In this document: positions 1 through 64,000 of the stretch, in pieces
How the letters are laid out: every line of letters begins with the position of its first letter
How positions within the stretch are numbered: position 1 is the first letter of the stretch
DNA from: Nocardioidaceae bacterium
GTDB lineage: Bacteria; Actinomycetota; Actinomycetes; Propionibacteriales; Nocardioidaceae
DNA length: 64,000 bases
Direction: 5' to 3'
NCBI GenBank assembly: GCA_030447865.1
Contig: JAUJOD010000001.1
Coordinates: 730,909 to 794,908, forward strand
Translations under genes and position numbers: made by a program
Notes under the pieces: generated by a model
Database searches by the model: none
Seen by the model: only the letters and a program-made list of their open reading frames with translations
What the model was told of the DNA's origin: nothing

Positions 1-448
1 TCGCCGTCTCGACCAGGTCAGGTGCGGGCTTGGTCTGCTCCGCGTCTGCTGAGGTGGTCCACGCCTCCGCCAGCCGGCGGCCGTCGAGCAGGTCCAGGTA
101 GTGGTCGACGTGCTTGCTCTCCCCAGAGCTGGCGAGCACGAGCCGCAGCTCCCGCTCGCGGACCTCCTCGAGGAGCGGTTGCGCGCCTTCGAACGGCTGG
201 ACTTCGGGCAGGAACTTGTCGAACTCCTCGGTCCACGCCGACCGCAGCTGGTCGCCGTACTCGTCCTCGGCCTGTTCTCCGGCCACAGCCTCGACCAGCT
301 GATCACCGCCCATGCCGATAGCCCGGTGAATCCGCCACAGCGCGGGGGTCATGTCGTAGCGTCGGAAGGCGCGATACCACGACAAGGCGTGCTGGTAGTT
401 GGTGTCGACAAGCGTGCCGTCGACGTCGAAGACGATGGTGTCGATCAT
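1..448 (-). CDS. HAD-superfamily hydrolase (partial, C-terminus outside window)
   Basis: Reading from an ATG at 448 toward the left edge gives 149 residues with no stop. The N-terminus is MIDTIVFDVDGTLVDT, the HAD motif I (DxDGT, nucleophile Asp and acid/base Asp), followed by a helical cap region and a motif II-like VLASSG at about residue 112. This is the phosphoglycolate phosphatase/beta-phosphoglucomutase type, acting on a small phosphorylated metabolite in the cytoplasm; the substrate cannot be read. The gene is divergent from the YihY gene, and its 3' end lies beyond the window, so the motif III Lys and motif IV acidic residues are mostly unseen. Confidence 0.85.
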   Translation of the reverse strand, partial: MIDTIVFDVDGTLVDTNYQHALSWYRAFRRYDMTPALWRIHRAIGMGGDQLVEAVAGEQAEDEYGDQLRSAWTEEFDKFLPEVQPFEGAQPLLEEVRERELRLVLASSGESKHVDHYLDLLDGRRLAEAWTTSADAEQTKPAPDLVETA

Positions 449-559
449 GGTTGGCGCTTTACCCAACCGGCCCATGGGCATGCTGTCGCGTGGGTCTGCG
501 GACGGCGGAAACGAAGTACGGTGTGGTTGTCATACCGTCGACCCTGGCAGGCGAGGCAG

Positions 560-1594
560 ATGTCACTGACCGAGCGGCTGGACCGGCTCCAACAACGACA
601 TCCAAAGCTCGGCTTCCCGCTGGCGGTGATCTACAAGTTTGTCGACGACCAAGGCAACTACCTCGCTGCGTTGATCACCTACTACGGGTTCCTCGCGGCG
701 TTTCCGCTGTTGTTGCTCGCCTCGTCGCTCCTCGGTTTCCTGCTGCAAGGCAACGACGACCTCCGAGACCAGATACTCGACTCGGCACTGCGCCAGTTCC
801 CCATCATCGGAGACCAGCTAGGTTCGCCGGAGGGCCTCACCGGTAGCCCGACCGCCGTGGCCATCGGCATCGCCGGCTCGCTGTACGGCGCGTTGGGCGT
901 CGGCCAAGCGACGCAGAACGCCATGAACGTCGCGTGGGCGGTGCCGCGCAACCGGCGCCCCAACCCCGTCACCGGCAGGCTTCGCGGGGCGGTACTGCTC
1001 CTGACGGCGGGGGTTGGGATCCTTGCCACCACCGTGCTGTCCGGCTTGGCTGGCGGCGCCGACTCCTTTGGTGCCGAGATCGGCGCGGGCGTCCGCTTGC
1101 TTGCGACGCTGCTGTCGGTCGTCGTCAACGCCGCGGTGTTTGTCATGATCTTCTGGCTCGCCACCGTCCGCCGGCATAGCGTGCGCGATGCCGTCCCCGG
1201 AGCCGTCACCGCCGCGGTGCTGTGGCAGCTGCTGCAGCTCGTCGGAGCGGCGTACGTCGGCACCGTTGTCCGGGAGGCCAATGCCACGAACGGCGTCTTC
1301 GCGCTGGTGCTTGGCATGATCGCCTGGGTGTACCTCGGCGCCCTGACCATCGTCTTCGGTGTCGAGATCAACGTCGTGCGGGCTCGGGAGCTGTACCCCC
1401 GAGCGCTGATGACGCCGTTCACGGAAGACGTCGACCTCACCGAGGCCGACCGAGAGGCGTACGCCAACTACGCCGAGGCGCAGCGGTCGAAGGAGTTCGA
1501 GTCGGTCGACGTCAGCTTCGAGAACGACGGCCAAAATGCCAACCGTCGCGACAGCGACCAAAGCGCCAGCGGCCGCGGGAGTGGCCAGAGTTGA
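560..1594 (+). CDS. YihY/virulence factor BrkB family membrane protein
   Basis: A 344-residue integral membrane protein. The start chosen is the ATG at 560 (MSLTERLDRLQQ), because the upstream in-frame codons run antisense through the HAD gene. From about residue 30 it has the family pattern of an amphipathic N-terminus followed by several hydrophobic segments, including ALITYYGFLAAFPLLLL and later VYLGALTIVFGVEINV. The last 60 residues are hydrophilic and acidic. The family was once called ribonuclease BN; that activity belongs to another protein, and the role of YihY proteins remains unsettled (envelope/transport). The gene stands alone between the HAD gene and the trpS attenuator. Confidence 0.85.
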   Translation: MSLTERLDRLQQRHPKLGFPLAVIYKFVDDQGNYLAALITYYGFLAAFPLLLLASSLLGFLLQGNDDLRDQILDSALRQFPIIGDQLGSPEGLTGSPTAVAIGIAGSLYGALGVGQATQNAMNVAWAVPRNRRPNPVTGRLRGAVLLLTAGVGILATTVLSGLAGGADSFGAEIGAGVRLLATLLSVVVNAAVFVMIFWLATVRRHSVRDAVPGAVTAAVLWQLLQLVGAAYVGTVVREANATNGVFALVLGMIAWVYLGALTIVFGVEINVVRARELYPRALMTPFTEDVDLTEADREAYANYAEAQRSKEFESVDVSFENDGQNANRRDSDQSASGRGSGQS

Positions 1595-1700
1595 CAGGCG
1601 GCAGTTACTGCAACGGCCCGAGGGAAGGGGACGGGGGACCCGCTGCACCTCGTTGATCTCGAGCCGCGCCGCGAGCCGGCCATGTACGTACGATGAGCGT

Positions 1701-1739
1701 ATGACTCGAGTCGCTGTCTTTGCGTGGTGGCTGTCCTAA
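1701..1739 (+). CDS. trpS leader peptide (MTRVAVFAWWLS)
   Basis: A 12-codon ORF whose ninth and tenth codons are consecutive TGG (1725-1730), ending in TAA at 1737-1739. Trp is the rarest residue, so two in a row just before mutually exclusive hairpins and a Trp-tRNA synthetase gene is the signature of ribosome-mediated attenuation. A TACGAT -10-like hexamer at 1689-1694 lies six bases before the ATG and there is no clear Shine-Dalgarno, so the leader may be translated from a leaderless transcript; that part is inference. Confidence 0.85.
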   Translation: MTRVAVFAWWLS

Positions 1740-1791
1740 CCGGACGGCCGTACTTGAGTTCTCTCTTTCGCCGTCCCGCAGGGGCGGCTTT
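1725..1791 (+). promoter_or_regulatory. trp attenuator of trpS (pause, antiterminator and terminator stems)
   Basis: Four segments can be paired by hand. Segment 1 (1729-1736, overlapping the second Trp codon) pairs with segment 2 (1742-1749), eight pairs with one G-U. Segment 2 (1742-1748, GGACGGC) also pairs with segment 3 (1770-1776, GCCGTCC), seven perfect pairs. Segment 3 (1770-1777) pairs with segment 4 (1781-1788) as a terminator. A ribosome stalled at the Trp codons would cover segment 1, free segment 2 to hold segment 3 and let trpS be transcribed. When charged tRNA-Trp is plentiful the terminator forms. Confidence 0.85.
1770..1791 (+). terminator. Attenuator terminator upstream of trpS
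   Basis: An eight-pair stem (1770-1777 with 1781-1788, one G-U wobble) with a three-base loop is followed by TTT at 1789-1791. The left arm is shared with the antiterminator stem, so the two structures cannot coexist. Confidence 0.8.
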
Positions 1792-1838
1792 CGCATGTCG
1801 AGGGCGTGTCGGCGGGACCCGTCCCAGGAGCGTGCAGC

Positions 1839-2906
1839 ATGGTGAAAGTCACCGCCCCACCTGCCGATGGCTTGGCACCTCCACCCGGTGGCTCGGCCAG
1901 CCCCCAACTCGGCGACGATCACCCCCGGAGTAGCCGCGTGCTGTCGGGGATCACTCCCAGCGGCTCACTGACCCTCGGCAACTACCTCGGTGCGCTGCGG
2001 CGCTTCGCCGACGGCCAGCCGACTCACGAGGGCTTCTTCTTCGTCGCCGACCTGCACGCGATGACCACGGCGCATGACCCGAAACGCCTGCGCGACCTCA
2101 GCACCGAGACCGCGGCGCTGTTCTTCGCCGCCGGGCTCGACCCGCAGTACTCGACGATCTTCGTGCAGTCGCAGGTCACCGCTCATGTCGAGCTGAGCTA
2201 TCTGCTGGAGTGCACCGCGCATGTCGGTGAGCTGGGCCGGATGATCCAGTTCAAGGAGAAGGGACGCAAGCCCAAGACGCGGGCCAGCCTCTTCACCTAT
2301 CCCTGTCTGATGGCCGCTGACATCTTGCTCTACGACACCGACACCGTGCCGGTCGGCGGCGACCAGGACCAGCACGTCGAGCTCTGTCGCGACCTCGCCA
2401 TCCGGTTCAACCGCTCGTACGGCGACACGTTCGTGGTGCCGCGCCTGGACCGGGCGGCGCTGGCGTCGCGGGTGGCCGACCTCGCGGATCCAACCGTGAA
2501 GATGAGCAAGTCCGCCGACTCGCGCGCTGCCGGGGTGATCCGGATGCTCGACGCGCCGGCCGCCGTCACCCGCAAGATCAGTCGGGCGGTCACCGACTCC
2601 GAGTCAGCCGTCAGGTACGACCCCGAGCGCAAGCCAGGTGTCTCCAACCTGCTCGACATCATCGCCGTCATCACCGGAGAGCGGCCCGAGGTCGTCGCGG
2701 CCGGCTTGTCGTCCTACGGCGAACTCAAGCGGGTCTGCGCAGCGGCGGTGGTGGAGACGCTGACGCCGATTCAACGCCGGTACGCCGACCTGGTGGCGGC
2801 CCCACAAGAGCTGACCGCCCTGCTGTCGGCGGGTGCGGAGCGCGCGCGGGCGCAGGCAGAGCCGGTCCTCGTCCGCGCCAAGCAGGCGATGGGGCTGGCG
2901 AGCTGA
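1839..2906 (+). CDS. trpS: Tryptophanyl-tRNA synthetase
   Basis: A 355-residue class I aminoacyl-tRNA synthetase that charges tRNA-Trp in the cytoplasm. The HIGH-equivalent is in TPSGSLTLGN (residues 39-48), and KMSKS is at 221-225. The ATG at 1839 was chosen because AGGAG (1826-1830) lies eight bases upstream; an earlier in-frame codon at 1806 lacks this. The choice leaves an N-terminal Pro/Gly/Ser-rich extension of about 30 residues before the catalytic core, which is unusual and probably disordered. Expression is predicted to be controlled by the Trp-codon attenuator just upstream, which suits a synthetase that should rise when charged tRNA-Trp falls. Confidence 0.95.
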   Translation: MVKVTAPPADGLAPPPGGSASPQLGDDHPRSSRVLSGITPSGSLTLGNYLGALRRFADGQPTHEGFFFVADLHAMTTAHDPKRLRDLSTETAALFFAAGLDPQYSTIFVQSQVTAHVELSYLLECTAHVGELGRMIQFKEKGRKPKTRASLFTYPCLMAADILLYDTDTVPVGGDQDQHVELCRDLAIRFNRSYGDTFVVPRLDRAALASRVADLADPTVKMSKSADSRAAGVIRMLDAPAAVTRKISRAVTDSESAVRYDPERKPGVSNLLDIIAVITGERPEVVAAGLSSYGELKRVCAAAVVETLTPIQRRYADLVAAPQELTALLSAGAERARAQAEPVLVRAKQAMGLAS

Positions 2907-2932
2907 CAGCGAACCACGATGAGCCCCCGCAG

Positions 2933-2959
2933 CCGCGGCCGCGGCCGCGGCCGCGGCCG
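2933..2959. repeat. Self-complementary CCGCGG hexamer tract
   Basis: About four and a half head-to-tail copies of CCGCGG lie between the convergent trpS and the reductase pseudogene. The tract is its own reverse complement, so it can fold into a hairpin from either strand. It may serve as a bidirectional terminator or may simply be slippage-generated. Confidence 0.7.
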
Positions 2960-2996
2960 AAGCCACCCTCCACTAGACCCGGGGCGGTTCAGCGGA

Positions 2997-3553
2997 TCAG
3001 TCGGGGGCGTAGCTCAGGTACATGATGCCGCAGCGGAACGCCTTCGCGTCGAGCAGCTTCAGGCTTGGCACCTAATCCGTCTGGGAACAGGCGCCGGCCA
3101 CGGCCCTGTACGACTGGATAGCCGAACAGTCGGTACTGGTCGACGAGCCCGGCTCCGATCAGCGTGGCACAGGGTGATACTGCCGGTCACCACGATGTCT
3201 TGGCCCGGCTCTTCCTTCAGTGCCCCGACCTTCTGTACGACGTCGCCCGTGAGGATGGTGGAGTTCGGCCAGTCCGGCTGCGCCATGGTGGAGGAGACCA
3301 CGTACTTCTGCACCTGGTTGAGGTAGGCGGTAATGCCGGTGGTGTCGTCGGACTGTTGAGGCCAGTATCCGCGCAGGTCCTGAAAGGTCCGGCGGCCGAC
3401 GAGAAGCCCGTCGGCGTCGCCGTTCTGTCGGTGCAGCTCCTCGCGCAGATCAGAGTTGTCAGTATCGCCCTGGCCCTGGGGGTCGAACCAGTCACCGAGC
3501 ATTTCAATGGAGCCGTCGACGGTGATGTTCTGGGTGATGGCAAGCGTGCGCAT
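2997..3553 (-). pseudogene. Dihydrofolate-reductase/RibD C-terminal family protein, frameshifted
   Basis: From ATG at 3553 the protein begins MRTLAITQNITVDGSIEM and continues through VGRRTFQDLRGYWP and DIVVTGSITLCHA, the usual RibD_C/DHFR-like fold of actinobacterial dihydrofolate reductase family proteins (NADPH-dependent, substrate unknown). After CHA the frame breaks near 3160-3168. Reading on in another frame gives LIGAGLVDQYRL, then a second one-base slip near 3061 before the expected ending of the family and a TGA at 2997-2999. The full span is 557 bases, not a multiple of three. Two slips in 100 bases mean a decaying gene or two sequencing errors; the sequence alone cannot decide. Confidence 0.75.
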
Positions 3554-3757
3554 AGCGGCGGCTCCATTCAGGTCGTGTGCACGGCTTTGATCTGCAGGCA
3601 CCCGTCTTTCACTGCGGCCGGGCGCGGCGGGATAGTCAAGCTGGCGGTTGAGTATTGTTCGTTCGGGGATCGGCGGATTCTGGCAGTCAAGCTGATGCTG
3701 GGCGCGGAGACGGCGCAGCGCGGATAGGGTCACCCTTACTTCACCCGGGAGGGACCG

Positions 3758-5275
3758 CTGACGCAGTACATCGCCGCCATCGACCAGGGCACCACGAGCA
3801 CCCGCTGCATGATCTTCGACAGGTCGGGCTTCGTGGTGTCCGTCGACCAGGTGGAGCACCGGCAGATCTACCCGCGCGCCGGCTGGGTCGAGCACGACGG
3901 CGCTGAGATCTGGCGCAACACTCAAACCGTGGTCGAGCGCGCTCTCGACAAGGCCGACCTGAGCGCCACCAACCTCGCCGCAGTGGGGATCAGCAACCAG
4001 CGCGAGACGACAATCGTCTGGGACAAGCTCACCGGAGAGCCGGTGCACCACGCGATCGGCTGGCAGGACACCCGTACCCAACGGATCTGCGACCACCTGG
4101 CGGCGGCGGGCGGTGGGGTTGAGCGCTACCGGGCCACGACGGGGCTGCCGTTGGCGACGTACTTCTCCGGACCGAAGGTGCGCTGGATCCTCGACTCGGT
4201 CGACGGTGCCCGCGAGCGGGCCGAGGTGGGCGAGCTGTTGTTCGGCACGATCGACAGCTGGTTGCTGTGGAATTTCACAGGCGGCGCTGAGCACGGCGGT
4301 GTGCATGCCACCGACGTCACCAACGCCAGCCGCACGCTGCTGATGGACCTCGCGACGCTGCGGTGGGACGAGCAGATCGCCGCCGATCTGGCGATCCCGA
4401 TGGCGATGCTGCCCGAGATCCGCTCCTCAGCCGAGATGTACGGCGAGTGCAGCCGGGGCGCGCTGAGCGGCGTACCCATCGGAGGGATTCTCGGAGACCA
4501 ACAGGCGGCGACGTTCGGGCAGGTGTGCTTCGACGTGGGTAGGGCCAAGAACACCTACGGCACCGGCAACTTCATGCTGCTCAACACCGGCGAGCAGCCG
4601 GTGCTGAGCGAGAACGGCCTGCTGACCACCGTCTGCTACCGCATCGGGGAGCAACCTCCGGTCTTTGCGCTCGAGGGGTCGATCGCCGTGACCGGCGCGT
4701 TGGTGCAGTGGCTGCGTGACAACCTTGGGCTGGCGGCGAGCGCGGCCGAGATCGAGGCGCTGGCGACGACGGTTGACGACAACGGCGGCGCATACTTCGT
4801 GCCAGCCTTCTCTGGGTTGTTCGCCCCGCACTGGCGACCCGACGCGCGCGGCGCACTGGTCGGGCTGACCCGCTACGTCAACAAGGGCCACCTCGCCCGC
4901 GCGGCACTGGAGGCAACCGCCTTCCAAACCGCCGAGGTGCTCGAGGCGATGAACGCCGACTCGGGCGTGCCGCTGACGGAGCTCAGAGTCGACGGGGGCA
5001 TGGTCGTCAACGAGGCGCTCATGCAGTTCCAGGCCGACGTGCTCGACGTCGACGTCGTACGCCCCCAGGTCGCCGAGACAACGGCGCTCGGTGCGGCGTA
5101 CGCCGCTGGGCTGGCCGTTGGCTACTGGGCGGACCAGGAAGAGTTGCGCCACAACTGGCGGGAGGGCAGGCGCTGGAGGCCGCAGCTCGACGAGGTAGAG
5201 CGGGCGCGGCTGTACCGGAACTGGAAGAAGGCCGTCACCAAGGCGCTGGACTGGGTCGATGACGACGTGAAGTGA
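3758..5275 (+). CDS. glpK: Glycerol kinase, probable CTG start
   Basis: FGGY-family kinase, about 505 residues, converting glycerol to glycerol-3-phosphate. The N-terminal phosphate-1 motif [11 protein letters not shown] requires codons upstream of the first ATG at 3809. Between the in-frame stop at 3725 and 3809 there is no ATG, GTG or TTG, but there is a CTG at 3758 just after GGGAGGGA (3747-3754), giving [14 protein letters not shown]. Later motifs [18 protein letters not shown] and VDGGMVVN match the family. It has no glpF or glpD beside it. The upstream 200 bases hold two AGTCAAGCT copies of unknown meaning. Confidence 0.92.
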
Positions 5276-5293
5276 TCGCGAGGCCGTCCCTCT

Positions 5294-5351
5294 GGCGATT
5301 CGTCCGACTGCACCCGGCGTACATTGTCCGCACTGAGTCGGACGAATCGCC
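5294..5351. promoter_or_regulatory. 16-bp perfect inverted repeat with a third half-copy, between glpK and mscR
   Basis: GGCGATTCGTCCGACT at 5294-5309 is the exact reverse complement of 5336-5351, with 26 bases between. A third, near-identical half (GTCGGACGAAATCAC) begins at 5365, 40 bases before the mscR start. The long loop and lack of a T-run argue against a simple terminator. The repeated half-sites look more like operators for a regulator of the formaldehyde-detoxification pair; no factor can be named. Confidence 0.6.
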
Positions 5352-5410
5352 CCGTCCGCATTGGGTCGGACGAAATCACCCTGGTCGCGAGATCGGGAAG
5401 GTGGACGCAG

Positions 5411-6496
5411 ATGCCGCAGACGGTCCAGGGGGTCATCGCGCCCGCCAAAGGTGCAGCAGTCGAGCTGACCACGATCGTGGTGCCGGACCCAGGTCCCGGC
5501 GAGGCGGTTGTCGCCGTCCAGGCGTGCGGGGTGTGCCACACCGACCTGCACTACCGCGAGGGAGGCATCGGCGACGACTTCCCCTACCTGCTCGGTCATG
5601 AGGCGGCGGGGACCGTGGAGGCCGTCGGTGCCGGCGTCACCGAGGTGGCACCGGGGGACTTCGTGATCCTGAACTGGCGGGCGGTTTGCCGACAGTGCCG
5701 AGCGTGCCGGCGAGGCCGGCCGTGGTACTGCTTCGCCACCTCCAACGCCTCGCAGCCGATGACGCTCGAGGACGGCACCGTGCTGTCTCCCGCGCTGGGC
5801 ATCGGCGCGTTTGCCGACAAGACACTCGTGCACGCCGGTCAGTGCACCAAGGTCGACTCCGCCGCACCGGCGACGGCGGCAGGACTGCTCGGTTGTGGCG
5901 TCATGGCGGGACTCGGCGCGGCGGTCAACACCGGTGGCGTCGGGCGTGGTGACTCGATCGCGGTGATCGGCTGCGGCGGTGTCGGCGCGGCAGCCGTCGC
6001 CGGGGCACACCTGGCCGGGGCGGCGACGGTGATCGCCGTCGACATCGACCCGCGAAAGCTCGACACGGCTAGGCGGCTCGGCGCCACCCACACGATCGAC
6101 GCCTCCGGCGCCGACGTGGTGCAGGAGATCAAGAACGCCACTGGCGGGTTCGGTGCTGACGTGGTCGTCGACGCCGTCGGGCGACCGGAGACCTACCAGC
6201 AGGCGTTCTATGCGCGGGACCTGGCGGGCACGGTGGTGCTGGTCGGCGTACCCACCCCCGACATGACCCTCGAGCTGCCGCTGCTGGATGTGTTCGGCAG
6301 GGGCGGGTCGCTGAAGTCGTCGTGGTACGGCGACTGCCTACCGAGCCGCGACTTCCCCATGCTGATCGACCTGTATCTGCAAGGGCGGCTGCCGCTCGAT
6401 GAGTTCGTGTCGGAGACGATCGGCATCGGTGACGTAGAGGCGGCTTTCGACAAGATGCACTCCGGTGACGTGCTGCGGTCGGTCGTCGTGCTGTGA
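5411..6496 (+). CDS. mscR: S-(hydroxymethyl)mycothiol dehydrogenase
   Basis: A 361-residue zinc-dependent medium-chain dehydrogenase. It oxidises the formaldehyde-mycothiol adduct with NAD, the actinobacterial counterpart of glutathione-dependent formaldehyde dehydrogenase. Visible are the catalytic zinc site [13 protein letters not shown] (about residue 38), GHEAAGTVE, the structural zinc cluster [15 protein letters not shown] (about 95-109) and the Rossmann motif GCGGVG (about 188). Start ATG 5411 follows AAGGTGGA. The next gene overlaps by four bases, forming a two-gene unit. Confidence 0.9.
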
Positions 6497-7101
6497 GCGA
6501 CGTACGCATCGACACAGCAGTCACCAGCGGCACCTTCTCGCTGGATGGGCAGACGTTCGACGTCGACAACAACATCTGGGTTCTCGGCGACGACGAGGAG
6601 TGCCTGGTCGTTGACGCGCCGCACAGCGTGCCCGACATCGAGGACGTGATCGCCGGGCGCCGCGTGTTGGCGATCGTGTGCACTCACGCGCACGACGACC
6701 ATGTGCGGGTGGCCCCCGACTTGGCGGCCGCGGTCGACGCTCCGGTGCTGCTGCACCCGGCCGACCTGCCGCTGTGGCGGTTGACGCATCGCGATGAGTC
6801 GCCCGACGGCGACCTGCACGACGGCCAGCGTCTCGTTGTCGGTGACACCGGCGTCGTGGTGCTCCACACGCCGGGTCATGCGCCTGGGGCGGTGTGCCTG
6901 TACGCCGAGGAGCTCGGGGGGGTGTTCACCGGTGACACGTTGTTCAAGGGCGGGCCCGGTGCCACCGGCCGCAGCTTCTCCTCCGCCGACGTGCTGCTCG
7001 ACAGCATCCGCCGGCGGCTGCTGACCCTGCCCGCCGAGACCATCGTCCATCCCGGGCACGGCGATTCCACCACGATCGCCGCCGAATCCCATCTCCCCTA
7101 G
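6493..7101 (+). CDS. Metallo-beta-lactamase-fold hydrolase partnered with MscR
   Basis: A 202-residue protein with the MBL metal motif THAHDDH (about residues 63-69), a distal [14 protein letters not shown] and HPGHGD near the end, a complete two-metal hydrolase set of the glyoxalase II type. The GTG start at 6493 overlaps the mscR stop by four bases, so the two are probably co-translated. Actinobacterial neighbours of mscR of this kind are thought to hydrolyse the S-formyl-mycothiol product to formate and free mycothiol; that activity is inferred from context and fold. Confidence 0.85.
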
Positions 7102-8030
7102 TCGCAAACTCGGTCAAGGAGGGCACCAGCCCGTCCCTGAGCTGCCCTGTCCGGGCTGACGATGACCCGTTGCGTCGCGTGGTTGCCTACTCGCGCGAAC
7201 ACGCTGAGTAGGAACGTCTGACTGCTCTGACTCAGGGCGTGCGCGTCGCAACGGTGCGTCGAGCCGATCAGAACCGGGATCGTGAGCACCTCGTCACCTG
7301 GCGACAACTTCGCTGGCAGTGCGGCCCTGACGGCGGGGCGCAAGGTGAGCAGGACGCTCCCGAGCAAATCCTCGACGTACACCGGCGATGCCCGGCCCCG
7401 CACTGCGCTAGCGCGCCGGACGATCAGTGCGCCGCGCAGCCACTCCTCGCCGGCAACGATCACCTGGCGATAGTGCAAGCCGAAGGAGATGCTCGCTGTC
7501 TGTCTGAGCTGCCGTGCGGCACAGTCCGCCCGCCCTAGCCGTCCGAGCAGCCGTCGGCCAGCGCGGTCGACGGCCAGCGTCACCTCTGTGCCGCCCTGCA
7601 TCGTTACCCGAAAGGAGGCATGGCGAGCCGGAAGGCTCCGGCAGTACGCCGATCCGTACCTCGTCTGCAGATCCACCGTCTGCCCGGGCGCCACGACGGT
7701 GTCCTTCGGGGTCGGCGGCAGCCGCCGCGCCCCCGCCCAGACGAGCCGCACCCCGGTCACGGTGACCGGAGCCGCCCCACGATTCGTCAGCTGAGCGTTG
7801 ATCTTCCGGGTGCCCTCGTCGAGGCGGTACTGCGTCACCGTGACGTGAAGGGCAGTTTGGGTTAGCTCCTCGATGGCACCCGTTCCCGACTCGGCAGTGG
7901 TATTGAGCGAGGCAGGGGGTGCGCTCTGGTCCGGCGACGTGCCGGCTTCCGGCCGCTGTTCGGCTGGCCCCGAGCAGGCCGCGACCATCAGCATGGCCAG
8001 CGCGATCCGGCCGATGAGCCAGCTTTGCAC
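7098..8030 (-). CDS. Putative lipoprotein of unknown function
   Basis: 310 residues. The N-terminus has a short charged stretch, a hydrophobic run and the lipobox VAAC|S (about residue 19), so it is likely exported and lipidated. A Ser/Thr/Pro/Glu-rich linker follows. The rest is beta-rich, with phrases such as KINAQLTNRGAAPVTVTGVRLVW and TVVAPGQTVDLQTRYG that resemble immunoglobulin-like bacterial surface domains. It contains several Cys residues. It converges with the MBL gene, overlapping four bases at the 3' ends. I do not recognise a named family. Confidence 0.75.
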   Translation of the reverse strand: MQSWLIGRIALAMLMVAACSGPAEQRPEAGTSPDQSAPPASLNTTAESGTGAIEELTQTALHVTVTQYRLDEGTRKINAQLTNRGAAPVTVTGVRLVWAGARRLPPTPKDTVVAPGQTVDLQTRYGSAYCRSLPARHASFRVTMQGGTEVTLAVDRAGRRLLGRLGRADCAARQLRQTASISFGLHYRQVIVAGEEWLRGALIVRRASAVRGRASPVYVEDLLGSVLLTLRPAVRAALPAKLSPGDEVLTIPVLIGSTHRCDAHALSQSSQTFLLSVFARVGNHATQRVIVSPDRAAQGRAGALLDRVCD

Positions 8031-8098
8031 GGCTCATTGTCGCTCACCGAAGGCGAGCGCCGACTGGGTGGTACCTAAGCGTCCACTCGGGCGAACGG

Positions 8099-8569
8099 CT
8101 ATTCGCCCAGGGTGATGTTGCACTCCGACTTGGCGTTCTCCCTGATCGCCGCTTTGGCGTTGTCGAGGCTTGGGTCGCTCGTGAACTCCTGCAGCTTAGG
8201 TACCAGCTCCTGGATCTTGGCCGCATCGGCCCCTTCGGGCAGTTTTCCCTGCTGCAGCGTCGCAAGATCCGCAAGACCTATTCCGGCCTCGTCAAGCAAG
8301 CCCTTGAACTCGTCGAGCCTGTCGCCGACCGTTGCCCAGTCGTCGGCTACCTCGGTCGGGGCCTGCTCTTCAAGCGTGTCGAACCGGGCTCCCAGCTCGC
8401 TGAACTCCTCTTCGTTGAGCCTGGTGAGGTCCAGATCACTGAACTGCGTCTGCGACTCTTTCAACGTGTCGCAATAGTCGGCGCCGCTGCTGTCACCGCC
8501 GCTGTCAGAGCAAGCGCTTAGCGTAATGGTCATCAGCACGGCCGAAGCCAAGCCGAGTGCCTTCTTCAT
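8099..8569 (-). CDS. Small lipoprotein, paralogue of the next gene
   Basis: 156 residues from ATG 8569, preceded by GGGAGAGAAGAG. It begins MKKALGLASAVLMTITLSAC with a lipobox at LSAC|S. The mature part is acidic and helical (DYCDTLKESQTQFSDLD ... LDEAGIGLADL), ending in NITLGE, with two conserved Cys (YC near the start, SEC near the end) that could form a disulfide. It is a duplicate of the gene at 8622-9242: the leader peptide and ribosome-binding region are nearly identical at DNA level. Function unknown. Confidence 0.8.
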   Translation of the reverse strand: MKKALGLASAVLMTITLSACSDSGGDSSGADYCDTLKESQTQFSDLDLTRLNEEEFSELGARFDTLEEQAPTEVADDWATVGDRLDEFKGLLDEAGIGLADLATLQQGKLPEGADAAKIQELVPKLQEFTSDPSLDNAKAAIRENAKSECNITLGE

Positions 8570-8621
8570 CGGATCTCTTCTCTCCCCCGGGCGGCTGGTT
8601 CCGTGAATGCACCGAGAAGGG

Positions 8622-9242
8622 CTAGTCGCCCAGGCTGATGTTGCACTCCGACTCGGCGTTCTCCTCGATGACCTGCTTGGCATCTTCCAAACCGCTGTTC
8701 TCGGCCAGCTCTTGCATCTTGGGTGCAAGCGCCTGAATCTTGGCCGGATCGACCCCCTTGGGCAGCTTCCCCTTCTGCAGCGTCTTGAGGTCGTCGAGAC
8801 CGATTCCAGCCTGGTCCAACAGGTTCTTGAAATCATCGAGCTGGTCGCCGATTGTTGCCCAGTCGTCGGCCACCTTCGCGGGGGCCTGCTCTTCCAGCAG
8901 ATCGAATCGGTCGGTCAGCTGCTTGAACTGTGCCTCGTCGAGCGTGCTGATATCGAGGTCATCGAACTGGGCCTGCGACTGCTTCAGCGTCTTGCAGTAG
9001 TCCGATGTCGGTGGCTCTGACGGCTGAGTAGTTGGTGCGGTGCTGGGCGCACTTGTCTCGGGGGTGGTCGGCGCACTTGTCTCGGGGGTGGTGGGCGCAC
9101 TTGTCTCGGGGGATTGTGTGGTTGAAGCGCTGGTCTCCGAGGAGGGCGTCGACGCGCTGGTGTTGTCATCACCGCCGTCGGAGCACGAAGTCAACGCAAC
9201 GGTCATCAACACGGCCGAAGCCAGGCCGAGTGCCTTCTTCAT
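8622..9242 (-). CDS. Small lipoprotein with Thr/Pro/Glu repeat linker
   Basis: 206 residues from ATG 9242. The signal peptide MKKALGLASAVLMTVALTSC|S is almost the same as in the gene at 8099-8569. Between the lipidated Cys and the helical domain (DYCKTLKQSQAQFDDLD ... NISLGD) lies an extra 50-residue linker built on repeated PETSAPTT units. The linker would hold the domain away from the membrane, through the cell wall. The two paralogues lie head to tail with 52 bases between them and probably form one transcript. Function unknown. Confidence 0.8.
   Translation of the reverse strand: MKKALGLASAVLMTVALTSCSDGGDDNTSASTPSSETSASTTQSPETSAPTTPETSAPTTPETSAPSTAPTTQPSEPPTSDYCKTLKQSQAQFDDLDISTLDEAQFKQLTDRFDLLEEQAPAKVADDWATIGDQLDDFKNLLDQAGIGLDDLKTLQKGKLPKGVDPAKIQALAPKMQELAENSGLEDAKQVIEENAESECNISLGD
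9046..9108. repeat. 24-bp tandem repeat in lipoprotein linker
   Basis: GGCGCACTTGTCTCG recurs at 9046, 9070 and 9094, a 24-bp (eight-codon) period encoding PETSAPTT on the minus strand. In-frame repeats of this size readily expand or contract by slippage, changing linker length. Confidence 0.85.
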
Positions 9243-9469
9243 CGGATCTCTTTTCTCTCCCCGGGCGGCCGGCTGCCACCGTATGCACCCAAGAACCTTC
9301 TCACATCCGACTCTGTCGTGATGGGGGTGAGATAACCGCCAGCAGGGGCCGCACCCCGGTGCCACCTCCGGGTGGAGGCGGCTCACGAGTCGTAAACCAG
9401 ATGCAATAGGTGCAGTTGGTTGACCACTGACGCGGACGGCGTCCGACGGCCGCGGGCCCGAGCGGGTGC

Positions 9470-9865
9470 TCAGGCCAGGGTTGCCAGGTTAGTATCGATG
9501 CGATCGCGCTCGTCGAACCTGAGCCACGGCTGGTCACGTAGCTGTACCAACATCTCGCGGGCCTCCCAATGGCGCCCGACCCCGACCAGCCACGCAACCT
9601 TGTGCTCCGCAGCAAAGCCGCGCATCCAGCGGCGTTCGAGCTCGATCGCATGGTCGTACGCCGCCTCGACCTCTGCCTCTCGCGCGCCGACCGACGTCAG
9701 CACGGTGGCGAGGTTCACGCTCATCATGCTGCGATCAAGGTCTGGCACGTCAGGGTCGGCGACGATGCGCTCAAACAACGCACGCGCCTCCGCAACGTCC
9801 CTGGCCTCGAATCGCGCCGCAGCGAAGTGTGCCGTGGCGCTGTACTCCTTACCATCCACGGCCAA
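9470..9865 (-). CDS. TPR-like small protein
   Basis: 131 residues, cytoplasmic, predicted all-helical. Helix pairs such as ARFEARDVAEARALFERIV and EVEAAYDHAIELERRWM have tetratricopeptide spacing and Ala/Leu pattern, so it is probably a protein-interaction scaffold. It is divergent from the penicillin-binding protein gene with about 115 bases between. No partner can be named. The 225 bases between its stop and the upstream lipoprotein gene hold nothing I recognise. Confidence 0.65.
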   Translation of the reverse strand: MAVDGKEYSATAHFAAARFEARDVAEARALFERIVADPDVPDLDRSMMSVNLATVLTSVGAREAEVEAAYDHAIELERRWMRGFAAEHKVAWLVGVGRHWEAREMLVQLRDQPWLRFDERDRIDTNLATLA

Positions 9866-9980
9866 ACACTAGCGGTGGGGCGGCGACGGGCCAGCTTGCC
9901 AGCAGTTCCCGCGGATCGATTCCGTGGGGAGGGGATAGGGTGAACGGGTTCTGAGACGGTTTTGCCGAGGGGGTTCTGGG

Positions 9981-11906
9981 GTGCGCATCGGGCCGTGGCG
10001 CCGGAGTCGGGCTGGCCTGGCCACGGTAGTGGTCGCGCTGGCGCTGGCAGCTTGCACGGGGAACTCCGGCGAGCCGACTCTCGACGACCCGACCACGCCC
10101 GGTGGCGCAGGGGTTGACGTTATCCGCGAGTTCGCCGGGGCGTGGCCGAGTGCCGACGGGAACCGGTTCGGCGGCATCGTGGACCAGCCGCTGGTGGCCG
10201 CTCGTGAGATAGCCGGTCACGCGGCGGAGCTCGGCATCACGGCGACTCGAGTCGTTCCCATCGGTGAACCGGACTGCGACGATGACTCCTGCCGCACGCA
10301 GGCGGAGGTGACCCATGAGCTGGAGGGCGCTGGCGATTGGCGCTACGAGACGCAGATCAAGTCCCGGCTGACCCCCAAGGGCAGGTGGCTGGTCGAGTGG
10401 ACCCCGGGCACGTTCCACCCCGACCTCACCACGGTCACCACACTGGTCCGCGAGCGCAGCCTGCCGCCGCGGGCGCCGATCCTCGACCGCAACGGTGTCG
10501 CCTTGACCCCCGAACGCGAGATCGTCCGAGTCGGGGTGGTGCCTCGCGAGGTTCGCCCGTTGACGTACACCCGTTTGAGCGACCTGCTTCGAGTCGACAT
10601 CGTGCCGCTCAAGGACCGCGTCACCGCCGCCCAGCCGGACTGGTTCGTCTCCGTTATCGACCTGCGGCGCAAGGACTACCAGCCGCTGCGCGACGACCTG
10701 CTGGAGGTCCCCGGGATATCCATCGACACGGCCAAGCGTGCGCTTGCTCCCACGGCGGAGTGGGGTCGGGCGGTACTTGGGACGGTAGGGCTGGCTACCA
10801 GCGAGACCCTGGAGAACGCTGGGCCGTACGCATTGGCCACCGACGAGGTCGGTACGGCGGGACTCCAGCTTATCTATGAGCGGCGGCTTGCCGGGACGCC
10901 TGGGCTCACGATCGACGTGGTCGAGAAGGGAGCGCAGAGCGACGTGCTGAACCACGTGCTGGTACGCCGGCCGAAGCCGGGGCAGCCGCTGCACACGTCG
11001 CTTGAGCTGGGGGCGCAGAATGCGGCAGAGCAAGCTGTCGCCGACGCGACCGACGTCACCGCGGCCGTTGTCGTGAAGGCCAGTACGGGGGAGATCCTGG
11101 CGGCGGCCAACGCGCCCGGCCCGACGACGTACAACACGGCGTTCATCGGCCGGTATGCCCCCGGCTCGACGTTCAAGGTGGTCAGTGCAGCCGCCCTGCT
11201 GGAGCTGGGTCTGGTGACATCGGAGACGACGGTGCCCTGCCCCGACACCACCGTGGTCGGCGGCAAGAGCTTCAAGAACTACGACCCCGGCATCGTCGGC
11301 GGCGACGCCACCTTTGCGCAGGCGTTCGCGGCGTCGTGTAACACCACGATGGTCAGCTTCGCCGACCGGATCGGCGGCGCCGACCTGGCCGACATGGCGG
11401 AGCGGTTCGGGCTCGGCGCGCAGTGGGACATCGGACTGGAGGCCTTCAGCGGGTCAGTACCGGCCGACGACGAGCTGGTGACCCGAGCCGCCGACATGAT
11501 CGGGCAGGGCACGGTCGAGGCGAGCCCGCTGGCAATGGCCATGGTCGCCGCGACCGTCGACTCCGGGGTCGCTCGCACACCTACCCTGCTTCCGGGGTTG
11601 CTCCCCGGCACTCGGCTCACCGAGCTCGACCCCACGATGATCGGGGAGCTGCAGCAGATGATGCGGCTGGCCGTCACCTCGGGCACCGCCACCTCGCTCG
11701 ACCTGCCCGGCGTACCCGTCTACGCGAAGACCGGGACGGCGGAGTACCAGGACGGCGACCGGATCGGCACCAACGCCTGGCTGGTCGGCTACCGCGGCGA
11801 TCTCGCGTTCGCCGTCGTGGTCGAGAACGGCGAGTCCGGTGCACATGACGCGGGGCCCGTCGTGAAGGAAATGCTCGAGCGCATGCCGGGCGCCCTCTAC
11901 CGTTGA
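9981..11906 (+). CDS. Penicillin-binding protein with MecA_N (NTF2-like) domain
   Basis: A 641-residue lipid-anchored D,D-transpeptidase that crosslinks peptidoglycan outside the membrane. It begins with a lipobox (ALAACTG, Cys about 28). An NTF2-like MecA_N domain (about 40-155) is followed by a dimerisation region from about 160 (RAPILDRNGVALT) and the transpeptidase domain. The active-site triad is intact: STFK near 395, SCN near 452 and KTGTAE near 583. This is the actinobacterial class related to Mycobacterium PBP-lipo, not FtsI or PbpA. It stands alone, with TPR and hspR genes as neighbours. Confidence 0.92.
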   Translation: MRIGPWRRSRAGLATVVVALALAACTGNSGEPTLDDPTTPGGAGVDVIREFAGAWPSADGNRFGGIVDQPLVAAREIAGHAAELGITATRVVPIGEPDCDDDSCRTQAEVTHELEGAGDWRYETQIKSRLTPKGRWLVEWTPGTFHPDLTTVTTLVRERSLPPRAPILDRNGVALTPEREIVRVGVVPREVRPLTYTRLSDLLRVDIVPLKDRVTAAQPDWFVSVIDLRRKDYQPLRDDLLEVPGISIDTAKRALAPTAEWGRAVLGTVGLATSETLENAGPYALATDEVGTAGLQLIYERRLAGTPGLTIDVVEKGAQSDVLNHVLVRRPKPGQPLHTSLELGAQNAAEQAVADATDVTAAVVVKASTGEILAAANAPGPTTYNTAFIGRYAPGSTFKVVSAAALLELGLVTSETTVPCPDTTVVGGKSFKNYDPGIVGGDATFAQAFAASCNTTMVSFADRIGGADLADMAERFGLGAQWDIGLEAFSGSVPADDELVTRAADMIGQGTVEASPLAMAMVAATVDSGVARTPTLLPGLLPGTRLTELDPTMIGELQQMMRLAVTSGTATSLDLPGVPVYAKTGTAEYQDGDRIGTNAWLVGYRGDLAFAVVVENGESGAHDAGPVVKEMLERMPGALYR

Positions 11907-11988
11907 GGCAGCAGCGGTGTCAGCGTCCCTGCGCAACATGAAGCGAGACAGCGCCCAGTAGTCCACGCGGCTGCGGCTCGTGGCTCGG

Positions 11989-12288
11989 TCAAGGCGAGTC
12001 TGAGCTGCGCAGCTCGGCTATTTCGTCCCGCAACCGACCCGCCTCCGCCTCCAACCTGAGGACCTGTTGCACGCCCTCGAGGTTGAGGCCAGAGGAGAGC
12101 AACTCGGTGATGCGACGGATGCGCTCGACATCGTTTCCGCTGTAGCGGCGGGTGCCCCCCTGGGTGCGGTGCGGTTCGAGCAGGCCCTTCGCTTCGTACG
12201 TGCGCAGGGTCTGCGGATGCACGCCGGTCAGGTCCGACATCACGGAGATGCCGTACAGCGCGCGGTCACCGCCGAAGTCAGTGCTCAT
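11989..12288 (-). CDS. hspR: HspR-like MerR-family heat-shock repressor
   Basis: 99 residues with a winged-helix MerR DNA-binding head (YGISVMSDLTGVHPQTLRTYEAKGLLEPHRTQGGTRRYS) followed by a coiled-coil tail rich in Leu/Glu/Arg. The sequence is closest to HspR, the repressor of dnaK and small heat-shock operons in actinobacteria, which binds HAIR inverted repeats and is stabilised by DnaK. It lies 12 bases after a dnaJ-like gene and is divergent from hsp20, so it probably represses this pair. It has no dnaK or grpE beside it, so it may be a second, dedicated HspR. Confidence 0.85.
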   Translation of the reverse strand: MSTDFGGDRALYGISVMSDLTGVHPQTLRTYEAKGLLEPHRTQGGTRRYSGNDVERIRRITELLSSGLNLEGVQQVLRLEAEAGRLRDEIAELRSSDSP

Positions 12289-12300
12289 CTGGACCCCGGC

Positions 12301-12705
12301 TCACCTGGACTCCGGCGGCAACGGACGGATGATCACGGGGCCTGCCTCGAAGATGGGCTCCGTGAAAGCTGGCCTCGTGAATGGGGGCTCCGGGAAAGCG
12401 GGCTCAGTGAAAGGAAACTCAGTGCAGGTAGGCTCGGCGTCCGCGCTGCCCGTCTGCCTCTGGTCAGCGGCTCTCGCGGGGGTCTCCGCGGGTCTACTCC
12501 GCGCTCCACGGGTCAGGAAGTGGTAGGCGTCGCTGATGTCGGCAAAGCTGGGCTCGTCGGGCGGCCGACCGGCGTACATGTCGGGGTGATTCTCCCGTGC
12601 CAGTCGGCGGTACGCCGAGATGATGTCACGGGCCTTGGCGTCTGGGCCCAGGCCGAGGGCGGCCAGCGCCGCCAACCGGGCCGGGTCGTTGAGCTCGAAC
12701 GCCAT
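12301..12705 (-). CDS. Short J-domain protein with Phe/Pro repeat tail
   Basis: 134 residues from ATG 12705, preceded by GAGGAGG. An N-terminal J domain with the essential HPD (ENHPDMY, about residues 41-43), which stimulates the DnaK ATPase, occupies residues 1-70. The C-terminus lacks the zinc fingers and peptide-binding domain of DnaJ. Instead it has short repeats of the form F-x-E-P/F-P-E-P (FPFTEPAFPEPPFTRPAF). It therefore looks like a class C co-chaperone delivering special clients to DnaK. It is transcribed ahead of hspR. Confidence 0.8.
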   Translation of the reverse strand: MAFELNDPARLAALAALGLGPDAKARDIISAYRRLARENHPDMYAGRPPDEPSFADISDAYHFLTRGARSRPAETPARAADQRQTGSADAEPTCTEFPFTEPAFPEPPFTRPAFTEPIFEAGPVIIRPLPPESR

Positions 12706-12752
12706 TGCAGCAACCTCCTCGCGGCGACCTCGAATCTTCCTGCCACATAGTA

Positions 12753-12778
12753 CTTGACATCTGCAGCCGAATGTAGAA
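12753..12778. promoter_or_regulatory. Possible HspR-type operator/promoter between dnaJ-like gene and hsp20
   Basis: CTTGACAT at 12753-12760 and ATGTAGAA at 12771-12778 form an imperfect inverted repeat in the divergent intergenic region. TTGACA (12754-12759) is also a good -35 for hsp20. Compared with the HAIR consensus (CTTGAGT, seven bases, ACTCAAG) the arms are degenerate and the spacing longer, so assignment to HspR is tentative. Confidence 0.4.
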
Positions 12779-12858
12779 AATCTTAGGTGAGCCATTCAGA
12801 TCAGTCAGTTCCCGGGACTGAGAAGCGCCGGGAGCATGCGAGAGGAGGACACTTGATC

Positions 12859-13281
12859 ATGCTGATGAGGACCGACCCGTTCCGTGACCTGGATCGACTG
12901 ACCGAGGCGGTCTTCGGCACCAGCAGTCGCCCCGCGGTGATGCCGATGGACGCCTACCGCGCCGACGACATGTTTCTGGTGCACCTGGACCTGCCGGGCG
13001 TCGACGTTGACTCGATCGACCTGACCGTCGAGCGCAACGTGCTCACTGTGCACGCCGAGCGCAAGCCGTCTGTCGCCGACAACGCCGAGCGCGTGGTGGC
13101 CGAGCGCACCTACGGCGTGTTCAGCCGCCAGCTCTTCCTGGGCGACACGCTGGACACCGAGAGCTTGACGGCCGACTACGACGCCGGCGTGCTGACGATC
13201 AAGATCCCGGTCGCCGAGCAGGCCAAGCCGCGCAAGGTCGAGATCGGCGCCGGCTCTGGTCGCAAGGAGATCAGCCGCTGA
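12859..13281 (+). CDS. Hsp20/alpha-crystallin small heat-shock protein
   Basis: About 140 residues. The alpha-crystallin domain spans roughly 35-130, with [20 protein letters not shown], an LTVHAERK strand and the [10 protein letters not shown] motif. It is an ATP-independent holdase forming oligomers in the cytoplasm. GGAGG at 12844-12848 sits four bases before a TTG (12853) and ten before the ATG (12859); I took the ATG, but TTG would add two residues. It is transcribed divergently from dnaJ-like/hspR, and a strong terminator follows. Confidence 0.92.
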
Positions 13282-13315
13282 CCTGCTCCGCACGGAGCGC
13301 CCAATCCAATCGTTG

Positions 13316-13358
13316 ACTGCCTGGCCGAGGCTTCTCGCCTCCGGCCAGGCAGTTTCTT
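13316..13358 (+). terminator. Intrinsic terminator after hsp20
   Basis: A 16-pair stem with one bulged G (13316-13331 with 13337-13353) and a five-base loop runs into TTTCTT. It is one of the clearest terminators in the window. Confidence 0.9.
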
Positions 13359-13524
13359 GGGGTACGGCTCACGGGTTGCGGATGAGCGCTCAGGAGGTGG
13401 CTCCGCCTGCAAGCAGCAGTCCGACGCCAGCGACGTACCCTCGGGTGCTCAGCGCCCGCAGATCTGCCGGTGCAGATGTGGGAGGATTGGATGTTCAGCA
13501 TCTGCCGGGGAAGGACCAGCAGGA

Positions 13525-15756
13525 GTGCCAAACCGTCAACGGCAGCGGATCGCCGATCCTGCCGTGGAGCAAGAGATCAAGCACGAACAGGCGGTCGTCG
13601 ACCGCGTCTACGCCCGCCTCGAAGCGGCAACCGCCGCCGCGAAGTCGCTGGCCGCCGAGGGTCATGCCCGGGCGCGGGTCGGCAACGAGGGCGGCCTGGT
13701 TGAGCGCGACGCGATCGTCTTCCAAGCGGCCAAGCGACTCGCCACCTTGGACGCCGCGCATGACGGCCTTGTCTTCGGCCGCCTCGACCTGCGCGACGGT
13801 GACGCGCGCTACATCGGTCGGCTCGGACTGCGTGACGAGCACCGCGAGGTACTGCTGATCGATTGGCGCGCGCCTGCGGCGTCGGTGTTCTACCAGGCGA
13901 CAGCGCAACAGCCATCCGGTGTCGTACGCCGACGGGTCCTGCAGGCGCGCGGTGACAAGATCGTCGGGCTTGAGGACGACCTGCTCGACGCCGTACATGC
14001 CCCTGACGACATGGTCGTCGTCGGCGAGGGTGCGCTGATCGCGGCACTCGCCAAGTCCCGCGACCGATCGATGCATTCCGTGGTCGCCACCATCCAGCGG
14101 GAGCAGGACGAAGCGATCCGCTCCCCCCACCGCGGTGTCACCACGATCAGCGGCGGGCCCGGCACGGGCAAGACAGTGGTGGCGCTGCACCGGGCGGCGT
14201 ACCTGCTCTATACCGACCGCCGGCGCTACGAAGGTGGCGGCGTGCTCGTGATCGGCCCTAATCCGGTGTTCATGGCCTACATCGAGCGGGTGCTGCCGTC
14301 GTTGGGCGAGACCAGTGTGTCGTTGCGGGCGCTCGGCGAGGTCGTCGACGGCATAGAGGCGACACGGCACGACCGAGCAGCGGTGGCGGCGATCAAGGGG
14401 TCGGCGCGAATGCGACAGCTGCTCGCTCGCACGGTGAGCGGACCCGTCCCTGGAGCACCAACCTCATTCCGCCTGTTCTACCGCGACGACGTGGTGAGCC
14501 TCGACAGCGCTCAGCTGGCGCGACTACGGCGCTCCCTGCTCAGCTCCGGGCAGCGACGCAACCGCGTCGCCGCCGGGGTAGTCGATGAGCTGATCGACGC
14601 GCTGTGGCAGCAGGTCACGGGGGATCGCGCCAGGGCTCGTGGCAAGAACGACTTCGCTGCCAGCCTGCTCGGTGACCGTGCTTTCACCGACTTCGCCAGA
14701 GCTTGGTGGCCCGTGGTCGACGCTGTCGACGTGCTCGGATGGCTCGCCGACCGCGAGCGGCTGACCGGCGATGCCCGAGACCTGCTGAGTGCCGACGAGG
14801 TCGCCGAGCTGATCCCGTCGCTGGTTGCCGACGACTTCAGCGTCGAGGACGTCCCGCTGATTGACGAGCTGCGCTACCTTCTCGGCGAGCCGCCCGAACC
14901 CGAGCCTGACGACGACCCGCTCGCCGACCTCTACGACGAGACGTTCCCCGAGCTCTTGACCGTCGACCAGCGGGTAGCAGGGCACGCAGCAGTCGGCGCG
15001 CGTGGTGGCGACCGACCCACCGGGTCGATCGAGGACGACGCGTATGCGCACGTCCTGGTCGACGAGGCGCAGGACCTGTCGCCGATGCAGTGGCGAATGG
15101 TGGGGCGCCGGGGTCGACAGGCGAGCTGGACGATCGTGGGTGACGCGGCTCAAAGCGCCTGGCCGCACGCTGACGAGGCGAGCAGGGCACGCACTGAGGC
15201 GTTGGGTCGTGGGGAGCAGCGCAACTTCCGGCTGTCGACCAACTACCGCAACTCCCGAGAGGTCTTCACGTTGGCGGCGGACGTGGCGCGGGCCGCAATC
15301 CCGGACGCCGACCTGCCCGTGGCTGTGCGCACCACCGGAGTCCAACCGCGGTTGCGCGAGGTGGAGCGGGCCGCCCTGGCCGACGCTGTCATTGCGGCCG
15401 TTGGGTCGGTGACCGAGCAGGTCGAGGGCACGGTGGGCGTCGTCGTGCCAGTCGGGTGGCGGCGGCGCGTCGACGGCTGGTTGGGTGAGCGCGACCGCGA
15501 GCGGGTTCCCGTCCTGGAAGCGCTTGACACCAAGGGACTGGAGTTCGACGGAGTTGTGGTGGTCGAGCCCGATGAGATCGTCGCCGAGTCGGCGGCTGGC
15601 GTGCGCACCCTGTACGTCGTCCTGACCCGTCCCACCTTGCGTCTGCAGGTCGTCGGCACGACCAGCAGGTGGCTGCCAGGCGCTGACGACGGTGCAGCCG
15701 CAGGCGGCACCATGGTGGCGGCGGCGTTGGGCCCTTCCGCCGGGGTGGTGCGATGA
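13525..15756 (+). CDS. helD: HelD-like RNA polymerase recycling factor (UvrD-type ATPase)
   Basis: 743 residues from GTG 13525 (AAGGA ten bases upstream). The N-terminal coiled coil (EQEIKHEQAVVDRVYARLEAATAAAKSL) would reach into an RNA polymerase channel. It is followed by a split superfamily-1 ATPase: Walker A GPGTGKT near 211, Walker B DEAQD near 513, NYRNS, and a C-terminal RTLYVVLTRPT motif. HelD dislodges stalled or inhibited RNA polymerase from DNA. Some actinobacterial homologues (HelR) protect against rifamycins; whether this one does is unknown. Its stop overlaps the start of the next gene by four bases. Confidence 0.88.
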   Translation: MPNRQRQRIADPAVEQEIKHEQAVVDRVYARLEAATAAAKSLAAEGHARARVGNEGGLVERDAIVFQAAKRLATLDAAHDGLVFGRLDLRDGDARYIGRLGLRDEHREVLLIDWRAPAASVFYQATAQQPSGVVRRRVLQARGDKIVGLEDDLLDAVHAPDDMVVVGEGALIAALAKSRDRSMHSVVATIQREQDEAIRSPHRGVTTISGGPGTGKTVVALHRAAYLLYTDRRRYEGGGVLVIGPNPVFMAYIERVLPSLGETSVSLRALGEVVDGIEATRHDRAAVAAIKGSARMRQLLARTVSGPVPGAPTSFRLFYRDDVVSLDSAQLARLRRSLLSSGQRRNRVAAGVVDELIDALWQQVTGDRARARGKNDFAASLLGDRAFTDFARAWWPVVDAVDVLGWLADRERLTGDARDLLSADEVAELIPSLVADDFSVEDVPLIDELRYLLGEPPEPEPDDDPLADLYDETFPELLTVDQRVAGHAAVGARGGDRPTGSIEDDAYAHVLVDEAQDLSPMQWRMVGRRGRQASWTIVGDAAQSAWPHADEASRARTEALGRGEQRNFRLSTNYRNSREVFTLAADVARAAIPDADLPVAVRTTGVQPRLREVERAALADAVIAAVGSVTEQVEGTVGVVVPVGWRRRVDGWLGERDRERVPVLEALDTKGLEFDGVVVVEPDEIVAESAAGVRTLYVVLTRPTLRLQVVGTTSRWLPGADDGAAAGGTMVAAALGPSAGVVR

Positions 15757-17660
15757 GGCAGCTCACCGCGCTGACGTCGTACCCGGCGTTTGCCCTGATC
15801 CGGTTCCACGGCGCACCGACGGTGACGTTGCTCGGCGGACGCCGCCGAGACCATGAGCAGCTGAGCGACGTACCGCTGGACGCCGGGGCAACTGCCGCCG
15901 GCCGCCGCTTCGACCGGCTGCTGTGCGTGCCCTATGCGCAGATACGCGAGCGCGGCTTCGACGTACACGAAGACGGCACGCCCCTATCGAGCATCGAGGT
16001 CGACTTCCAGGCCGAGGTGCCGACAGGCGAGTTGCTGACGGAGCTGCCGAATGAGCCGGTGCAGCCGGTCGGGCCGGCCGGCTTCGACGTCGCCGACGAC
16101 GAGTACGCCGCCCTCGTCGGGCGCATCATCACCGACGAGATCGGTGCCGGTGAAGGGGCCAATCTCGTCATCGCGCGCAACTACCACGCGACGATCGCGG
16201 ACTGGGACGTGCGGAAGGCGCTGACGGTGTTCCGCCGGCTGCTGGAGCGGGAGCGGGGTGCGTACTGGACGTTCCTGGTGTTCACGGGCGACCGGTACCT
16301 CGTCGGCGCCAGCCCGGAACGCCATCTCAGCGTCCACGGCGGCGACGTGCGGATGAATCCCATCAGCGGCACCTTCCGGCTGACCGGCATCGCCGACCCA
16401 GCGGAGCGCAAGCGTCGGCTGCTCGAGTTCCTCGCCGACGAGAAGGAGATCTACGAGCTGTTCATGGTGGTCGACGAGGAGCTGAAGATGATGTGCTCCA
16501 TCTGCGGGGAAGGCGGACAGATCCTCGGGCCCTACCTCAAGCCGATGACTCACCTGATCCACACGGAGTACCTGCTGGCCGGCCGCAGCACGCTCGACGT
16601 CCGCGAGATGCTGCGCTCCTCGATGTTCGCGGCGACCGTGACGGGCAGCCCGGTCGAGAATGCGTGTCGGCTGATCAGGCAGTACGAGCGGCGGGGTCGC
16701 GGCTACTACGGAGCGATGCTTGCCCTGCTCGGGCGTGACGCCGGCGGCGCTGCCACCGTCGACGCCCCCATCCTGCTGCGCACGGCCGACGTCAGCACGA
16801 CCGGTGAGCTGCGCGTGACCGCTGGAGCAACCCTGGTCCGCGACTCCGACCCCGCCTCCGAGGTGGCTGAGACAGCCGCCAAGGCTGGCGGCATCTTGAC
16901 GGCGCTCGGCCTGGTGCCGGCTTCCCAGGCCCCTGCCGATGAGATCGCCGAGCTTGCCCGCGACGAGGATGTGCTGATCTCACTGGGCGCTCGCAACCAG
17001 CGGCTCAGCCGGTTCTGGTTCCACGACCAGTCCGGCGCCGCACCGGCACCTCACCTGGCGGGCAAGCATGTCGTCGTACTCGACGGCGAGGACGACTTTG
17101 TCACGATGCTCCGGCACATGCTGGGTGTCATGGGCATGACGAGTGAGACCCTGCGCCACCACGACTACTCAGCCGGTGCCTTCGACGCAGCCGACCTGGT
17201 GATCGTCGGCCCAGGCCCTGGAGACCCGCGAGACTGCGACGACCTCAAGATCAAGGCGGTGCGGGCGGCGGTCGACGACCTGCTCGACGCCGGTACGCCG
17301 TTCCTTGCCGTGTGCCTGGGACACCAGGTGCTCTGCGCGGCGTTGGGCCTGCCGCTCGTAGTCAAGGACATCGTGTTCCAGGGCACCCAGACGCGTATCG
17401 ACATCCTGGGTCGGCAGGAGAACGTCGGCTTCTACAACACCTTCGTCGCCCGCGTCAGCCCTTCGCCGCAAATCCCTGACGAGCCGCGGGTGCCGCCGGG
17501 TGTCACGGTCAGCGCCGACCCAGCGACGGGCGACGTGCACCACGTTGTCGGGCCGCACTACCGCGGCATCCAGTTCCACGCCGAGTCGATCCTCACCGAG
17601 AACGGCTTCGACGTGCTTGAAGAGTTGCTCCTCGAGGTGCTGACTTCCCGGGCTGGATGA
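15753..17660 (+). CDS. PhzE-type anthranilate/ADIC synthase, fused synthase and glutamine amidotransferase
   Basis: 635 residues. The chorismate-binding synthase half covers about 1-410 (SPERHLSVHGGDVRMNPISGTFR, EKEIYELFMVVDEELKMM, ATVTGSPVENACRLI). The class I glutamine amidotransferase half covers about 440-630, with the Cys nucleophile in AVCLGHQV near 520 and FHAES near 608. This order and length match PhzE, which makes 2-amino-2-desoxyisochorismate, more than separate TrpE and TrpG. No other phenazine or trp gene is nearby, so the product may be anthranilate or an ADIC-derived metabolite. It overlaps helD by four bases, suggesting one transcript. Confidence 0.85.
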   Translation: MRQLTALTSYPAFALIRFHGAPTVTLLGGRRRDHEQLSDVPLDAGATAAGRRFDRLLCVPYAQIRERGFDVHEDGTPLSSIEVDFQAEVPTGELLTELPNEPVQPVGPAGFDVADDEYAALVGRIITDEIGAGEGANLVIARNYHATIADWDVRKALTVFRRLLERERGAYWTFLVFTGDRYLVGASPERHLSVHGGDVRMNPISGTFRLTGIADPAERKRRLLEFLADEKEIYELFMVVDEELKMMCSICGEGGQILGPYLKPMTHLIHTEYLLAGRSTLDVREMLRSSMFAATVTGSPVENACRLIRQYERRGRGYYGAMLALLGRDAGGAATVDAPILLRTADVSTTGELRVTAGATLVRDSDPASEVAETAAKAGGILTALGLVPASQAPADEIAELARDEDVLISLGARNQRLSRFWFHDQSGAAPAPHLAGKHVVVLDGEDDFVTMLRHMLGVMGMTSETLRHHDYSAGAFDAADLVIVGPGPGDPRDCDDLKIKAVRAAVDDLLDAGTPFLAVCLGHQVLCAALGLPLVVKDIVFQGTQTRIDILGRQENVGFYNTFVARVSPSPQIPDEPRVPPGVTVSADPATGDVHHVVGPHYRGIQFHAESILTENGFDVLEELLLEVLTSRAG

Positions 17661-17666
17661 CGTCTT

Positions 17667-17794
17667 CCGTCGCGTGTCGGCAGACGTACGGCGTTGGTGG
17701 GTTTGGGTGCCGTTAGCCGTCGCGTGTCGGCAGACGTACGGCGTTGGTCGGTTTGGGGTGCCGTTAGCCGTCGCGCGTCGGCAGACGTACGGCG
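17667..17794. repeat. 50-bp tandem repeat between convergent genes
   Basis: Two full units and a partial third start at 17667, 17717 and 17768 (periods 50 and 51). Each opens CCGTCGCG(T/C)GTCGGCAG and contains the palindrome ACGTACGG-like core. The units sit exactly between the 3' ends of the PhzE-like gene and pepD. No coding role is seen. Confidence 0.85.
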
Positions 17795-17813
17795 GCCAAG
17801 TGGCGTCGCAGCG

Positions 17814-19004
17814 TCAGGCGGCGTCGGAGCCGAGTGTGAGGGTGACCGTCCTGGTGTCACCGGTCGACGTACCGCCTGGCGTGGACGAACTCACCGTCAG
17901 CGTGACCGTGTCACCGGGGCGGTAGGAACGCACTGTCGCCACGAGGGAGTCGGCGTCGGTGATCAGGTTGTCGTCGAGCTTGGTGATGACGTCGCCCTTG
18001 CGCAGCGCAGCCTTCGAGGCAGCCGTGTCAGGCTCCACGCGGCCAACCAGCGCACCGTTGGGCAGGCCGACCTTGTCGGTCGCATCACCGACCGTGACGC
18101 CGATCCGGGCATGGGTGGGAGTCTCCCCATTGCGCAACTGCTCGACGATGGGGATCGCGTCGTTGATGGGGATGGCGAAGCCCAGCCCGATCGACCCGCT
18201 CGGTTCGCCGGCGGTGCTCGAGTCGGTCTTGATCGCTGAGTCGATGCCGACGACCTCACCGGAAAGGTTGATCAACGGCCCCCCGGAGTTGCCCGGGTTG
18301 ATCGCCGCATCGGTCTGGATCGCAGGGAAGACCGTCGCCGGGTCGCCGGAGGACTCACCTGCGGTGACCACCGGGCGGTTCAGCGCGCTGACGATGCCGG
18401 TCGTCACGGTGCTCTCCAGCCCGAAGGGCGAACCCAGCGCGACCACTGGCTCGCCGACAGCGAGGGAGTCGGAGTTGCCCAACGTCGCCGGTGTGAGCGT
18501 CGCGACCGTCCTGGCTTGGATCACGGCGAGGTCGGTCAGCGGGTCACGGCCGACGATGCGTGCTGCTGCCGTCGTGCCGTCGCTGAAGCTCACTGCGAGC
18601 TTGCCGTTCGCGGCCGGCTCCACCACGTGGTTGTTGGTGAGGATCTGGCCGTCCTTGGTCAGCACGATGCCTGAACCCGAGCCGCTTGCGGTCGGTGACG
18701 TCGCGTAGATCTTCACCACCGACGGCAGCGCGGTGGCTGCGGCTGCCTCCGCACTGTCGGGCTGAGCCGCGCCGCTGGTGTCGGAGCTGACTGTGAGGGG
18801 CTGGTGAGTGCTCGCGGCAGCCACCGCGGCGGCCGTGTCATTGTGCTGCAGCAGTGCGGCGCCGCCGACCCCGGCCACGGCACCGGCAAGCGCGCCGACG
18901 AGAAGAGCAGCACCGACGACGCGTCCCCCGCGACGCGGCTCCGCGGCAAGGGGGGACAGCGGAGAGGTGGTTGCGTGCGTGCGGGGGAACGGGTCGTCGG
19001 CCAT
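17814..19004 (-). CDS. pepD: HtrA/PepD-like membrane-anchored serine protease with PDZ domain
   Basis: 396 residues from ATG 19004; an in-frame GTG at 19028 would add eight. The cytoplasmic tail is followed by one transmembrane helix (VVGAALLVGALAGAVAGVGGAALL) and a low-complexity linker. The trypsin-like domain has His in TNNHVVEP (about 126), Asp in DPLTDLAV (about 157) and Ser in NPGNSGGPL (about 238). A C-terminal PDZ domain begins near ARIGVTVGD. It degrades or refolds damaged envelope proteins. It follows mprB on the same strand, the arrangement known in Mycobacterium, where MprAB controls pepD. Confidence 0.9.
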   Translation of the reverse strand: MADDPFPRTHATTSPLSPLAAEPRRGGRVVGAALLVGALAGAVAGVGGAALLQHNDTAAAVAAASTHQPLTVSSDTSGAAQPDSAEAAAATALPSVVKIYATSPTASGSGSGIVLTKDGQILTNNHVVEPAANGKLAVSFSDGTTAAARIVGRDPLTDLAVIQARTVATLTPATLGNSDSLAVGEPVVALGSPFGLESTVTTGIVSALNRPVVTAGESSGDPATVFPAIQTDAAINPGNSGGPLINLSGEVVGIDSAIKTDSSTAGEPSGSIGLGFAIPINDAIPIVEQLRNGETPTHARIGVTVGDATDKVGLPNGALVGRVEPDTAASKAALRKGDVITKLDDNLITDADSLVATVRSYRPGDTVTLTVSSSTPGGTSTGDTRTVTLTLGSDAA

Positions 19005-19115
19005 GCACCCGACAATCGCTCGGGTCACTGAGCGATCGCTGAGATCTGCCTCAACAGCGGCTGTGAGTTTGTCCGAGGCTGGAGCACACAGCGACGCCCG
19101 ACGACGATTGCCTCA

Positions 19116-19193
19116 GGTCAGCGGGGTACGCCGGCCGCAACGGGCCGTGCGACACGCAGCCGCCGCCCCTGGTCAGCGGGGTACGCCGGCCGC
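19116..19193. repeat. 23-bp direct repeat duplicating the end of mprB
   Basis: The 23 bases at 19171-19193, which contain the mprB stop codon and last codons, recur exactly at 19116-19138, 55 bases further downstream on the mprB strand. The copies lie in the mprB-pepD intergenic region and point to a small duplication. Confidence 0.85.
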
Positions 19194-20579
19194 GACCTTG
19201 CGCTGGGCCGCCGAGGCAACGGGGCGGTCCTTCGCCTCCGGTTGGCCCGGCAGGGTGAGGGTGAACACGGCCCCATGCGGCTGCCGGTTGGCCGCGCTGA
19301 CCGTGCCGCCGTGGCGCTCGGCCGCTTGTCGCACGATCGACAGACCCAAGCCCGACCCCGGCATCGTGCGAGCATCGTCGGCGCGGTAGAAGCGCTCGAA
19401 GATCATCGGAAGGTCCCGCTCGCTGACCCCTTGGCCCTCGTCCGCAACCGACAGGCTGCCGTTGCGGAGCCGCACGGTTACCGTGCCGCCCGGTGGGCTC
19501 CACTTGGCGGCGTTGTCGAGGAGGTTGGTGACGGCGCGTTCGAGGATCTGCGCCTCGCCGACCACCCACCAAGGCGCGGTGTCGACAGCGAAGGAAACCC
19601 CCGGTGCCCGGCGGCGTACCTTGTCGACAGCTCGCGTCACGATGTCGTCGAGGTCGAGCCGCTCAGGTGCGCGCTCCAGCGGTTCGTCGCGGGCCAACTC
19701 GACCAGGTCGCCGACCAGCGTCGACAGCTCCTCGACCTGCGCGGTCACGTCAGTGAAGATCTCGTCGCGCTGCTGTTGGCTGAGTCCGCCGCGCCGGTCG
19801 GCTTGCGCCAGCAGCTCCAGGTTGGTGCGCAAGCTCGTCAGCGGGGTGCGCAGCTCATGACCGGCGTCGGCGACGAGCTGGCGTTGCCGGTCCCTGGAGG
19901 CGGCGAGGGCGGCAAGCATGTCGTTGAACGACGCTGCGAGGCTCGCCAGCTCGTCGTCACCGGTGACCGCGATCGGTGTCAGCTCCTCGGTGCGAGCGAT
20001 GTGTTCGGCCGCTGCGCTCAGCCTGCGCACCGGCACCAGGGCAGAGCGGGCCACCGCGAGGCCCATGAGCGCAGCGACGACGATGCCGCCGACGCCGACA
20101 AGGAACAGGACCAGACCCATCCGGTCGAGCGTGCGCTCGATCGGTTCCGACGACTGCACGAACATCAGCGCGGTGCCGGGACCGGCCGGTACCGTCGCCG
20201 CCCGGGACTCGATGCCGTCCTTGTCGATGGTCCGCAAGCTATGGCGCTGCAGTCCGGACGCGACCTTGAGCTCCGCTGAGCTGACCGGAGCGATCCAGCT
20301 GGCACTCTGCCGAGGCAGCACGGTCCCGTCGGCGTACAGGATGAACATCCGCAGGTCAGCGGCACCGAGGAAGTCTGCCGGGATGTCGTTGAGCGTTGCC
20401 TCCTTGACGATCCCCGTCTCGCTGGCCGCTGACGCGCGCGCGAGCAGGGAGGTGTCCAACCGCGCATGCAGCTGATCGCGCAGGCTGACGTACGCCGCCA
20501 GGCTCGCGACCGATACCGAAAGGCCAACGGCGCAAGCCGCGAGCAACGAGATGCGGGCGGCCATCGACATGCGGGTCAT
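19173..20579 (-). CDS. mprB: MprB-like sensor histidine kinase
   Basis: 468 residues. An N-terminal transmembrane helix ([22 protein letters not shown]), an extracytoplasmic sensor loop of about 120 residues and a second helix ([21 protein letters not shown]) are followed by a HAMP segment. The HisKA box [13 protein letters not shown] carries the phosphorylated His near 240, and the HATPase domain has [23 protein letters not shown] and [12 protein letters not shown] 20579 overlaps the mprA stop by four bases. In Mycobacterium the homologue senses envelope stress; the same is inferred here from the pepD neighbour. Confidence 0.9.
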
Positions 20580-21268
20580 GGCGGGGTCTCCCGTAGCACG
20601 TAGCCGACGCCGCGAACCGTGTGCAGCAGCCGCCGCTCGCCCGCTGCCTCGGTCTTGCGGCGGACGTACCCGACGTACACCTCGAGCGAGTTCGCGGTGG
20701 TCGGAAAGTCGTACCCCCACACTTCCTCGAGGATGAACGCCCGGTCGAGCACCCGCTTGGGGCGGCGCATGAACAGCTCGAGCAGGTCCCACTCGGTGCG
20801 GGTCAACGTGATCGACCGACCCGCCCGCTCCACCTCGCGGGTGACCGGATTCATGGTCAGGTCGGAGAAGACGAGCGGTCCCTCGTCGTCGCCCTCGCCG
20901 GTGCCGAGGGTACGGCGCCGCAGCATCGCCCGCAGCCGCGCCAGCAGCTCCTCGAGCGCGAACGGCTTGGCGAGGTAGTCGTCGGCACCGGCGTCCAGCC
21001 CGTCGACCCGGTCGTTGACCGAGTCCCGGGCGGTGAGCACGAGGATCGGCAGGTCGTTGCCAGCCGCGCGCAGCGCCTTGGTGGTCTCGATGCCGTCGAG
21101 CCGCGGCATCATCACGTCGACGATCAGCGCATCGGGCGCGAGCCCGTTGATGCGGGCGAGGGCCTCGACGCCGTCGTTGGCCAGGGCGACCTGGTAGCCG
21201 TTGAACTCTAACGACCGCCGCAGGGAGTCCCGGACGGCGCGGTCGTCGTCGACGACGAGAATGCGCAT
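20576..21268 (-). CDS. mprA: MprA-like OmpR-family response regulator
   Basis: 230 residues. The receiver domain (1-120) has acidic pair DDD near 8-10, phospho-acceptor Asp in [12 protein letters not shown] (about 52), Thr in LTARDS and Lys in AKPF. The C-terminal winged helix has [20 protein letters not shown] and [14 protein letters not shown]. It is the first gene of mprA-mprB-pepD, 44 bases after a fructosamine-kinase gene on the same strand, so it may share that transcript or have its own promoter in the gap. Confidence 0.92.
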
Positions 21269-21312
21269 GTTGCCAACCCTGCCACGGTGGGCTGAGACAT
21301 CGCTAAGACTCA

Positions 21313-22197
21313 TCACCTTGCCGTTCCCTCGCGGCCGTCGAGCAGCCCGCGTGCTGCTGCCCCCGCCCGAGCGCCGTACCCGCCGCCGAAGAGCGCAGCG
21401 TGCACGAGCAGCGGATGCAGCTGGTGCAAGGGGGCGCGTTCTTGCCAGCCGGCCTGCAACGGCGCCGCCTCGTCGTACGCGTCCAACAGCCGCGACAGCT
21501 GTGGCGCCCCGAACAACGCGAGCAGCGCGAGGTCGGTCTCTCGATGGCCGCCGTGGGCGGCGGGGTCGACGAGGTACGCCGACCCGTCGACGCCCCACAC
21601 CACGTTCCCCGACCACAAGTCTCCGTGCAGCCGGCCGGGCGGCTCCGGGGGGCCGGCGAGGTCGGTCAGGCGGCTCAGCACCTGTTCGACGGCGGCTCGG
21701 TCGTCGGTGCTGATGGCGCCGCGGTCGACGGCCAGCCGCAGGTAGGGCAGCACCCGGCGGGTTGCCCAGAACTCCACCCAGTCGCCGGCCGTCGTGTTGT
21801 TCAACGGGAGGGTGCCGATGTAACCGTTGCCGTCGGCACCGAAGGACGGTGCGCCGGCGGCGTGGGTGGCGGCGAGTGAACGGCCGAACGCCTCCGCGGC
21901 CTCTGCGCTCGGACGTCCCGGCTCGACCCACGACAGCACCAGACAGTCCGCCGCGACCGCCAGCACGTCTGGCACAGCAGCGCCGCCCGGCGTCCGGAGC
22001 CAGTCCAGGCCGCGGGCCTCGGTGGTGAAGAAGTCCTCGGGGGCCCGATTGCGGGTCTTGACGAACGCGGTGCGTCCGTCGCTGAGCCGCACCCTGGTCG
22101 AGGCGCACACATCGCCACCTGCGACCGGCGTGGTTGCTACGACCGCCGCGCCGAGCAGCTGCTCCACACGGCGGGCGATAGTGCCGAGGCGGGCCAT
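21313..22197 (-). CDS. Fructosamine/ketosamine-3-kinase family protein
   Basis: 294 residues from ATG 22197. APH-like kinase fold with the nucleotide-binding Lys in TAFVKTR, the catalytic loop [13 protein letters not shown] (about 195) and the [12 protein letters not shown] metal motif, which is diagnostic of fructosamine-3-kinases. These phosphorylate sugar amines on glycated proteins or free glycated amino acids, leading to repair. It lies upstream of mprA on the same strand and is divergent from an APH-family gene. Confidence 0.88.
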
Positions 22198-22367
22198 GGT
22201 TTGACCGTACGACGGGTGGCCGGGCCTGACCACTGCCAGCACGTCGTAACCCGGCCGCTGGACTCAACGTCCGGTACGGCCGCCCGCATGCTCCCAGTTA
22301 CAGTGCGTTGCTCGCCGCTAGTCGTTCAGGCGGGCTTTGCCACCGAAGTTCTGCGCAAGGGGAGTCG

Positions 22368-23270
22368 TTGCAGCCGATCAGCGAGTTGGTCCGCGTCGCT
22401 CGATCATGCGACGGTGACTGGCGCAGCCCGCTCGGGAACGCTGCGGCCGCCGCCTTCGGCCTCGGACCCGCCCGTTTTGTGCGGTCAAGCGCCAACCATG
22501 TGTTCGTCAGCCGACCGGCGGTGCTACGGATCCGCCCTGCGGGAGGCACAGCCGAAATGCACGCCAATGCCATCGCGGAGTGGACTGAGAAGCTCGCCCG
22601 CAGTGGAGCTCCGGTGGCGGCGCCGCTGCGTTCGCCGGTGGGGCGCTTGGTCGAGCAGGTTCATTGGGACGACTCGTTGTGGTGTGTGAGTGCCTGTGCG
22701 GTCGTCGAGGGCGAGACGTACGACGACGAGGAGCTCACTCCTGACCGCGCAGCCGCGTGGGGACGCGTGCTTGCCGACGTACACCGGACCGGCTCCTCCG
22801 TGGCCAACCCGTCAGCGGGCACGCCGACGCCCCCGCCATCACTGGCTGGGTTACCGGCGGGTCCCGACGTGGTGGGGATGCTGCACGGCGACCCTGAGCC
22901 GGACAACGTTGTCTGGCCGGCGGACGCCGATGCCCCGGTGCTGGTGGACCTCGATGACGCGGCGATGGGATGGTTCGCGGCCGACGTGGCATTCGCTCTC
23001 CGAGCCTGGTCACCACCCGCTGGGGCTCCACCGCTTGACCATCCCATCGTCGCTGCCTTCGTCGCGGGCTACCGAGACATCCGGCCGCTTACCGACGCGG
23101 AGCTCGGGTGGCTCCCGCTCTTCGCGCGCTGGCAGGCCGAGACCCAGCTGAGCCGGCTCGTGCCCGTAGCTGCCGAGTCGCCCGACGAGTCGTGGCCTCA
23201 GTGGGCGCACGATCTGGCCGAGAAGATCCGTCGGCTAATGGCCGAACTGAGCCACGCCCTGCTCGCCTAA
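22368..23270 (+). CDS. APH-family phosphotransferase, TTG start
   Basis: About 300 residues from TTG 22368, which follows AAGGGGAG by four bases; an ATG at 22308 is also in frame but has no such site. The catalytic loop is GMLHGDPEPDNVVW (about 173) and the metal-binding motif is VLVDLDDAAMGWFAADVAF. The fold is that of aminoglycoside and choline/homoserine kinases; the substrate is unknown. A drug-resistance role is not implied. It is convergent with the tyrosine phosphatase gene. Confidence 0.8.
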   Translation: MQPISELVRVARSCDGDWRSPLGNAAAAAFGLGPARFVRSSANHVFVSRPAVLRIRPAGGTAEMHANAIAEWTEKLARSGAPVAAPLRSPVGRLVEQVHWDDSLWCVSACAVVEGETYDDEELTPDRAAAWGRVLADVHRTGSSVANPSAGTPTPPPSLAGLPAGPDVVGMLHGDPEPDNVVWPADADAPVLVDLDDAAMGWFAADVAFALRAWSPPAGAPPLDHPIVAAFVAGYRDIRPLTDAELGWLPLFARWQAETQLSRLVPVAAESPDESWPQWAHDLAEKIRRLMAELSHALLA

Positions 23271-23324
23271 GTGGTGACGACCCCCGCCAGTGGTCGTCCG
23301 TCGCCGAGAACATGCGGCGCCGGT

Positions 23325-23858
23325 TCAGCAGCGGCGTTGTAGTTGCTCCACGAGCGCATCGGTGGTCCGCTCGACCATGGCCAGGACCTCCTCGAAGCCG
23401 TCGGGGCCGCCGTACCAGGGGTCGGGGACCTCGGCGTCGGCGGCTGCCTCGGGGTCGAAGTTTCGGAACAGTCGCACCCGGTCGAGCTGGCTCGGGTTTG
23501 CCGCTGCCGCGCGAATGTCGCGCAGGTTGGCCCGGTCCATCGCGAGCACCGCGTCGGATGCGTCAAGCCAGGATGCGTCGAAGTGGGCGGCGCGGTGCAG
23601 GCTCGGGTCGTAGCCGTGCGCGGACAACGCAGCCGCCGCCCGGTGGTCCATCGGCTCTCCGACGTGCCAGTCGCCGGTACCGCAGCTGCGGATCTCGACA
23701 GCGGAGCCCAGCCCGGCTCGCCGTACCTTTTCGGTCAACACGACCTGCGCCATCGGTGACCGGCAGATGTTGCCCAGGCACACCATCGCGATGGTGTACG
23801 GCGACTCGGGCTGCCGCGGCGGCGGCAGTTCGGCTGGGTGCAGGTGGGGTTCGTTCAT
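23325..23858 (-). CDS. Low-molecular-weight protein tyrosine phosphatase
   Basis: 177 residues. The P-loop CLGNICRSP has catalytic Cys27 and Arg33, and the general-acid loop is DPWYGG near the end. The family dephosphorylates phosphotyrosine, in actinobacteria either a secreted virulence-type PtpA or a partner of polysaccharide tyrosine kinases. No kinase is adjacent. Start ATG 23858 gives a 20-residue hydrophilic N-terminal extension before the core. Confidence 0.9.
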   Translation of the reverse strand: MNEPHLHPAELPPPRQPESPYTIAMVCLGNICRSPMAQVVLTEKVRRAGLGSAVEIRSCGTGDWHVGEPMDHRAAAALSAHGYDPSLHRAAHFDASWLDASDAVLAMDRANLRDIRAAAANPSQLDRVRLFRNFDPEAAADAEVPDPWYGGPDGFEEVLAMVERTTDALVEQLQRRC

Positions 23859-23934
23859 GGTCGGGAAGCACCCTACCGACCAGCCAAGCTGGCGGCGGCA
23901 CCGCAACCGGCCCGAGCGTTCGTCCGCGCGCGCC

Positions 23935-23964
23935 TTCACTATCCGGCGGCATGTTCACTATCCG
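23935..23964. repeat. Direct repeat TTCACTATCCG, two copies 19 bp apart
   Basis: TTCACTATCCG occurs at 23935-23945 and 23954-23964, upstream of the tyrosine-phosphatase gene. A short palindrome TTCACCTAGTGAA lies at 24007-24019. These may be operator half-sites; no regulator can be named. The remainder of the 210-base gap to 24068 shows nothing else. Confidence 0.45.
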
Positions 23965-24068
23965 AATGGATGGCTCAACGGCCGAATTGCCCGATTCTTC
24001 CTGCCATTCACCTAGTGAAGACGGCGGTAGTGAGTCGCCTAGGCGGTCAACGCCTGGCCCACCAACGG

Positions 24069-25025
24069 CTACGTCATCAGGACCGAGTCAGGACCGGAAC
24101 GCAGGACCCGGGCGGTCTGCGCCAGCGCGATGCCGACCAGGACGAGGGCGATGCCGCACACCTGGGCGCCGGTCAGGTTCTCGGAGAACCACAGCCAACC
24201 GAGCACGGTGGCGCCCACCGGCTCGACCATGCCGATCAGCGTGACCTCGGTCGCCGAGAGGTGGCGTAGCGCGCTGAGCTCGGCCAGGAACGGCGCGACG
24301 GTGCCGAGCAGGATCATCCAGGCGAGCAGCAGCCACAACGGGGCATGCACCTCAGACAGCGTGCCACCGAGTGACCGGCTGGCCGCAAGGTCGGCCTCGA
24401 GCAGGCCCGTCGCCGGCCGGAGGAGATTCCAGAACACCGCCGCCACCACGAAGGCCTCGGTCAGTACATGCAGCGGGGACTCGTCGATGACGCTGTGCTC
24501 ACCGAGCAAGAAGTACGTCGCCAGCGACACCGCTGCGCCGAAACCGGCAAGCACTCCAATGGCGTCGAGCGTCAAGCCGTCCCACACCTGCGCCACCAGC
24601 GCGAGGCCGCCCAGCGACAACCCGATGCCGAGCCACATCCGGTTGCGCACCTGCTCCCGGTAGACGAACCGGGCGAACAGTGCCACCAGCACCGGCGCGG
24701 TGAACTCCAGCAGCAGCGCGATTCCCACCGGGAGCCGGTCGATGGCGACGAAGTACAGCCACTGCACCAGCGCCACGCCGGTGATTCCGAAACCGATAAC
24801 GACAGCTGTGTCCCGCCAGCCGCGCGGCAGCCGGAGGCGTTCGCCCCTGGCGAGCACTACCGCCACGAGGACGACAGCGGTGCCGGTGCAGCGCACAGTG
24901 GTCAACGTGACGGAGTCCAGCCCCGCCGCCTGGATCACCCGGGACACCCCGGCGTTCACCACGAACAGCAGCGCACCGGTCGTGACCAGCAGGTAGCCGG
25001 TCTTGGCGTCGCGGGGAGCAGGCAT
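24069..25025 (-). CDS. EamA/DMT-superfamily transporter
   Basis: 318 residues with ten predicted transmembrane helices arranged as two five-helix EamA repeats. The second repeat has the motif SATEVTLIGMVEPVGATVLGWLWFSENLTGAQVCGIALVLVGIAL. Proteins of this kind export amino acids, purines or other small metabolites; the substrate is unknown. The start lies 46 bases from the divergently oriented aminotransferase gene, so the two may share a regulatory region. Confidence 0.88.
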   Translation of the reverse strand: MPAPRDAKTGYLLVTTGALLFVVNAGVSRVIQAAGLDSVTLTTVRCTGTAVVLVAVVLARGERLRLPRGWRDTAVVIGFGITGVALVQWLYFVAIDRLPVGIALLLEFTAPVLVALFARFVYREQVRNRMWLGIGLSLGGLALVAQVWDGLTLDAIGVLAGFGAAVSLATYFLLGEHSVIDESPLHVLTEAFVVAAVFWNLLRPATGLLEADLAASRSLGGTLSEVHAPLWLLLAWMILLGTVAPFLAELSALRHLSATEVTLIGMVEPVGATVLGWLWFSENLTGAQVCGIALVLVGIALAQTARVLRSGPDSVLMT

Positions 25026-25071
25026 CCCCAGACCCTACGCAGCGCTCCAGCCGGTCGTATCGTGTCTGGTC

Positions 25072-26148
25072 ATGACGACCCCACAGTTCCGGCCGGCCCT
25101 GGCGTCGATACCTGCCTACAAGGCCGGCAAACCACCAGCGGCGGGCAAGGCGGCGTCGTACAAGCTCTCGAGCAACGAGAACCCCTACCCGCCGCTGCCG
25201 GGCGTGATCGCGGCAGCAGCCAGGGCGGCTGAGACGCTCAACCGCTACCCCGACATGGCGGTGTCCAGGCTGCACACCGCGCTCGCTGACAAGTACGGCG
25301 TCGACGTCGGCCAGATCGCCTCCGGCGCCGGGTCGGTCGCGGTGTTCTACCACCTGCTGCAAGCAATGTGCGCCGCCGGCGACGAGGTGGTCTATGCGTG
25401 GCGGTCGTTCGAGGCCTACCCGATTGCGGTGGGGCTCACCGGAGCGTGCGGCGTACCGGTGCCGGTCGACGACGCTGGCAGGCACGACCTCCCGGCGATG
25501 GCCGCGGCGGTCACCGATCGCACCAAGGTGCTGGTGGTGTGTACGCCGAACAACCCGACGGGGCCAGCGGTTCACGGCGACGAGCTGCTGCGGCTCATCG
25601 ACGCCGTGCCGCCGTCGGTGCTTGTCGCCATCGACGAGGCGTACCACGAGTTCGTCGACGACCCCGAGGTCCCCGACGCGCTCGAGGTCGCACGTGGGCG
25701 CGACAACGTCGTGGTCCTGCGCACGTTCTCCAAGGCCTACGGGCTCGCCGGGCTTCGGGTCGGGTACGCCGTCGGGCCGGCGCCGGTCGCCGAGGCGATC
25801 CGTAAGTGCGCGCTGCCGTTCGGTGTCTCGTCGATCGCGCAAGAGACGGCGATCGCCTCGCTGCAGGCAGAGGCGGAGCTGATGCAGCGGGTGGAGGCGC
25901 TCAAGGTCGAACGGGCCCGCATCGCCGCGGCCCTGATCGACCAGGGCTGGCAGGTCCCCTCACCGCAGGGCAACTTCGTCTGGCTGGCGCTGGGGGACGA
26001 GTCAGACGAGTTCGCCGCCGCCTGTGACGACATGGGGGTGAGTGTTCGCCCGTTCGCCGGCGACGGGGTGCGGATCACCATCGGCGAGCCGCAGGCCAAC
26101 GACCTGCTGCTCACTGCCACTGACAAGTGGCTTCGCGACCGCGGTTGA
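25072..26148 (+). CDS. hisC: HisC-like class I/II aminotransferase
   Basis: 358 residues, a PLP enzyme of the histidinol-phosphate/aromatic aminotransferase branch. Visible are KLSSNENPYPPLP (substrate-binding N-terminus), CTPNNPTGP, DEAYHEF, the PLP Lys in RTFSKAYGLAGLRVGY and VRITIG near the end. The start ATG 25072 gives the usual family length. No other his gene is near, so it may be the second HisC (HisC2/Pat type) acting on aromatic amino acids; sequence alone does not separate these. Confidence 0.87.
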   Translation: MTTPQFRPALASIPAYKAGKPPAAGKAASYKLSSNENPYPPLPGVIAAAARAAETLNRYPDMAVSRLHTALADKYGVDVGQIASGAGSVAVFYHLLQAMCAAGDEVVYAWRSFEAYPIAVGLTGACGVPVPVDDAGRHDLPAMAAAVTDRTKVLVVCTPNNPTGPAVHGDELLRLIDAVPPSVLVAIDEAYHEFVDDPEVPDALEVARGRDNVVVLRTFSKAYGLAGLRVGYAVGPAPVAEAIRKCALPFGVSSIAQETAIASLQAEAELMQRVEALKVERARIAAALIDQGWQVPSPQGNFVWLALGDESDEFAAACDDMGVSVRPFAGDGVRITIGEPQANDLLLTATDKWLRDRG

Positions 26149-26338
26149 GCGGCGACGCCACCTCCCTCCACACACGCACCGCACCGAAAAGGTCTGGGTA
26201 TGGCGTTGTTGGGGCGACGTACGGCTCGGATCCTTGGGCCGGCGCGCGGCGGAATCGGGTCGCCGGCTGTCACAGGCATCAGATAGTCTGGGGCTTACAT
26301 CCCCGCACTAACTCCGATCCGGCACGGCACCTCCCGGC

Positions 26339-28297
26339 GTGCCCCGGATTCCGTGGGCACTGCCAACCAACGCCGAGGGGGCAACCGCCGCCGTGATCTC
26401 CGTTCCTGCCGCTGACCCGGAGTCCGCCGTGCCGCCGGCCGCCGGTGGCGGTGGGGTCCGGTCCCTCCGGCGGCTGGCTCGTTACCTGCGCCCGCCGAAC
26501 TCCGCCCCGTCACCGCCAACTGGCGGCGGTGGCGGTGGTATCCGTTCGCTGTGGCGGCTGCGCGGCTATATGCGGCCGTACGTCGGGTCGCTGGCGATCA
26601 TGGGCAGCAGCGCGCTCGTCGGTGTCTTCGTCAGCCTGTCGATCCCGTTGGTCACCAAGGCGATGATCGATGGCCCGATAGCCGACCACGAGTACGACCC
26701 GATCCTTCCGCTCGGTCTGCTCGCCCTCGCTCTCGGTGTGGTGGAAGCCGCGCTGATCCTGGTACGCCGGTGGGTGCAGGCGCGGGCAGTGCTCGGGTTC
26801 GAGACCGCCGTACGCGACGACCTCTACCAGCGCATGCAGGCGCTGCCGATGGAGTTCCATGGCCGGTGGCAGAGCGGCCAGCTGCTCTCTCGGGTCACCG
26901 CCGACCTCAGCGCGCTGCGGCGCTTCATGGGGTTCGGGCTGCTGTTCTTGATCATCAACATCGTGCAGCTGACCGTGGTTACGATCCTGCTGCTGCGCAT
27001 GTACGAGCCATTGGGCCTGGTGGTTCTGCTCTCCGCGGTGCCGATCATTGCGTTGAGCAAGCGGTTCGAAACTCAGTACGTCGTAGTGTCCCGCCGGGTG
27101 CAGGACCAGCAGGGCGATGTCGCGACGGCTGTCGAAGAGGCGGCCATCGGCTACCGGGCGATCAAGTCGTTCGGCCGCAGTGACTACATGGAGAGGAAGT
27201 TCGCCGCCCGGACGCAAACGCTGTACGACACCTCGATCGAGAAGGTGCGGCTGTCGTCGCGGTTCTGGACCTTCCTGGAGATCATCCCCAACCTCGCACT
27301 GGTGGTCGTCCTGCTGCTCGGTGCACTGGCGGTGGGCCGCGGGGACCTGAGCCCGGGCACCCTCGTGGCGTTCGTCATCTTGATGATGCAGCTGATCTGG
27401 CCGATCGAGTCGCTCGGCTTCATCTTGGCGATGGCGCAGGAGGCGATGACCGCGTCAGACCGCGTGCTCGAGATCTTCGACACCGAGTCATCGGTGCAAG
27501 GCGGCGAACGCGAGCTGGTCGACCCCCGCGGGCATCTGCGGCTGGAGAACGTCAGCTTCCACTACCCGGACTCCGACGAGCTGGTGTTGCACGACGTCAA
27601 CCTCGAGGTCCTGCCCGGTGAGACGGTGGCGGTCGTTGGTGCCACCGGGTCGGGGAAGACGGCGCTCACCGCCTTGATCCCGCGGCTGTACGACGTCACG
27701 GCCGGCCGCATCACGATCGACGGCGTCGACGTCCGCGAGCTGACCCTGCCGTGCCTGCGCCGCGTCGTTGCCACCGCGTTCGAGGAGCCGACGCTGTTCT
27801 CGATGAGCGCCCGCGAGAACATCGCTCTCGGCCGCCCCGACGCCAGCGACGACGACGTCGCCGCGGCGATCGAGATCGCCCAGGCCCAGTTCGTCTACGA
27901 CCTGCCGTGGGGCCTCGACACCCGCATCGGTGAGCAGGGCATGTCGCTGTCAGGCGGACAACGGCAACGGCTGGCGCTGGCCCGGGCTGTCCTGGCTGAC
28001 CCCCGGATCCTGGTGCTCGACGACACGCTGTCAGCCCTCGACGTACACACCGAGGCCCTGGTCGAGAAGGCGCTGCGGCGGGTGCTCGCCCGCGCCACCG
28101 GCATCGTGGTGGCGCACCGAGCGTCGACGGTGACGCTCGCCGACAAGGTCGCGTTGCTGGAGGACGGCACGATCACGGCCGTCGGCACCCACCAGGAGCT
28201 GATCGCCACCGTGCCGGCCTACCGCGAGCTGCTCGCCGCCGACGCCGAGACGGCCGACGAGCTGGCCGGGCTGGCGGGGGAGGTGGTCTTGCGGTGA
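26339..28297 (+). CDS. ABC exporter half, degenerate ATP site subunit
   Basis: 652 residues: six-helix transmembrane domain (about 80-380) then nucleotide-binding domain. Walker A is GATGSGKT (about 434) and the signature is LSGGQRQ. The Walker B is followed by Asp rather than the catalytic Glu (LVLDDTLSALD), and the Q-loop reads AFEEPTLF. It is therefore the non-hydrolysing partner in a heterodimer with the next gene, which overlaps by four bases. Start GTG 26339 is uncertain; GTG 26393 has GAGGGGG upstream. The first 75 residues hold a duplicated elbow motif. Confidence 0.88.
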   Translation: MPRIPWALPTNAEGATAAVISVPAADPESAVPPAAGGGGVRSLRRLARYLRPPNSAPSPPTGGGGGGIRSLWRLRGYMRPYVGSLAIMGSSALVGVFVSLSIPLVTKAMIDGPIADHEYDPILPLGLLALALGVVEAALILVRRWVQARAVLGFETAVRDDLYQRMQALPMEFHGRWQSGQLLSRVTADLSALRRFMGFGLLFLIINIVQLTVVTILLLRMYEPLGLVVLLSAVPIIALSKRFETQYVVVSRRVQDQQGDVATAVEEAAIGYRAIKSFGRSDYMERKFAARTQTLYDTSIEKVRLSSRFWTFLEIIPNLALVVVLLLGALAVGRGDLSPGTLVAFVILMMQLIWPIESLGFILAMAQEAMTASDRVLEIFDTESSVQGGERELVDPRGHLRLENVSFHYPDSDELVLHDVNLEVLPGETVAVVGATGSGKTALTALIPRLYDVTAGRITIDGVDVRELTLPCLRRVVATAFEEPTLFSMSARENIALGRPDASDDDVAAAIEIAQAQFVYDLPWGLDTRIGEQGMSLSGGQRQRLALARAVLADPRILVLDDTLSALDVHTEALVEKALRRVLARATGIVVAHRASTVTLADKVALLEDGTITAVGTHQELIATVPAYRELLAADAETADELAGLAGEVVLR

Positions 28298-30123
28298 CGA
28301 CGGTCAAGGACTGGCGGGGCGTCGCCGCGGAGGACACTGACCAGGCAGACCTCACCGACAAGGTCTCGCTGCTGCTGAAGGAACGCTCGCGGCGGCTGTT
28401 CGTCGACCTGCTGCGACCGCACAAGCGCATCCTGTGGTTCCTTGTGGCGGCGGTGCTGATCGAGAACGCCGCCCGGCTGTCGGTGCCCTACCTCGTCAAG
28501 GAGGGCATCGACAAGGGCATCCCGCCGCTGCGGGCAGGAGAAGGCGCCGAAACCCTGCTGACGATCGTCGCCGTGCTCCTCGGTGCGGTTGTCGTGCAGG
28601 CGATCACTCGGCAGGCGTTCCTCATGCTGGCCGGCCGCATCGGCCAGGAGGTTTTGGTCACGCTCCGCCGGCGAATGTTCGGCCACTTCCAGAAGCTGTC
28701 CCCCGCGTTCCACGACGACTACACCTCCGGACGGGTGATCTCGCGGCAGACCTCCGACATCGATGCCATTTACGAGCTGCTCGAGACCGGCTTCGACGGC
28801 CTGATCACCGCGTTCCTCACCCTGTTCGGTACGGCGATCCTGCTGCTCGTGCTCGACCTCGAGCTAGGCCTGGTTGCGCTGCTGTGCTTCCCGTTCCTGT
28901 GGCTGCTGACCCGCTGGTTCCGGCGGGAGTCGGCCCGGGCCTATCGGCGTACCCGCGAGACCGTCGCCGTGGTGATCGTGCACTTCGTCGAGACCATCGG
29001 CGGCATGCGCGCGGTGCAGGCGTTCCGACGGGAGGGCCGTAACCAGCAGATCTTCGAGGACGTCAACGACGACTACCGGGCCGCCAACGAGCGCGCCTTC
29101 CGGCTGGTCGGCATGTTCATGCCCGGCATCAAGCTGATCGGCAACGTGACGATCGCCGTGGTGCTGATCTACGGCGCGCATCTTGCCTACCACGGCGAGG
29201 TGACGGTCGGGGTGCTCGCGGCCTTCCTGCTCTACCTGCGCCAGTTCTTCGAGCCCATGCAGGAGATCTCGCAGTTCTACAACACGTTCCAGTCGGCCTC
29301 GGCGGCGCTGGAGAAGCTGTCGGGGGTGCTCGAGGAGGAGCCGTCGGTGCCCGAACCGGCGGACCCGACGCCGCTGCCGTCGGCAGCCGGCGACCTGCGC
29401 TTCGAGCAGGTCAGCTTCTCCTACGTCGAGGGGCGGCCGGTGCTGCCCAACCTCGACCTGCACGTGCCGGCTGGCCAGACGGTGGCACTGGTTGGCACAA
29501 CGGGGGCGGGCAAGACGACGCTGGCCAAGCTGGTGGCCCGCTTCTACGACCCGACGTCGGGCCGAGTCACGGTCGACGGGATCGACCTGCGGCAGGTCAG
29601 CGACGCTGACCTACGGCGGGCCGTGGTCATGGTCACTCAGGAGAACTTCCTGTTCAACGGCACCGTCGCCGACAACATCCGGTTCGGCAAACCGGACGCC
29701 ACCGACGCGGAGGTGGTCGAGGCAGCCCGGGCGATCGGAGCGCACGGCTTTATCACCGCGCTGCCCGACGGCTACTCCACCGACGTGGCCAACCGGGGTG
29801 GGCGACTCTCGGCCGGTCAGCGCCAGCTGGTGGCCTTCGCCCGGGCGTTTCTCGCCGACCCGGCAGTGCTGATCCTCGACGAGGCGACCTCAAGCCTCGA
29901 CGTACCGTCGGAGCGGTTGGTGCAGCGGGCACTGCGCACGATCCTCGCCGAGCGGACCGCGATCATCATCGCCCACCGGCTGTCGACGGTCGAGATCGCC
30001 GACCGGGTGCTCGTGCTCGAGCACGGCCGCATCATCGAGGACGGCGCTCCCGACGACCTCATTGCCAGCGGCAGCGGCCAGTTCTCCACCCTGCACACCG
30101 CTTGGGTCGACTCCCTCGCCTGA
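28294..30123 (+). CDS. ABC exporter half, canonical ATP site subunit
   Basis: 609 residues, transmembrane domain then NBD. Walker A is GTTGAGKTT (about 401), Q-loop VMVTQENFLF, Walker B LILDEATSSLD with the catalytic Glu, and switch His in IIAHRLSTVE. The signature is LSAGQRQ instead of LSGGQ. Its Walker motifs would pair with the intact LSGGQ of the first subunit to make the working site, the TM287/288- and BmrCD-like asymmetry. Such pairs export drugs, lipids or peptides. The GTG start overlaps the preceding stop; a terminator hairpin follows. Confidence 0.9.
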   Translation: MTTVKDWRGVAAEDTDQADLTDKVSLLLKERSRRLFVDLLRPHKRILWFLVAAVLIENAARLSVPYLVKEGIDKGIPPLRAGEGAETLLTIVAVLLGAVVVQAITRQAFLMLAGRIGQEVLVTLRRRMFGHFQKLSPAFHDDYTSGRVISRQTSDIDAIYELLETGFDGLITAFLTLFGTAILLLVLDLELGLVALLCFPFLWLLTRWFRRESARAYRRTRETVAVVIVHFVETIGGMRAVQAFRREGRNQQIFEDVNDDYRAANERAFRLVGMFMPGIKLIGNVTIAVVLIYGAHLAYHGEVTVGVLAAFLLYLRQFFEPMQEISQFYNTFQSASAALEKLSGVLEEEPSVPEPADPTPLPSAAGDLRFEQVSFSYVEGRPVLPNLDLHVPAGQTVALVGTTGAGKTTLAKLVARFYDPTSGRVTVDGIDLRQVSDADLRRAVVMVTQENFLFNGTVADNIRFGKPDATDAEVVEAARAIGAHGFITALPDGYSTDVANRGGRLSAGQRQLVAFARAFLADPAVLILDEATSSLDVPSERLVQRALRTILAERTAIIIAHRLSTVEIADRVLVLEHGRIIEDGAPDDLIASGSGQFSTLHTAWVDSLA

Positions 30124-30124
30124 C

Positions 30125-30148
30125 GCCGGGGTTCCCTGCCGCCCCGGC
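30125..30148. terminator. Hairpin between ABC exporter and EamA genes
   Basis: GCCGGGG (30125-30131) pairs with CCCCGGC (30142-30148) around a ten-base loop, immediately after the ABC stop and before the convergent EamA stop. It could terminate both strands; it has no T-run. Confidence 0.6.
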
Positions 30149-30161
30149 CCACCATGACGTC

Positions 30162-31136
30162 TCATGCGGCAGCCCGTTCTTGGGGCGGTAGGGGCGAGCT
30201 CCGGCGTTCGGCGGCCACCACCAGAGCAACCCCGGCGACCACGACGGCACCGCCGATGAGGATCGCGGGAGTGATCGGTTCGGCGAGGATCAGCCAGCCG
30301 AGCAGTACGGCGACGACCGGGTTGACGTAGGCGTACGTCGCCACCAGCGAGATCGGCGCCGCGTTGAGCACCCAGGCGTACGCCGTGAAGGCGATGACCG
30401 AGCCGAAGATCACGAGGTAGCCCCACGCGATCCAGGAGTCGGTGGGCGCCGCCCTGGGCACCACATCCTCTCCGGTCAGGAGCCCCCCGAGCAGCAAGAA
30501 GACCGACCCGAACGCCATCTCGTACACCGCGACAACGAACGGATCCGCTGGCAAGTCGAGGCTTGGCGTCTTCCAGGAGCCGAACGACCAGCAGATCGAG
30601 GCGACCACGATGATGAGGCAGGGCACGATCGGCACGTCACCACCGATGCCCGTCGCGGAGATGAGGCCGACCAGCCCAGCGAAGCCCAGCAACACTCCGC
30701 CAGTCGTACGCCGGCTGGGTCGGTCTCCTGAGCTGGCTCGGTAGACGATCACCCAGAGCGGCACCGCGGCTACGAGCAACGCCGCAATACCGGACGGGGC
30801 GCCAAGGTGTTCACCCGTGCTCACCAGGCCGTTCCCGGCCGCTGGCAGCAAGAACCCGAGGATCGCGCAGCCCTGCAGCTGCACTCGGGTGGCCCGTAGT
30901 CGACGTACGCCTCCTCGCGTCGCCAGGAGCGCGGCCAGGATCAACGCCCCAAGGAAGAACCGCCAGCCGGCGGACGACAACGGCGGCAGGTCCTGAACGG
31001 CGATCCGGATCGCCAAGTAGGTGGAGCCCCAGACGACGTACACGATGCCGAGCGCAACCGCAACGAGTACGGCAGGCGCGCGCAAACTGGAGGAGTCCGG
31101 AGACATGACCGTCGTCGACGTTTGCTCCTGTCGCAT
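30162..31136 (-). CDS. EamA/DMT-superfamily transporter
   Basis: 324 residues with ten hydrophobic segments in two EamA repeats. The first repeat opens IVYVVWGSTYLAIRIAVQDLPPLSSAGWRFFLGALIL, and the second contains AWVLNAAPISLVATYAYVNPVVAVLLGWLILAEP, a pattern close to the YedA/RhaT-like exporters. Substrate unknown. An alternative start at 31106 would remove a hydrophilic tail of ten residues. It is divergent from the 2-oxoacid dehydrogenase operon. Confidence 0.88.
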   Translation of the reverse strand: MRQEQTSTTVMSPDSSSLRAPAVLVAVALGIVYVVWGSTYLAIRIAVQDLPPLSSAGWRFFLGALILAALLATRGGVRRLRATRVQLQGCAILGFLLPAAGNGLVSTGEHLGAPSGIAALLVAAVPLWVIVYRASSGDRPSRRTTGGVLLGFAGLVGLISATGIGGDVPIVPCLIIVVASICWSFGSWKTPSLDLPADPFVVAVYEMAFGSVFLLLGGLLTGEDVVPRAAPTDSWIAWGYLVIFGSVIAFTAYAWVLNAAPISLVATYAYVNPVVAVLLGWLILAEPITPAILIGGAVVVAGVALVVAAERRSSPLPPQERAAA

Positions 31137-31296
31137 GCCAGCCAGCCTATCCAGCCGGCTTCGACTGCTTGACCGGCTGGCGGAGGGGGCGGCAGCGGCT
31201 ACGTCGCGAGAAAGGTACGGTTGGGACTGTTGTCGTGGCGGTGAGAGCTACCCGCTGCGCGGCGAACCCGCGAGCGGTGACAGTAAGGGAGTGTGA

Positions 31297-32472
31297 GTGA
31301 GCGACTCCGGACTCGGTCCAGACCTCAGTGACGTATTCGGGCTCTCCTCCGCCGGCGGAGAGCCCGAGCTCATCCAACTGCTGACTCCCGAGGGAGAGCG
31401 CGTCGACCACCCAGAGTTCTCCTTCGACCTCGACGACGAGGCGATCAAGGGCTTCTACCGCGACCTCGTGCTGACCCGGCGCATCGACACCGAGGCCACT
31501 GCGCTGCAGCGCCAAGGCGAGCTGGGCATCTGGGCCAGCCTGCTCGGCCAGGAGGCGGCGCAGATCGGCTCCGGACGTGCGCTGCGCGACCAGGACTTCG
31601 CGTTCCCCACTTACCGTGAGCACGCTGTCGCCTGGTGCCGCGGCATCGACCCGCTTCACCTTCTCGGCCTCTTTCGCGGGGTCGACATGGGTGGCTGGGA
31701 TCCGTTAGCCGACAAGTTCAACCTCTACACGATCGTCATCGGTGCGCAGACGCTGCACGCCACCGGTTACGCCATGGGCCTGCAGCGCGACGGCGTCATC
31801 GGCACCGGTGACCCCGACCGCGACGCCGCCGTTATCGCCTACTTTGGCGACGGGGCGACCAGCCAAGGTGACGTGAACGAGGCGTTCATCTGGGCCAGCG
31901 TCTTCACCGCGCCGGTGGTCTTCTTCTGCCAGAACAACCAGTGGGCGATCTCGGAGCCGATCGAACGTCAGTCCAAGATCCCGCTCTACCAGCGAGCTCT
32001 GGGTTTCGGCTTTCCTGGCCTGCGCGTCGACGGCAACGACGTCCTCGCGGTGTACGCCGTCACGCAGGCCGCCCTGCAGCGTGCTCGCGAGGGCAGCGGG
32101 CCGACCTTCGTGGAGGCCTACACCTACCGGATGGGTGCCCACACCACGTCCGACGACCCGACCCGTTACCGGGTCAGCGAAGAGCTGGAGCACTGGAAGG
32201 CCAGGGACCCGATCGAGCGGGTCAAGGCCTACCTGACGCGCAACGGTGCGGCCGACGAGGACTACTACGCAGCGATCGAGGAGGAGGCCGAAGAGCTGGC
32301 CGTCCGGTTGCGCAAGGGCTGCCTGGAGCTCCCTGACCCAAGCCCGCTCGGCATCTTCGACCAGGTGTACGAGGAGACGACACCGGAGCTGCAGATCCAG
32401 CGCGAGCAGTTCGCGGCGTACCTCTCGTCGTTCGAAGCGGCCCCGGGCACGCATCAAGGAGCACTGTCATGA
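31297..32472 (+). CDS. bkdA: Branched-chain 2-oxoacid dehydrogenase E1 alpha
   Basis: 391 residues, the thiamine-diphosphate subunit of the E1 decarboxylase. The ThDP motif is YFGDGATSQGD, ending at CQNN about 30 residues later, and a phosphorylation-loop region TYRMGAHTTSDDPTRY is present. It decarboxylates the 2-oxoacids of Leu, Ile and Val, feeding branched-chain acyl-CoA for fatty acids. Start GTG 31297 follows AAGGGAG. It is first in bkdABC and overlaps the E1 beta start by four bases. The pyruvate-type substrate cannot be excluded on motifs alone. Confidence 0.9.
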   Translation: MSDSGLGPDLSDVFGLSSAGGEPELIQLLTPEGERVDHPEFSFDLDDEAIKGFYRDLVLTRRIDTEATALQRQGELGIWASLLGQEAAQIGSGRALRDQDFAFPTYREHAVAWCRGIDPLHLLGLFRGVDMGGWDPLADKFNLYTIVIGAQTLHATGYAMGLQRDGVIGTGDPDRDAAVIAYFGDGATSQGDVNEAFIWASVFTAPVVFFCQNNQWAISEPIERQSKIPLYQRALGFGFPGLRVDGNDVLAVYAVTQAALQRAREGSGPTFVEAYTYRMGAHTTSDDPTRYRVSEELEHWKARDPIERVKAYLTRNGAADEDYYAAIEEEAEELAVRLRKGCLELPDPSPLGIFDQVYEETTPELQIQREQFAAYLSSFEAAPGTHQGALS

Positions 32473-33443
32473 CCGCGATCACCCTGGCCAAGGGCGTCAA
32501 CCTGGGCCTGCGAGCAGCCATGGACGCCGATCCCAAGGTGCTCATCATGGGCGAGGACGTCGGAAAGCTCGGCGGCGTGTTCCGGGTCACCGACGGTCTG
32601 CAGAAGGACTTCGGTGAGGACCGCGTCATCGACACCCCGCTTGCCGAGTCCGGAATCCTCGGTACGGCGGTCGGCTTGGCCATGCGCGGCTACCGCCCGG
32701 TGTGTGAGATCCAGTTCGACGGCTTCGTCTACCCCGCCTACGACCAGATCGTCAGCCAGGTTGCCAAGTTCCACTTCCGCAGCCGCGGACTGGTGAAGAT
32801 GCCGATCGTCATCCGGATCCCCTTCGGTGGCGGCATCGGGGCGGTGGAGCACCACAGCGAGAGCCCCGAGGCGTACTTCGCCCACACCGCCGGCCTCAAG
32901 GTCGTGGCCTGCTCCAACCCCATCGACGGGTACTGGATGATCCAGCAGGCGATCGCGTCGGACGATCCGATCGTGTTCTTCGAGCCCAAGCGTCGCTACT
33001 GGGAGAAGGGCGATCTCGACGAGTCCGCTCCGCCCGATGATCTGTTCAGCTCCCGGGTCGTGCAGGAAGGCACCGACGCGACGGTGCTGGCCTATGGCCC
33101 GATGGTCAAGACAGCACTCGAGGCCGCCATCGCGGCCGCCGACGAGGGCACCAGCGTTGAGGTCATCGACCTGCGCACGTTGTCACCGCTCGACATGACA
33201 CCGATCCACGCGTCGGTGCGCAAGACCGGACGGGCAGTCGTGGTGCACGAGGCTCCCGTCACATTGGGGCTGGGGTCGGAGATCGCCGCCCGGATCAGCG
33301 AGGAGTGCTTCTACTCGCTGGAGGCTCCGGTGCTGCGAGTGGGCGGCTTCGACACGCCGTACCCGCCGAGCCGGATCGAAGAGGAGTACCTGCCCGACCT
33401 TGACCGGGTGCTTGACGCGGTCGACCGCTCGCTCGCCTACTGA
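32469..33443 (+). CDS. bkdB: Branched-chain 2-oxoacid dehydrogenase E1 beta
   Basis: 324 residues, the transketolase-like pyrimidine-binding and C-terminal domains of E1. Motifs include MGEDVGKLGGVFRVTDGLQ, FGEDRVIDTPLAESGI, RIPFGGGIGAVEHHSES and VVVHEAPVTLGLGSEIAARI. It forms an alpha2beta2 heterotetramer with the preceding gene product. The stop is 12 bases before the E2 ATG. The operon has no E3; lipoamide dehydrogenase is presumably shared from elsewhere in the genome. Confidence 0.93.
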   Translation: MTAITLAKGVNLGLRAAMDADPKVLIMGEDVGKLGGVFRVTDGLQKDFGEDRVIDTPLAESGILGTAVGLAMRGYRPVCEIQFDGFVYPAYDQIVSQVAKFHFRSRGLVKMPIVIRIPFGGGIGAVEHHSESPEAYFAHTAGLKVVACSNPIDGYWMIQQAIASDDPIVFFEPKRRYWEKGDLDESAPPDDLFSSRVVQEGTDATVLAYGPMVKTALEAAIAAADEGTSVEVIDLRTLSPLDMTPIHASVRKTGRAVVVHEAPVTLGLGSEIAARISEECFYSLEAPVLRVGGFDTPYPPSRIEEEYLPDLDRVLDAVDRSLAY

Positions 33444-33455
33444 ACGGAGACGGCC

Positions 33456-34994
33456 ATGTCAGACGTGAAGACGTTCAAGCTCCCCGACGTCGGCGAAGGC
33501 CTCACCGAGGCCGAGATCGTCACCTGGAAGGTCAAGGTCGGCGACACCATCAAGGTCAACGACGTCGTCGTCGAGATCGAGACCGCCAAATCGCTGGTGG
33601 AGCTGCCCTCGCCGTTCGCGGGGACGGTGTCGGAGCTGCTGGTCGGCGAGGGCGAGACGGTCAACGTCGGTACGCCGATCATCACCGTTTCCGCTGGGTC
33701 GCCGGCCGCCAGTGCCCCTGCCGGCGGGGCGCCGCCAGCGGTGGGTAGTCAGTCCGAGGACCTGATCCCCACACCGAAGAGTGACGAGGCGGTCGAGCCA
33801 GGTCTGATCGGCGGGCCCGCGCCCGGCGGTCGCACGTCGGTGCTTGTCGGCTACGGCCCGCGGACGACCGAGGCCAAGCGCCGTCCGCGCAAGGGCAATG
33901 CCACCCCCGACGCCGCTTCTCCCGCGGCTGCGCAGGTCGGCGTACAGAACGCCTTCTCCACCGAGCCCACCGAGGACCCCGAGGTCAGCATCGTCGACGC
34001 CGAGCCGGCCGCTCCGGCCGAGCAGGTGCCCCCCGCTGAGCTTGCGCCCGCCGCTGAGCTTGCGCCCGCTGACCCGAGCGCCCGGGCGCGCACCAAACCA
34101 CCGGTGCGGAAGCTGGCAAAGGATCTCGGTGTCGACCTGGCCGATGTGACCCCGACCGGACCGAACGACACGATCACCCGCGCCGACGTCGAGTCTGTCG
34201 CCGCCAACGGGCGCGGTGCTGCTCCTCAGCAGCGGCAGCAGCAGGTGGCTGCCGCCTCCGCTGGCAGCCCCGAGTGGCAACAGTTCGAGTCGGGTGAACA
34301 GGAGACCCGGATCCCGGTGAAGGGCGTCCGCAAGATGACCGCTCAGGCGATGGTCGCCTCGGCGTTCACCGCTCCCCACGTCACCGAATGGATGACGATC
34401 GACGCCACTCGCACGATGAGGTTGGTACGCCGACTGAGTGAGCACCGCGACTTCCGCGGCGTCAAGGTCTCACCGCTGCTCATCGTGGCCCGCGCCGTCT
34501 GCCTGGCCATTCGTCGTACGCCGCAGGTGAATGCCAGCTGGGACGAGGCCGCGCAGGAGATCGTGCTCAAGCGCTACGTCAACCTCGGCATCGCCGCCGC
34601 GACGCCACGTGGACTCGTCGTACCGAACGTCAAGAACGCCGAACGGCACTCCGCTCCCGAGCTTGCGCGGGCGCTGGCGGGCCTCACCACGGTCGCGCGA
34701 GACGGCAGGACCCAGCCCGCCGACATGGCAGGCGGGACGTTCACGATCACCAACGTCGGCGTGTTCGGGGTGGACGCCGGCACACCGATCCTCAACCCCG
34801 GCGAGGCGGGGATCTTGTGCATGGGCGCGATCCGCAAGCAGCCCTGGGTTGTCGGCAACGCGGTGAAACCGCGGTGGATCACCACGCTGGCCCTGTCGTT
34901 CGACCACCGCATCGTCGACGGCGAGCAGGGCTCGAGATTCCTCGCCGATGTCGCCTCGGTCGTCGACGACCCCGGCGCCGCAGTCCTCTTCTGA
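33456..34994 (+). CDS. bkdC: Dihydrolipoamide acyltransferase E2
   Basis: 512 residues. One lipoyl domain (1-80) carries the lipoylated Lys45 in EIETAKSLVE. A long Pro/Ala linker follows, including AELAPAAELAPADP. The E3/E1-binding domain is at about 215-248 (RKLAKDLGVDLADVTPTG). The catalytic domain ends with SFDHRIVDGEQG (His about 484). It transfers the acyl group to CoA and forms the core of the complex. RBS GGAGACGG lies before ATG 33456. The intergenic region after it holds short GGTCA-GCC-TGACC palindromes. Confidence 0.93.
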   Translation: MSDVKTFKLPDVGEGLTEAEIVTWKVKVGDTIKVNDVVVEIETAKSLVELPSPFAGTVSELLVGEGETVNVGTPIITVSAGSPAASAPAGGAPPAVGSQSEDLIPTPKSDEAVEPGLIGGPAPGGRTSVLVGYGPRTTEAKRRPRKGNATPDAASPAAAQVGVQNAFSTEPTEDPEVSIVDAEPAAPAEQVPPAELAPAAELAPADPSARARTKPPVRKLAKDLGVDLADVTPTGPNDTITRADVESVAANGRGAAPQQRQQQVAAASAGSPEWQQFESGEQETRIPVKGVRKMTAQAMVASAFTAPHVTEWMTIDATRTMRLVRRLSEHRDFRGVKVSPLLIVARAVCLAIRRTPQVNASWDEAAQEIVLKRYVNLGIAAATPRGLVVPNVKNAERHSAPELARALAGLTTVARDGRTQPADMAGGTFTITNVGVFGVDAGTPILNPGEAGILCMGAIRKQPWVVGNAVKPRWITTLALSFDHRIVDGEQGSRFLADVASVVDDPGAAVLF

Positions 34995-35039
34995 CGGGCC
35001 AGCCTGACGGGTCAGCCTGACCGGTCACTGTCTGCTGGC

Positions 35040-35765
35040 TCAGCGCGGCTGTTGCGATCGCAGCTCGGGGCGCAACAGCGAGAAGTAGGCGTGCAGGAGC
35101 AAGCTCGCATGGATCATCTCGGTGACTCGAGCGAGATATCGGGTGACCTCCGCAACGAAGCCGACCGGTGTGAAGTCGACGAACGCCTGAAGTGAAATCA
35201 AGAGGGCGATGAGCGCCGCCATCCACACCAGCACCCGAAGAAGGGGCACGGGGGAGCCGTCGAGGATGCCCCGGTCGACCGCATCGACGCTGAGCGGGAT
35301 GAAGAACAAGGCACCGAAAGCCTCCGCGAGCTCGGTGGTGACGGAGTTGTGGCCCCCGACCAGCGGTATCGCCACGGCCGCTACGGGCAGCAGCAACCAC
35401 CAACGCGGCAGCGGCCGGCGTAGCTGCAGGTAAGGAAGCAGCAGCGCAAGCGCGAACGCCGACTCGTTGAGAGTCACTAGCTGCGCAGGTACCGGCCCGA
35501 ACAGAAGTATCAGCCCGACCGCCCCCAACGCGGCGGCGGCCAGTAGAGCGGCTGAGCGGGCGTGAGCTGCGGTGAGCAGGCGGACCCGGACGAACTGGAT
35601 CCACAGCGACACGGCGAGCAAGAGGAGCAGCCCTTCGGAGTTTCGGCTGAGCCGACCAGCCAACCCGCCGGGCAAGAGGGCGGGCAGCGTTGCGCTCAGA
35701 ATCAGCGCCAGCAGAACTGCAAGGCCGCCGTAATAGGCGATCGTCAAGAAGCGCCCGCGGTACAT
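35040..35765 (-). CDS. Integral membrane protein of unknown function
   Basis: 241 residues with about seven hydrophobic segments, starting YYGGLAVLLALILSATLPALLPGGLAG. The C-terminus is short and basic (RPELRSQQPR). No family is recognised. It is convergent with bkdC and divergent from the glycosidase at the start of the polysaccharide region, so it could belong to either or neither. The 209 bases between it and the glycosidase are AT-richer than the surroundings (about 35880-35940) and probably carry the promoter for the next gene. Confidence 0.7.
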   Translation of the reverse strand: MYRGRFLTIAYYGGLAVLLALILSATLPALLPGGLAGRLSRNSEGLLLLLAVSLWIQFVRVRLLTAAHARSAALLAAAALGAVGLILLFGPVPAQLVTLNESAFALALLLPYLQLRRPLPRWWLLLPVAAVAIPLVGGHNSVTTELAEAFGALFFIPLSVDAVDRGILDGSPVPLLRVLVWMAALIALLISLQAFVDFTPVGFVAEVTRYLARVTEMIHASLLLHAYFSLLRPELRSQQPR

Positions 35766-35974
35766 AACTGGACTCTAAAGCAGCCAACAGGTGTGCTCGC
35801 GGAAGCGACTCCTGGCGGAGCGCAGCTCAAGCCCTTGCCTGCGGTCACAACGCCGGTCATGGGGTGTGCCCCGATGAGGTGAAGACGGAAACTACACATT
35901 GTTGCTGTCCAACTACAATCTGTCATAGGGTTGGGCAATTGTCCCGTTCGTCACCGCTAAACGAGGTCGTCTCG

Positions 35975-36928
35975 ATGGAACTTTCACGACGTGGAGTGTT
36001 GGGTCTGGCTCTCGGCAGTGCCGCGGCGGCGCTGGTCGGGCCGACAACCCCAGCCCGGGCGACATCCCTTCGAAGCGTCCGGACCGCCGCCCAGTTGAGC
36101 CGGTTTCCCGGTGACCCTGGTGCAGGCAAGCTGTACTACGGGGCCAAGGTGTACGACGGCCTGGTGCGGTGGGAGAACCGGACGCTCGGGCGTCCCGTGA
36201 CTGTTCACCGCAGCTTCTACCAGGCCTACCAGATGGACCTGCTGGTCCGGCAAGCCCGACGCGACATACGGCATGGCAGGTTGCCGCATGTGTCCACGAA
36301 GCCACCGGACACGTGGAGCTCGGTCGCAGTAGGCAACCACGACGAGTGGCTCAATGTGCTGGCCTACCGGCTTCGGCGGTTGGGCTCACCTGTCTTTTTC
36401 ACCATTCACCATGAGCCCGAGGACAACGCTGCGGGCTGGGGGATGCGGCCCAGCGACTGGGTGGAGATGACGAGCAGGGTGGTGTCGATCTTCAGCCGCC
36501 GGGCCCCCAACGTCTCTGTTGTGCCGGTGCTCATGTCCTGGACTTTTGACCCAAGGTCGGGCCGTAACCCAGACGACTGGTTCGTCCCGGCGGCACCGAT
36601 CTTCGGCGTGGACATTTACAACCCCTGGTCCCGAACGAACGGGTTGCCGTGGGAGACGTTCAGCTCCCAGCTGCTGGCGACGGTGGCGCATGCCCATGGC
36701 CGGCCGATCGCGGTGGGCGAGTACGGGTGCCGTACCGATCCGAGCAACCCCGGGCGAGCAGCGGAGTGGATGCGCGACGCGTTCGATAGTGCGCGGGCAA
36801 ACAACGTGGTGGCCATGTCCTACTTCAACACCTGGGAGAACGCGCCCGATGGGACGTGGGAGCTCGACGCGGAGCGAGAGCCGGTGTTCGCTAGCAAGCT
36901 TGCGGCCGACGCCGTCGCTCGGCCGTAG
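35975..36928 (+). CDS. TAT-secreted GH26-like glycoside hydrolase
   Basis: 317 residues from ATG 35975. The N-terminus ELSRRGVLGLALGSAAAALV is a twin-arginine signal, with likely cleavage after PARA. The (beta/alpha)8-type body has the acid/base candidate Glu in FFTIHHEPEDNAAGW and the nucleophile candidate Glu in IAVGEYGCRTDPSNPG, the layout of GH26 mannanase-like enzymes, and SYFNTWENAPDGTWEL near the end. It would act outside the cell on the polymer made by the following genes, or on a foreign glycan. Substrate unknown. Confidence 0.75.
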   Translation: MELSRRGVLGLALGSAAAALVGPTTPARATSLRSVRTAAQLSRFPGDPGAGKLYYGAKVYDGLVRWENRTLGRPVTVHRSFYQAYQMDLLVRQARRDIRHGRLPHVSTKPPDTWSSVAVGNHDEWLNVLAYRLRRLGSPVFFTIHHEPEDNAAGWGMRPSDWVEMTSRVVSIFSRRAPNVSVVPVLMSWTFDPRSGRNPDDWFVPAAPIFGVDIYNPWSRTNGLPWETFSSQLLATVAHAHGRPIAVGEYGCRTDPSNPGRAAEWMRDAFDSARANNVVAMSYFNTWENAPDGTWELDAEREPVFASKLAADAVARP

Positions 36929-37099
36929 CTGACGGTCACAAAGCCACGCCCAGCGGTGCGTTCGGATGAGGTGCGTCCGGCGCGAACGCGGGCTCACCGA
37001 CTAGACTGAAGCGCTCCAAACGGTAGGACTGGATGGTGCGCAGAGCGCGGCGAGATCTCGTCCCGACCCAGGATCCGGCGGGGAGTAGCCGTACGTGCG

Positions 37100-39046
37100 A
37101 TGAGCGAAAGAGGACAAGTGACGCCGAAGGCGACGCCCCGGCTCGTGTACATCGCCGGGTTTGGTCGCTCTGGGAGCACGTTGGTAGAGCGCACGCTTGG
37201 TGCCATCCCACGATGGGTCAACGTGGGCGAACTGATACAGGTCTTCCGCCTGCCAACGGCGGCAGCGGAGCTGTGTGGATGTGGCACGCCGTTTCGAGAG
37301 TGCGCCTTCTGGTCCGCGGTTGGTGAGCGGTCATTTGGCGGGTGGTCCGGCGAGACGCTCGAACAGATCAGAGCCTTGCAGGAGACAGTGGCCCGCCAAC
37401 GGTTCCTGCCGAAGCTGCTCCTTGCTGGCGAACATCAGGACTCCCGATTCGCGGCAGCCCTTCGCGACTACGGCGCCGCGTATGAGAAGCTCTACGCCGC
37501 GATCGCCGAGGTGGCCGACGCCGACGTGATCGTTGATGCGAGCAAGTGGCCCGTGCAGGCGCTCGCTCTTCACCGGGCCAGCTCCATACCCGTAAGCCTG
37601 TTGCACCTCGTCCGTGACGCACGTGGCGTGGCTTACTCCTGGAAGAAGAGCTCGGTTCCTCGTCCGCATGCCGGAGCAAGCGACTCGGTTATGGCGTCGC
37701 TCTCCGTCTCTGCGACGGCCCGCCAATGGGCCGCCTGCCAGACGCAGATCGAACTGATTCGTCCGCTGTTCGACGCTTCCTGGCTGCTGCGCTACGAAGA
37801 CTTCGTCAGCGACCCGCGCGTGGAGTTGGAGTCCGCTCGGTCAGCGCTGGGGCTCTCGTCTTCGACCGACGGCCTCGAGCACGTCGAGGAACACTCCCTC
37901 ATCCTTTCGACGTCTCATGGCGTCGCCGGAAACCCGTCCCGCTTTGCGCACGGGCACATCGCCCTACAACCCGATGACCAATGGAGGCAGGAGTTTTCTC
38001 AGCGTGACCGTCAGGTGGTGACGGCTGTGACAGCGCCTTGGCTGGTTCGATACGGCTATCCAGTGGGGAGCACGCACACAATCACCGCGGCTGACGTGCA
38101 GGTTCCGCCCCGACCACCGGGGCCGGGGGAGTGGCCGCTCGTCGACGTGGTCGTTCCGACCCGAGGCCGACCCGATCTGGTGCGGGAGGCGGTGCAGTCG
38201 GTCGTTGACCAGGATTATCCCGGCCCGATCCGGGTGTTCGTTGTTCACGACCACGAGGAGCCACAGACCTCGCTCGCGGCGTTGGCCGCCCCGAACCGCA
38301 CCGTCAGCCCGGTATCGAACACTCGGGCCGAGGGTTTGGCGGCCACCCGCAACGTCGGCGTCGAGCACACCTCCGCCGACTACATCGCCTCGTGCGACGA
38401 CGACGACACGTGGGATCCTGACAAGCTGAGCCGGCAGATGACCCGCATGCTTAACGAGCCCGACCTGGCGGTTCTCGGTGCTGGCATCCGGCTGCTGATG
38501 TCGCCGGATCACGCAGTCGAGTGGCCCGGCAAGTCAGCTGTGGTGACTCGAGCGCAGCTCCTTCGCTCACGGCACAAGGAACTGCATTCTTCCACGCTGC
38601 TTATCAGGCGGCACGTCTTCGACGGAGTCGGACCGTATGACGAGAACCTGCCCGGCGGCTACGCCGAGGACTACGAGTTCTTGCTTCGAGCTGTCGAGGC
38701 GGGCCGGATAGGCGTCGTTAACCTGCCGCTCGCATCGATTCGCCAATACAACACGTCATGGTTTCGCGAGCGCGCCGAGGTGGTGGCCGAAGCGTTGGAG
38801 TACCTGCTGGCCAAGCACCCGCACATTGCTGAATCCAAGGCCGGTCACGCGCGGGTGCTCGGTCAGATCGCTTTCGCGCGCTCGTCTCTGGGTGACCGGA
38901 AGGGGGCAGTCGCGACGGCGGGGAAGGCTTTCCGGCGCTGGCCGATTGCTCCGCATGCCGCTCTCGCCTTGACCCATGCGGGGACTGGAGTGGAGCCCGC
39001 AAAGCTGCTCGCCATCGTGCGAAAGGCAGGACGTGGCATTACCTGA
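37100..39046 (+). CDS. Sulfotransferase fused to family-2 glycosyltransferase
   Basis: 648 residues in two parts. Residues about 10-325 are a PAPS-dependent sulfotransferase: 5'-phosphosulfate loop GFGRSGSTLVERTLG (about 19), VDASKWP, and 3'-phosphate motif LVRDARGVAYSWKK. Residues about 345-590 are a GT-A fold family-2 glycosyltransferase: VDVVVPTRGRPDLVREAVQS, the metal motif region CDDDDTWDPDKL (about 431), and GGYAEDYEFLLRAVEAG. A helical tail follows. One polypeptide could add a sugar and sulfate it, or sulfate its acceptor. The next gene starts 14 bases inside its end. Confidence 0.85.
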   Translation: MSERGQVTPKATPRLVYIAGFGRSGSTLVERTLGAIPRWVNVGELIQVFRLPTAAAELCGCGTPFRECAFWSAVGERSFGGWSGETLEQIRALQETVARQRFLPKLLLAGEHQDSRFAAALRDYGAAYEKLYAAIAEVADADVIVDASKWPVQALALHRASSIPVSLLHLVRDARGVAYSWKKSSVPRPHAGASDSVMASLSVSATARQWAACQTQIELIRPLFDASWLLRYEDFVSDPRVELESARSALGLSSSTDGLEHVEEHSLILSTSHGVAGNPSRFAHGHIALQPDDQWRQEFSQRDRQVVTAVTAPWLVRYGYPVGSTHTITAADVQVPPRPPGPGEWPLVDVVVPTRGRPDLVREAVQSVVDQDYPGPIRVFVVHDHEEPQTSLAALAAPNRTVSPVSNTRAEGLAATRNVGVEHTSADYIASCDDDDTWDPDKLSRQMTRMLNEPDLAVLGAGIRLLMSPDHAVEWPGKSAVVTRAQLLRSRHKELHSSTLLIRRHVFDGVGPYDENLPGGYAEDYEFLLRAVEAGRIGVVNLPLASIRQYNTSWFRERAEVVAEALEYLLAKHPHIAESKAGHARVLGQIAFARSSLGDRKGAVATAGKAFRRWPIAPHAALALTHAGTGVEPAKLLAIVRKAGRGIT

Positions 39047-40436
39047 AGCGCAGCTGACACCTGCCGCCGCTGGTCACTCCACTCCAGCTCGTGCAGCGGC
39101 CCCCGCCAGCGGGTGGCTGCGTCCGGGGTGGCCGTTGACGGCGCTGTACGTCTTCTTCCCGCTGTGGTGGGTGCTCGGGCTGAGCCACTTCATCTTCTTG
39201 ATCTTCGCTATACCGATGGCGTGGGAACTGGCGCGCAGGCGCCCGGTCTTCGCTCCGACGGGGTTCGGGCTTTGGCTGCTGTTCTTGGTCGTGGTGGCCA
39301 CGGGAAGCCTGCTGCTGTGGATCGTTCCGCCGGGAACAGTCCCGGCCCATGGCGCAGGAAAGCTGATCGCCTGGTCTTACCACTTCGCCTGGTACGCCGC
39401 GATCACAATTGTGGCGTTATACATCGTCAACATGCCGGAGCGAGAGCTGCCCACCGACAAGGTGATGCGGTTACTTGGCCTGATGTTCGTCTACACGGCG
39501 CTCGGCGGCTTGGCTGGCGTGCTATTTCCCAGCGCGGATTTTCCGTCCCTCCTCGAACTGGTGATTTCCGTCCCCAGTGACAACTTCTTGTCGTTCTTGC
39601 TGCATCCCTGGGTGAACACCCCGAGCGACTTCCTCGGGTACGACCAGCCTCGCCCGGCTGCGCCCTTCTCCTACGCCAACGACTGGGGAAACAACCTCGG
39701 GTTGTTCCTCCCATTCTTCTGGGGTAGCTGGCTGCGCCGCGACGCGGGCTGGCGGCGCCCGGTGGGAATCGTGGTTCTCGTGGCGTCGTTCGTGCCGATC
39801 GCCTACTCGCTGAACCGTGGTCTTTGGGCAGGTTTGATTGCAGCCGTTGTCCTCGTGGCGCTCAGACTGGCCGCATTAGGACGCGTACGGGTGCTGCAGG
39901 TGACCGTTGCACTGCTGATGGTGGGCGCAGTGGCCTTCATGGCTTCGCCGCTATATGACACCGTGGCACTGCGAGTCAACACGCCCCACAGCAATGATCG
40001 ACGAGCGGAGCTCTCCGAAGAGGTGTTCTCCACAACCGTCGTACTGTCTCCACTCCTCGGCTACGGTGAAACGCGCGACGTCTCAGGCAGCTTCGCCTCG
40101 ATCGCGGGCGGCGATACTCCGGACTGCACGCATTGTGGGCCGCCGCCGCTCGGCACCCAGGGATTCCTGTGGCGGCTCATCTTCACGACCGGACTGCTCG
40201 GCACCCTGTTCTTTCTGACGTTCGTCATCGGGCAGTTTCTCCGCTTCGTCCGGGCCGAAGATCCGGTTGCTCTGATCGGTTGCCTGGTGATCTTCTTGGC
40301 CTTGCTCTTCTCGCTGGTCTATGACTCGCTGGAGTCGCCGCTCTTCACCATGATGATCGCGATCGGCCTGCTCAACAGGAGGTTCGTCCGCGACGGGCAG
40401 ACAGCCAGGAGTCGTCCAGCTTCGAAGGCACAGTGA
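39033..40436 (+). CDS. O-antigen ligase/polymerase (Wzy-like) membrane protein
   Basis: About 467 residues from GTG 39033, inside the end of the previous gene. About eleven transmembrane segments, with a large extracytoplasmic loop between them (SADFPSLLELVISV ... NDWGNNLGLFLPFF) and a second near LLGYGETRDVSGSF, the usual Wzy/WaaL pattern. ...SLNRGLWAGLIAAVV is typical of Wzy-type polymerases that join lipid-linked repeat units outside the membrane. It belongs to the overlapping run of genes from 37100 to 43229, likely one operon. Confidence 0.82.
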   Translation: MALPEAQLTPAAAGHSTPARAAAPASGWLRPGWPLTALYVFFPLWWVLGLSHFIFLIFAIPMAWELARRRPVFAPTGFGLWLLFLVVVATGSLLLWIVPPGTVPAHGAGKLIAWSYHFAWYAAITIVALYIVNMPERELPTDKVMRLLGLMFVYTALGGLAGVLFPSADFPSLLELVISVPSDNFLSFLLHPWVNTPSDFLGYDQPRPAAPFSYANDWGNNLGLFLPFFWGSWLRRDAGWRRPVGIVVLVASFVPIAYSLNRGLWAGLIAAVVLVALRLAALGRVRVLQVTVALLMVGAVAFMASPLYDTVALRVNTPHSNDRRAELSEEVFSTTVVLSPLLGYGETRDVSGSFASIAGGDTPDCTHCGPPPLGTQGFLWRLIFTTGLLGTLFFLTFVIGQFLRFVRAEDPVALIGCLVIFLALLFSLVYDSLESPLFTMMIAIGLLNRRFVRDGQTARSRPASKAQ

Positions 40437-41611
40437 GCCGCTCGGTGGCGGAGCGCCTGCCGGATTCGGTGGTGGCGCTCTGGCCACCGCCGGCTCGTGT
40501 CGCCGTGCGCTGGTCGAAGCGGAACGACGAGACGAACTACTTCGTGCTGCCGTCGACGAGAAGAGTCCGCCTGATCGTGCCGATCGGCGTACCCGGGGCC
40601 GAACGGATGCTTGTTCGGCACGCTGGCGGTCCGTTGATCCGAGCCGGTCGGTCGCTGTGGAGCCGCGCCGCGCCGAGGCGGATGAGTGCGCGGCTTCCGG
40701 TGCGCAGGATGTGCGTACACGAAGCACCCGACGGCATCGAGCGCCACCTGGCCACCCAGCTGGCACAAGACATCCGGATAGGTGTTCTGCTGGGGCCGCC
40801 ACGTCCCAACCAGAAGCCCGTCCTGCAGATCTTCGACGCTGCAGGCTCTACTCTTGCGTTCGCCAAGGTCGGGGTCACGCCCCTGGCGGCTGCGTTGGTG
40901 GCTGGGGAGGCAGCTGCGCTGCAGCTGGTCACCAGCGCGCGACGCCGTACGTTCGAAGCGCCGCAGGTGCTCTCGTCGGACTCTTGGCGCGGCCTCCCGG
41001 TGCTAATCCAGCAGGCCCTCCCGTTGTCACAGCAACGGCTGCCGCTGCAGGAGCCGCCAGTGACGGTGGTCGCGGAAATCGCTGCGCTGGCCGGGATCAC
41101 CTCCGGACCGCTGAGTCGCACCGCACTGGTGGCGGCACCGTCGGTTCCCGATCGCTGGTTCGGCCTGGACCTCCAACCGTTCGAGCGCCTGCGCCAGCGA
41201 CTGTCCGGCCACGAACGTTGTCCCCTCGGTAGCTGGCACGGCGACCTTTCCCCATGGAACTTGGCGAGCGACGGATCGACCACTCAGGTGTGGGACTGGG
41301 AGCGGTTCGAGCAACACGTTCCGGTTGGCCTTGACGCGGCTCATTACCGCATCCAGCACGCCGTCGCCGGCCGGCAAGAACTGCCCGAAGCGTGGCGGTT
41401 GGCGACGCGCGATGTCCGCACGGTGCTTACCGCATGTGGCCAGGCTGAGCGGCACGCGGACGTCGTAGCTGGCACATACCTGGTGATGATCTGTCAACGG
41501 TATGTTGGTGACGCCGTCGAGGGACCGGCTCCAGAACTTCGTCGGCGCATGAGCTGGCTGGCGGGTCTGAGTGCCGTAGCGGCCGCCGCACTTGAGAAAG
41601 GCCCAACGTGA
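40433..41611 (+). CDS. APH-fold phosphotransferase in the polysaccharide operon
   Basis: 392 residues. The C-terminal half has the kinase catalytic loop GSWHGDLSPWNLA (about 269) and the metal motif VWDWERFEQ. The N-terminal half lacks a clear nucleotide Lys motif but has FAKVGVTPLAAALVAGEA, which may supply it. The substrate could be a sugar of the polymer pathway; no close family is recognised. GTG 40433 and the stop at 41611 both overlap neighbours by four bases, so it is translated within the operon. Confidence 0.7.
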   Translation: MSRSVAERLPDSVVALWPPPARVAVRWSKRNDETNYFVLPSTRRVRLIVPIGVPGAERMLVRHAGGPLIRAGRSLWSRAAPRRMSARLPVRRMCVHEAPDGIERHLATQLAQDIRIGVLLGPPRPNQKPVLQIFDAAGSTLAFAKVGVTPLAAALVAGEAAALQLVTSARRRTFEAPQVLSSDSWRGLPVLIQQALPLSQQRLPLQEPPVTVVAEIAALAGITSGPLSRTALVAAPSVPDRWFGLDLQPFERLRQRLSGHERCPLGSWHGDLSPWNLASDGSTTQVWDWERFEQHVPVGLDAAHYRIQHAVAGRQELPEAWRLATRDVRTVLTACGQAERHADVVAGTYLVMICQRYVGDAVEGPAPELRRRMSWLAGLSAVAAAALEKGPT

Positions 41612-42483
41612 CGCCGTCGGTGCGCGAACTGGCTCCGCCAGCAGTTCAGCGGGCCGGCCGCAGCGTTGCTGTCACTCTGGGGCGCGCCAGTGCGCCGCTG
41701 CGGGCAGAGCCGACGTTCCTCGTGGTGGGGGCGCAACGCGCGGGCACCACGTCACTGTTTCGGGCCCTGCTCGGACACCCCAATGTCCTGCGTCCCAACC
41801 TGCACAAGGGTGTCAACTACTTCGACGTCAACTATGGCCGGAGCTGGTCGTGGTACCTCGGGCACTTTCCGTTGAAGGCGACGGCCCGGCGTCGTCGCGC
41901 CCCGGGCCAGCACACAGCCGCCGTGTTCGAAGCCAGTGGCTACTACATGTTTCACCCGCACGCAGCCGCTCGCATCGCAGCACGCCTTCCGGACGTGCGG
42001 GTCGTTGCACTGGTGCGAGACCCCGTGCGGCGCGCGCACTCGGCGTACAAGCACGAATACGCGCGCGGCTTCGAGACCGAGACCTTCGAACGAGCGCTCG
42101 ACCTGGAGGACGCACGCATCGAGCCTGAGCTGGACCGGATGCTGGCGGACCCCAGCTACCAGAGTTGCGTCTACCGCCACCAGGCCTATCGACGGCGCGG
42201 ACGCTACGCGGAACAACTGCGGCGGTTTGCTGATCTGATTGGCCGAAGCCGCGTCCACGTGATCGAGAGCGAGCGGTTCTTCACTGCACCTGCTGAGCAG
42301 CTCTTTGGCCTGTTGGACTTTCTGCACCTGCCGCCCTACCTGCCGAAGTCTTTCGACCGGTTCAATGCGAGGCCAGGGACAGCAATCTCACCATCGATCG
42401 AGGCAGAGCTTCGTGAGTACTTCCGCCCGCACGACGTCGCCCTCGCCGACTTCCTTGGGAAACCGCCGATATGGTCGAGCTGA
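41608..42483 (+). CDS. Sulfotransferase, heparan-sulfate/NodH type
   Basis: 291 residues. PAPS 5'-phosphosulfate loop VVGAQRAGTTSLFRALLGHP (about 40), catalytic-region KGVNYFDVNYGRSWSWYLGHFP, and 3'-phosphate motif LVRDPVRRAHSAYKHEYARG. This is the Sulfotransfer_1/3 class that sulfates carbohydrates in the cytoplasm. It is a second sulfotransferase in the same operon and differs from the fused one, so two different positions may be sulfated. No PAPS-synthesis gene is within the window. Confidence 0.88.
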   Translation: MTPSVRELAPPAVQRAGRSVAVTLGRASAPLRAEPTFLVVGAQRAGTTSLFRALLGHPNVLRPNLHKGVNYFDVNYGRSWSWYLGHFPLKATARRRRAPGQHTAAVFEASGYYMFHPHAAARIAARLPDVRVVALVRDPVRRAHSAYKHEYARGFETETFERALDLEDARIEPELDRMLADPSYQSCVYRHQAYRRRGRYAEQLRRFADLIGRSRVHVIESERFFTAPAEQLFGLLDFLHLPPYLPKSFDRFNARPGTAISPSIEAELREYFRPHDVALADFLGKPPIWSS

Positions 42484-43229
42484 CAGGTCGAGTGACCCGG
42501 CTGCCGACGTTGGCCGGCTACCTGGCTTTGCTGCGCTCCAACCTTCTCGTGGTCCTGCTCGTCACCGCACTAGGCGGACTGGCCGGTTACTGGTGGCAGG
42601 CGCAACAGCCACATTCCTACCGCGCCAGTGCAGCCGTTCAGGTGCCCAGCAACCCGGTGTACGTCGACCTCGCTCCTGACGGTCCGACGCCGAAACCGGC
42701 CACCATCGACACGACCGCCCAACTGGTCTTCTCTGGCAATGTTCTGAGGCGAGTTTCCGACGCGACAGGCGAACCGCCTGCCGCTGTCCACGATGGCCTC
42801 AGCGTGTCGGCATACCCCCTCAGTGGGGTGTTGATCATCAGCTTCCAAGCCCGCACCGCTGACGCAGCAATCAGGGGTGCTAACGAAGCTGCTCGCGCGC
42901 TGCTGGAGGAGCGGGCCGAGGTTCATCCGGACGCTCGACTGGCTGGAGCTCGCGCGCTTCATCAACGACTGCTGGCACTGCGCAGCCAGGCTGAACGAGA
43001 CGTGTCGCAGTTCCCGGCGGTTGCTCGGCGCATTGATACCCGCCTGCATCATCTCAGCGAGCTGCTGACCCAGCGGGAAGCCGTCGCTGGCCGCGTGGTC
43101 CATGGCGCGAGGCCAGCTGAGCGCGTCGGCGTCCACGCCGAACTGCCCATCACCACGGGGCTCGTCACCGGGTTCACGCTGGCGGTCGGCTGGGCGTGGT
43201 GGCGGCGTCCGGGCGTAGCGCTGGGGTGA
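42471..43229 (+). CDS. Wzz-like chain-length/polysaccharide copolymerase, short
   Basis: 252 residues. An N-terminal transmembrane helix (LLVVLLVTALGGLAGYWW), an extracytoplasmic region with beta and helical segments (YRASAAVQVPSN, then IRGANEAARALLEERAEV), and a C-terminal helix (GLVTGFTLAVGWAWW) fit Wzz/polysaccharide copolymerase topology without a kinase domain. It overlaps the preceding sulfotransferase by 13 bases and ends just before convergent genes. It probably sets polymer length with the Wzy protein. Confidence 0.72.
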   Translation: MVELTGRVTRLPTLAGYLALLRSNLLVVLLVTALGGLAGYWWQAQQPHSYRASAAVQVPSNPVYVDLAPDGPTPKPATIDTTAQLVFSGNVLRRVSDATGEPPAAVHDGLSVSAYPLSGVLIISFQARTADAAIRGANEAARALLEERAEVHPDARLAGARALHQRLLALRSQAERDVSQFPAVARRIDTRLHHLSELLTQREAVAGRVVHGARPAERVGVHAELPITTGLVTGFTLAVGWAWWRRPGVALG

Positions 43230-43238
43230 AGCGGTGCC

Positions 43239-43787
43239 TCAGCGCCGCGGCTGGCTGAGCAGCCGCTCGACCAGGGCACCGAACCGCATAGCTGAGGCCC
43301 GTACGCGGTTCTGTGCTGCTTCAGCATCAACCCCGAAGCCGCGCGGAGCTGAGAGCCGCTGCAGCAGGGCTTGGCGAAACTCTGCCTCTGAACTGACTGC
43401 GGTCACCAGTTCGCTGCTGGCGAGGCGGCCGACGAACCGCAACTGATGGCCGTCGACATGCTCACCAAGCGTCGGGTCTCGCGCAACGGCGATCGGTCTG
43501 GTGCCGCAGCGCCGGGCAACGCTTATCGAGCCTGGTCCGCCATGAGTGACCACAACGTGGGCGGCCCGCATGAGCTCGGCGAGTTCGTCCGCCGTGAAGA
43601 ACGCTTGCCCTGCTGCTACCCGAGGCGGAGGGGAACTCCCGTGCTGAACCAGCACATCGACGTCTGGAGCAGTCGCGGCGAACGTGTCGCACCAACCGAC
43701 CAGCCGATCAAACCGGTGGTGGTCTGTCCCGACGGTGCACACAACCAGTGGCCGCACCCGGCTTTCTGTTCGACCGACATCGGTCAT
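43239..43787 (-). CDS. Alg13/PssE-like glycosyltransferase catalytic subunit
   Basis: 182 residues of the GT28 C-terminal fold. VCTVGTDHHRFDRLVGW opens the nucleotide-sugar domain, and ADELAELMRAAHVVVTHGGPGSISVARRCGTRPIAVARDP is the UDP-sugar-binding motif. It lacks the acceptor-binding N-domain, which is supplied by the neighbour. The ATG overlaps the neighbour's stop by four bases. Such pairs add the second sugar to a lipid-linked intermediate at the membrane. Confidence 0.85.
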   Translation of the reverse strand: MTDVGRTESRVRPLVVCTVGTDHHRFDRLVGWCDTFAATAPDVDVLVQHGSSPPPRVAAGQAFFTADELAELMRAAHVVVTHGGPGSISVARRCGTRPIAVARDPTLGEHVDGHQLRFVGRLASSELVTAVSSEAEFRQALLQRLSAPRGFGVDAEAAQNRVRASAMRFGALVERLLSQPRR

Positions 43788-44245
43788 AGCAGCGGACCGA
43801 TTACCTCAGCCGCCGGGTACTGCCGTCGCTGTTCCTCCCACTGCACACACATGAGGGAAATGAAGGGCCGGCACAGCCGGGCGGTCAACGTGGCGGAGTC
43901 GATTCGGTCGTAGACCTCGATGTAGGCGGTTGGGATCCGCATCAATCGGGCGAAGACGAAGAACGGCAGCGCCACGCCAGCTCCGGTAGAGACGACGACA
44001 TCCGGTCGCGGCTGGCGAATGACCCGCCAGGCCAGCGCAGAGTTCCGCATCAAATTGAGGACGTTGCGCGTGGTCGGATGGTGCGCCCAAATGGCGTCTT
44101 CGTCTTCCAAGAGGGACACCGCGTCGGGAGTATCGAAGGTAACCCAGGTGCGCTGCCAGCTCTCCCACCACGGTCGCAGGGACCACAGCTGGGCTAGATG
44201 ACCTCCGCTGGAGCCAACGAGCAGCACCCGCCTCTCGGCCGTCAT
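43784..44245 (-). CDS. Alg14/PssD-like glycosyltransferase membrane subunit
   Basis: 153 residues. RRVLLVGSSGGHLAQLWSLRPWW is the Alg14/MurG N-domain hallmark, followed by PDVVVSTGAGVALPFFVFARLM and IPTAYIEVYDRID. The C-terminal Alg13-like part is encoded by the next gene downstream, so the two form one enzyme. The pair is divergent from the wzz-kinase gene and lies on the opposite strand to the rest of the operon. Confidence 0.85.
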   Translation of the reverse strand: MTAERRVLLVGSSGGHLAQLWSLRPWWESWQRTWVTFDTPDAVSLLEDEDAIWAHHPTTRNVLNLMRNSALAWRVIRQPRPDVVVSTGAGVALPFFVFARLMRIPTAYIEVYDRIDSATLTARLCRPFISLMCVQWEEQRRQYPAAEVIGPLL

Positions 44246-44294
44246 CCGCGATTCACCACACTCTTCTCCACCCGGGAAATACGGTGCCCGATGC

Positions 44295-44307
44295 TAGTCT
44301 CTGACCG
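44295..44307 (+). promoter_or_regulatory. Possible leaderless promoter of the Wzz/kinase-like gene
   Basis: TAGTCT at 44295-44300 matches an actinobacterial -10 and is six bases before the GTG at 44307. No Shine-Dalgarno precedes the GTG. Together these suggest transcription begins at the start codon. No clear -35 is seen. Confidence 0.4.
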
Positions 44308-45713
44308 TGCAAATCGGTGACTTTCAGGACCGCCGAAGCAATCTGCTGCGTGATTCAATCCGCTATCACTGGTCCATCATCACCCTCGCTGCGCTGATAG
44401 GGATGGGTCTCGGTATCGCGTTGGTGTTCCTCAAGCCGGCCACTTTCTCGTCGTCGACCACCGTGATTTTGAACCCGATCTCGGGCAACCCTTACACACC
44501 GGCGTCTGAAGCCGACACACTGGAGATGCTGCAAACCGAGGCGGTCACGGTGACCTCGCAGGACACCGCATCGGCGGTAATCGACGAGTTGAACCTCAAC
44601 ATCACCAGTGACGAGTTGCGGCGTAACACGACGGTGACCGTTCCGGCGAACACGCAGGCTCTGGAGATCAACTACACCAGCACAAATCCCTCCATCACCG
44701 TCGATGTCGTCAACGCCCTTGCCCGCAACTTTCTGCAACAGCGTGAGCGGCTCGCCGAACAATGGATCGCGGCCGTAACCGAGTCGCTGGAAACACAACT
44801 CGCGGAGACTGAGGAGCTCCTCAACGAGGCAGCGGAGGCTGGCGCTGAGCCCGTGGCGGCGGGTTACCAGGCCGACATCATCGAACTGCAGTCACAGCTG
44901 GCTGCCGCCAGAGCCCTCCCGACAGACCCGGGACGCATCCTCACTCCAGGACTCGCTCCTGAGGAGTCCGGCGCACGTCATCTCCTGACGTTCGCGCTCG
45001 CGGGACTCTTGGTAGGCGCCCTCACCGGGTTGGCGGTCGCCTTGTGGCGCGAGCGGCGGGCTGATCTCGTCCGCTCCGCTGACGATTTGGGCGACTATGA
45101 CTTCACCGCCCCGGTGAGTGTGATTAATGGCCCTGAGCTCGGCGCGACCGCCCTTCGCCACCTGCGAATGCGGCTGGCCCAGCATGTCGATAGTCATGGC
45201 GTAGTCGGAGTTGTGGGCGTCAGCCCGGGTACGGCGTTACCCATCGGGGGTGTCATAGCAGGCTCGCTTGCGGCCACCGGCACCTCCGTTGCCCTCATCG
45301 ACGGCACCGGGACTGAACGCGGTCACTTCGACCCGTTTGGCTACAACGACAAGGCTGGCCTCGCCGAGGCGTTGGTGGACCCAGTGGCTGAGCTGCCGTC
45401 CGGTCACCGCATCTCTGAGCACTTGACCTACCTGCCAGCCGGCGCCGACCCGACAGCCGCCGTGGAGCACCTCGTCGGGAACCGGGCCCGCACCATCATC
45501 GGTTCACTGGCGGCTCGTAATGACGTCACCTTGGTTGCCTGCGTGGCCACCGATCGGGTGGAAGGCGAGGCGCTAGCGCGGCTCACCGACGGAGTCATCG
45601 TGCTCGTGGAGCTGCACCGCACCTCCCACTTCGATCTGGGCGCCGTGCTACATGCAGTGTCCGGCCTCCAACTGCCGCTTCTCGCCGTGTTCGTCGTGCC
45701 TGCCACTCCGTGA
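44307..45713 (+). CDS. Wzz/CpsC-like protein with degenerate BY-kinase domain
   Basis: 468 residues. Residues 1-240 are Wzz/CpsC-like: transmembrane helix (IITLAALIGMGLGIALVFL), beta-strand region with PNTT-rich motifs, coiled coil (LEDRL-like AETEELLNEAAEAGAEPV) and a second helix (LLTFALAGLLVGALTGLAVAL). Residues 260-468 resemble the CpsD/BY-kinase P-loop fold, but the Walker A position reads VGVSPGTALPIGG rather than GxxGxGKS. The domain may therefore bind partner proteins or be inactive. No tyrosine cluster is seen at the C-terminus. GTG start, probably leaderless. Confidence 0.78.
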   Translation: MQIGDFQDRRSNLLRDSIRYHWSIITLAALIGMGLGIALVFLKPATFSSSTTVILNPISGNPYTPASEADTLEMLQTEAVTVTSQDTASAVIDELNLNITSDELRRNTTVTVPANTQALEINYTSTNPSITVDVVNALARNFLQQRERLAEQWIAAVTESLETQLAETEELLNEAAEAGAEPVAAGYQADIIELQSQLAAARALPTDPGRILTPGLAPEESGARHLLTFALAGLLVGALTGLAVALWRERRADLVRSADDLGDYDFTAPVSVINGPELGATALRHLRMRLAQHVDSHGVVGVVGVSPGTALPIGGVIAGSLAATGTSVALIDGTGTERGHFDPFGYNDKAGLAEALVDPVAELPSGHRISEHLTYLPAGADPTAAVEHLVGNRARTIIGSLAARNDVTLVACVATDRVEGEALARLTDGVIVLVELHRTSHFDLGAVLHAVSGLQLPLLAVFVVPATP

Positions 45714-47284
45714 CTGACTCACCGGCAAGATCCGGCAGCGATCCCATCCGGCACATAGCTCGCGGCAGCGCGCTCACCGGACTAGGGGCGGTCGTTTCAG
45801 CCGTGGGTGGCGTCGCCTTGACTCTGACTGTTGCTCGCGCCTTCGTCCCTGAGCTAGCCGGCACGTTCTTCGCGAGCACGACGCTGTTCCTGATCGTCGC
45901 CACCTTGGCGCAGCTCGGCACGGACATCGGGTTGGTGCGCTACCTGTCCGCACACTCCGCGACGGGGCAGGGACACCGACTGAGAGAAACCCTCCGGGTA
46001 GCCCTGCTGCCGGTCCTTGCGGTGTCGTTGTGCTGCGCGGTCGCTCTGGAGCTGCTGGCTTCGCCGATGGCGGGCTGGATAGGCACCGCTGCGGTTGAAG
46101 ACGACGCGCGGTCGATGCTCAGGTGGCTGGCACCGTTCGTGCCGATCGTCGCTGTCTACGGCGCGCTGCTTGCGGCGACCCGCGGACTGGGCAGCATGAG
46201 GCAGACGGTCGGCATCGACTCCGTCTTTCGCAGCCTGGCACAGCCAGGACTGGTGGTGCTTACCGTGCTGGCTGGCGGCGGGCCGACGGCTGCAGTGCTG
46301 GCGTGGGTCGCGCCGTACGTCGTGGGGACCGCTTGGTGCACTGCTGTGCTGGTCCTCGTCGACCGCGAGGGACCCGCCGTTGCCTCGCCGCCGGGTGCTA
46401 GCGAAGCGGCAGCGTTCGGCAGGACGTTGACGAGAGACTTCTGGTCATTCACCGCCGCTCGGGCCGTGGCGGGAGCGGTGATCATGGTGTGGCGCCGGTT
46501 CGACATCCTGCTGGTAGCTGCCCTTGCCGGCCCCGCCGACGCGGCCGTCTACACCGCTGCCACCCGATTCTTGGTGCTGGGCAATCTCGGCATCCAGGCA
46601 GTGCTGATGACGGTGAGCCCGCAACTTGCCCGCCTGTTCGCGCGACACGACAACGCTGGAGCGAATCGGGTGTTCGCTACCTCCACCTTGTGGACCATGG
46701 TGTTCTCCTGGCCGCTGTATCTCGTCACCGCAGCGGCGGCCGGTCTTGTCATCCCCGTCTTCGGCGCCGGCTACAGCGCCGGAACGTCATCGGTGGTGGT
46801 GCTCTCGGTGGCCATGCTCGTTTCCACTGCATGTGGAAGCGTCGATGCGGTGCTGCTCATGTCCGGCCGGAGCGGGTTGAGTTTGGTCAACGCGGTGGTC
46901 ACACTCGCCGTCAACGTCGGGCTCGATCTAGTGCTGATCCCGCGCTACGGCATCTTGGGAGCTGCTGTGGGGTGGGCCTGCTCGATTGCGCTGCGCAACG
47001 TTCTGGCTTTGGCGCAGGTGCGACTCTTGCTTGGCATGTGGGCCTTCACCCGGCGTACGGCGCTTGTCGCTGGGTTCTCTACCATCTGCTTTGCCGCGGT
47101 TCCCACCTGGCTGCAGTTGGCCTCAGCCGACGCTTCCTGGCTGGTACTGAGCCTGGCGGGCGGCGCTGCGCTCTATCTCGGCTGGCTGTGGCGGGCCCGA
47201 CAGCTGCTGGAACTCGACGTGTTCGCCCAGGCGCTCTGGCCTCATCGTAGCAAGGCGGCCATGAGCCGGGGAGCCATCAGCTGA
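45710..47284 (+). CDS. Wzx-like oligosaccharide flippase (MOP superfamily)
   Basis: 524 residues with about fourteen transmembrane helices. The N-terminal ARGSALTGLGAVVSAVGGVALTLTVARAFVPELAGTFF and the central FTAARAVAGAVIMVWRRFDILLVAALAGPADAAVYTAATRF are typical of polysaccharide-type MATE/MOP flippases. It moves the lipid-linked repeat unit across the membrane. The GTG overlaps the preceding stop by four bases. Convergent with the priming transferase gene, 22 bases apart. Confidence 0.87.
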   Translation: MTDSPARSGSDPIRHIARGSALTGLGAVVSAVGGVALTLTVARAFVPELAGTFFASTTLFLIVATLAQLGTDIGLVRYLSAHSATGQGHRLRETLRVALLPVLAVSLCCAVALELLASPMAGWIGTAAVEDDARSMLRWLAPFVPIVAVYGALLAATRGLGSMRQTVGIDSVFRSLAQPGLVVLTVLAGGGPTAAVLAWVAPYVVGTAWCTAVLVLVDREGPAVASPPGASEAAAFGRTLTRDFWSFTAARAVAGAVIMVWRRFDILLVAALAGPADAAVYTAATRFLVLGNLGIQAVLMTVSPQLARLFARHDNAGANRVFATSTLWTMVFSWPLYLVTAAAAGLVIPVFGAGYSAGTSSVVVLSVAMLVSTACGSVDAVLLMSGRSGLSLVNAVVTLAVNVGLDLVLIPRYGILGAAVGWACSIALRNVLALAQVRLLLGMWAFTRRTALVAGFSTICFAAVPTWLQLASADASWLVLSLAGGAALYLGWLWRARQLLELDVFAQALWPHRSKAAMSRGAIS

Positions 47285-47306
47285 CCTCACTGGCGCAGTC
47301 CGTGCG

Positions 47307-48884
47307 TCAGTGCGCGCCGTCCTTGGAAAGGACCGCCTTGACGGTGCGCAAGGCGATGAGGACGTCGCGGATCGGATGCCAGTTGTCGACGTAGTCGGAG
47401 TCGATGCGCACCGACTCGTCCCACGACAAGTTGGAGCGCCCGCTTACCTGCCACAGGCCGGTAAGGCCTGGCTTGACCGCCAGCCGCCGCCTCGCCCAGT
47501 CGTCGTACGTCTCGACCTCGTGCGGGAGCGCAGGCCGGGGGCCGATCAGCGACATGTCACCGACGATGATGTTCCATAGCTGCGGCAGCTCATCCAGCGA
47601 GAGCCGACGCAGCCAGTAGCCCACCCGAGTGACGCGCGGGTCGTGCTTCATCTTGAACAGGCCACCGCCGACCTCGTTCTGGTCGAGCACTTCGGCCAGC
47701 CGCTCCTCCGCGTCGACCGTCATCGTCCGCAACTTGTACATCAGGAAGGTGCGCCCATGCTCACGCACCCGAACCTGCCGGAAGATCACCGGACCTGGTG
47801 AGCCTAGTCTGATCAGCAGCGCGCAGACCCCGATCACCGGTAGCGTCACGACGAGAAGCACGGCAGCCACGACGCGGTCGATCGCGCTCTTGATCGCGGC
47901 GACCGCCCCCCGTGGTCGGCGGTGGGCGACATCGACAAGCATCCGTCGCCCGGCCCGGCGTACAGTCGCGCGTGCCTCGACCGTGTTTGTCACCGGAGTG
48001 ATGATCGACAGCTGCGCGCCGATGTCTTCAAGCGTCCACTGCAGCCTGGCCAACTGCAAGCCACCCAGCTTGTCGACGTCATGCACTGCGACGATGTCGA
48101 CGCCAACGCGGCGGCTGACATCCGCGACATCGGCCACTGTGCCAAGGACGGGGATGCCGTTGACGCTGCGCGGACGGTGGTCAGATTCCGACAGGCACAC
48201 GCCGACGATGGATAGTTCCTCGACGCCTTCCCACTCGGCGACGGTGCGGGTGACGCTCTCGAGGTCGCCAACGACAAGGACCGTCTCATCGACGCGCAGG
48301 TTGAACCACCGACGCAGCGCCGGACGGCCGAGGCACCATCGCGCGCCGACGCCGAGGGCGCCCATTGCGGTGCCGATCACCAGCGTCGCTCGGGTGCCGT
48401 ACAGATCGTCGAGGGCAAGCAAAGCCATCAACGTCAAGAAAAATACGAAGCAGACGTTTGCTGACGCGACACGACGCAGATCAAAGAGGTCGGCCATGCG
48501 ACCGTCACGTGTGCTACGGATCGTCATGAACGTGAGCCACAGCAGCGCCACCAAGACCAGCACTGGCCGCTGAAGTAGCCAGGCGGCGCCTAGCCCGATC
48601 GCTGCGATCGTCACGTCGGCGCCCCACAGCAGCCACCGACTCCGCAGGAACGTACTCCGAAGTGTGGCGTCGTGACCGCGGGGCGCTGGTAAGGGGAACC
48701 GGATGATCGGTGCGGACAGTTGGTGGGGCGTGGGGAGACGGCTAGGCGTTGCGGACGCGACGGCCGACTTCGGGGCTGCGCGGTGACGGATGCGAACTGA
48801 CGCGGGGGCGTCCGGATTGCTTGCGGTGGTATCGCCAAGGGCGGGCTCAGGCACAAGCGAGGTCGCGGTAGAAGCTCGCGACAT
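47307..48884 (-). CDS. Polyprenyl-phosphate sugar phosphotransferase (priming enzyme)
   Basis: About 525 residues from ATG 48884, chosen because AAGGGGA lies nine bases upstream; earlier in-frame ATGs at 48971 and 48977 lack it. A basic, disordered N-terminus is followed by four transmembrane helices (WLLWGADVTIAAIGLGAAWLL onward), a CoA-binding-like Rossmann part (VLVVGDLESVTRTVAEW), and a C-terminal WbaP/WcaJ catalytic domain (IDRVVAAVLLVVTLP ... FKMKHDPRVTRVGYWLRRLSLDELPQLWNI ... PGLTGLWQVSGRSN). It starts the polymer by loading sugar-1-phosphate on undecaprenyl phosphate. Confidence 0.9.
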   Translation of the reverse strand: MSRASTATSLVPEPALGDTTASNPDAPASVRIRHRAAPKSAVASATPSRLPTPHQLSAPIIRFPLPAPRGHDATLRSTFLRSRWLLWGADVTIAAIGLGAAWLLQRPVLVLVALLWLTFMTIRSTRDGRMADLFDLRRVASANVCFVFFLTLMALLALDDLYGTRATLVIGTAMGALGVGARWCLGRPALRRWFNLRVDETVLVVGDLESVTRTVAEWEGVEELSIVGVCLSESDHRPRSVNGIPVLGTVADVADVSRRVGVDIVAVHDVDKLGGLQLARLQWTLEDIGAQLSIITPVTNTVEARATVRRAGRRMLVDVAHRRPRGAVAAIKSAIDRVVAAVLLVVTLPVIGVCALLIRLGSPGPVIFRQVRVREHGRTFLMYKLRTMTVDAEERLAEVLDQNEVGGGLFKMKHDPRVTRVGYWLRRLSLDELPQLWNIIVGDMSLIGPRPALPHEVETYDDWARRRLAVKPGLTGLWQVSGRSNLSWDESVRIDSDYVDNWHPIRDVLIALRTVKAVLSKDGAH

Positions 48885-49117
48885 TGGTGATTGTCCCCTT
48901 ACGGCTGTGGGAGGAACGCGAGTTCCCAGCGGATCGGATGGTGGCATCGATCTTTGGACCGTTGGCGTCATTGGCATTTCAGATCGGGTAGTAACGGATA
49001 GTAGCCGTTTTGCCGCCCCTCGGCACCCCCTGTCCGACGAATCCACTGCGGCGTAGGCACCTGGACGACAGACTCCCTGTAGCAATCAGTTCACGTATTA
49101 CGCACCGAGAGAGGTTG

Positions 49118-49133
49118 ATTACTCTCAGCTAAT
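49118..49133. promoter_or_regulatory. BldD-like half box upstream of the priming transferase
   Basis: ATTACTCTCAGCTAAT contains TTACTCTCAGCTA, which differs at two positions from the published BldD consensus TNACNC(A/T)GNGTNA. It lies about 235 bases upstream of the transferase start. It is weaker than the box at 50231. Confidence 0.4.
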
Positions 49134-49265
49134 AAAACGCTCCTCTTACGCAGGGTTCAGGCCCGCGTCACCGCTCGTTCATCCGCATGTGCGGTTTCCC
49201 ACAGAAATTCACCGTAACGGAAGCCGCAGTGCTTCGTTGGAGTCCTTCCTCAAGCTGCACGGACG

Positions 49266-49312
49266 CAACAACGGTCCCGCGGGCTGGGATCACCCGGCAA
49301 GGACCGTTGTTG
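49266..49312. terminator. 12-bp hairpin after the secreted beta-helix gene
   Basis: CAACAACGGTCC (49266-49277) is the perfect reverse complement of 49301-49312 with a 23-base loop, itself able to fold. It lies about 50 bases beyond the stop of the minus-strand gene. There is no T-run, as often in actinobacteria. Confidence 0.6.
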
Positions 49313-49364
49313 TCTGCGGCTGTGACGCTGAGTCAGCAGCCTTGGTGCTACGTCGTCGTCAGTG

Positions 49365-50096
49365 TCAGCCGAGGAGCGAGCATTGGCCCCCGAGACCGGC
49401 GCCGGCTGTGTTTCCCGATCCGACTGGGGCCGGGCTGTTGGCGGAGCAGGCGAACTTGTTCGCGGCGGAGTTGCGCTTCACCACCACCTGGGATGAGTTG
49501 TTGGCGATCGTGATGCTGCCGCCTTGGGTTACGCCCACCTCGTTGTCCGTGAGGCGCGTGAAGGCGCCAGTGTTTCGCTTGACCACGAGACTGTTGCCCA
49601 CGACGTTGTCATGCACGCCGATAAGTCCCGAGTTGCCCACGAGTGTGATGTTCTCGCCGGTCGTCATCTGGCAGATGGCGATGTTGCCGAAGTTGTTGAT
49701 CAGCGTGATGTTGTTGCCGACCGCAGGGTCAACCGCACAACCGGCGGCACCGATGACGATGCGGCGAAGTGTGCCTTGCAGGTTGATGTTGCCGGTGGTA
49801 CCCGTGCCGACGACGTGGGTGTCGATCAGCTGAACCGTCCGAGCGCCGCTTCCGTTGACGTTGCCGTTGATCGTGGAGTTGTGGGAGATCAACGCGGCCC
49901 CCTCAAGGATGCGCACATTGCCGTTCACTGTGGCACCGTCCAGCGTGCAGGTCTCGCCTTCGGGCACGACGACCCGGCCGTCGATCTCGCCGGTCAACGT
50001 GGTCGTACACTCGGTCGCCGTGGCGGCGTTGGACGGAGCCTGCGCCAGGCCCACGACAGCGACGGCAGCGGCAGCGGTTGCCAAGAATTTACGCAT
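49365..50096 (-). CDS. Secreted protein with beta-helix-like repeats
   Basis: 243 residues from ATG 50096, with GAGGGG upstream. A Sec signal peptide (MRKFLATAAAAVAVVGLAQAPSNA) is followed by CTTTLTGEIDGRVVVPEGETCTLDGATVNGNVRI and a series of short strands ending in Gly-Asn: INGNVNGSG, TGNINLQG, GENITLVGNSG. The spacing suggests a right-handed parallel beta-helix. Six Cys may form disulfides. The composition suits a cell-surface or matrix protein. It sits next to the polysaccharide genes and its upstream region has BldD-like boxes. Function unknown. Confidence 0.8.
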   Translation of the reverse strand: MRKFLATAAAAVAVVGLAQAPSNAATATECTTTLTGEIDGRVVVPEGETCTLDGATVNGNVRILEGAALISHNSTINGNVNGSGARTVQLIDTHVVGTGTTGNINLQGTLRRIVIGAAGCAVDPAVGNNITLINNFGNIAICQMTTGENITLVGNSGLIGVHDNVVGNSLVVKRNTGAFTRLTDNEVGVTQGGSITIANNSSQVVVKRNSAANKFACSANSPAPVGSGNTAGAGLGGQCSLLG

Positions 50097-50180
50097 AATG
50101 CCCCTCGTTACTCTCATTACCCTCCGTAACGCTGTATGCGGATTCTGTTGCTTCAGGCGGGGAGGGTGAACCAGTTGGAT

Positions 50181-50193
50181 AACTGAGAGTAAC
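50181..50193. promoter_or_regulatory. BldD-like box (one mismatch) upstream of the secreted protein gene
   Basis: On the minus strand this region reads TTACTCTCAGTTA, differing from TNACNC(A/T)GNGTNA at the central G only. A further, poorer copy (GTTACTCTCATTAC) begins at 50107, immediately by the ribosome-binding site. Confidence 0.55.
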
Positions 50194-50230
50194 GCCAAAC
50201 ATCCCAATGGTGGAAGTGCATAAAAGCGAC

Positions 50231-50245
50231 ATTACTCTGAGTAAT
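50231..50245. promoter_or_regulatory. Perfect BldD-consensus palindrome
   Basis: ATTACTCTGAGTAAT is a perfect seven-base palindrome around a central T. Its core TTACTCTGAGTAA satisfies every fixed position of the published BldD consensus TNACNC(A/T)GNGTNA. It lies 135 bases upstream of the secreted beta-helix gene and 95 bases from the carboxyltransferase stop. BldD-(c-di-GMP) is a repressor in streptomycetes; the presence of BldD in this genome cannot be seen in the window. Confidence 0.65.
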
Positions 50246-50279
50246 TTAGTGCACGCTAAAAGCTATTAATTAACGTTGT

Positions 50280-50317
50280 GTAAAAGCTCAATTAGTGTTG
50301 GGTAAAGGCACAATTAG
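50280..50317. repeat. Direct repeat, 22-bp period, in AT-rich intergenic region
   Basis: GTAAAAGCTCAATTAG (50280-50295) and GTAAAGGCACAATTAG (50302-50317) match at 14 of 16 positions and are 22 bases apart, two turns of the helix. Shorter TAAAAGC copies occur at 50221 and 50257. They resemble tandem operator sites for an OmpR-type regulator. Confidence 0.55.
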
Positions 50318-50339
50318 CACAGCGTTCACGCGGGGGCCG

Positions 50340-51842
50340 TCATACGCTCTGTCGAGCACCGAGGCTGCCGTATCGAGCTGTCCGCAGCCGCCTGAGCTGC
50401 GTGTGGTCGCGCTTCCTCAGAACGGTGAGTTCCTGGCGAAGGAAATCGCCAAGCCGCTCACAAAAGGCCTGCGGTTCATCCGCCGCGTCGGGTCGCTCGG
50501 GAACGATCCGGTCAACGATGCCGGCTGCCAGCAGGTCCAGCGAACGGACGCCTTGCGACCGCGCCAGGTCGGCGGCGTAGTGAGTGGACCTGTGGATGAT
50601 CGCGCTGGCGCCCTCCGGCGGCAGCGGGGAGAGCCAGCCGTGCTGAGCGGCGATCACCCGGTCGGCCGGCAGCAGGGCCAAGGCGCCCCCGCCGGTGCCC
50701 TGGCCGAGCAGTACCGTCAGCGTCGGAGCGTCGACGCTGACCAGGTCAGCTAGGCAGCGGGCGATCTCGCCGGCTAGCCCACCCTCTTCCGCCTCCACCG
50801 AAAGCGCTGCACCGGGGGTGTCGATAACGCTAACCAGCGGCACGCCAAGGTCAGCGGCGAGCCGCATACCTCGGCGGGCCTCGCGCAGGGCGCCCGGTCC
50901 CATCGGCCGCTCCTCGGTCTGCCCCCGGCGGTCCTGGCCGAGGAAGACGCACGGAGCGCCGCCGAAGCGGGCAAGTGCTATCAACAGACCAGGGTCCGCC
51001 TCGCCTTGACCGGTGCCGTTCAGCGGCAGCACGTCGGTGGCGGCGTAGCGCAGCAGCCGACGTACGCCGGGTCGATCGGCCCGGCGCGACCGGAGAATGG
51101 ATTCCCACGCGTCGACGTCAGCGACTGTTTCGTCGGCCCGGGCCGCGACCGGCGCGTCGTCGCGATCCCGAGCGTCGAGGACTGTGAGCGCCCGGGCGAC
51201 GATCCCGGCGATCTCCTCGGGCGGCACCACCGCATCGATCAGGCCGTGCGCATGCAGGTTCTCCGACGTCTGTACGCCGGGTGGGAAAGGTCGGCCGTAC
51301 AGCGCCTCGTAGACCCGGGGACCCAGGAACCCAATGAGTGCACCTGGCTCGGCCACCGTCACGTGCCCGAGCGACCCCCAGGACGCCATCACGCCACCGG
51401 TGGTGGGGTGGCGCAGGTAGACCAGGTATGGCAGCCCGGCGGCCTTGTGCTCGGTGATCGCCGCAGAGATCGTGATCATCTGCACGAACGCGACAGTGCC
51501 CTCCTGCATGCGGGTGCCGCCGGAGACCGGAGCCGCCAGCAGCGGCAGGCGCTCGCGGGTCGCCCGCTCGACGCCGTGCACCAGTCGATCGGCGGCGTCG
51601 ACACCGATCGACCCCGCCAGAAAGCCGAACTCGCAGGCGAGCACCGCAACCCGACGGCCGTGCAGCAGCCCCTCCCCCGTGATCACCGCCTCGTCCAAGC
51701 CGGTGCGCTGGCGGGCAGCCGCCAACTCTGCGGCGTACGGCGCCGGCACGGCGCGCGGCGGCGGCGGCACGTCCCACGATGCGAACGAGCCGTCGTCGAG
51801 GACGAGGTCGATGAGCTCGGTCGCGGTGAGGCGGGTCGTCAC
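50340..51842 (-). CDS. Acyl-CoA carboxyltransferase, fused beta and alpha (AccDA-like)
   Basis: 500 residues. The N-terminal half is AccD-like (LACEFGFLAGSIGVDAADRLVHGVERA, APVSGGTRMQEGTVAFVQM) without a zinc finger, and the C-terminal half is AccA-like (PGALREARRGMRLAADLGVPLVSVIDTPGAALSVEAEEGGLAGEIARCLADLV). It transfers the carboxyl group from biotin to an acyl-CoA, probably a pathway-specific one. GTG 51842 overlaps the CoA-transferase stop by four bases. No biotin carboxylase or carrier is adjacent. Confidence 0.85.
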   Translation of the reverse strand: MTTRLTATELIDLVLDDGSFASWDVPPPPRAVPAPYAAELAAARQRTGLDEAVITGEGLLHGRRVAVLACEFGFLAGSIGVDAADRLVHGVERATRERLPLLAAPVSGGTRMQEGTVAFVQMITISAAITEHKAAGLPYLVYLRHPTTGGVMASWGSLGHVTVAEPGALIGFLGPRVYEALYGRPFPPGVQTSENLHAHGLIDAVVPPEEIAGIVARALTVLDARDRDDAPVAARADETVADVDAWESILRSRRADRPGVRRLLRYAATDVLPLNGTGQGEADPGLLIALARFGGAPCVFLGQDRRGQTEERPMGPGALREARRGMRLAADLGVPLVSVIDTPGAALSVEAEEGGLAGEIARCLADLVSVDAPTLTVLLGQGTGGGALALLPADRVIAAQHGWLSPLPPEGASAIIHRSTHYAADLARSQGVRSLDLLAAGIVDRIVPERPDAADEPQAFCERLGDFLRQELTVLRKRDHTQLRRLRTARYGSLGARQSV

Positions 51843-53017
51843 AGAGCGGCTTCCCGTTCGTCGAGCCAGGCCGACACGGACTCGTTGTGCTCTCCCAACC
51901 CAGGTGGTGGCTGGTGCTGGGCTCGCCCGCCGGCGTACGGCAGGTCATCGAACCGCAGCGGAGGGCCGGGCAGCTCGATGAGACCGGCCGACGGGTGCGC
52001 TACCGCTACGACAAGCCCTTGCGAGCGGGTCTGCTCCCAGTCGTACACGTCGTCAAGACTGCGGACCTTGCCGGCCGGAACTCCCGCTGCCGCCAGTTGG
52101 TCAAGCCAGTGCTCGGCCGGGTGCTCGGTCAGCGCGGCCTCGATCAGCTCGGTGAGCTCGTCGCGGTGAACCACCCGGAGCCTGTTCGTGGACAACTTCC
52201 CGTCGTCGGGATCGAGGCCGACAAGCGGAGCAAACGCCCGCCAGAGCCCTTCACTGCCGCACGCGACCTGCACCGGTGCTGTTGCGGTGCGGAACAGTCC
52301 GTACGGCGCGATGGACGGATGGTGGTTGCCGATCCCGGCCGGCACCTCCTTGCCGACAGTCCACCGGGTTCCCTGATAGGCGTGGGTGGCGACGATCGCC
52401 GCGAGCAGGCTGGTACGGACGAGCCTGCCCCGCCCGGTCGAGGCTCGTTCGTGCAGTGCCGCCAGCACGCCGTAGGCGGCGTACATGCCCGCCAGCAGGT
52501 CCCCCATCGGCACGCCGACCTTGGTGGGCTCGTCCGGGGACGGGCCGGTGAGGCTCATCAGGCCCGCCTCACCCTGGGCGATCTGGTCGTAGCCGGCGCG
52601 ACCACCCTCCGGGCCGTCGTGCCCGAAGCCGGTGATCGAGCAGACGACAAGCGCCGGGTTGAGCGCGTGCAATTCGTCGACAGAGAAGCCCAACCGGTCG
52701 AGCACGCCGGGGCGGAAGTTCTCCAGCAGGACGTCGGCCTGCCGCACCAACCGACGTACCAGCTCCTTCCCGGCGGGGCTCTTCAGATCCGCCGTCACCG
52801 ACTCCTTGTTGCGGTTGCAGCTGAGAAAGTACGTCGACACCTGTTCGTCGTCGGCCCCCACGAACGGCGGCCCCCAGCCGCGGCTGTCGTCTCCCGAGCC
52901 AGGCGTCTCCACCTTGATGACCCGGGCGCCGAGATCCCCGAGCATCATCGCGGCGTGCGGGCCAGCAAGGGCGCGAGTCAAGTCGATGACGACGACGTCA
53001 CTGAGCAAGGTGGTCAC
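51839..53017 (-). CDS. CaiB/BaiF family CoA-transferase
   Basis: 392 residues, class III CoA-transferase. LSDVVVIDLTRALAGPHAAMMLGDLGARVIKVETPGSGDDSR opens the protein, with the catalytic Asp expected in VGVPMGDLLAGMYAAYGVLAAL; LLENFRPGVLDRLG and CSITGFGHDGPEGGRAGYD are family motifs. It moves CoA between organic acids. It is the first gene of a two-gene operon with the carboxyltransferase, so together they may activate and carboxylate an unusual acid. Divergent from the riboswitch operon. Confidence 0.9.
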   Translation of the reverse strand: MTTLLSDVVVIDLTRALAGPHAAMMLGDLGARVIKVETPGSGDDSRGWGPPFVGADDEQVSTYFLSCNRNKESVTADLKSPAGKELVRRLVRQADVLLENFRPGVLDRLGFSVDELHALNPALVVCSITGFGHDGPEGGRAGYDQIAQGEAGLMSLTGPSPDEPTKVGVPMGDLLAGMYAAYGVLAALHERASTGRGRLVRTSLLAAIVATHAYQGTRWTVGKEVPAGIGNHHPSIAPYGLFRTATAPVQVACGSEGLWRAFAPLVGLDPDDGKLSTNRLRVVHRDELTELIEAALTEHPAEHWLDQLAAAGVPAGKVRSLDDVYDWEQTRSQGLVVAVAHPSAGLIELPGPPLRFDDLPYAGGRAQHQPPPGLGEHNESVSAWLDEREAAL

Positions 53018-53074
53018 CTGGCGACTCTACGGCTCGGCGCCTCGGCGGGGTCTGCTACATTCGCCCTGCCGCCG

Positions 53075-53283
53075 CCCACGGTGGCGACAAGTCAATACTG
53101 CTCGCCTACAGGGGAAGCCGGTCGAAATCCGGCACTGTCCCGCAGCCGTGGCCGGTCTGAAACCGGAAGTCGGAATGCCTGCAGGGGAGTGAGCGGCTCC
53201 ATATCTGTCGAGGTCTGCAGGGTCGGAGTCTGGACATCGTCCACGTGTGCCGTCGTCGGGCATCCGTTCCCGGGACCGCTCAC
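53075..53283 (+). promoter_or_regulatory. Cobalamin riboswitch with RBS-proximal platform
   Basis: The aptamer core is visible as GAAGCCGGTCGAAATCCGGC (53114 onward) and the following CTGTCCCGC segment, then a variable stem (GGCCGGTCTGAAACCGG) and the B12 box-like GTCGGAATGCCTGCAGG (to about 53185). Downstream, GTGAGCGG (53189-53196) pairs exactly with CCGCTCAC (53276-53283), and GAAAGG, the ribosome-binding site of the next gene, follows at once at 53285. A TACATT -10 is at 53056. Translation or transcription of the uptake operon should fall when adenosyl- or other cobalamin binds. Limits of the element are approximate. Confidence 0.9.
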
Positions 53284-53297
53284 CGAAAGGCACTTCG

Positions 53298-55040
53298 ATG
53301 TCCACCCGGCTTCGCCGGCTCGCCGCTGTCGCGGCCGTGTCGGTTACCACCCTTACGACGGCCGCGCCCGCCTCGGCCGTCACCCCGTTCGTGCCGGCCG
53401 CGCCCGCCTCAGCCGGCACCGCGATCCCAGTTGCACGACTCGCCAGCCCGGTCGCCTCCGCGACCCCTGACTACCAGCAGCGGGCCGCGCTCGCCGCCCG
53501 CTGGCAGGCCGGTCAGCTCACCAACGGCCGCATCTACAACAGTCAGTTCAAGTTCGACGACTGGGGCCTCACCATCGACACCGGCCTCATGCTGGCCGCA
53601 GCCGGCACCTCGCCCGCTCAGCTGGCCGCCCTCGAACAGCAGGTGCGTCGACACTTCTACACCGATTACGCGGGCGGCGGCACCGCCGCCGGCGCGCTGG
53701 CCAAGACGCTGCTGTTCGCGAGCGCGCTGGGTGCCGACGTCCGGGACTTCGGTGGTCACAACGTCCGCGCTGAGCTGCTCGAGCACGTTCAGGGAACCGA
53801 CGCCGGTCCGGAGCAAGGCCGGATCAGCGACGCGGGGAAGAAGGACTACAGCAATGTCCTGACTCAGTCGTACGGCGTTCTCGCACTGGCGCCGACGGGC
53901 GGCGTGCCGCAGCCGGTGGTGGACTACCTGCTGAGACAGCAGTGCCAGGCCGGGTACTTCCGACTTGATGAGGTAGCCGGCGAGACCTGCGAGCAGAGCG
54001 GCAGTGCCCCCGATGTCGACGCAACGGCGCTCGCTCTGCAGGCGCTGCAGTCAGCTGCTGAGCATGGCGCCGCGTTGCCCGCGGCAGCCGTCAGCAAAAC
54101 CGTGGCTTGGCTGGTTTCGCAGCAGCACAAGAGTGGCGCCTTCGGGGGTGGGAAGCTGGGCCCGAACACCAACAGCACCGGGTTGGTGGCCAACGCTCTC
54201 ACCGCAACCGGCAGCACCGAAGCTCGTCTTCGAGCCGCGAACTATGTGGCGCGGATGCAGATCACCACGGCGAACGCCGGCGGGGGTCCGGCTCGGGACG
54301 CCCTCGGCGTCATTGCCTACAACCGGGCGGCCCTTACCAGCGCGTTGACCAAGGGGATCCGGGCCGCCGAGCTCGACCAGTTCCGGCGCGCCACACCACA
54401 GGCCTACTATGCCCTCGCCCAGGCACCCTCGGCGGGCACAGCCGGACCCTGCCCGAGCGACACTGGGGTCACCGTCGTCGTTGACTTCCAGAGTCTCGGC
54501 GGAGATGTCGTCACGCGCTGTGCAGCCGCCCCGGTGACCACCGGGCTGGACGCCTTGGAGCGGGCCGGGTTCTCCTACTCCTTGGTCACGTCCAGCCTGG
54601 GGGCGCTGGTCTGTCGCATTCAGGGGGAGCCGTCAGCTGCGGACGAGGACTGCCAGGGCACACCGCCCCAGTCGGCGTACTGGAGCTACTGGAATGCAGA
54701 AGACGGTGGAAAGTGGGAGTACAGCACCAGCGGCGCGGGTAGTCGTCGGGTCACCGCGGGCGGCTTCGAGGGCTGGTCGTTCGCGGTGAACGACAAGGCT
54801 CGTCCGCCGGCCGTCGATCCCACCAGGCAGGAGCAGACGGCCACACCCTCACCCTCGCCATCGGCGACGCCGAGCACGACACCCCCTCCCGATGGCGCAC
54901 CGAGCGAGGCAGCTCCCCCCGCAGACTCGGCTGCGGAGCCGGCCGGGTCGGTCCTGCCAACGGTGATCGGACTGAGCCTGATCGGCTTGCTCGCTGCCGG
55001 CGCCGGGCTGACGGCGTGGCGACGGTCACGGCGGGCGTGA
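53298..55040 (+). CDS. Transcobalamin-like surface protein: alpha/alpha barrel plus DUF4430-like domain
   Basis: 580 residues from ATG 53298. A Sec signal (1-27) precedes helical-hairpin repeats (about 45-375; e.g. LTQSYGVLALAPTGGVPQ, DVDATALALQALQSAAEHG, NSTGLVANALTATGS) of the terpene-cyclase/prenyltransferase-like alpha6/alpha6 fold. A DUF4430-like beta domain follows (about 383-505; VTVVVDFQSLGG, SAYWSYWNAEDGGKWEYS, GFEGWSFAVND), then a Pro/Ser/Thr linker and a C-terminal transmembrane helix (VIGLSLIGLLAAGAGLTAW) with basic tail. Animal transcobalamin and intrinsic factor have this same barrel-plus-beta-domain plan. Behind a cobalamin riboswitch and before an ECF importer, it probably captures cobalamin at the surface. 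Confidence 0.8.
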   Translation: MSTRLRRLAAVAAVSVTTLTTAAPASAVTPFVPAAPASAGTAIPVARLASPVASATPDYQQRAALAARWQAGQLTNGRIYNSQFKFDDWGLTIDTGLMLAAAGTSPAQLAALEQQVRRHFYTDYAGGGTAAGALAKTLLFASALGADVRDFGGHNVRAELLEHVQGTDAGPEQGRISDAGKKDYSNVLTQSYGVLALAPTGGVPQPVVDYLLRQQCQAGYFRLDEVAGETCEQSGSAPDVDATALALQALQSAAEHGAALPAAAVSKTVAWLVSQQHKSGAFGGGKLGPNTNSTGLVANALTATGSTEARLRAANYVARMQITTANAGGGPARDALGVIAYNRAALTSALTKGIRAAELDQFRRATPQAYYALAQAPSAGTAGPCPSDTGVTVVVDFQSLGGDVVTRCAAAPVTTGLDALERAGFSYSLVTSSLGALVCRIQGEPSAADEDCQGTPPQSAYWSYWNAEDGGKWEYSTSGAGSRRVTAGGFEGWSFAVNDKARPPAVDPTRQEQTATPSPSPSATPSTTPPPDGAPSEAAPPADSAAEPAGSVLPTVIGLSLIGLLAAGAGLTAWRRSRRA

Positions 55041-56146
55041 CGCGGACGCGGCGGCAGGGTCACCTGCTGGCCCGCCCCCTGCACCCGCTCGCCTGGTGGC
55101 TGTGGGCGCTCGGGCTCGCCGTCGCGGCCAGCCGCACCACCAACCCCTTGCTGCTCGCGACAATTGTCGCCGTCGCCACCTGGGTCGTCTTCGCCCGCCG
55201 CACCGACGCTCCGTGGGCGCGCGCCTTTGCGCTCTACCTCGCTGCGGGCCTCGCCATCGTCCTCGTGCGGGTGATCTTCCGGGTCGTGTTCGCCGGAAAC
55301 CAGGGCACCGTCGTGCTGGTCCCGCTGCCGGAAGTCAGCCTCCCCGGTGCCGCCACCGGCATCGCGCTGCTCGGTGACGTGACAGCAGAATCGGTCCTTG
55401 CCGGTGTGTACGACGGCTTGCGCCTCGCGACGATGCTCATCTGCCTCGGTGCCGCGAACGCGCTGGCGAACCCCCGTCGGCTGCTGCGTTCGATGCCCGC
55501 CGCCCTGCACGAGGTCAGCACCGCGGTCGTCGTCGCATTGTCGGTGTTCCCTCAGCTCGCCGAGAGCTTCGTCCGGGTACGGCGTGCACGCCGGCTGCGG
55601 CCAGTGGCTGAGAAGGGCCGCGTCGCCGCCCTCCGGAGGATCATCGTCCCAGTGCTCGAGGACGCCCTGGACCGCTCGCTGATGCTCGCGTCGTCGATGG
55701 ACTCCCGCGGCTATGGCCGCCGCGGCAGTCGCTCGGTGGTGCTGAGCCGGCTGACAGCGGGCCTGCTGATCGCCGGGCTGGCGGGGTTGTGCATAGGGGT
55801 GTATGCGTTGCTGGACGGAACTGCCCCGCGTTACCTGGCCACCCCCATGCTGCTCGCCGGGATCGCCGTCGGCGTGGTCGGCCTCGTGGTGTCGGGCCGC
55901 AGCGTCCACCGCTCCTCCTACCGACCGGATCGGTGGCGCGCGGCGGAATGCGTCACCGCCGCCGCGGGTTTGCTGGCCGGAGTAGCGGTCTTCGCGACCG
56001 CACAGGTCGACCCGGTTGACCTCTACCCGTCGCTCACCCCACTGTCATGGCCGCAGCTGCCCTGGCTGGCGTTGCTCGGGATCGTCGTCGCGCTGCTGCC
56101 GGCGGCCACGCCAAGATCCGAGTCTGGCGTCGTGGGGACAACGTGA
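55037..56146 (+). CDS. ecfT: ECF transporter transmembrane component EcfT (CbiQ-like)
   Basis: 369 residues from GTG 55037, overlapping the previous stop by four bases. Several transmembrane helices (LHPLAWWLWALGLAVAASRT onward) surround the EcfT coupling motifs, here ESFVRVRRARRLRP and MLASSMDSRGYGRRG, the Ala-Arg-Gly-type signatures that contact the ATPases. It joins the S component to the ATPases. The C-terminus is longer than usual, with additional helices (LLAGIAVGVVGLVV and onward). It is second in the riboswitch operon. Confidence 0.9.
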   Translation: MTRTRRQGHLLARPLHPLAWWLWALGLAVAASRTTNPLLLATIVAVATWVVFARRTDAPWARAFALYLAAGLAIVLVRVIFRVVFAGNQGTVVLVPLPEVSLPGAATGIALLGDVTAESVLAGVYDGLRLATMLICLGAANALANPRRLLRSMPAALHEVSTAVVVALSVFPQLAESFVRVRRARRLRPVAEKGRVAALRRIIVPVLEDALDRSLMLASSMDSRGYGRRGSRSVVLSRLTAGLLIAGLAGLCIGVYALLDGTAPRYLATPMLLAGIAVGVVGLVVSGRSVHRSSYRPDRWRAAECVTAAAGLLAGVAVFATAQVDPVDLYPSLTPLSWPQLPWLALLGIVVALLPAATPRSESGVVGTT

Positions 56147-56201
56147 AGCTCGGATCTTTGGCGCTGGTTGGGCCGGTTGTGCGCCCCGGTGGGGTGGTGG
56201 G

Positions 56202-57830
56202 GTGATCGAGTTCGAGCAGTTCTCGTTCTGGTACCCCGGCGCGGCCAAGGCTGCGGTGGAGGCGGTCGACCTGCACATCCCGGAAGGGGAGCTGGCGCTT
56301 GTCGTCGGCCACACCGGCTCGGGCAAGTCGACGCTGCTGCGGGCGGTCAACGGCCTCGTCCCGCACTTCACTGGCGGCCACGTCGAGGGCCGGGTGGTCG
56401 CCGGGGGGCGCGATCCCCGCGACTCCCCACCCCGCGAGTTCGCCGACACCGTGGGTGTCGTGGGACAGGACCCGTTGGCGGGGTTTGTCACCGACACCGT
56501 CGAGGAGGAGCTGGCCTACGGCATGGAACAACTCGCCGTACCGCCGCAGGTGATGCGGCGGCGGGTGGAGGAGGTCCTCGACCTGATGGGCATCGCCCGG
56601 CTGCGGCGGCGGGCGCTGCGCACGCTGTCGGGAGGTGAGCAGCAGCGGGTCGCGCTGGGTGCGGTCCTGACCAGCTCACCTCGCATCCTGGTGCTCGACG
56701 AACCGACGTCGGCGCTGGACCCGGCGGCTGCCGAGGACGCGTTGAGCGCCGTACTGCGACTGGTGCACGACCTGGGCGCCACCGTGCTGGCGGCCGAGCA
56801 CCGGCTCGAGCGGGTGGTGGAGTACGCCGACCGGCTGGTCGTCGTGCACGAGCAGCGGGTGCGCGACGGGAAGCCGGCCGAACTGTTGCGCGACGCCCCG
56901 CTGGCACCGCCGGTCGTCGAGCTCGGGCGGCTGGCGGGGTGGGACCCGCTGCCGCTCTCGGTGCGCGACGCCCGCCGGGCCGCGGGTGCCTTGCGCAGCA
57001 GCCTGACCGGCGTGCCGGCGCGGGTTGCGCCGGTGGTGCCCGGCGACGCCAGGGACGGGCTGCTGGCCCGGCGTGTGGTGGTGGCCTACGGCGACGCGGT
57101 GGCCGTGCGCGACGTGGACTTCACGGCGGCTCCAGGAGAGGTAGTCGCGCTGATGGGGCGCAACGGCTCGGGCAAGTCGTCGCTGCTGTGGGCGCTGCAG
57201 GGGTCGCTGCGGCGCAGCGCCGGGTCGGTGTCAGTGGCTGGACAAGACCCGGCAGCCGCGTCGCGCGCAACGGCAGCGGCGCTGGTAGCCCTGGTGCCGC
57301 AGCAGGCGACCGACCTGCTGTACTGCGACTCGGTGGCGGCAGAGTGCACGGCAGCCGACCAGGGGGCCGGAGCGGTACGGGGGGCGACTCGATCCGTGTT
57401 CGGTGAGCTCGTCGGGGGAGCTGGCATCGACGACGCCACCCATCCACGCGACCTCTCCGATGGGCAGCGGCTGGCGCTCGCGTTGGCCGTGCAGCTGTCC
57501 GGAAGACCGCGAGTGTTGCTGCTCGATGAGCCAACCCGCGGGCTCGACTACACCGCCAAAGCCCGACTCGCTGGGCAGTTGGCGGACCTCGCCGCCGACG
57601 GGATGGCCGTTGTCGTGGCCACCCACGACGTGGAGTTCGTGGCGCACACCGCCTCCCGCGTGGTCGTACTCGCCGAGGGTGAGGTGGTCACGGCGGCCCC
57701 GACACAGGAGGCGCTGGCGGGGTCGCCGGTCTTCGCGCCCCAGGTCGCCAAGGTGCTGGCGCCGTTGCCCTGGCTCACCGTCGACCAGGTCGCCGCCGCG
57801 CTCACCGCAAGGAGCGTGGCGCATGGCTGA
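56202..57830 (+). CDS. ecfA: Fused ECF ATPase (EcfA-EcfA')
   Basis: 542 residues from GTG 56202, two ABC ATPase domains in one chain. Domain 1 has GHTGSGKST (about 36), LSGGEQQRVALG and LVLDEPTSALD. Domain 2 (from about 285) has GRNGSGKSS, LSDGQRLALALA and LLLDEPTRGLD. They power the transporter by ATP hydrolysis. Fusion of the two EcfA subunits is common in actinobacterial ECF transporters. The 55 bases before it are the largest gap in the operon. Its end overlaps the S-component start by eight bases. Confidence 0.92.
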   Translation: MIEFEQFSFWYPGAAKAAVEAVDLHIPEGELALVVGHTGSGKSTLLRAVNGLVPHFTGGHVEGRVVAGGRDPRDSPPREFADTVGVVGQDPLAGFVTDTVEEELAYGMEQLAVPPQVMRRRVEEVLDLMGIARLRRRALRTLSGGEQQRVALGAVLTSSPRILVLDEPTSALDPAAAEDALSAVLRLVHDLGATVLAAEHRLERVVEYADRLVVVHEQRVRDGKPAELLRDAPLAPPVVELGRLAGWDPLPLSVRDARRAAGALRSSLTGVPARVAPVVPGDARDGLLARRVVVAYGDAVAVRDVDFTAAPGEVVALMGRNGSGKSSLLWALQGSLRRSAGSVSVAGQDPAAASRATAAALVALVPQQATDLLYCDSVAAECTAADQGAGAVRGATRSVFGELVGGAGIDDATHPRDLSDGQRLALALAVQLSGRPRVLLLDEPTRGLDYTAKARLAGQLADLAADGMAVVVATHDVEFVAHTASRVVVLAEGEVVTAAPTQEALAGSPVFAPQVAKVLAPLPWLTVDQVAAALTARSVAHG

Positions 57831-58662
57831 CCACTCCTCCGGCGTGGCGGTAGCCCCAGGCGCCGCTCCCTCGTCGGCGTCGACGGCCGCGGTACCGGTC
57901 GGCGTACGGACGGCGTCGGCGCTGCTGCTGGCCTCGCTCACGGGGATCGTCATGTTCTGCTCGCCGCTGTTCGTCCGGGTGCCGGCCAGCTCGGTCGGCC
58001 ACACCAGCGACGCGCCGCTGCTGTTCGTCGTGGTGCTGCCGTTGGTCGTGGCGATCGTCCTCGCGTCGTTCGCGGACGGTGGAATGGACTCCAAGGCGCT
58101 GGCCATGTTGGGTGTGCTCTCGGCCGTGAACGCCGCACTGCGCCCGCTGGGGGCTGGGATTGCCGGCGTCGAGCTGGTGTTCTTCCTCCTGGTGCTTGCC
58201 GGGCGGGTGTTCGGCGCAGGCTTCGGCTTTGTCCTGGGGTGCACATCGATGTTCGCCTCCGGCTTGCTCACGGCTGGGGTAGGGCCGTGGCTGCCGTTCC
58301 AGATGCTTGCCGCGGCGTGGATCGGCCTTGGTGCGGGGTTGTTGCCGCGGCGCATGAGCGGCCGGGCAGAGATCGCCATGCTCGTGGCGTACGGCGTCGT
58401 CGCGGCGTACCTGTACGGCTTCTTGATGAACTTGTGGTTCTGGCCCTTCGCGCTCGGCGGCGGCACCGACCTGTCGTTCGTGCCGGGTGACCCGCTGCTC
58501 GACAACCTGCACCGCTTCGTCGTCTACACGGTCACCACGTCGACGCTCGGGTGGGACACCGGCCGGGCCATCACCAACGCCGTCGCCATCGTCGTACTCG
58601 GGCCAGCGGTGCTGGCGACCCTGCGCCGGGCGTCCCGCCGCGCCTCCTTCGGCGCGGGTTAA
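57823..58662 (+). CDS. ECF transporter S component, predicted cobalamin-specific
   Basis: 279 residues from ATG 57823 with AAGGAG eight bases upstream. About eight hydrophobic segments, including FVLGCTSMFASGLLTAGVGPWLPFQMLAAAWIGLGAGLLPRRMSG, match S components, which scoop the vitamin through the membrane. Substrate specificity lies in this subunit. The riboswitch and the transcobalamin-like first gene make cobalamin (or a corrinoid precursor) the likely substrate, as for CbrT-type transporters; the sequence itself does not prove it. Confidence 0.85.
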   Translation: MADHSSGVAVAPGAAPSSASTAAVPVGVRTASALLLASLTGIVMFCSPLFVRVPASSVGHTSDAPLLFVVVLPLVVAIVLASFADGGMDSKALAMLGVLSAVNAALRPLGAGIAGVELVFFLLVLAGRVFGAGFGFVLGCTSMFASGLLTAGVGPWLPFQMLAAAWIGLGAGLLPRRMSGRAEIAMLVAYGVVAAYLYGFLMNLWFWPFALGGGTDLSFVPGDPLLDNLHRFVVYTVTTSTLGWDTGRAITNAVAIVVLGPAVLATLRRASRRASFGAG

Positions 58663-58681
58663 GTGCGGGCCCGGTGTCGGG

Positions 58682-59107
58682 TCAGTCGGGGTCGACGATC
58701 GCGCCACCGACCGTGCGGCTGCGGCCGCGGAACTCCGCCACCACCCGGCCCTCGCACGTCACCTGCACGTCGTAGATGCCGTTGCGGCCGAACCGGTGCC
58801 GCTCGGCGGCTGCAGCGACCAGCCGGTCACCGTCGACGACGGGTGTCACGAACACGATGTCGCACGCCTGCGCGACCGAGCGTTCGTTATAGGAGTTGCA
58901 CGCGAACGCGAACGCCGAGTCGGCCAGCGCGAAGACGAACCCGCCGTGCGCGGTGCCGTGTCCGTTCGTCATGTCCCCACGCACTGTCATCGCCACCGTC
59001 GCACGACCGGGGGCGACATCCCTCAACTGCATGCCGAGCTCGCGAGACGCCGCGTCGTCGGCCCACATGGTCTCGGCGCAGCGACGGGCCAGCTCGTCGG
59101 CGTTCAC
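58682..59107 (-). CDS. paaI: PaaI-like hotdog-fold thioesterase
   Basis: 141 residues, hotdog fold. The PaaI signature NGHGTAHGGFVFALADSAFAFACNS contains the catalytic Asp and the substrate-positioning Asn/Gly, followed by PVVDGDRLVAAAAERHRFGRNGIYDVQV. It hydrolyses acyl-CoA, in the phenylacetate pathway hydroxyphenylacetyl-CoA, removing dead-end esters. It sits near a paaN gene on the opposite strand, and overlaps the GNAT gene by four bases. Confidence 0.85.
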   Translation of the reverse strand: MNADELARRCAETMWADDAASRELGMQLRDVAPGRATVAMTVRGDMTNGHGTAHGGFVFALADSAFAFACNSYNERSVAQACDIVFVTPVVDGDRLVAAAAERHRFGRNGIYDVQVTCEGRVVAEFRGRSRTVGGAIVDPD

Positions 59108-59580
59108 AGCGGCTTCTCCATCATCACGGTCTCATGCCCGTCGAGCTGCCGCAGCCGGCCGATCACCCGGTAACCCCGGCGGGTGTGGAAGGCCAGCGAC
59201 TCCGGGTTCGGGGGCTCGCAGTTCACCTCGCAGACCATCCGGCCGTGCGCGGCGGCGTACGCCTCGAGGTGGTCGTACAGCGCGGTGCCGATGCCAGATC
59301 GGCGCCAGGTAGCACTGACCGCGATGCGGTCGAGGTAGAGGAAGTCGCTGAAGCGTTCGCTGTGCCAGCGGTAGTTGATCGACTCGTACGTCGATCCCGG
59401 CCCGTACGCCAGCGCGAACGCGGCCACCTCGCCGTCGACGTCGCAGACGACGGCGTGGGTGGCGTCTCGACGATGCGCCTCGAGCTCGGCAGCGGCGAGC
59501 GGGCTGAGCGCCGTAACCGACTCCTCGTTGAGCCGCAGCACGACGCCGGCGTCAGCTGGGACCATGCCGCGGATCCGCAC
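59104..59580 (-). CDS. GNAT-family N-acetyltransferase
   Basis: 158 residues. RIRGMVPADAGVVLRLNEES is the N-terminal GNAT strand-helix; LYLDRIAVSATWRRSGIGTALYDHLEAYAAAHG carries the acetyl-CoA loop (RRSGIG, of the R/Q-x-x-G-x-G/A type), and PNPESLAFHTRRGYRVIGR follows. The substrate is unknown. It is co-transcribed with paaI, which it precedes on the minus strand. Confidence 0.87.
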   Translation of the reverse strand: MRIRGMVPADAGVVLRLNEESVTALSPLAAAELEAHRRDATHAVVCDVDGEVAAFALAYGPGSTYESINYRWHSERFSDFLYLDRIAVSATWRRSGIGTALYDHLEAYAAAHGRMVCEVNCEPPNPESLAFHTRRGYRVIGRLRQLDGHETVMMEKPL

Positions 59581-59665
59581 GCGAGCACCATCTCACGTGC
59601 GCGGGTGACACAATGGAGGTGCCCGAGTTGGCGCACCGTCACACCGCCTTGCCCTGGAGCCACCC

Positions 59666-61345
59666 ATGTCGCTTGCCGATGACTTCTTCGCCCGTCACCG
59701 CTCGATGCTCGACGACGCTGTCGCGGCCACCCGGTCTCGGGAGTACTACAGCGCGTTCCCCGAGTCACCGAGCCCACGCGTGTACGGCGAGTCGGCGGCC
59801 GCCGACGGCAAGGCTGCCTTCGAAGCGTTGCTGGGCCAGGAGTTCCCGCTCAGGACTCCGGGCGCCGAGGGCACCGTGGCGACCGAGAAGTCGCCGTACG
59901 GGTTGGCCTTGGAGGTCCGTTACCCGCGGGTGACGCCGGACGGCGTGCCCGCGCTGGTGGAGGCCGCTCGCGCCGGCCTGGCCGACTGGCGCGACGCCGG
60001 CGTCGAAGCGCGGGTGGGGATCGGGCTGGAGGTGCTGCACCGGCTGCATCAGCGGGTCTTCGAGCTGGCCAGCGCGGTCATGCACACCTCGGGCCAGGCG
60101 TTCGTGATGGCGTTCCAGGCCGGCGGGGCGCACGCGCTCGATCGGGCGCTCGAGGCGACCGCCTACGCGTACGCCGAGATGGCGCGGGTGCCGGCTACCG
60201 CGATCTGGGAGAAGCCGGGCCGCGACGCACCGGTGCGGATGGAGAAGACGTTCACCGTCGTGCCGCGCGGGGTCGCGCTGTCGATCGCCTGCAACACGTT
60301 CCCGACGTGGAACACCTGGCCGGGTGTCTTCGCTTCGCTCGTCACCGGCAACCCGGTGGTCGTCAAGCCGCACCCGGGTGCGGTGCTGCCGCTGGCGATC
60401 ACCGTGCAGGTGTGCCAGGAGGTGCTCGCCGAGGCCGGGTTCGACCCCAACCTGGTCACGCTCGCCGCGGAGGACCCGGCCGACGGAATCGCCGCGGTGC
60501 TGGCGGTGCACCCGAAGGTCAAGTTGGTTGACTACACCGGCTCTGCCGCCTTCGGGGAGTGGTTGGAGGAGCACGCGCGGCAGGCAGTGGTGTTCACCGA
60601 GAAGGCGGGCGTCAACACCGTCGTCGTCGACTCCACCGACTCGTTCAAGGGAATGTGCTTCAACCTCGCGTTCTCGCTCGCGCTGTACACCGGGCAGATG
60701 TGCACCGCTCCGCAGAACATCTGCGTGCCCGCCGACGGCATTGACACCGACGAGGGGCACAAGAGCGTCGACGACGTGGTCGCTGGGCTGGCCAAGGCGT
60801 TTGACAAGCTGGTTGGCGATGACGCCCGCGCGGTCGAGCTGCTCGGTGGGGTGGTGAACCCCGGTGTGCTCGAGCGGCTGTCGGCCGTGGAGTCCGCAGC
60901 TGGCTCGGTGGTCATCGAGTCGCGCGAGGTGTCCCACCCGGCGTACGCCGACGCGGTGGTGCGGACCCCGACGGTTGCCGTTGTCGACGCTAGCGACTCA
61001 TCGACGTACGAGAACGAGTGGTTCGGGCCGGTGAGCTACCTCATCAAGACCGGCTCGACGCAGGAGTCGATCGAGGTTTTTCGGCGTACCGCGCTCGAGC
61101 GGGGCGCGATGACCGCCTCGGTCTACAGCACCGACCCTTCCGTGGTGGAGGCGATGCGCTCGGCCGCCCTGGACGCCGGTGTTGCGCTCAGCGAGAACCT
61201 TACCGGGCAGGTGTTCGTCAACCAGTCTGCGGCGTTCAGCGACTTCCACGGGACGGGGGCCAACCCGGCTGCCAACTCGACGTACACCGACGGCGCTTAC
61301 GTCGCCAGCCGCTTCCGCTTCGTCCAGTCCCGCCGCCACATCTAA
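59666..61345 (+). CDS. paaN: PaaN/phenylacetate degradation aldehyde dehydrogenase
   Basis: 559 residues, aldehyde dehydrogenase superfamily. Family features include RMEKTFTVVPRGVALSIACNTFPTWNTWPG, VKPHPGAVLPLAITVQV, the Glu in VVFTEKAGVN and the catalytic Cys in YTGQMCTAPQNI. Unlike PaaZ it has no C-terminal hydratase domain, so it matches the PaaN type; its exact step in phenylacetyl-CoA catabolism is less settled. No paaABCDE genes are within the window. Start ATG 59666. Three palindromic repeats begin 12 bases after its stop. Confidence 0.88.
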   Translation: MSLADDFFARHRSMLDDAVAATRSREYYSAFPESPSPRVYGESAAADGKAAFEALLGQEFPLRTPGAEGTVATEKSPYGLALEVRYPRVTPDGVPALVEAARAGLADWRDAGVEARVGIGLEVLHRLHQRVFELASAVMHTSGQAFVMAFQAGGAHALDRALEATAYAYAEMARVPATAIWEKPGRDAPVRMEKTFTVVPRGVALSIACNTFPTWNTWPGVFASLVTGNPVVVKPHPGAVLPLAITVQVCQEVLAEAGFDPNLVTLAAEDPADGIAAVLAVHPKVKLVDYTGSAAFGEWLEEHARQAVVFTEKAGVNTVVVDSTDSFKGMCFNLAFSLALYTGQMCTAPQNICVPADGIDTDEGHKSVDDVVAGLAKAFDKLVGDDARAVELLGGVVNPGVLERLSAVESAAGSVVIESREVSHPAYADAVVRTPTVAVVDASDSSTYENEWFGPVSYLIKTGSTQESIEVFRRTALERGAMTASVYSTDPSVVEAMRSAALDAGVALSENLTGQVFVNQSAAFSDFHGTGANPAANSTYTDGAYVASRFRFVQSRRHI

Positions 61346-61357
61346 CCCTTCACGGAG

Positions 61358-61401
61358 TTGTCAGTCTCCAGTCGGTCTATCGGTCGACTACGTTCTGACA
61401 A
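61358..61401. repeat. 44-nt palindromic repeat, copy 1
   Basis: TTGTCAG at the left and CTGACAA at the right end form seven perfect pairs; inner AGTCG and CGACT form five more, with unpaired spacers. The element can fold into a nested hairpin. It lies right after paaN and could terminate transcription. Confidence 0.85.
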
Positions 61402-61419
61402 CTTCTCGGCCCCCGCGAC

Positions 61420-61463
61420 TTGTCAGTCTCCAGTCGGTCTATCGGTCGACTACGTTCTGACAA
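61420..61463. repeat. 44-nt palindromic repeat, copy 2
   Basis: Identical over all 44 bases to copy 1, 62 bases further on. It ends four bases before the stop of the AbiEi/DUF559-like gene. Confidence 0.85.
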
Positions 61464-61466
61464 CCC

Positions 61467-62414
61467 TCAAGGAAGGACGGGGACGCCGACGGCGACCAAG
61501 TCGGCCACCACGGCCGCTGTCTCTAGACGAACCTCTCCGACGGTCGCCCGAAGTACGCGCTGCCCACTGATCACGACGCCGCGTTCACGCTTCATGTCCG
61601 CTTCCCAGTGCTCGACGCTGAGGTGGTGGCTGCCATCAATCTCGAGGATCACCACTGTGCCGTCAGGCGATTCCCACTCGCAGTCGAGATAGCGCCATCT
61701 GCCGCTCGCGTCCCTACGCCGCCGCTGTCGAGTCGGCTGTGCGAGCCGATATCTGCGGCACAGATCGGCGACGTCTAACTCTCCGAGGCTTTCCGCGCCA
61801 CCAGCGATGTCCTTGAGTGCGAGTTGCATGTGCGCCTTGTGCCTGACTCGACCAGCTTCTGCCAACGCCGCCTCAAGTTGATGCGGGCTGCACACCCGCT
61901 GCTGCACTGTCGCCGCCAGCAGCCCGCAAGCGAAGCGCGGCCACGGCTGCCAGGCGGCGGCATCTATGGCAGACCGAGGCGAGGACGTCCGCGGCATGCC
62001 GTTGAACGACCTGATGTCGCCCTCATCGAACCGGCGGGACTCGTGTACGTGGACGCCCGGCAGAGCGACGTACCTCGCTCCTCGCGGCACGACCAGATGG
62101 ATAACGCTCGACTCCTTGCCGAATCCCCGAAAGCCGACCATCTCAAGGGACGTATGGCTGCATATGGCTGTGGGAGATCCCGCGTCCAGGAGGGCGATCC
62201 ACATGAGCTGGCGACGCGTCGGTGGAGCGTTTTGGAGAAGGATGACATTGCGTCCCCACTCGCTCCAGCGTTGCGCGCTCACCTGGTGAGCTGCGTGATC
62301 ATGCGAGACGTTCACCGGGGCAAGCTGGTCACGGCGTACGGCGCCACCCTGGCGATCAGCCAGGGAAGCTAGTCCGGGGTGGAAGCTGGTACCTGCGTAC
62401 ATGCCGACGAGCAT
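61467..62414 (-). CDS. AbiEi-antitoxin-like/DUF559 nuclease-like protein
   Basis: 315 residues. The N-terminal half (LADRQGGAVRRDQLAPVNVSHDHAAHQVSAQRW, IWIALLDAGSPTAICSHTS-type, VHLVVPRGARYVALPGVHVHESRRFDEGDIRSFNGMPRTSSPRSAIDAAAW) follows the AbiEi winged-helix antitoxin plan. The C-terminal half has WRYLDCEWESPDGTVVILEIDGSHHLSVEHWEADMKRERG, a PD-(D/E)XK-like DUF559 motif with Asp/Glu-Ile-Asp and His. It may be a nuclease-containing defence or stress gene; no AbiEii toxin is adjacent. Repeat copies flank it on both sides. Confidence 0.7.
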   Translation of the reverse strand: MLVGMYAGTSFHPGLASLADRQGGAVRRDQLAPVNVSHDHAAHQVSAQRWSEWGRNVILLQNAPPTRRQLMWIALLDAGSPTAICSHTSLEMVGFRGFGKESSVIHLVVPRGARYVALPGVHVHESRRFDEGDIRSFNGMPRTSSPRSAIDAAAWQPWPRFACGLLAATVQQRVCSPHQLEAALAEAGRVRHKAHMQLALKDIAGGAESLGELDVADLCRRYRLAQPTRQRRRRDASGRWRYLDCEWESPDGTVVILEIDGSHHLSVEHWEADMKRERGVVISGQRVLRATVGEVRLETAAVVADLVAVGVPVLP

Positions 62415-62489
62415 CTGCGCTAGCGCGCCGGGACGACAGTAGGCGACTAAACCTGTGGACGGTGCTCCTAGCGGCTCCCGCTGTGGAAG

Positions 62490-62533
62490 TTGTCAGACTC
62501 CACTCGGTCTATAGGCCGACTACGGTCTGACAA
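62490..62533. repeat. 44-nt palindromic repeat, copy 3
   Basis: The same element with six substitutions. The outer stem is longer here (TTGTCAGAC with GTCTGACAA, nine pairs) than in copies 1 and 2. It lies upstream of the AbiEi-like gene, between it and the small membrane protein gene. Confidence 0.85.
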
Positions 62534-62619
62534 GTCGCGGGGGGAGGGGGGTGTTTGTGCCCATTGGGCGGCGTACGGCGAGTAGGTTGGGACCAGGAAA
62601 CCGAGAAGGGAGCCTTGCC

Positions 62620-62814
62620 ATGGGTATCGGACTCGGAATTGTGCTGATGGTGGTCGGCGCCGCGCTCATGTGGGCGATCAAGCCCAACCTGGACTTCATC
62701 AACGACAACGCGCTCGGGCTGATCTTCATCATCGCCGGGGCACTGGCCGTTGTGTTGTCGCTGGTGCTGAACGCGCAGCGACGCAAGAGCACGCATGTCG
62801 AGGAGCGCCGGTAG
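62620..62814 (+). CDS. Small membrane protein, DUF6458-like
   Basis: 64 residues from ATG 62620, preceded by GAGAAGGGAG. Two transmembrane helices (GIGLGIVLMVVGAALMWAI and ALGLIFIIAGALAVVLSLVL) are joined by KPNLDFINDN, with a charged C-terminal tail. This two-helix pattern with MGIGxGIxLxxxGA is a small family widespread in actinobacteria, of unknown function. Confidence 0.8.
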   Translation: MGIGLGIVLMVVGAALMWAIKPNLDFINDNALGLIFIIAGALAVVLSLVLNAQRRKSTHVEERR

Positions 62815-62868
62815 GCGTAGCCCAGGAACGAGCCTGCGGGTCCCCGGGAGTCTGCCAAACTTGCCCGC

Positions 62869-63327
62869 ATGCGAGTCTCCGCGAAGTCCGACTACGCGTT
62901 GCGCGCACTGGTTGAGCTTGCCTCCAGCGATGACCGTACGCCCATGTCGGCGGAGCAGATCGGCCGGCGCCAAGACATTCCGCACGGCTTCCTCCAGGCG
63001 ATCCTCGCTGACCTGCGGCGCGCCGAAGTGGTCTTGAGCGTGCGGGGCCAAAACGGCGGTTGGCGGTTGGGTCGGGAGGCGGCGGAGGTCACGGTGGCTG
63101 ATGTCATCCGTGCGGTCGACGGTCCCTTGGTGAGTGTCTACGGGCTGCGTCCGGAAGCGGTGAGCTACAACGAGTCCGCCATGGTCCTGCAGCTGGTGTG
63201 GGTTGCCGCCCGCGCGAACCTACGCGAGGTGTTCGAGCAGGTCACGCTGGAGATGCTGGCGGCCAACTCACTGCCGCCAGGAGTGGTGAAGTTGACCGAG
63301 GACGAAGACGCCTGGCGTTCTCACTGA
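62869..63327 (+). CDS. Rrf2-family regulator without Fe-S cysteines
   Basis: 152 residues. MRVSAKSDYALRALVELAS with the winged helix (MSAEQIGRRQDIPHGFLQAILADLRRAEVVLSVRGQNGGWRLGR) is the Rrf2 fold. The protein has no Cys, so it cannot hold the Fe-S cluster of IscR or NsrR, and would sense something else or be constitutive. The C-terminus continues to VVKLTEDEDAWRSH. It overlaps the next, convergent gene by seven bases. Confidence 0.88.
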   Translation: MRVSAKSDYALRALVELASSDDRTPMSAEQIGRRQDIPHGFLQAILADLRRAEVVLSVRGQNGGWRLGREAAEVTVADVIRAVDGPLVSVYGLRPEAVSYNESAMVLQLVWVAARANLREVFEQVTLEMLAANSLPPGVVKLTEDEDAWRSH

Positions 63328-64000
63328 GCGCTGCCCGACGATTCCGACCGGCGACGACGCAGCTCTGGCCACGCGGCCAACGCGGCGGCCCCCAGCAGGC
63401 CAAGTGCCGACAGCACGAGTCCGACGGTGAAGCCGGGCGGCCGGAAGGTAACCACCAAGGTGCCCGGTTGCGTTCCGGCGGGAAGACGGACTGCCAGCAG
63501 GCCCGCCCGACTTCGGCTGACTTCGACCGACTGGCCGTCCAGTTCCGCTGAGTAGCCCGGCCAGCCCAGCCGGGCGAACACCAGCCTCGTGGTGCCGGCT
63601 CTGACCTCACTCAACTCCACGGTCTCTTGGGTAGCGGTCCCGGCGGCGTTGGCAACGGTGGTCCCCGGAGAGACCCAGCTCAGCCGGCTGTCCGGCCAGG
63701 GGTACGGCGAGTCGTGCTGCAGCACGACGACCTGCTGAGTCTGCACGGTTGCGCGCCACCCAGGCGGAGTCTTGATAGGCGCCACGAGCGACCGGTCAAG
63801 CACGACCGTGTCGATCTTCATCAGCTCGGCCAAGTTGGACTGTCCGGGACCGACCGGGTTCCACAGGTTGCGGTAGCCCTGTTCGCACGTGTCGCCCTTG
63901 AAGTCCATGCACAAGCGGTCGGTGAAGGCCTCAAGCCCGACACCCGAGTAGGTGTTGACCGAGTCCACGCCGATGGCGTGGAACATGCTGCCGCCGAGGA
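63321..64000 (-). CDS. YfhO-like membrane protein, C-terminal part (continues beyond window)
   Basis: The last 226 residues are visible. An extracytoplasmic region (NTYSGVGLEAFTDRLCMDF, KIDTVVLDRS, LVFARLGWPGYSAELDGQSVEVSRSRAGLLAVRLPAGTQ) ends with one transmembrane helix (FTVGLVLSALGLLGAAALAAW) and a basic tail. The beta-sandwich WPGYSAELDG phrase recalls the C-terminal domain of YfhO-type and other large actinobacterial glycosyltransferase-like proteins. The 5' end lies beyond 64000. Calling it YfhO-like is tentative. Confidence 0.65.
   Translation of the reverse strand, partial: LGGSMFHAIGVDSVNTYSGVGLEAFTDRLCMDFKGDTCEQGYRNLWNPVGPGQSNLAELMKIDTVVLDRSLVAPIKTPPGWRATVQTQQVVVLQHDSPYPWPDSRLSWVSPGTTVANAAGTATQETVELSEVRAGTTRLVFARLGWPGYSAELDGQSVEVSRSRAGLLAVRLPAGTQPGTLVVTFRPPGFTVGLVLSALGLLGAAALAAWPELRRRRSESSGSAQ

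Follow-up and report, generated by a model that had tools for sequence, protein, structure and literature searches.

To our knowledge, BldD, a sensor of the messenger c-di-GMP in Streptomyces, is known from little else than its role in holding back sporulation in that genus and its relatives. The longer form of the BldD consensus is TNACNCWGNGTNA, which was used here as a search pattern. The BldD regulon of Streptomyces was reportedly described by den Hengst in 2010. The BldD-(c-di-GMP) regulon of Streptomyces was described by Tschowri in 2014 (PMC4151990), and the accessible parts of that paper give TNAC(N)5GTNA as the BldD box, RXD-X8-RXXD as the c-di-GMP signature of the protein, and cdgA and cdgB as BldD targets. 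According to the accessible parts of a review (PMC4255298), control of the Streptomyces chaplins and rodlins runs via BldN, a BldD target, and these parts offer no more than conjecture on the role of BldD in other actinobacteria that have retained it. A literature search, mostly of freely available papers, turned up no description of a Nocardioidaceae BldD regulon made up of exported proteins.

The window analyzed here is a stretch of 64 kb (G000:C3:730909-794908) from a 3.12-Mb Nocardioidaceae genome. It includes a 243-bp gap between a gene for a secreted protein and a carboxyltransferase gene (50340-51842, minus strand; PF01039), and exact TNAC(N)5GTNA boxes start in this gap at positions 50117, 50180, 50232, and 50271 (Table 1). 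At 50232-50244, the forward strand reads TTACTCTGAGTAA, which occurs a single time in the 3.12-Mb genome and, as the first-pass annotation had stated, matches every fixed position of the BldD consensus; the match holds for both the long form and the form TNAC(N)5GTNA. Two other copies named in that annotation are present at shifted positions: the one-mismatch copy placed at 50181-50193 lies at 50180-50192, where it departs from the long consensus at one position and fits TNAC(N)5GTNA exactly, and the weaker copy placed at 50107 is better located at 50117-50129 (TTACCCTCCGTAA), which a half copy at 50108 overlaps. The boxes at 50232 and 50180 start 52 bp from each other, and those at 50180 and 50117 start 63 bp from each other (∼5 and 6 helical turns, respectively); the centers of the two strongest boxes precede the start codon of the secreted protein gene by 142 and 90 bp. 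The 50117 box has a score that is expected by chance 2.4 times per 64 kb, and it overlaps a GGAGGG adjoining an upstream in-frame ATG (50117), so that conservation there may reflect translation instead. A scan of positions 49000 to 50400 for sigma-70 promoters found none. Past the stop codon of the secreted protein gene, there is a long hairpin (49266-49316, AACAACGGTCC...GGACCGTTGTT) without a T run, which is kept in the sister species.

Table 1. Predicted BldD-type boxes, their putative target genes, and the regions of the genome with sites of at least 15 bits
Feature	Coordinates	Strand	Description
Secreted protein gene, putative target	49365..50096	-	243 aa, signal peptide, predicted beta-solenoid; possible earlier in-frame start at 50117
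Exopolysaccharide polyprenyl glycosylphosphotransferase gene	47307..48884	-	TIGR03025, 342 bits (cut-off, 295.6); PF02397
Predicted BldD box 1	50232..50244	-	TTACTCAGAGTAA in gene orientation, palindromic; 19.7 bits, rank 1 of 64 kb
Predicted BldD box 2	50180..50192	-	TTACTCTCAGTTA in gene orientation; 18.5 bits, rank 2 of 64 kb
Weaker predicted BldD box	50271..50283	-	TTACACAACGTTA in gene orientation; 14.1-14.2 bits; exact TNAC(N)5GTNA
Weaker predicted BldD box	50117..50129	-	TTACGGAGGGTAA in gene orientation; 11.8 bits
Probable BldD box before sugar transferase gene	49119..49131	-	TAGCTGAGAGTAA; 13.9 bits, rank 4 of 64 kb (palindromic 13-column matrix)
Full-consensus TGACGCTGAGTCA	49323..49335	.	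Between stop codon of secreted protein gene and downstream hairpin; 12.6 bits
Region with at least 15 bits			Secreted protein gene of the window (49365-50096)
Regions with at least 15 bits	C3:687228 and C4:59993		Choice-of-anchor P proteins downstream
Region with at least 15 bits	C3:1301173		Subtilase downstream
Region with at least 15 bits	C3:1140484		DUF5122 propeller protein downstream
Region with at least 15 bits	C3:1141898		Tat-like DUF1800 protein, then DUF1501
Region with at least 15 bits	C3:1146122		SH3-polysaccharide deacetylase downstream
Region with at least 15 bits	C3:215118		Two divergent M36 metallopeptidases

The secreted protein matched no family in Pfam or NCBIfam. Its structure model, built from a 3-row alignment, is a beta-solenoid with a mean pLDDT of 81, and a search for its fold in the PDB returned nothing at an E value of ≤0.001 (the best was 8.9e-3), with solenoids dominating the matches. 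The modeled fold would fit a structural or adhesive role at the surface. The earlier description of the protein as matrix-like holds only in part, the protein having a signal peptide and a predicted beta-solenoid but no named family. The nearest named relatives of the genome, which carry the same secreted protein gene, are Nocardioidaceae metagenome-assembled genomes. The start of the neighboring glycosylphosphotransferase gene is uncertain and could lie as far up as 49085. The box before it, at 49119-49131, has two mismatches to the long consensus and one to the short consensus, and this exopolysaccharide sugar transferase gene is probably a second BldD target, judging from that box.

A bldD gene and c-di-GMP enzymes, which the first-pass annotation had suggested looking for, are both present. 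The genome encodes one BldD, which lies above the cut-off of the NCBIfam equivalog NF050110 (259.4 bits; cut-off, 250) and of PF21179 (107.7 bits; cut-off, 27), shares 54 of 68 aligned residues with the S. coelicolor DNA-binding domain 2ewt, and also matched PDB entry 4oaz. Its c-di-GMP signature RXD-X8-RXXD is intact (RGD-YNGKMLSI-RQDD), and six GGDEF domains were found in the genome. Within the family, BldD was detected above the cut-off in 19 of 81 genomes and below it in one further genome.

A matrix was derived by running EM on the upstream sequences of 18 bldD genes of the family, with nothing from the window included; the set omits the bldD of the sister species G001, which is near-identical to that of the genome itself, and the one at L058, where the start was not recognized. 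EM yielded the palindrome TnACTCnGAGTnA with a log-likelihood of 61.5, compared to 25.4 for the best of 10 shuffled sets. When the 64 kb were scanned with this matrix, a check akin to the promoter scan proposed at first pass, the boxes at 50232 and 50180 came first and second, followed by those at 50271 and 49119, and the first two kept their ranks when the genome's own bldD was omitted from the matrix. The box upstream of that bldD (TAACATTGCGTGA) scores 12.9 to 13.9 bits and is a predicted site of the autoregulation type. The first de novo run had found a conserved TAAAGGATGTC element instead, and EM was repeated after the divergent side had been cut away. This element is strongly conserved in the part of the bldD intergenic region that faces the divergent gene, probably pyrR (bldD upstreams L021-L025 and L044-L057), and is probably part of the pyrR leader.

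The exact consensus TNAC(N)5GTNA occurs 4 times in the 243-bp gap, compared to 12 times in 260 kb of background (13 stretches of 20 kb from the same genome, L114-L126). When other arm spacings were counted in the gap, four boxes were found at a spacing of 5, none at 0 to 4 or 6 to 13, and one at 14. First-order Markov copies of the gap (n = 4,000) contained a mean of 0.08 boxes, with at least two boxes in 8 copies and four boxes in 0, and 0 copies reached the top matrix score of the gap. Sites of at least 13.5 bits number 4 in the window, compared to an average of 0.5 and a maximum of 3 with column-permuted matrices, and 2 in the 260-kb background, compared to an average of 1.6 with 40 permuted matrices; when 200 column-permuted matrices were applied to the gap, 1 reached its top score and 0 reached its top-three sum. 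The suggestion made at first pass, that clustered copies before one secreted protein gene hint at real regulation, gains from these counts, and the box cluster is a genuine BldD-type operator cluster by prediction. In the 260-kb background, TNAC-N5-GTNA is the rarest pattern among spacings 0 to 14 (12 occurrences versus 15 to 42), and stray BldD boxes are possibly avoided in this genome, given that low count at spacing 5. Counting the plain consensus across the 81 family genomes was dropped as an uninformative test of BldD dependence: it is no more common in the 19 genomes with BldD than in the 62 others (2.26 versus 1.87 per Mb; Mann-Whitney P = 0.45). In ten other genomes, where 31 loci of 52 places were read (16 of 25 with BldD and 15 of 27 without), it lies mostly in coding DNA, with and without BldD alike.

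Across the whole genome, a search with three patterns gave 38 distinct places, which were then scored with the matrix; as only places fitting one of these patterns could enter the set, it falls short of an exhaustive matrix scan. The nine places with at least 15 bits are all intergenic and fall into 8 regions upstream of exported-type proteins (Table 1), in agreement with the enrichment in promoters that the first-pass annotation had called for. Of the 14 places reaching 13.5 bits, 11 are intergenic and 3 lie in coding DNA, and below 13.5 bits, 15 of 24 are intergenic, with mixed genes behind them. Two of the 8 regions have another divergent neighbor. A crude signal rule was passed by 6 of the 8 regions, compared to a base rate of 47 of 228 background gene models (P = 0.0015); the rule does not catch the Tat-like DUF1800 protein or, at its modeled start, the deacetylase, and when the N termini of these remaining two were judged by eye, 8 of 8 regions were of the exported type. 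A ninth region, to which the sister species led, contains a box of 17.0 bits that precedes a gene for a small secreted SSWERVGTTGT-repeat protein. None of the genes adjoining the 9 strongest sites was recognized as a developmental regulator (whiG, bldN, bldM, and others). The strong box starts 45 to 57 nucleotides before the modeled start codon in 5 of 9 promoters, a position that suits repression. Because similar sites front other exported-protein genes, BldD probably controls what the bacterium puts on or outside its surface, and the main nonautoregulatory BldD targets in this genus would seem to be exported proteins.

Two of these loci have further features. The SSWERVGTTGT tandem-repeat protein (L144:3568-3816, in G000:C9:46800-54500) is adjoined by a GGDEF gene and has an ortholog in L141. 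A cluster of exported-protein genes (L105, G000:C3:1137000-1153000) has five main intergenic BldD-type boxes of 12.5 to 17.1 bits and comprises genes for DUF5122, DUF1800, DUF1501, and SH3-deacetylase proteins and for an SLT protein with a long PEPQ-rich linker.

In the sister species G001, the box at 50232 is kept as TTACTCACAGTAA (18.7 bits), one arm of the box at 50180 is degraded (TTACTCTGGTTTA, 11.8 bits), and the box at 50271 is lost through a small deletion. The boxes at 50117 and 49119 are identical, the latter in a generally conserved region, and the TGACGCTGAGTCA box is at the same place; the whole region is well conserved in G001, so that box conservation adds little. The ortholog of the secreted protein gene in G003 has two boxes (13.4 and 12.2 bits), and the orthologs in G002 and G004, both genomes with BldD, have no box. 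Of the choice-of-anchor P promoters in G001, one has an identical 15.4-bit box, and the other has sites of 15.2 and 13.2 bits at positions −59 and −79 (−60 and −80 in G000); the gene for the small repeat protein of G001 is also preceded by an equivalent box. Among the choice-of-anchor P genes of six further BldD genomes, weak sites only (9.4 to 10.6 bits) were found in four; no site of at least 8.5 bits was found in G004, which has BldD, or in G022, where the match lies near a contig end and the scanned stretch is misplaced. Choice-of-anchor P genes at three loci of two BldD-less genomes also had no site of at least 8.5 bits. The best box pair of G001 outside the secreted protein gene (18.5 and 14.1 bits) is located just upstream of a GGDEF-EAL gene. 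This membrane GGDEF-EAL gene (L140:776-2740, G001:C4) has a best identity of ∼41% to the six GGDEF loci of G000.

We consider it quite likely that the boxes are operator sites of this bacterium's BldD, which would act with c-di-GMP on the secreted protein gene; binding is inferred here from sequence. At high c-di-GMP levels, two BldD C-terminal domains would be held together by four c-di-GMP molecules, and the resulting BldD dimer would occupy the palindromes at 50232 and 50180, with weaker binding at 50271 and 50117. Bound BldD would most likely repress the secreted protein gene and, via 49119, probably the exopolysaccharide sugar transferase gene too, and as c-di-GMP falls, surface and exported proteins would appear. 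Repression rather than activation seems the somewhat better choice, and control of the box cluster by c-di-GMP is likely.

A chance origin would mean that an AT-rich gap happens to match a loose consensus. The gap does have only 47% GC within a GC-rich genome, and the loose consensus is found everywhere, whether or not BldD is present, but the Markov copies, which share the composition of the gap itself, never reach four boxes, and with the independent matrix and the types of gene that follow the remaining top sites also speaking against it, chance is a very improbable explanation. The palindromes could instead belong to another regulator with a similar site, such as MtrA or a different XRE or TetR repressor, and sites common to the bldD upstreams could in principle be those of such a regulator. 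According to the accessible parts of one study (PMC5650626), the bldD promoter of S. coelicolor is bound by MtrA, whose site KTRACC-N5-GTKAC resembles the BldD box, sharing the half-sites TRAC...GTKA, but consists of direct repeats with one base more spacing. All four boxes here have inverted arms at a spacing of 5, the motif derived from the bldD upstreams gets a good score in palindromic form, and MtrA-type sites with up to two mismatches number 0 in the gap, for which membership in the MtrA regulon was rejected, and only 3 in the 18 bldD upstreams; we therefore regard another owner as rather unlikely. BldO was also discarded, its site being different in the accessible parts of its description (PMC5485038).

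Matrix production rises with c-di-GMP in many bacteria. BldD might bind the boxes and activate, or need no c-di-GMP, and with activation surface proteins would rise with c-di-GMP; the strongest boxes of the window are far enough from the start codon for this. BldD mainly represses in Streptomyces, however, as far as the accessible parts of two papers go (PMC4151990, PMC4255298), the strong box is close to the start in 5 of 9 promoters, and the intact signature of BldD speaks against independence from c-di-GMP, so that we hold this variant to be doubtful, less so than a different regulator.

For repression by BldD with c-di-GMP, the box type is already known, and the exported-protein content of the predicted set is the new and interesting part. 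With genes for exported proteases and surface proteins and an exopolysaccharide gene under BldD boxes, BldD would acquire a concrete, testable role, and c-di-GMP would be linked to the surface of the cell in a Gram-positive lineage. We give even odds to a reading in which, autoregulation aside, BldD of this Nocardioidaceae lineage works chiefly as a c-di-GMP switch controlling the exoproteome and exopolysaccharide, in the manner of a biofilm-style regulon; if true, the exoproteome regulon may illustrate the role that BldD had, or acquired, apart from the sporulation program.

The predicted system resembles the Streptomyces BldD regulon in its TNAC(N)5GTNA box, in a BldD with RXD-X8-RXXD, in a box upstream of bldD, and, in G001, in a c-di-GMP enzyme gene behind a box. 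It differs in that the top sites front genes for proteases, choice-of-anchor P proteins, a beta-solenoid protein, a DUF1800 protein, and a deacetylase rather than sporulation regulators, and in that an exopolysaccharide gene is probably behind a box here and boxes lie at the exported-protein genes themselves. Compared to the chaplin/rodlin system, as outlined in the accessible parts of the review (PMC4255298), BldD would stand above surface-protein expression in both cases, there via BldN and here through boxes placed directly at the surface-protein genes.

Follow-up and report, generated by a model that had tools for sequence, protein, structure and literature searches.

A cobalamin riboswitch operon encoding an ECF importer and a putative transcobalamin-type capture protein in a Nocardioidaceae bacterium

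Operon, riboswitch and B12 need of the genome

The window, the whole 64,000-nucleotide stretch of a Nocardioidaceae genome analyzed here, carries a cobalamin riboswitch upstream of an open reading frame (ORF) at 53298-55040, which is followed by genes for an EcfT coupling protein, a double EcfA ATPase and an S component, all closely spaced or overlapping. The ORF is genuine, starts with ATG 98 nt downstream of the riboswitch, and encodes 580 aa. The features of the locus are listed below.

53062-53200, + strand: cobalamin riboswitch aptamer, RF00174 (41.6 bits, gathering threshold 31.5, E 4.2e-7)
53298-53378, + strand: N-terminal signal peptide MSTRLRRLAAVAAVSVTTLTTAAPASA, read by eye (basic start, hydrophobic stretch, AxA-type end)
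53430-54422, + strand: domain 1 (residues 45-375), an alpha/alpha toroid in which Cys216 and Cys231 are conserved (AF2 model, profile and fold)
54444-54812, + strand: domain 2 (residues 383-505), a DUF4430-like beta-grasp of transcobalamin type (Foldseek, hhalign and conservation)
54813-54947, + strand: Pro/Ser/Thr/Ala-rich linker, residues 506-550 (composition; pLDDT <50)
54948-55037, + strand: transmembrane anchor at the C terminus, ending in the basic tail RRSRRA (hydropathy; C-terminal helix in the model)
55016-56146, + strand: EcfT, a CbiQ-like transmembrane coupling protein (PF02361, 2e-10, above cut-off)
56202-57830, + strand: EcfA-EcfA', a single chain made up of two ABC ATPases (two PF00005 domains)
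57823-58662, + strand: ECF S component, CbrT-like, of cobalamin type (bridged profile to 6FNP CbrT, 4.8e-12)

The riboswitch is the only RF00174 match in the whole genome, which is 97.8% complete, and the ECF parts are all present at the locus, namely EcfT, EcfA, EcfA' and an S component. ECF ATPase models score highest on the double ATPase chain, yet below their own equivalog cut-offs. The S component was assigned with a profile to which bridging relatives from other parts of the phylum had been added. This profile reaches 6FNP, the structure of CbrT, a proven vitamin B12 S component that takes up cobinamide as well (PMC5997447), at E 4.8e-12, and its next natural transporter is a folate S component at an E of only 7. 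With a profile from close relatives alone the CbrT link is gone and there is no match; the relation to CbrT is transitive, passing through bridging homologues.

Several other genes surround the operon. Divergent from the riboswitch, a CaiB-type CoA transferase gene (51839-53017) adjoins a minus-strand gene (50340-51842) that joins AccD-like and AccA-like carboxyltransferase halves in a single chain. Further out, a minus-strand ORF of 280 aa (49365-50207) looks secreted, has repeated N-rich motifs and matches no NCBIfam model. Phenylacetate degradation genes come after the operon, PaaI at 58682-59107 (- strand) and PaaN at 59666-61345 (+ strand).

Among the B12-related genes of the genome are those for a methylmalonyl-CoA mutase C-terminal domain, lysine 5,6-aminomutase beta, a PduO-type adenosyltransferase and, scoring over its cut-off, the adenosylcobalamin-dependent ribonucleotide reductase NrdJ. 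CbiC and CobS, each sought as a single marker in the 97.8% complete genome, were not found, and B12 auxotrophy is the simplest reading of this gene content. The strongest evidence for a B12 role comes from the riboswitch, the ECF genes and the apparent auxotrophy, none of which formed part of the original prediction for this locus. The genome also encodes a further possible corrinoid binder, a TroA/BtuF-like protein (L193). The NrdJ gene (L195:1501-4527; G000:C6:216185-219145) contains an in-frame intein-like insert that begins with CVVGETLLTTADGLIRIGSL and ends with HAFVGNGLVNHN before T.

An operon of this kind could instead transport cobalt or a corrinoid precursor, with the 580-aa protein capturing that compound and not complete B12. 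The CbiQ family, to which EcfT belongs, is named for cobalt transport, which is also among the functions under cobalamin riboswitch control (PMC3766115), and CbrT takes cobinamide too (PMC5997447). However, the S component links to CbrT, and a CbiM-like match sought with its profile was not found. Moreover, since CbiC and CobS are missing, neither cobalt nor cobinamide could be converted to B12 by the usual route. We consider transport of cobalt or a precursor very unlikely, and continue with B12 as the putative substrate of the importer.

Fold and sequence relations of the two-domain protein

The original prediction held that helical repeats and a DUF4430-like domain follow each other in the 580-aa protein in the order used by animal cobalamin carriers. 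An AF2 model was computed from a 58-row alignment of the window protein and the relatives' own proteins. It has a mean pLDDT of 80.5, with both domains mostly above 90 per residue, and places helices at 59-374 and strands at 383-500, in agreement with the predicted boundaries of 45-375 and 383-505. Residues 1-40, including the signal peptide region, and residues 504-571 are of low confidence, and a helix is modeled at 568-579, at the C-terminal end.

Comparison of the full model with the PDB by Foldseek places transcobalamin chains at the top, with intrinsic factor among those that follow. These alignments cover 471-493 columns, spanning both domains, and bear out the toroid followed by a DUF4430-type beta-grasp in animal-carrier order. 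Squalene-hopene cyclases are intermixed from rank 6 on. For domain 2 alone, the best 14 matches are all transcobalamin or intrinsic factor chains at a probability of 0.99-1.00 (E 0.003-0.06), among them 5np4 and 5no0, which are isolated beta domains. They are followed by 3u7z, a bacterial DUF4430 protein, after which the probability falls to 0.15; among the 50 best matches, nothing beyond the carriers and 3u7z exceeds 0.21. In its domain pose the ligand-free model departs from the B12-bound carriers, with an rmsd of ~18 A and a TM score of ~0.4 over both domains. Within domain 2, the model has a helix at 416-422 and then short strands at 427-429 and 438-441. In the transcobalamin-like SLBB clade, a beta-hairpin insert after the helix contacts cobalamin.

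Sequence comparison gives a fainter signal. A plain HMM scan of the window protein against Pfam finds only weak TED, squalene-cyclase and prenyltransferase matches. For PF01122 (Cobalamin_bind), domain 1 of the window stays under the cut-off (0.029, 13.8 bits vs 25), and 5 of 26 relatives match weakly, the best at 9.4e-4. PF14478 has no plain match in the window protein and matches domain 2 in 2 of 36 members (best 0.016). Profile-profile alignment by hhalign, on the other hand, relates domain 2 to a profile of bacterial PF14478 members with 86.7% probability and an E of 4e-6. The proposed Pfam assignment thus stands for domain 2 at the profile-profile level, but not at the level of plain HMM cut-offs for either PF01122 or PF14478. 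The profile of bacterial PF14478 members in turn reaches bacterial 3u7z (E 0.014) and, weakly, haptocorrin (transcobalamin-1, 4kki; E 0.15), whereas the domain 2 and full-length profiles of the window family do not reach transcobalamin among PDB sequences. The outcome named beforehand as speaking against the idea, generic prenyltransferase repeats together with a C-terminal domain that aligns to no DUF4430 member, differs from what hhalign and the fold comparison give. Both the profile-profile and the fold route support a real transcobalamin likeness, and plain HMM scans (Pfam, NCBIfam and PDB sequences) taken alone would have led to its wrong rejection.

The toroid itself has wider relations. 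The best matches of the domain 1 profile are squalene-hopene cyclases (2e-23), with complement TED domains found as well, so that domain 1 might be a terpene cyclase or a TED-like thioester domain that resembles transcobalamin only through a shared toroid. As a class II terpene cyclase it lacks the DXDD motif, having DVDA at 239-242, and as a complement thioester domain it lacks CGEQ; both candidates were rejected. A cyclase or TED domain is also at odds with a B12 riboswitch upstream of the gene and with a protein that is apparently exported and joined to a transcobalamin-type beta domain, making this the most improbable of the readings considered. We therefore treat domain 1 as the toroid of a probable transcobalamin-type protein.

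The remaining parts of the chain fit a tethered protein. Export is apparent from the signal read by eye together with the C-terminal hydrophobic segment. In the tail, residues 548-574 are the only hydropathy segment above threshold and are directly followed by RRSRRA, and an LPxTG motif searched for in the tail is absent, in line with the predicted anchoring by a transmembrane helix and not by LPxTG. The long Pro/Ser/Thr spacer expected before the anchor is evident in the composition of residues 506-565, where 60 aa include 13 Pro, 8 Ser, 7 Thr and 9 Ala, and the linker at 506-550 is probably disordered. Domain 1 contributes two cysteines and domain 2 another four (Cys385, 408, 439 and 452), and all six of the protein are kept across the family; their spacings would suit disulfides in an exported protein.

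Recurrence in relatives and proposed function

Among 59 genomes searched, the window's own included, the two domains are present in 26. By positions read by hand, the domains are closely preceded by a cobalamin riboswitch in 24 of these, 17 of them clearly over the gathering threshold and 7 at or just under it (27.1-31.5 bits). In the other two, the locus is at a contig edge (G014) or none is shown (G018). EcfT, EcfA and S genes follow the domains in most of the 26 genomes. A scan of named genomes, with the closer alignment set as query, identified 74 loci spread over several actinobacterial families, with hosts that include Nocardioides, Amycolatopsis, Actinomadura, Micromonospora, Kribbella, Flexivirga and Streptomyces. 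Most of these loci have T, A and S genes alongside, and a riboswitch is directly upstream in 6 of 12 named loci sampled, most of them from other families. Elsewhere in the phylum, PF14478 genes likewise adjoin ECF A and S genes. At three such loci (L110, L111 and L112), a giant DUF4430-repeat protein of 1500-1850 aa directly precedes ECF genes and a DUF4430 protein of small size, the latter being its immediate neighbor.

The arrangement of the domains varies. In relatives, domains 1 and 2 are mostly separate genes, sometimes duplicated, and 2-1 and 2-1-2 fusions occur at times; the animal-like 1-2 fusion was seen in the window's genus and a few others, with all fusion counts approximate because ORFs were called mechanically. 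Since the domains are usually separate genes in relatives, the single 1-2 chain of this genus seems to have arisen by local fusion, not by inheritance of an animal-like chain. Chains of 2-1-2 type and doubled copies of domain 1 or 2 occur at L037, L033, L038, L122, L126 and other loci, with two or three copies kept in some relatives, and the shuffled or multiplied domain loci are mostly near the same ECF genes.

We propose, with considerable confidence, that the locus is a riboswitch-controlled B12 uptake operon in which an exported, tethered two-domain protein binds cobalamin and feeds the ECF importer. At low intracellular B12, the riboswitch would permit expression of the operon, and plentiful B12 would shut it off. 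Outside the membrane, the toroid and beta-grasp together would bind cobalamin or related corrinoids in the manner of transcobalamin, with B12 held between the two domains, and the captured vitamin would then be passed to the CbrT-like S component of the operon's own EcfT/EcfAA' module. Points that speak against this proposal are the low identity to the animal carriers, the scores of the window protein below the PF01122, PF14478, NF053823 and NF040672 cut-offs, the deviating domain pose, on which a model lacking the ligand is not decisive, and the TroA/BtuF-like protein as a second candidate corrinoid binder.

ECF importers are generally regarded as a class that needs no binding protein of its own. 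Normally the S component alone captures the substrate, so a two-domain capture protein could be dispensable. Thus, the operon might import B12 with capture by the S component, while the two-domain protein binds another ligand, such as glycans or a B12-binding partner protein, or only assists the transporter at the cell surface. That the S component suffices in ECF importers is exemplified by CbrT (PMC5997447), and domains of the SLBB superfamily have varied ligands (PMC1796856). However, the first matches of the full model are B12 carriers over both domains, domain 2 alone matches only B12 carriers and one DUF4430 protein, and the domains are still under B12 riboswitch control in distant relatives. 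A role other than capture is thus unlikely, if less so than cobalt transport, and a membrane-tethered B12 capture protein that feeds the ECF importer is the most likely function suggested by the modeled fold and the operon.

More broadly, and with less assurance, we favor the view that many actinobacteria possess an ECF importer with a dedicated extracellular capture protein of transcobalamin type, which passes B12 on to the S component and whose halves can work either separately or as one chain. This would provide a likely B12 function for two widespread actinobacterial families, SCO2321 and SCO2322. Moreover, the naturally fused ectodomain offers a test object for bacterial B12 binding and ECF feeding that also bears on the origin of the animal carriers.

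Comparison with known systems

The NCBIfam families SCO2321 (NF053823) and SCO2322 (NF040672) represent these two domains when encoded by neighboring, unfused genes, and the loci that score over the SCO2321 cut-off (L102 and L103) have split domain genes with the same ECF genes. The window protein differs in being fused and in scoring below the cut-offs, with 62 of 300 bits for NF053823 and 29 of 85 bits for NF040672. NCBI names these families "SCO2321 family membrane protein" and "SCO2322 family protein" with no B12 function stated, and in the open-access literature an experimental B12 role for these families was not found.

In its S component family and its EcfT and EcfA modules, the operon resembles the ECF-CbrT importer, from which it differs by a dedicated module of its own, a double EcfA chain and the added extracellular two-domain protein (PMC5997447).

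Animal transcobalamin, intrinsic factor and haptocorrin share with the window protein the toroid followed by a beta domain in one chain, and they are its best fold matches. Unlike them, the window protein, with ~15% identity to the animal carriers, is membrane-tethered and is encoded next to an ECF importer, whereas they serve a receptor. Shared ancestry with the animal carriers, raised in the original prediction beside convergence, accords with a published proposal (PMC1796856), but the window family is not the best candidate for it, since its domain-2 profile misses transcobalamin whereas the curated DUF4430 profile reaches 4kki. The window family is a divergent actinobacterial branch, and the animal carriers apparently have closer relatives than it; nothing in these results singles it out as their source, and by sequence the curated DUF4430 set is nearer.

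The closest published precedent is the transcobalamin-like SLBB clade defined by Burroughs et al. 2007, which was placed in low-GC Gram-positives, planctomycetes and some archaea. Its bacterial members include proteins fused to an alpha/alpha toroid at one end or the other, lie in operons with CbiO/CbiQ and belong to hosts usually without B12 synthesis; B12 scavenging was inferred, and animals were proposed to have acquired the protein from low-GC Gram-positives (PMC1796856). Like those proteins, the window protein combines an apparently exported toroid with a beta-grasp, CbiO/CbiQ-like operon genes and a host that seems to lack B12 synthesis. Unlike the members surveyed there, the window family is actinobacterial and too divergent for PF14478, and the riboswitch and the CbrT-like S component are additions here; riboswitch and auxotrophy evidence lacking for this lineage in the 2007 proposal is now supplied. 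The ancestry idea is thus already published, and what is new is the divergent branch, the riboswitch, the CbrT-like S component, and the split and fused forms.
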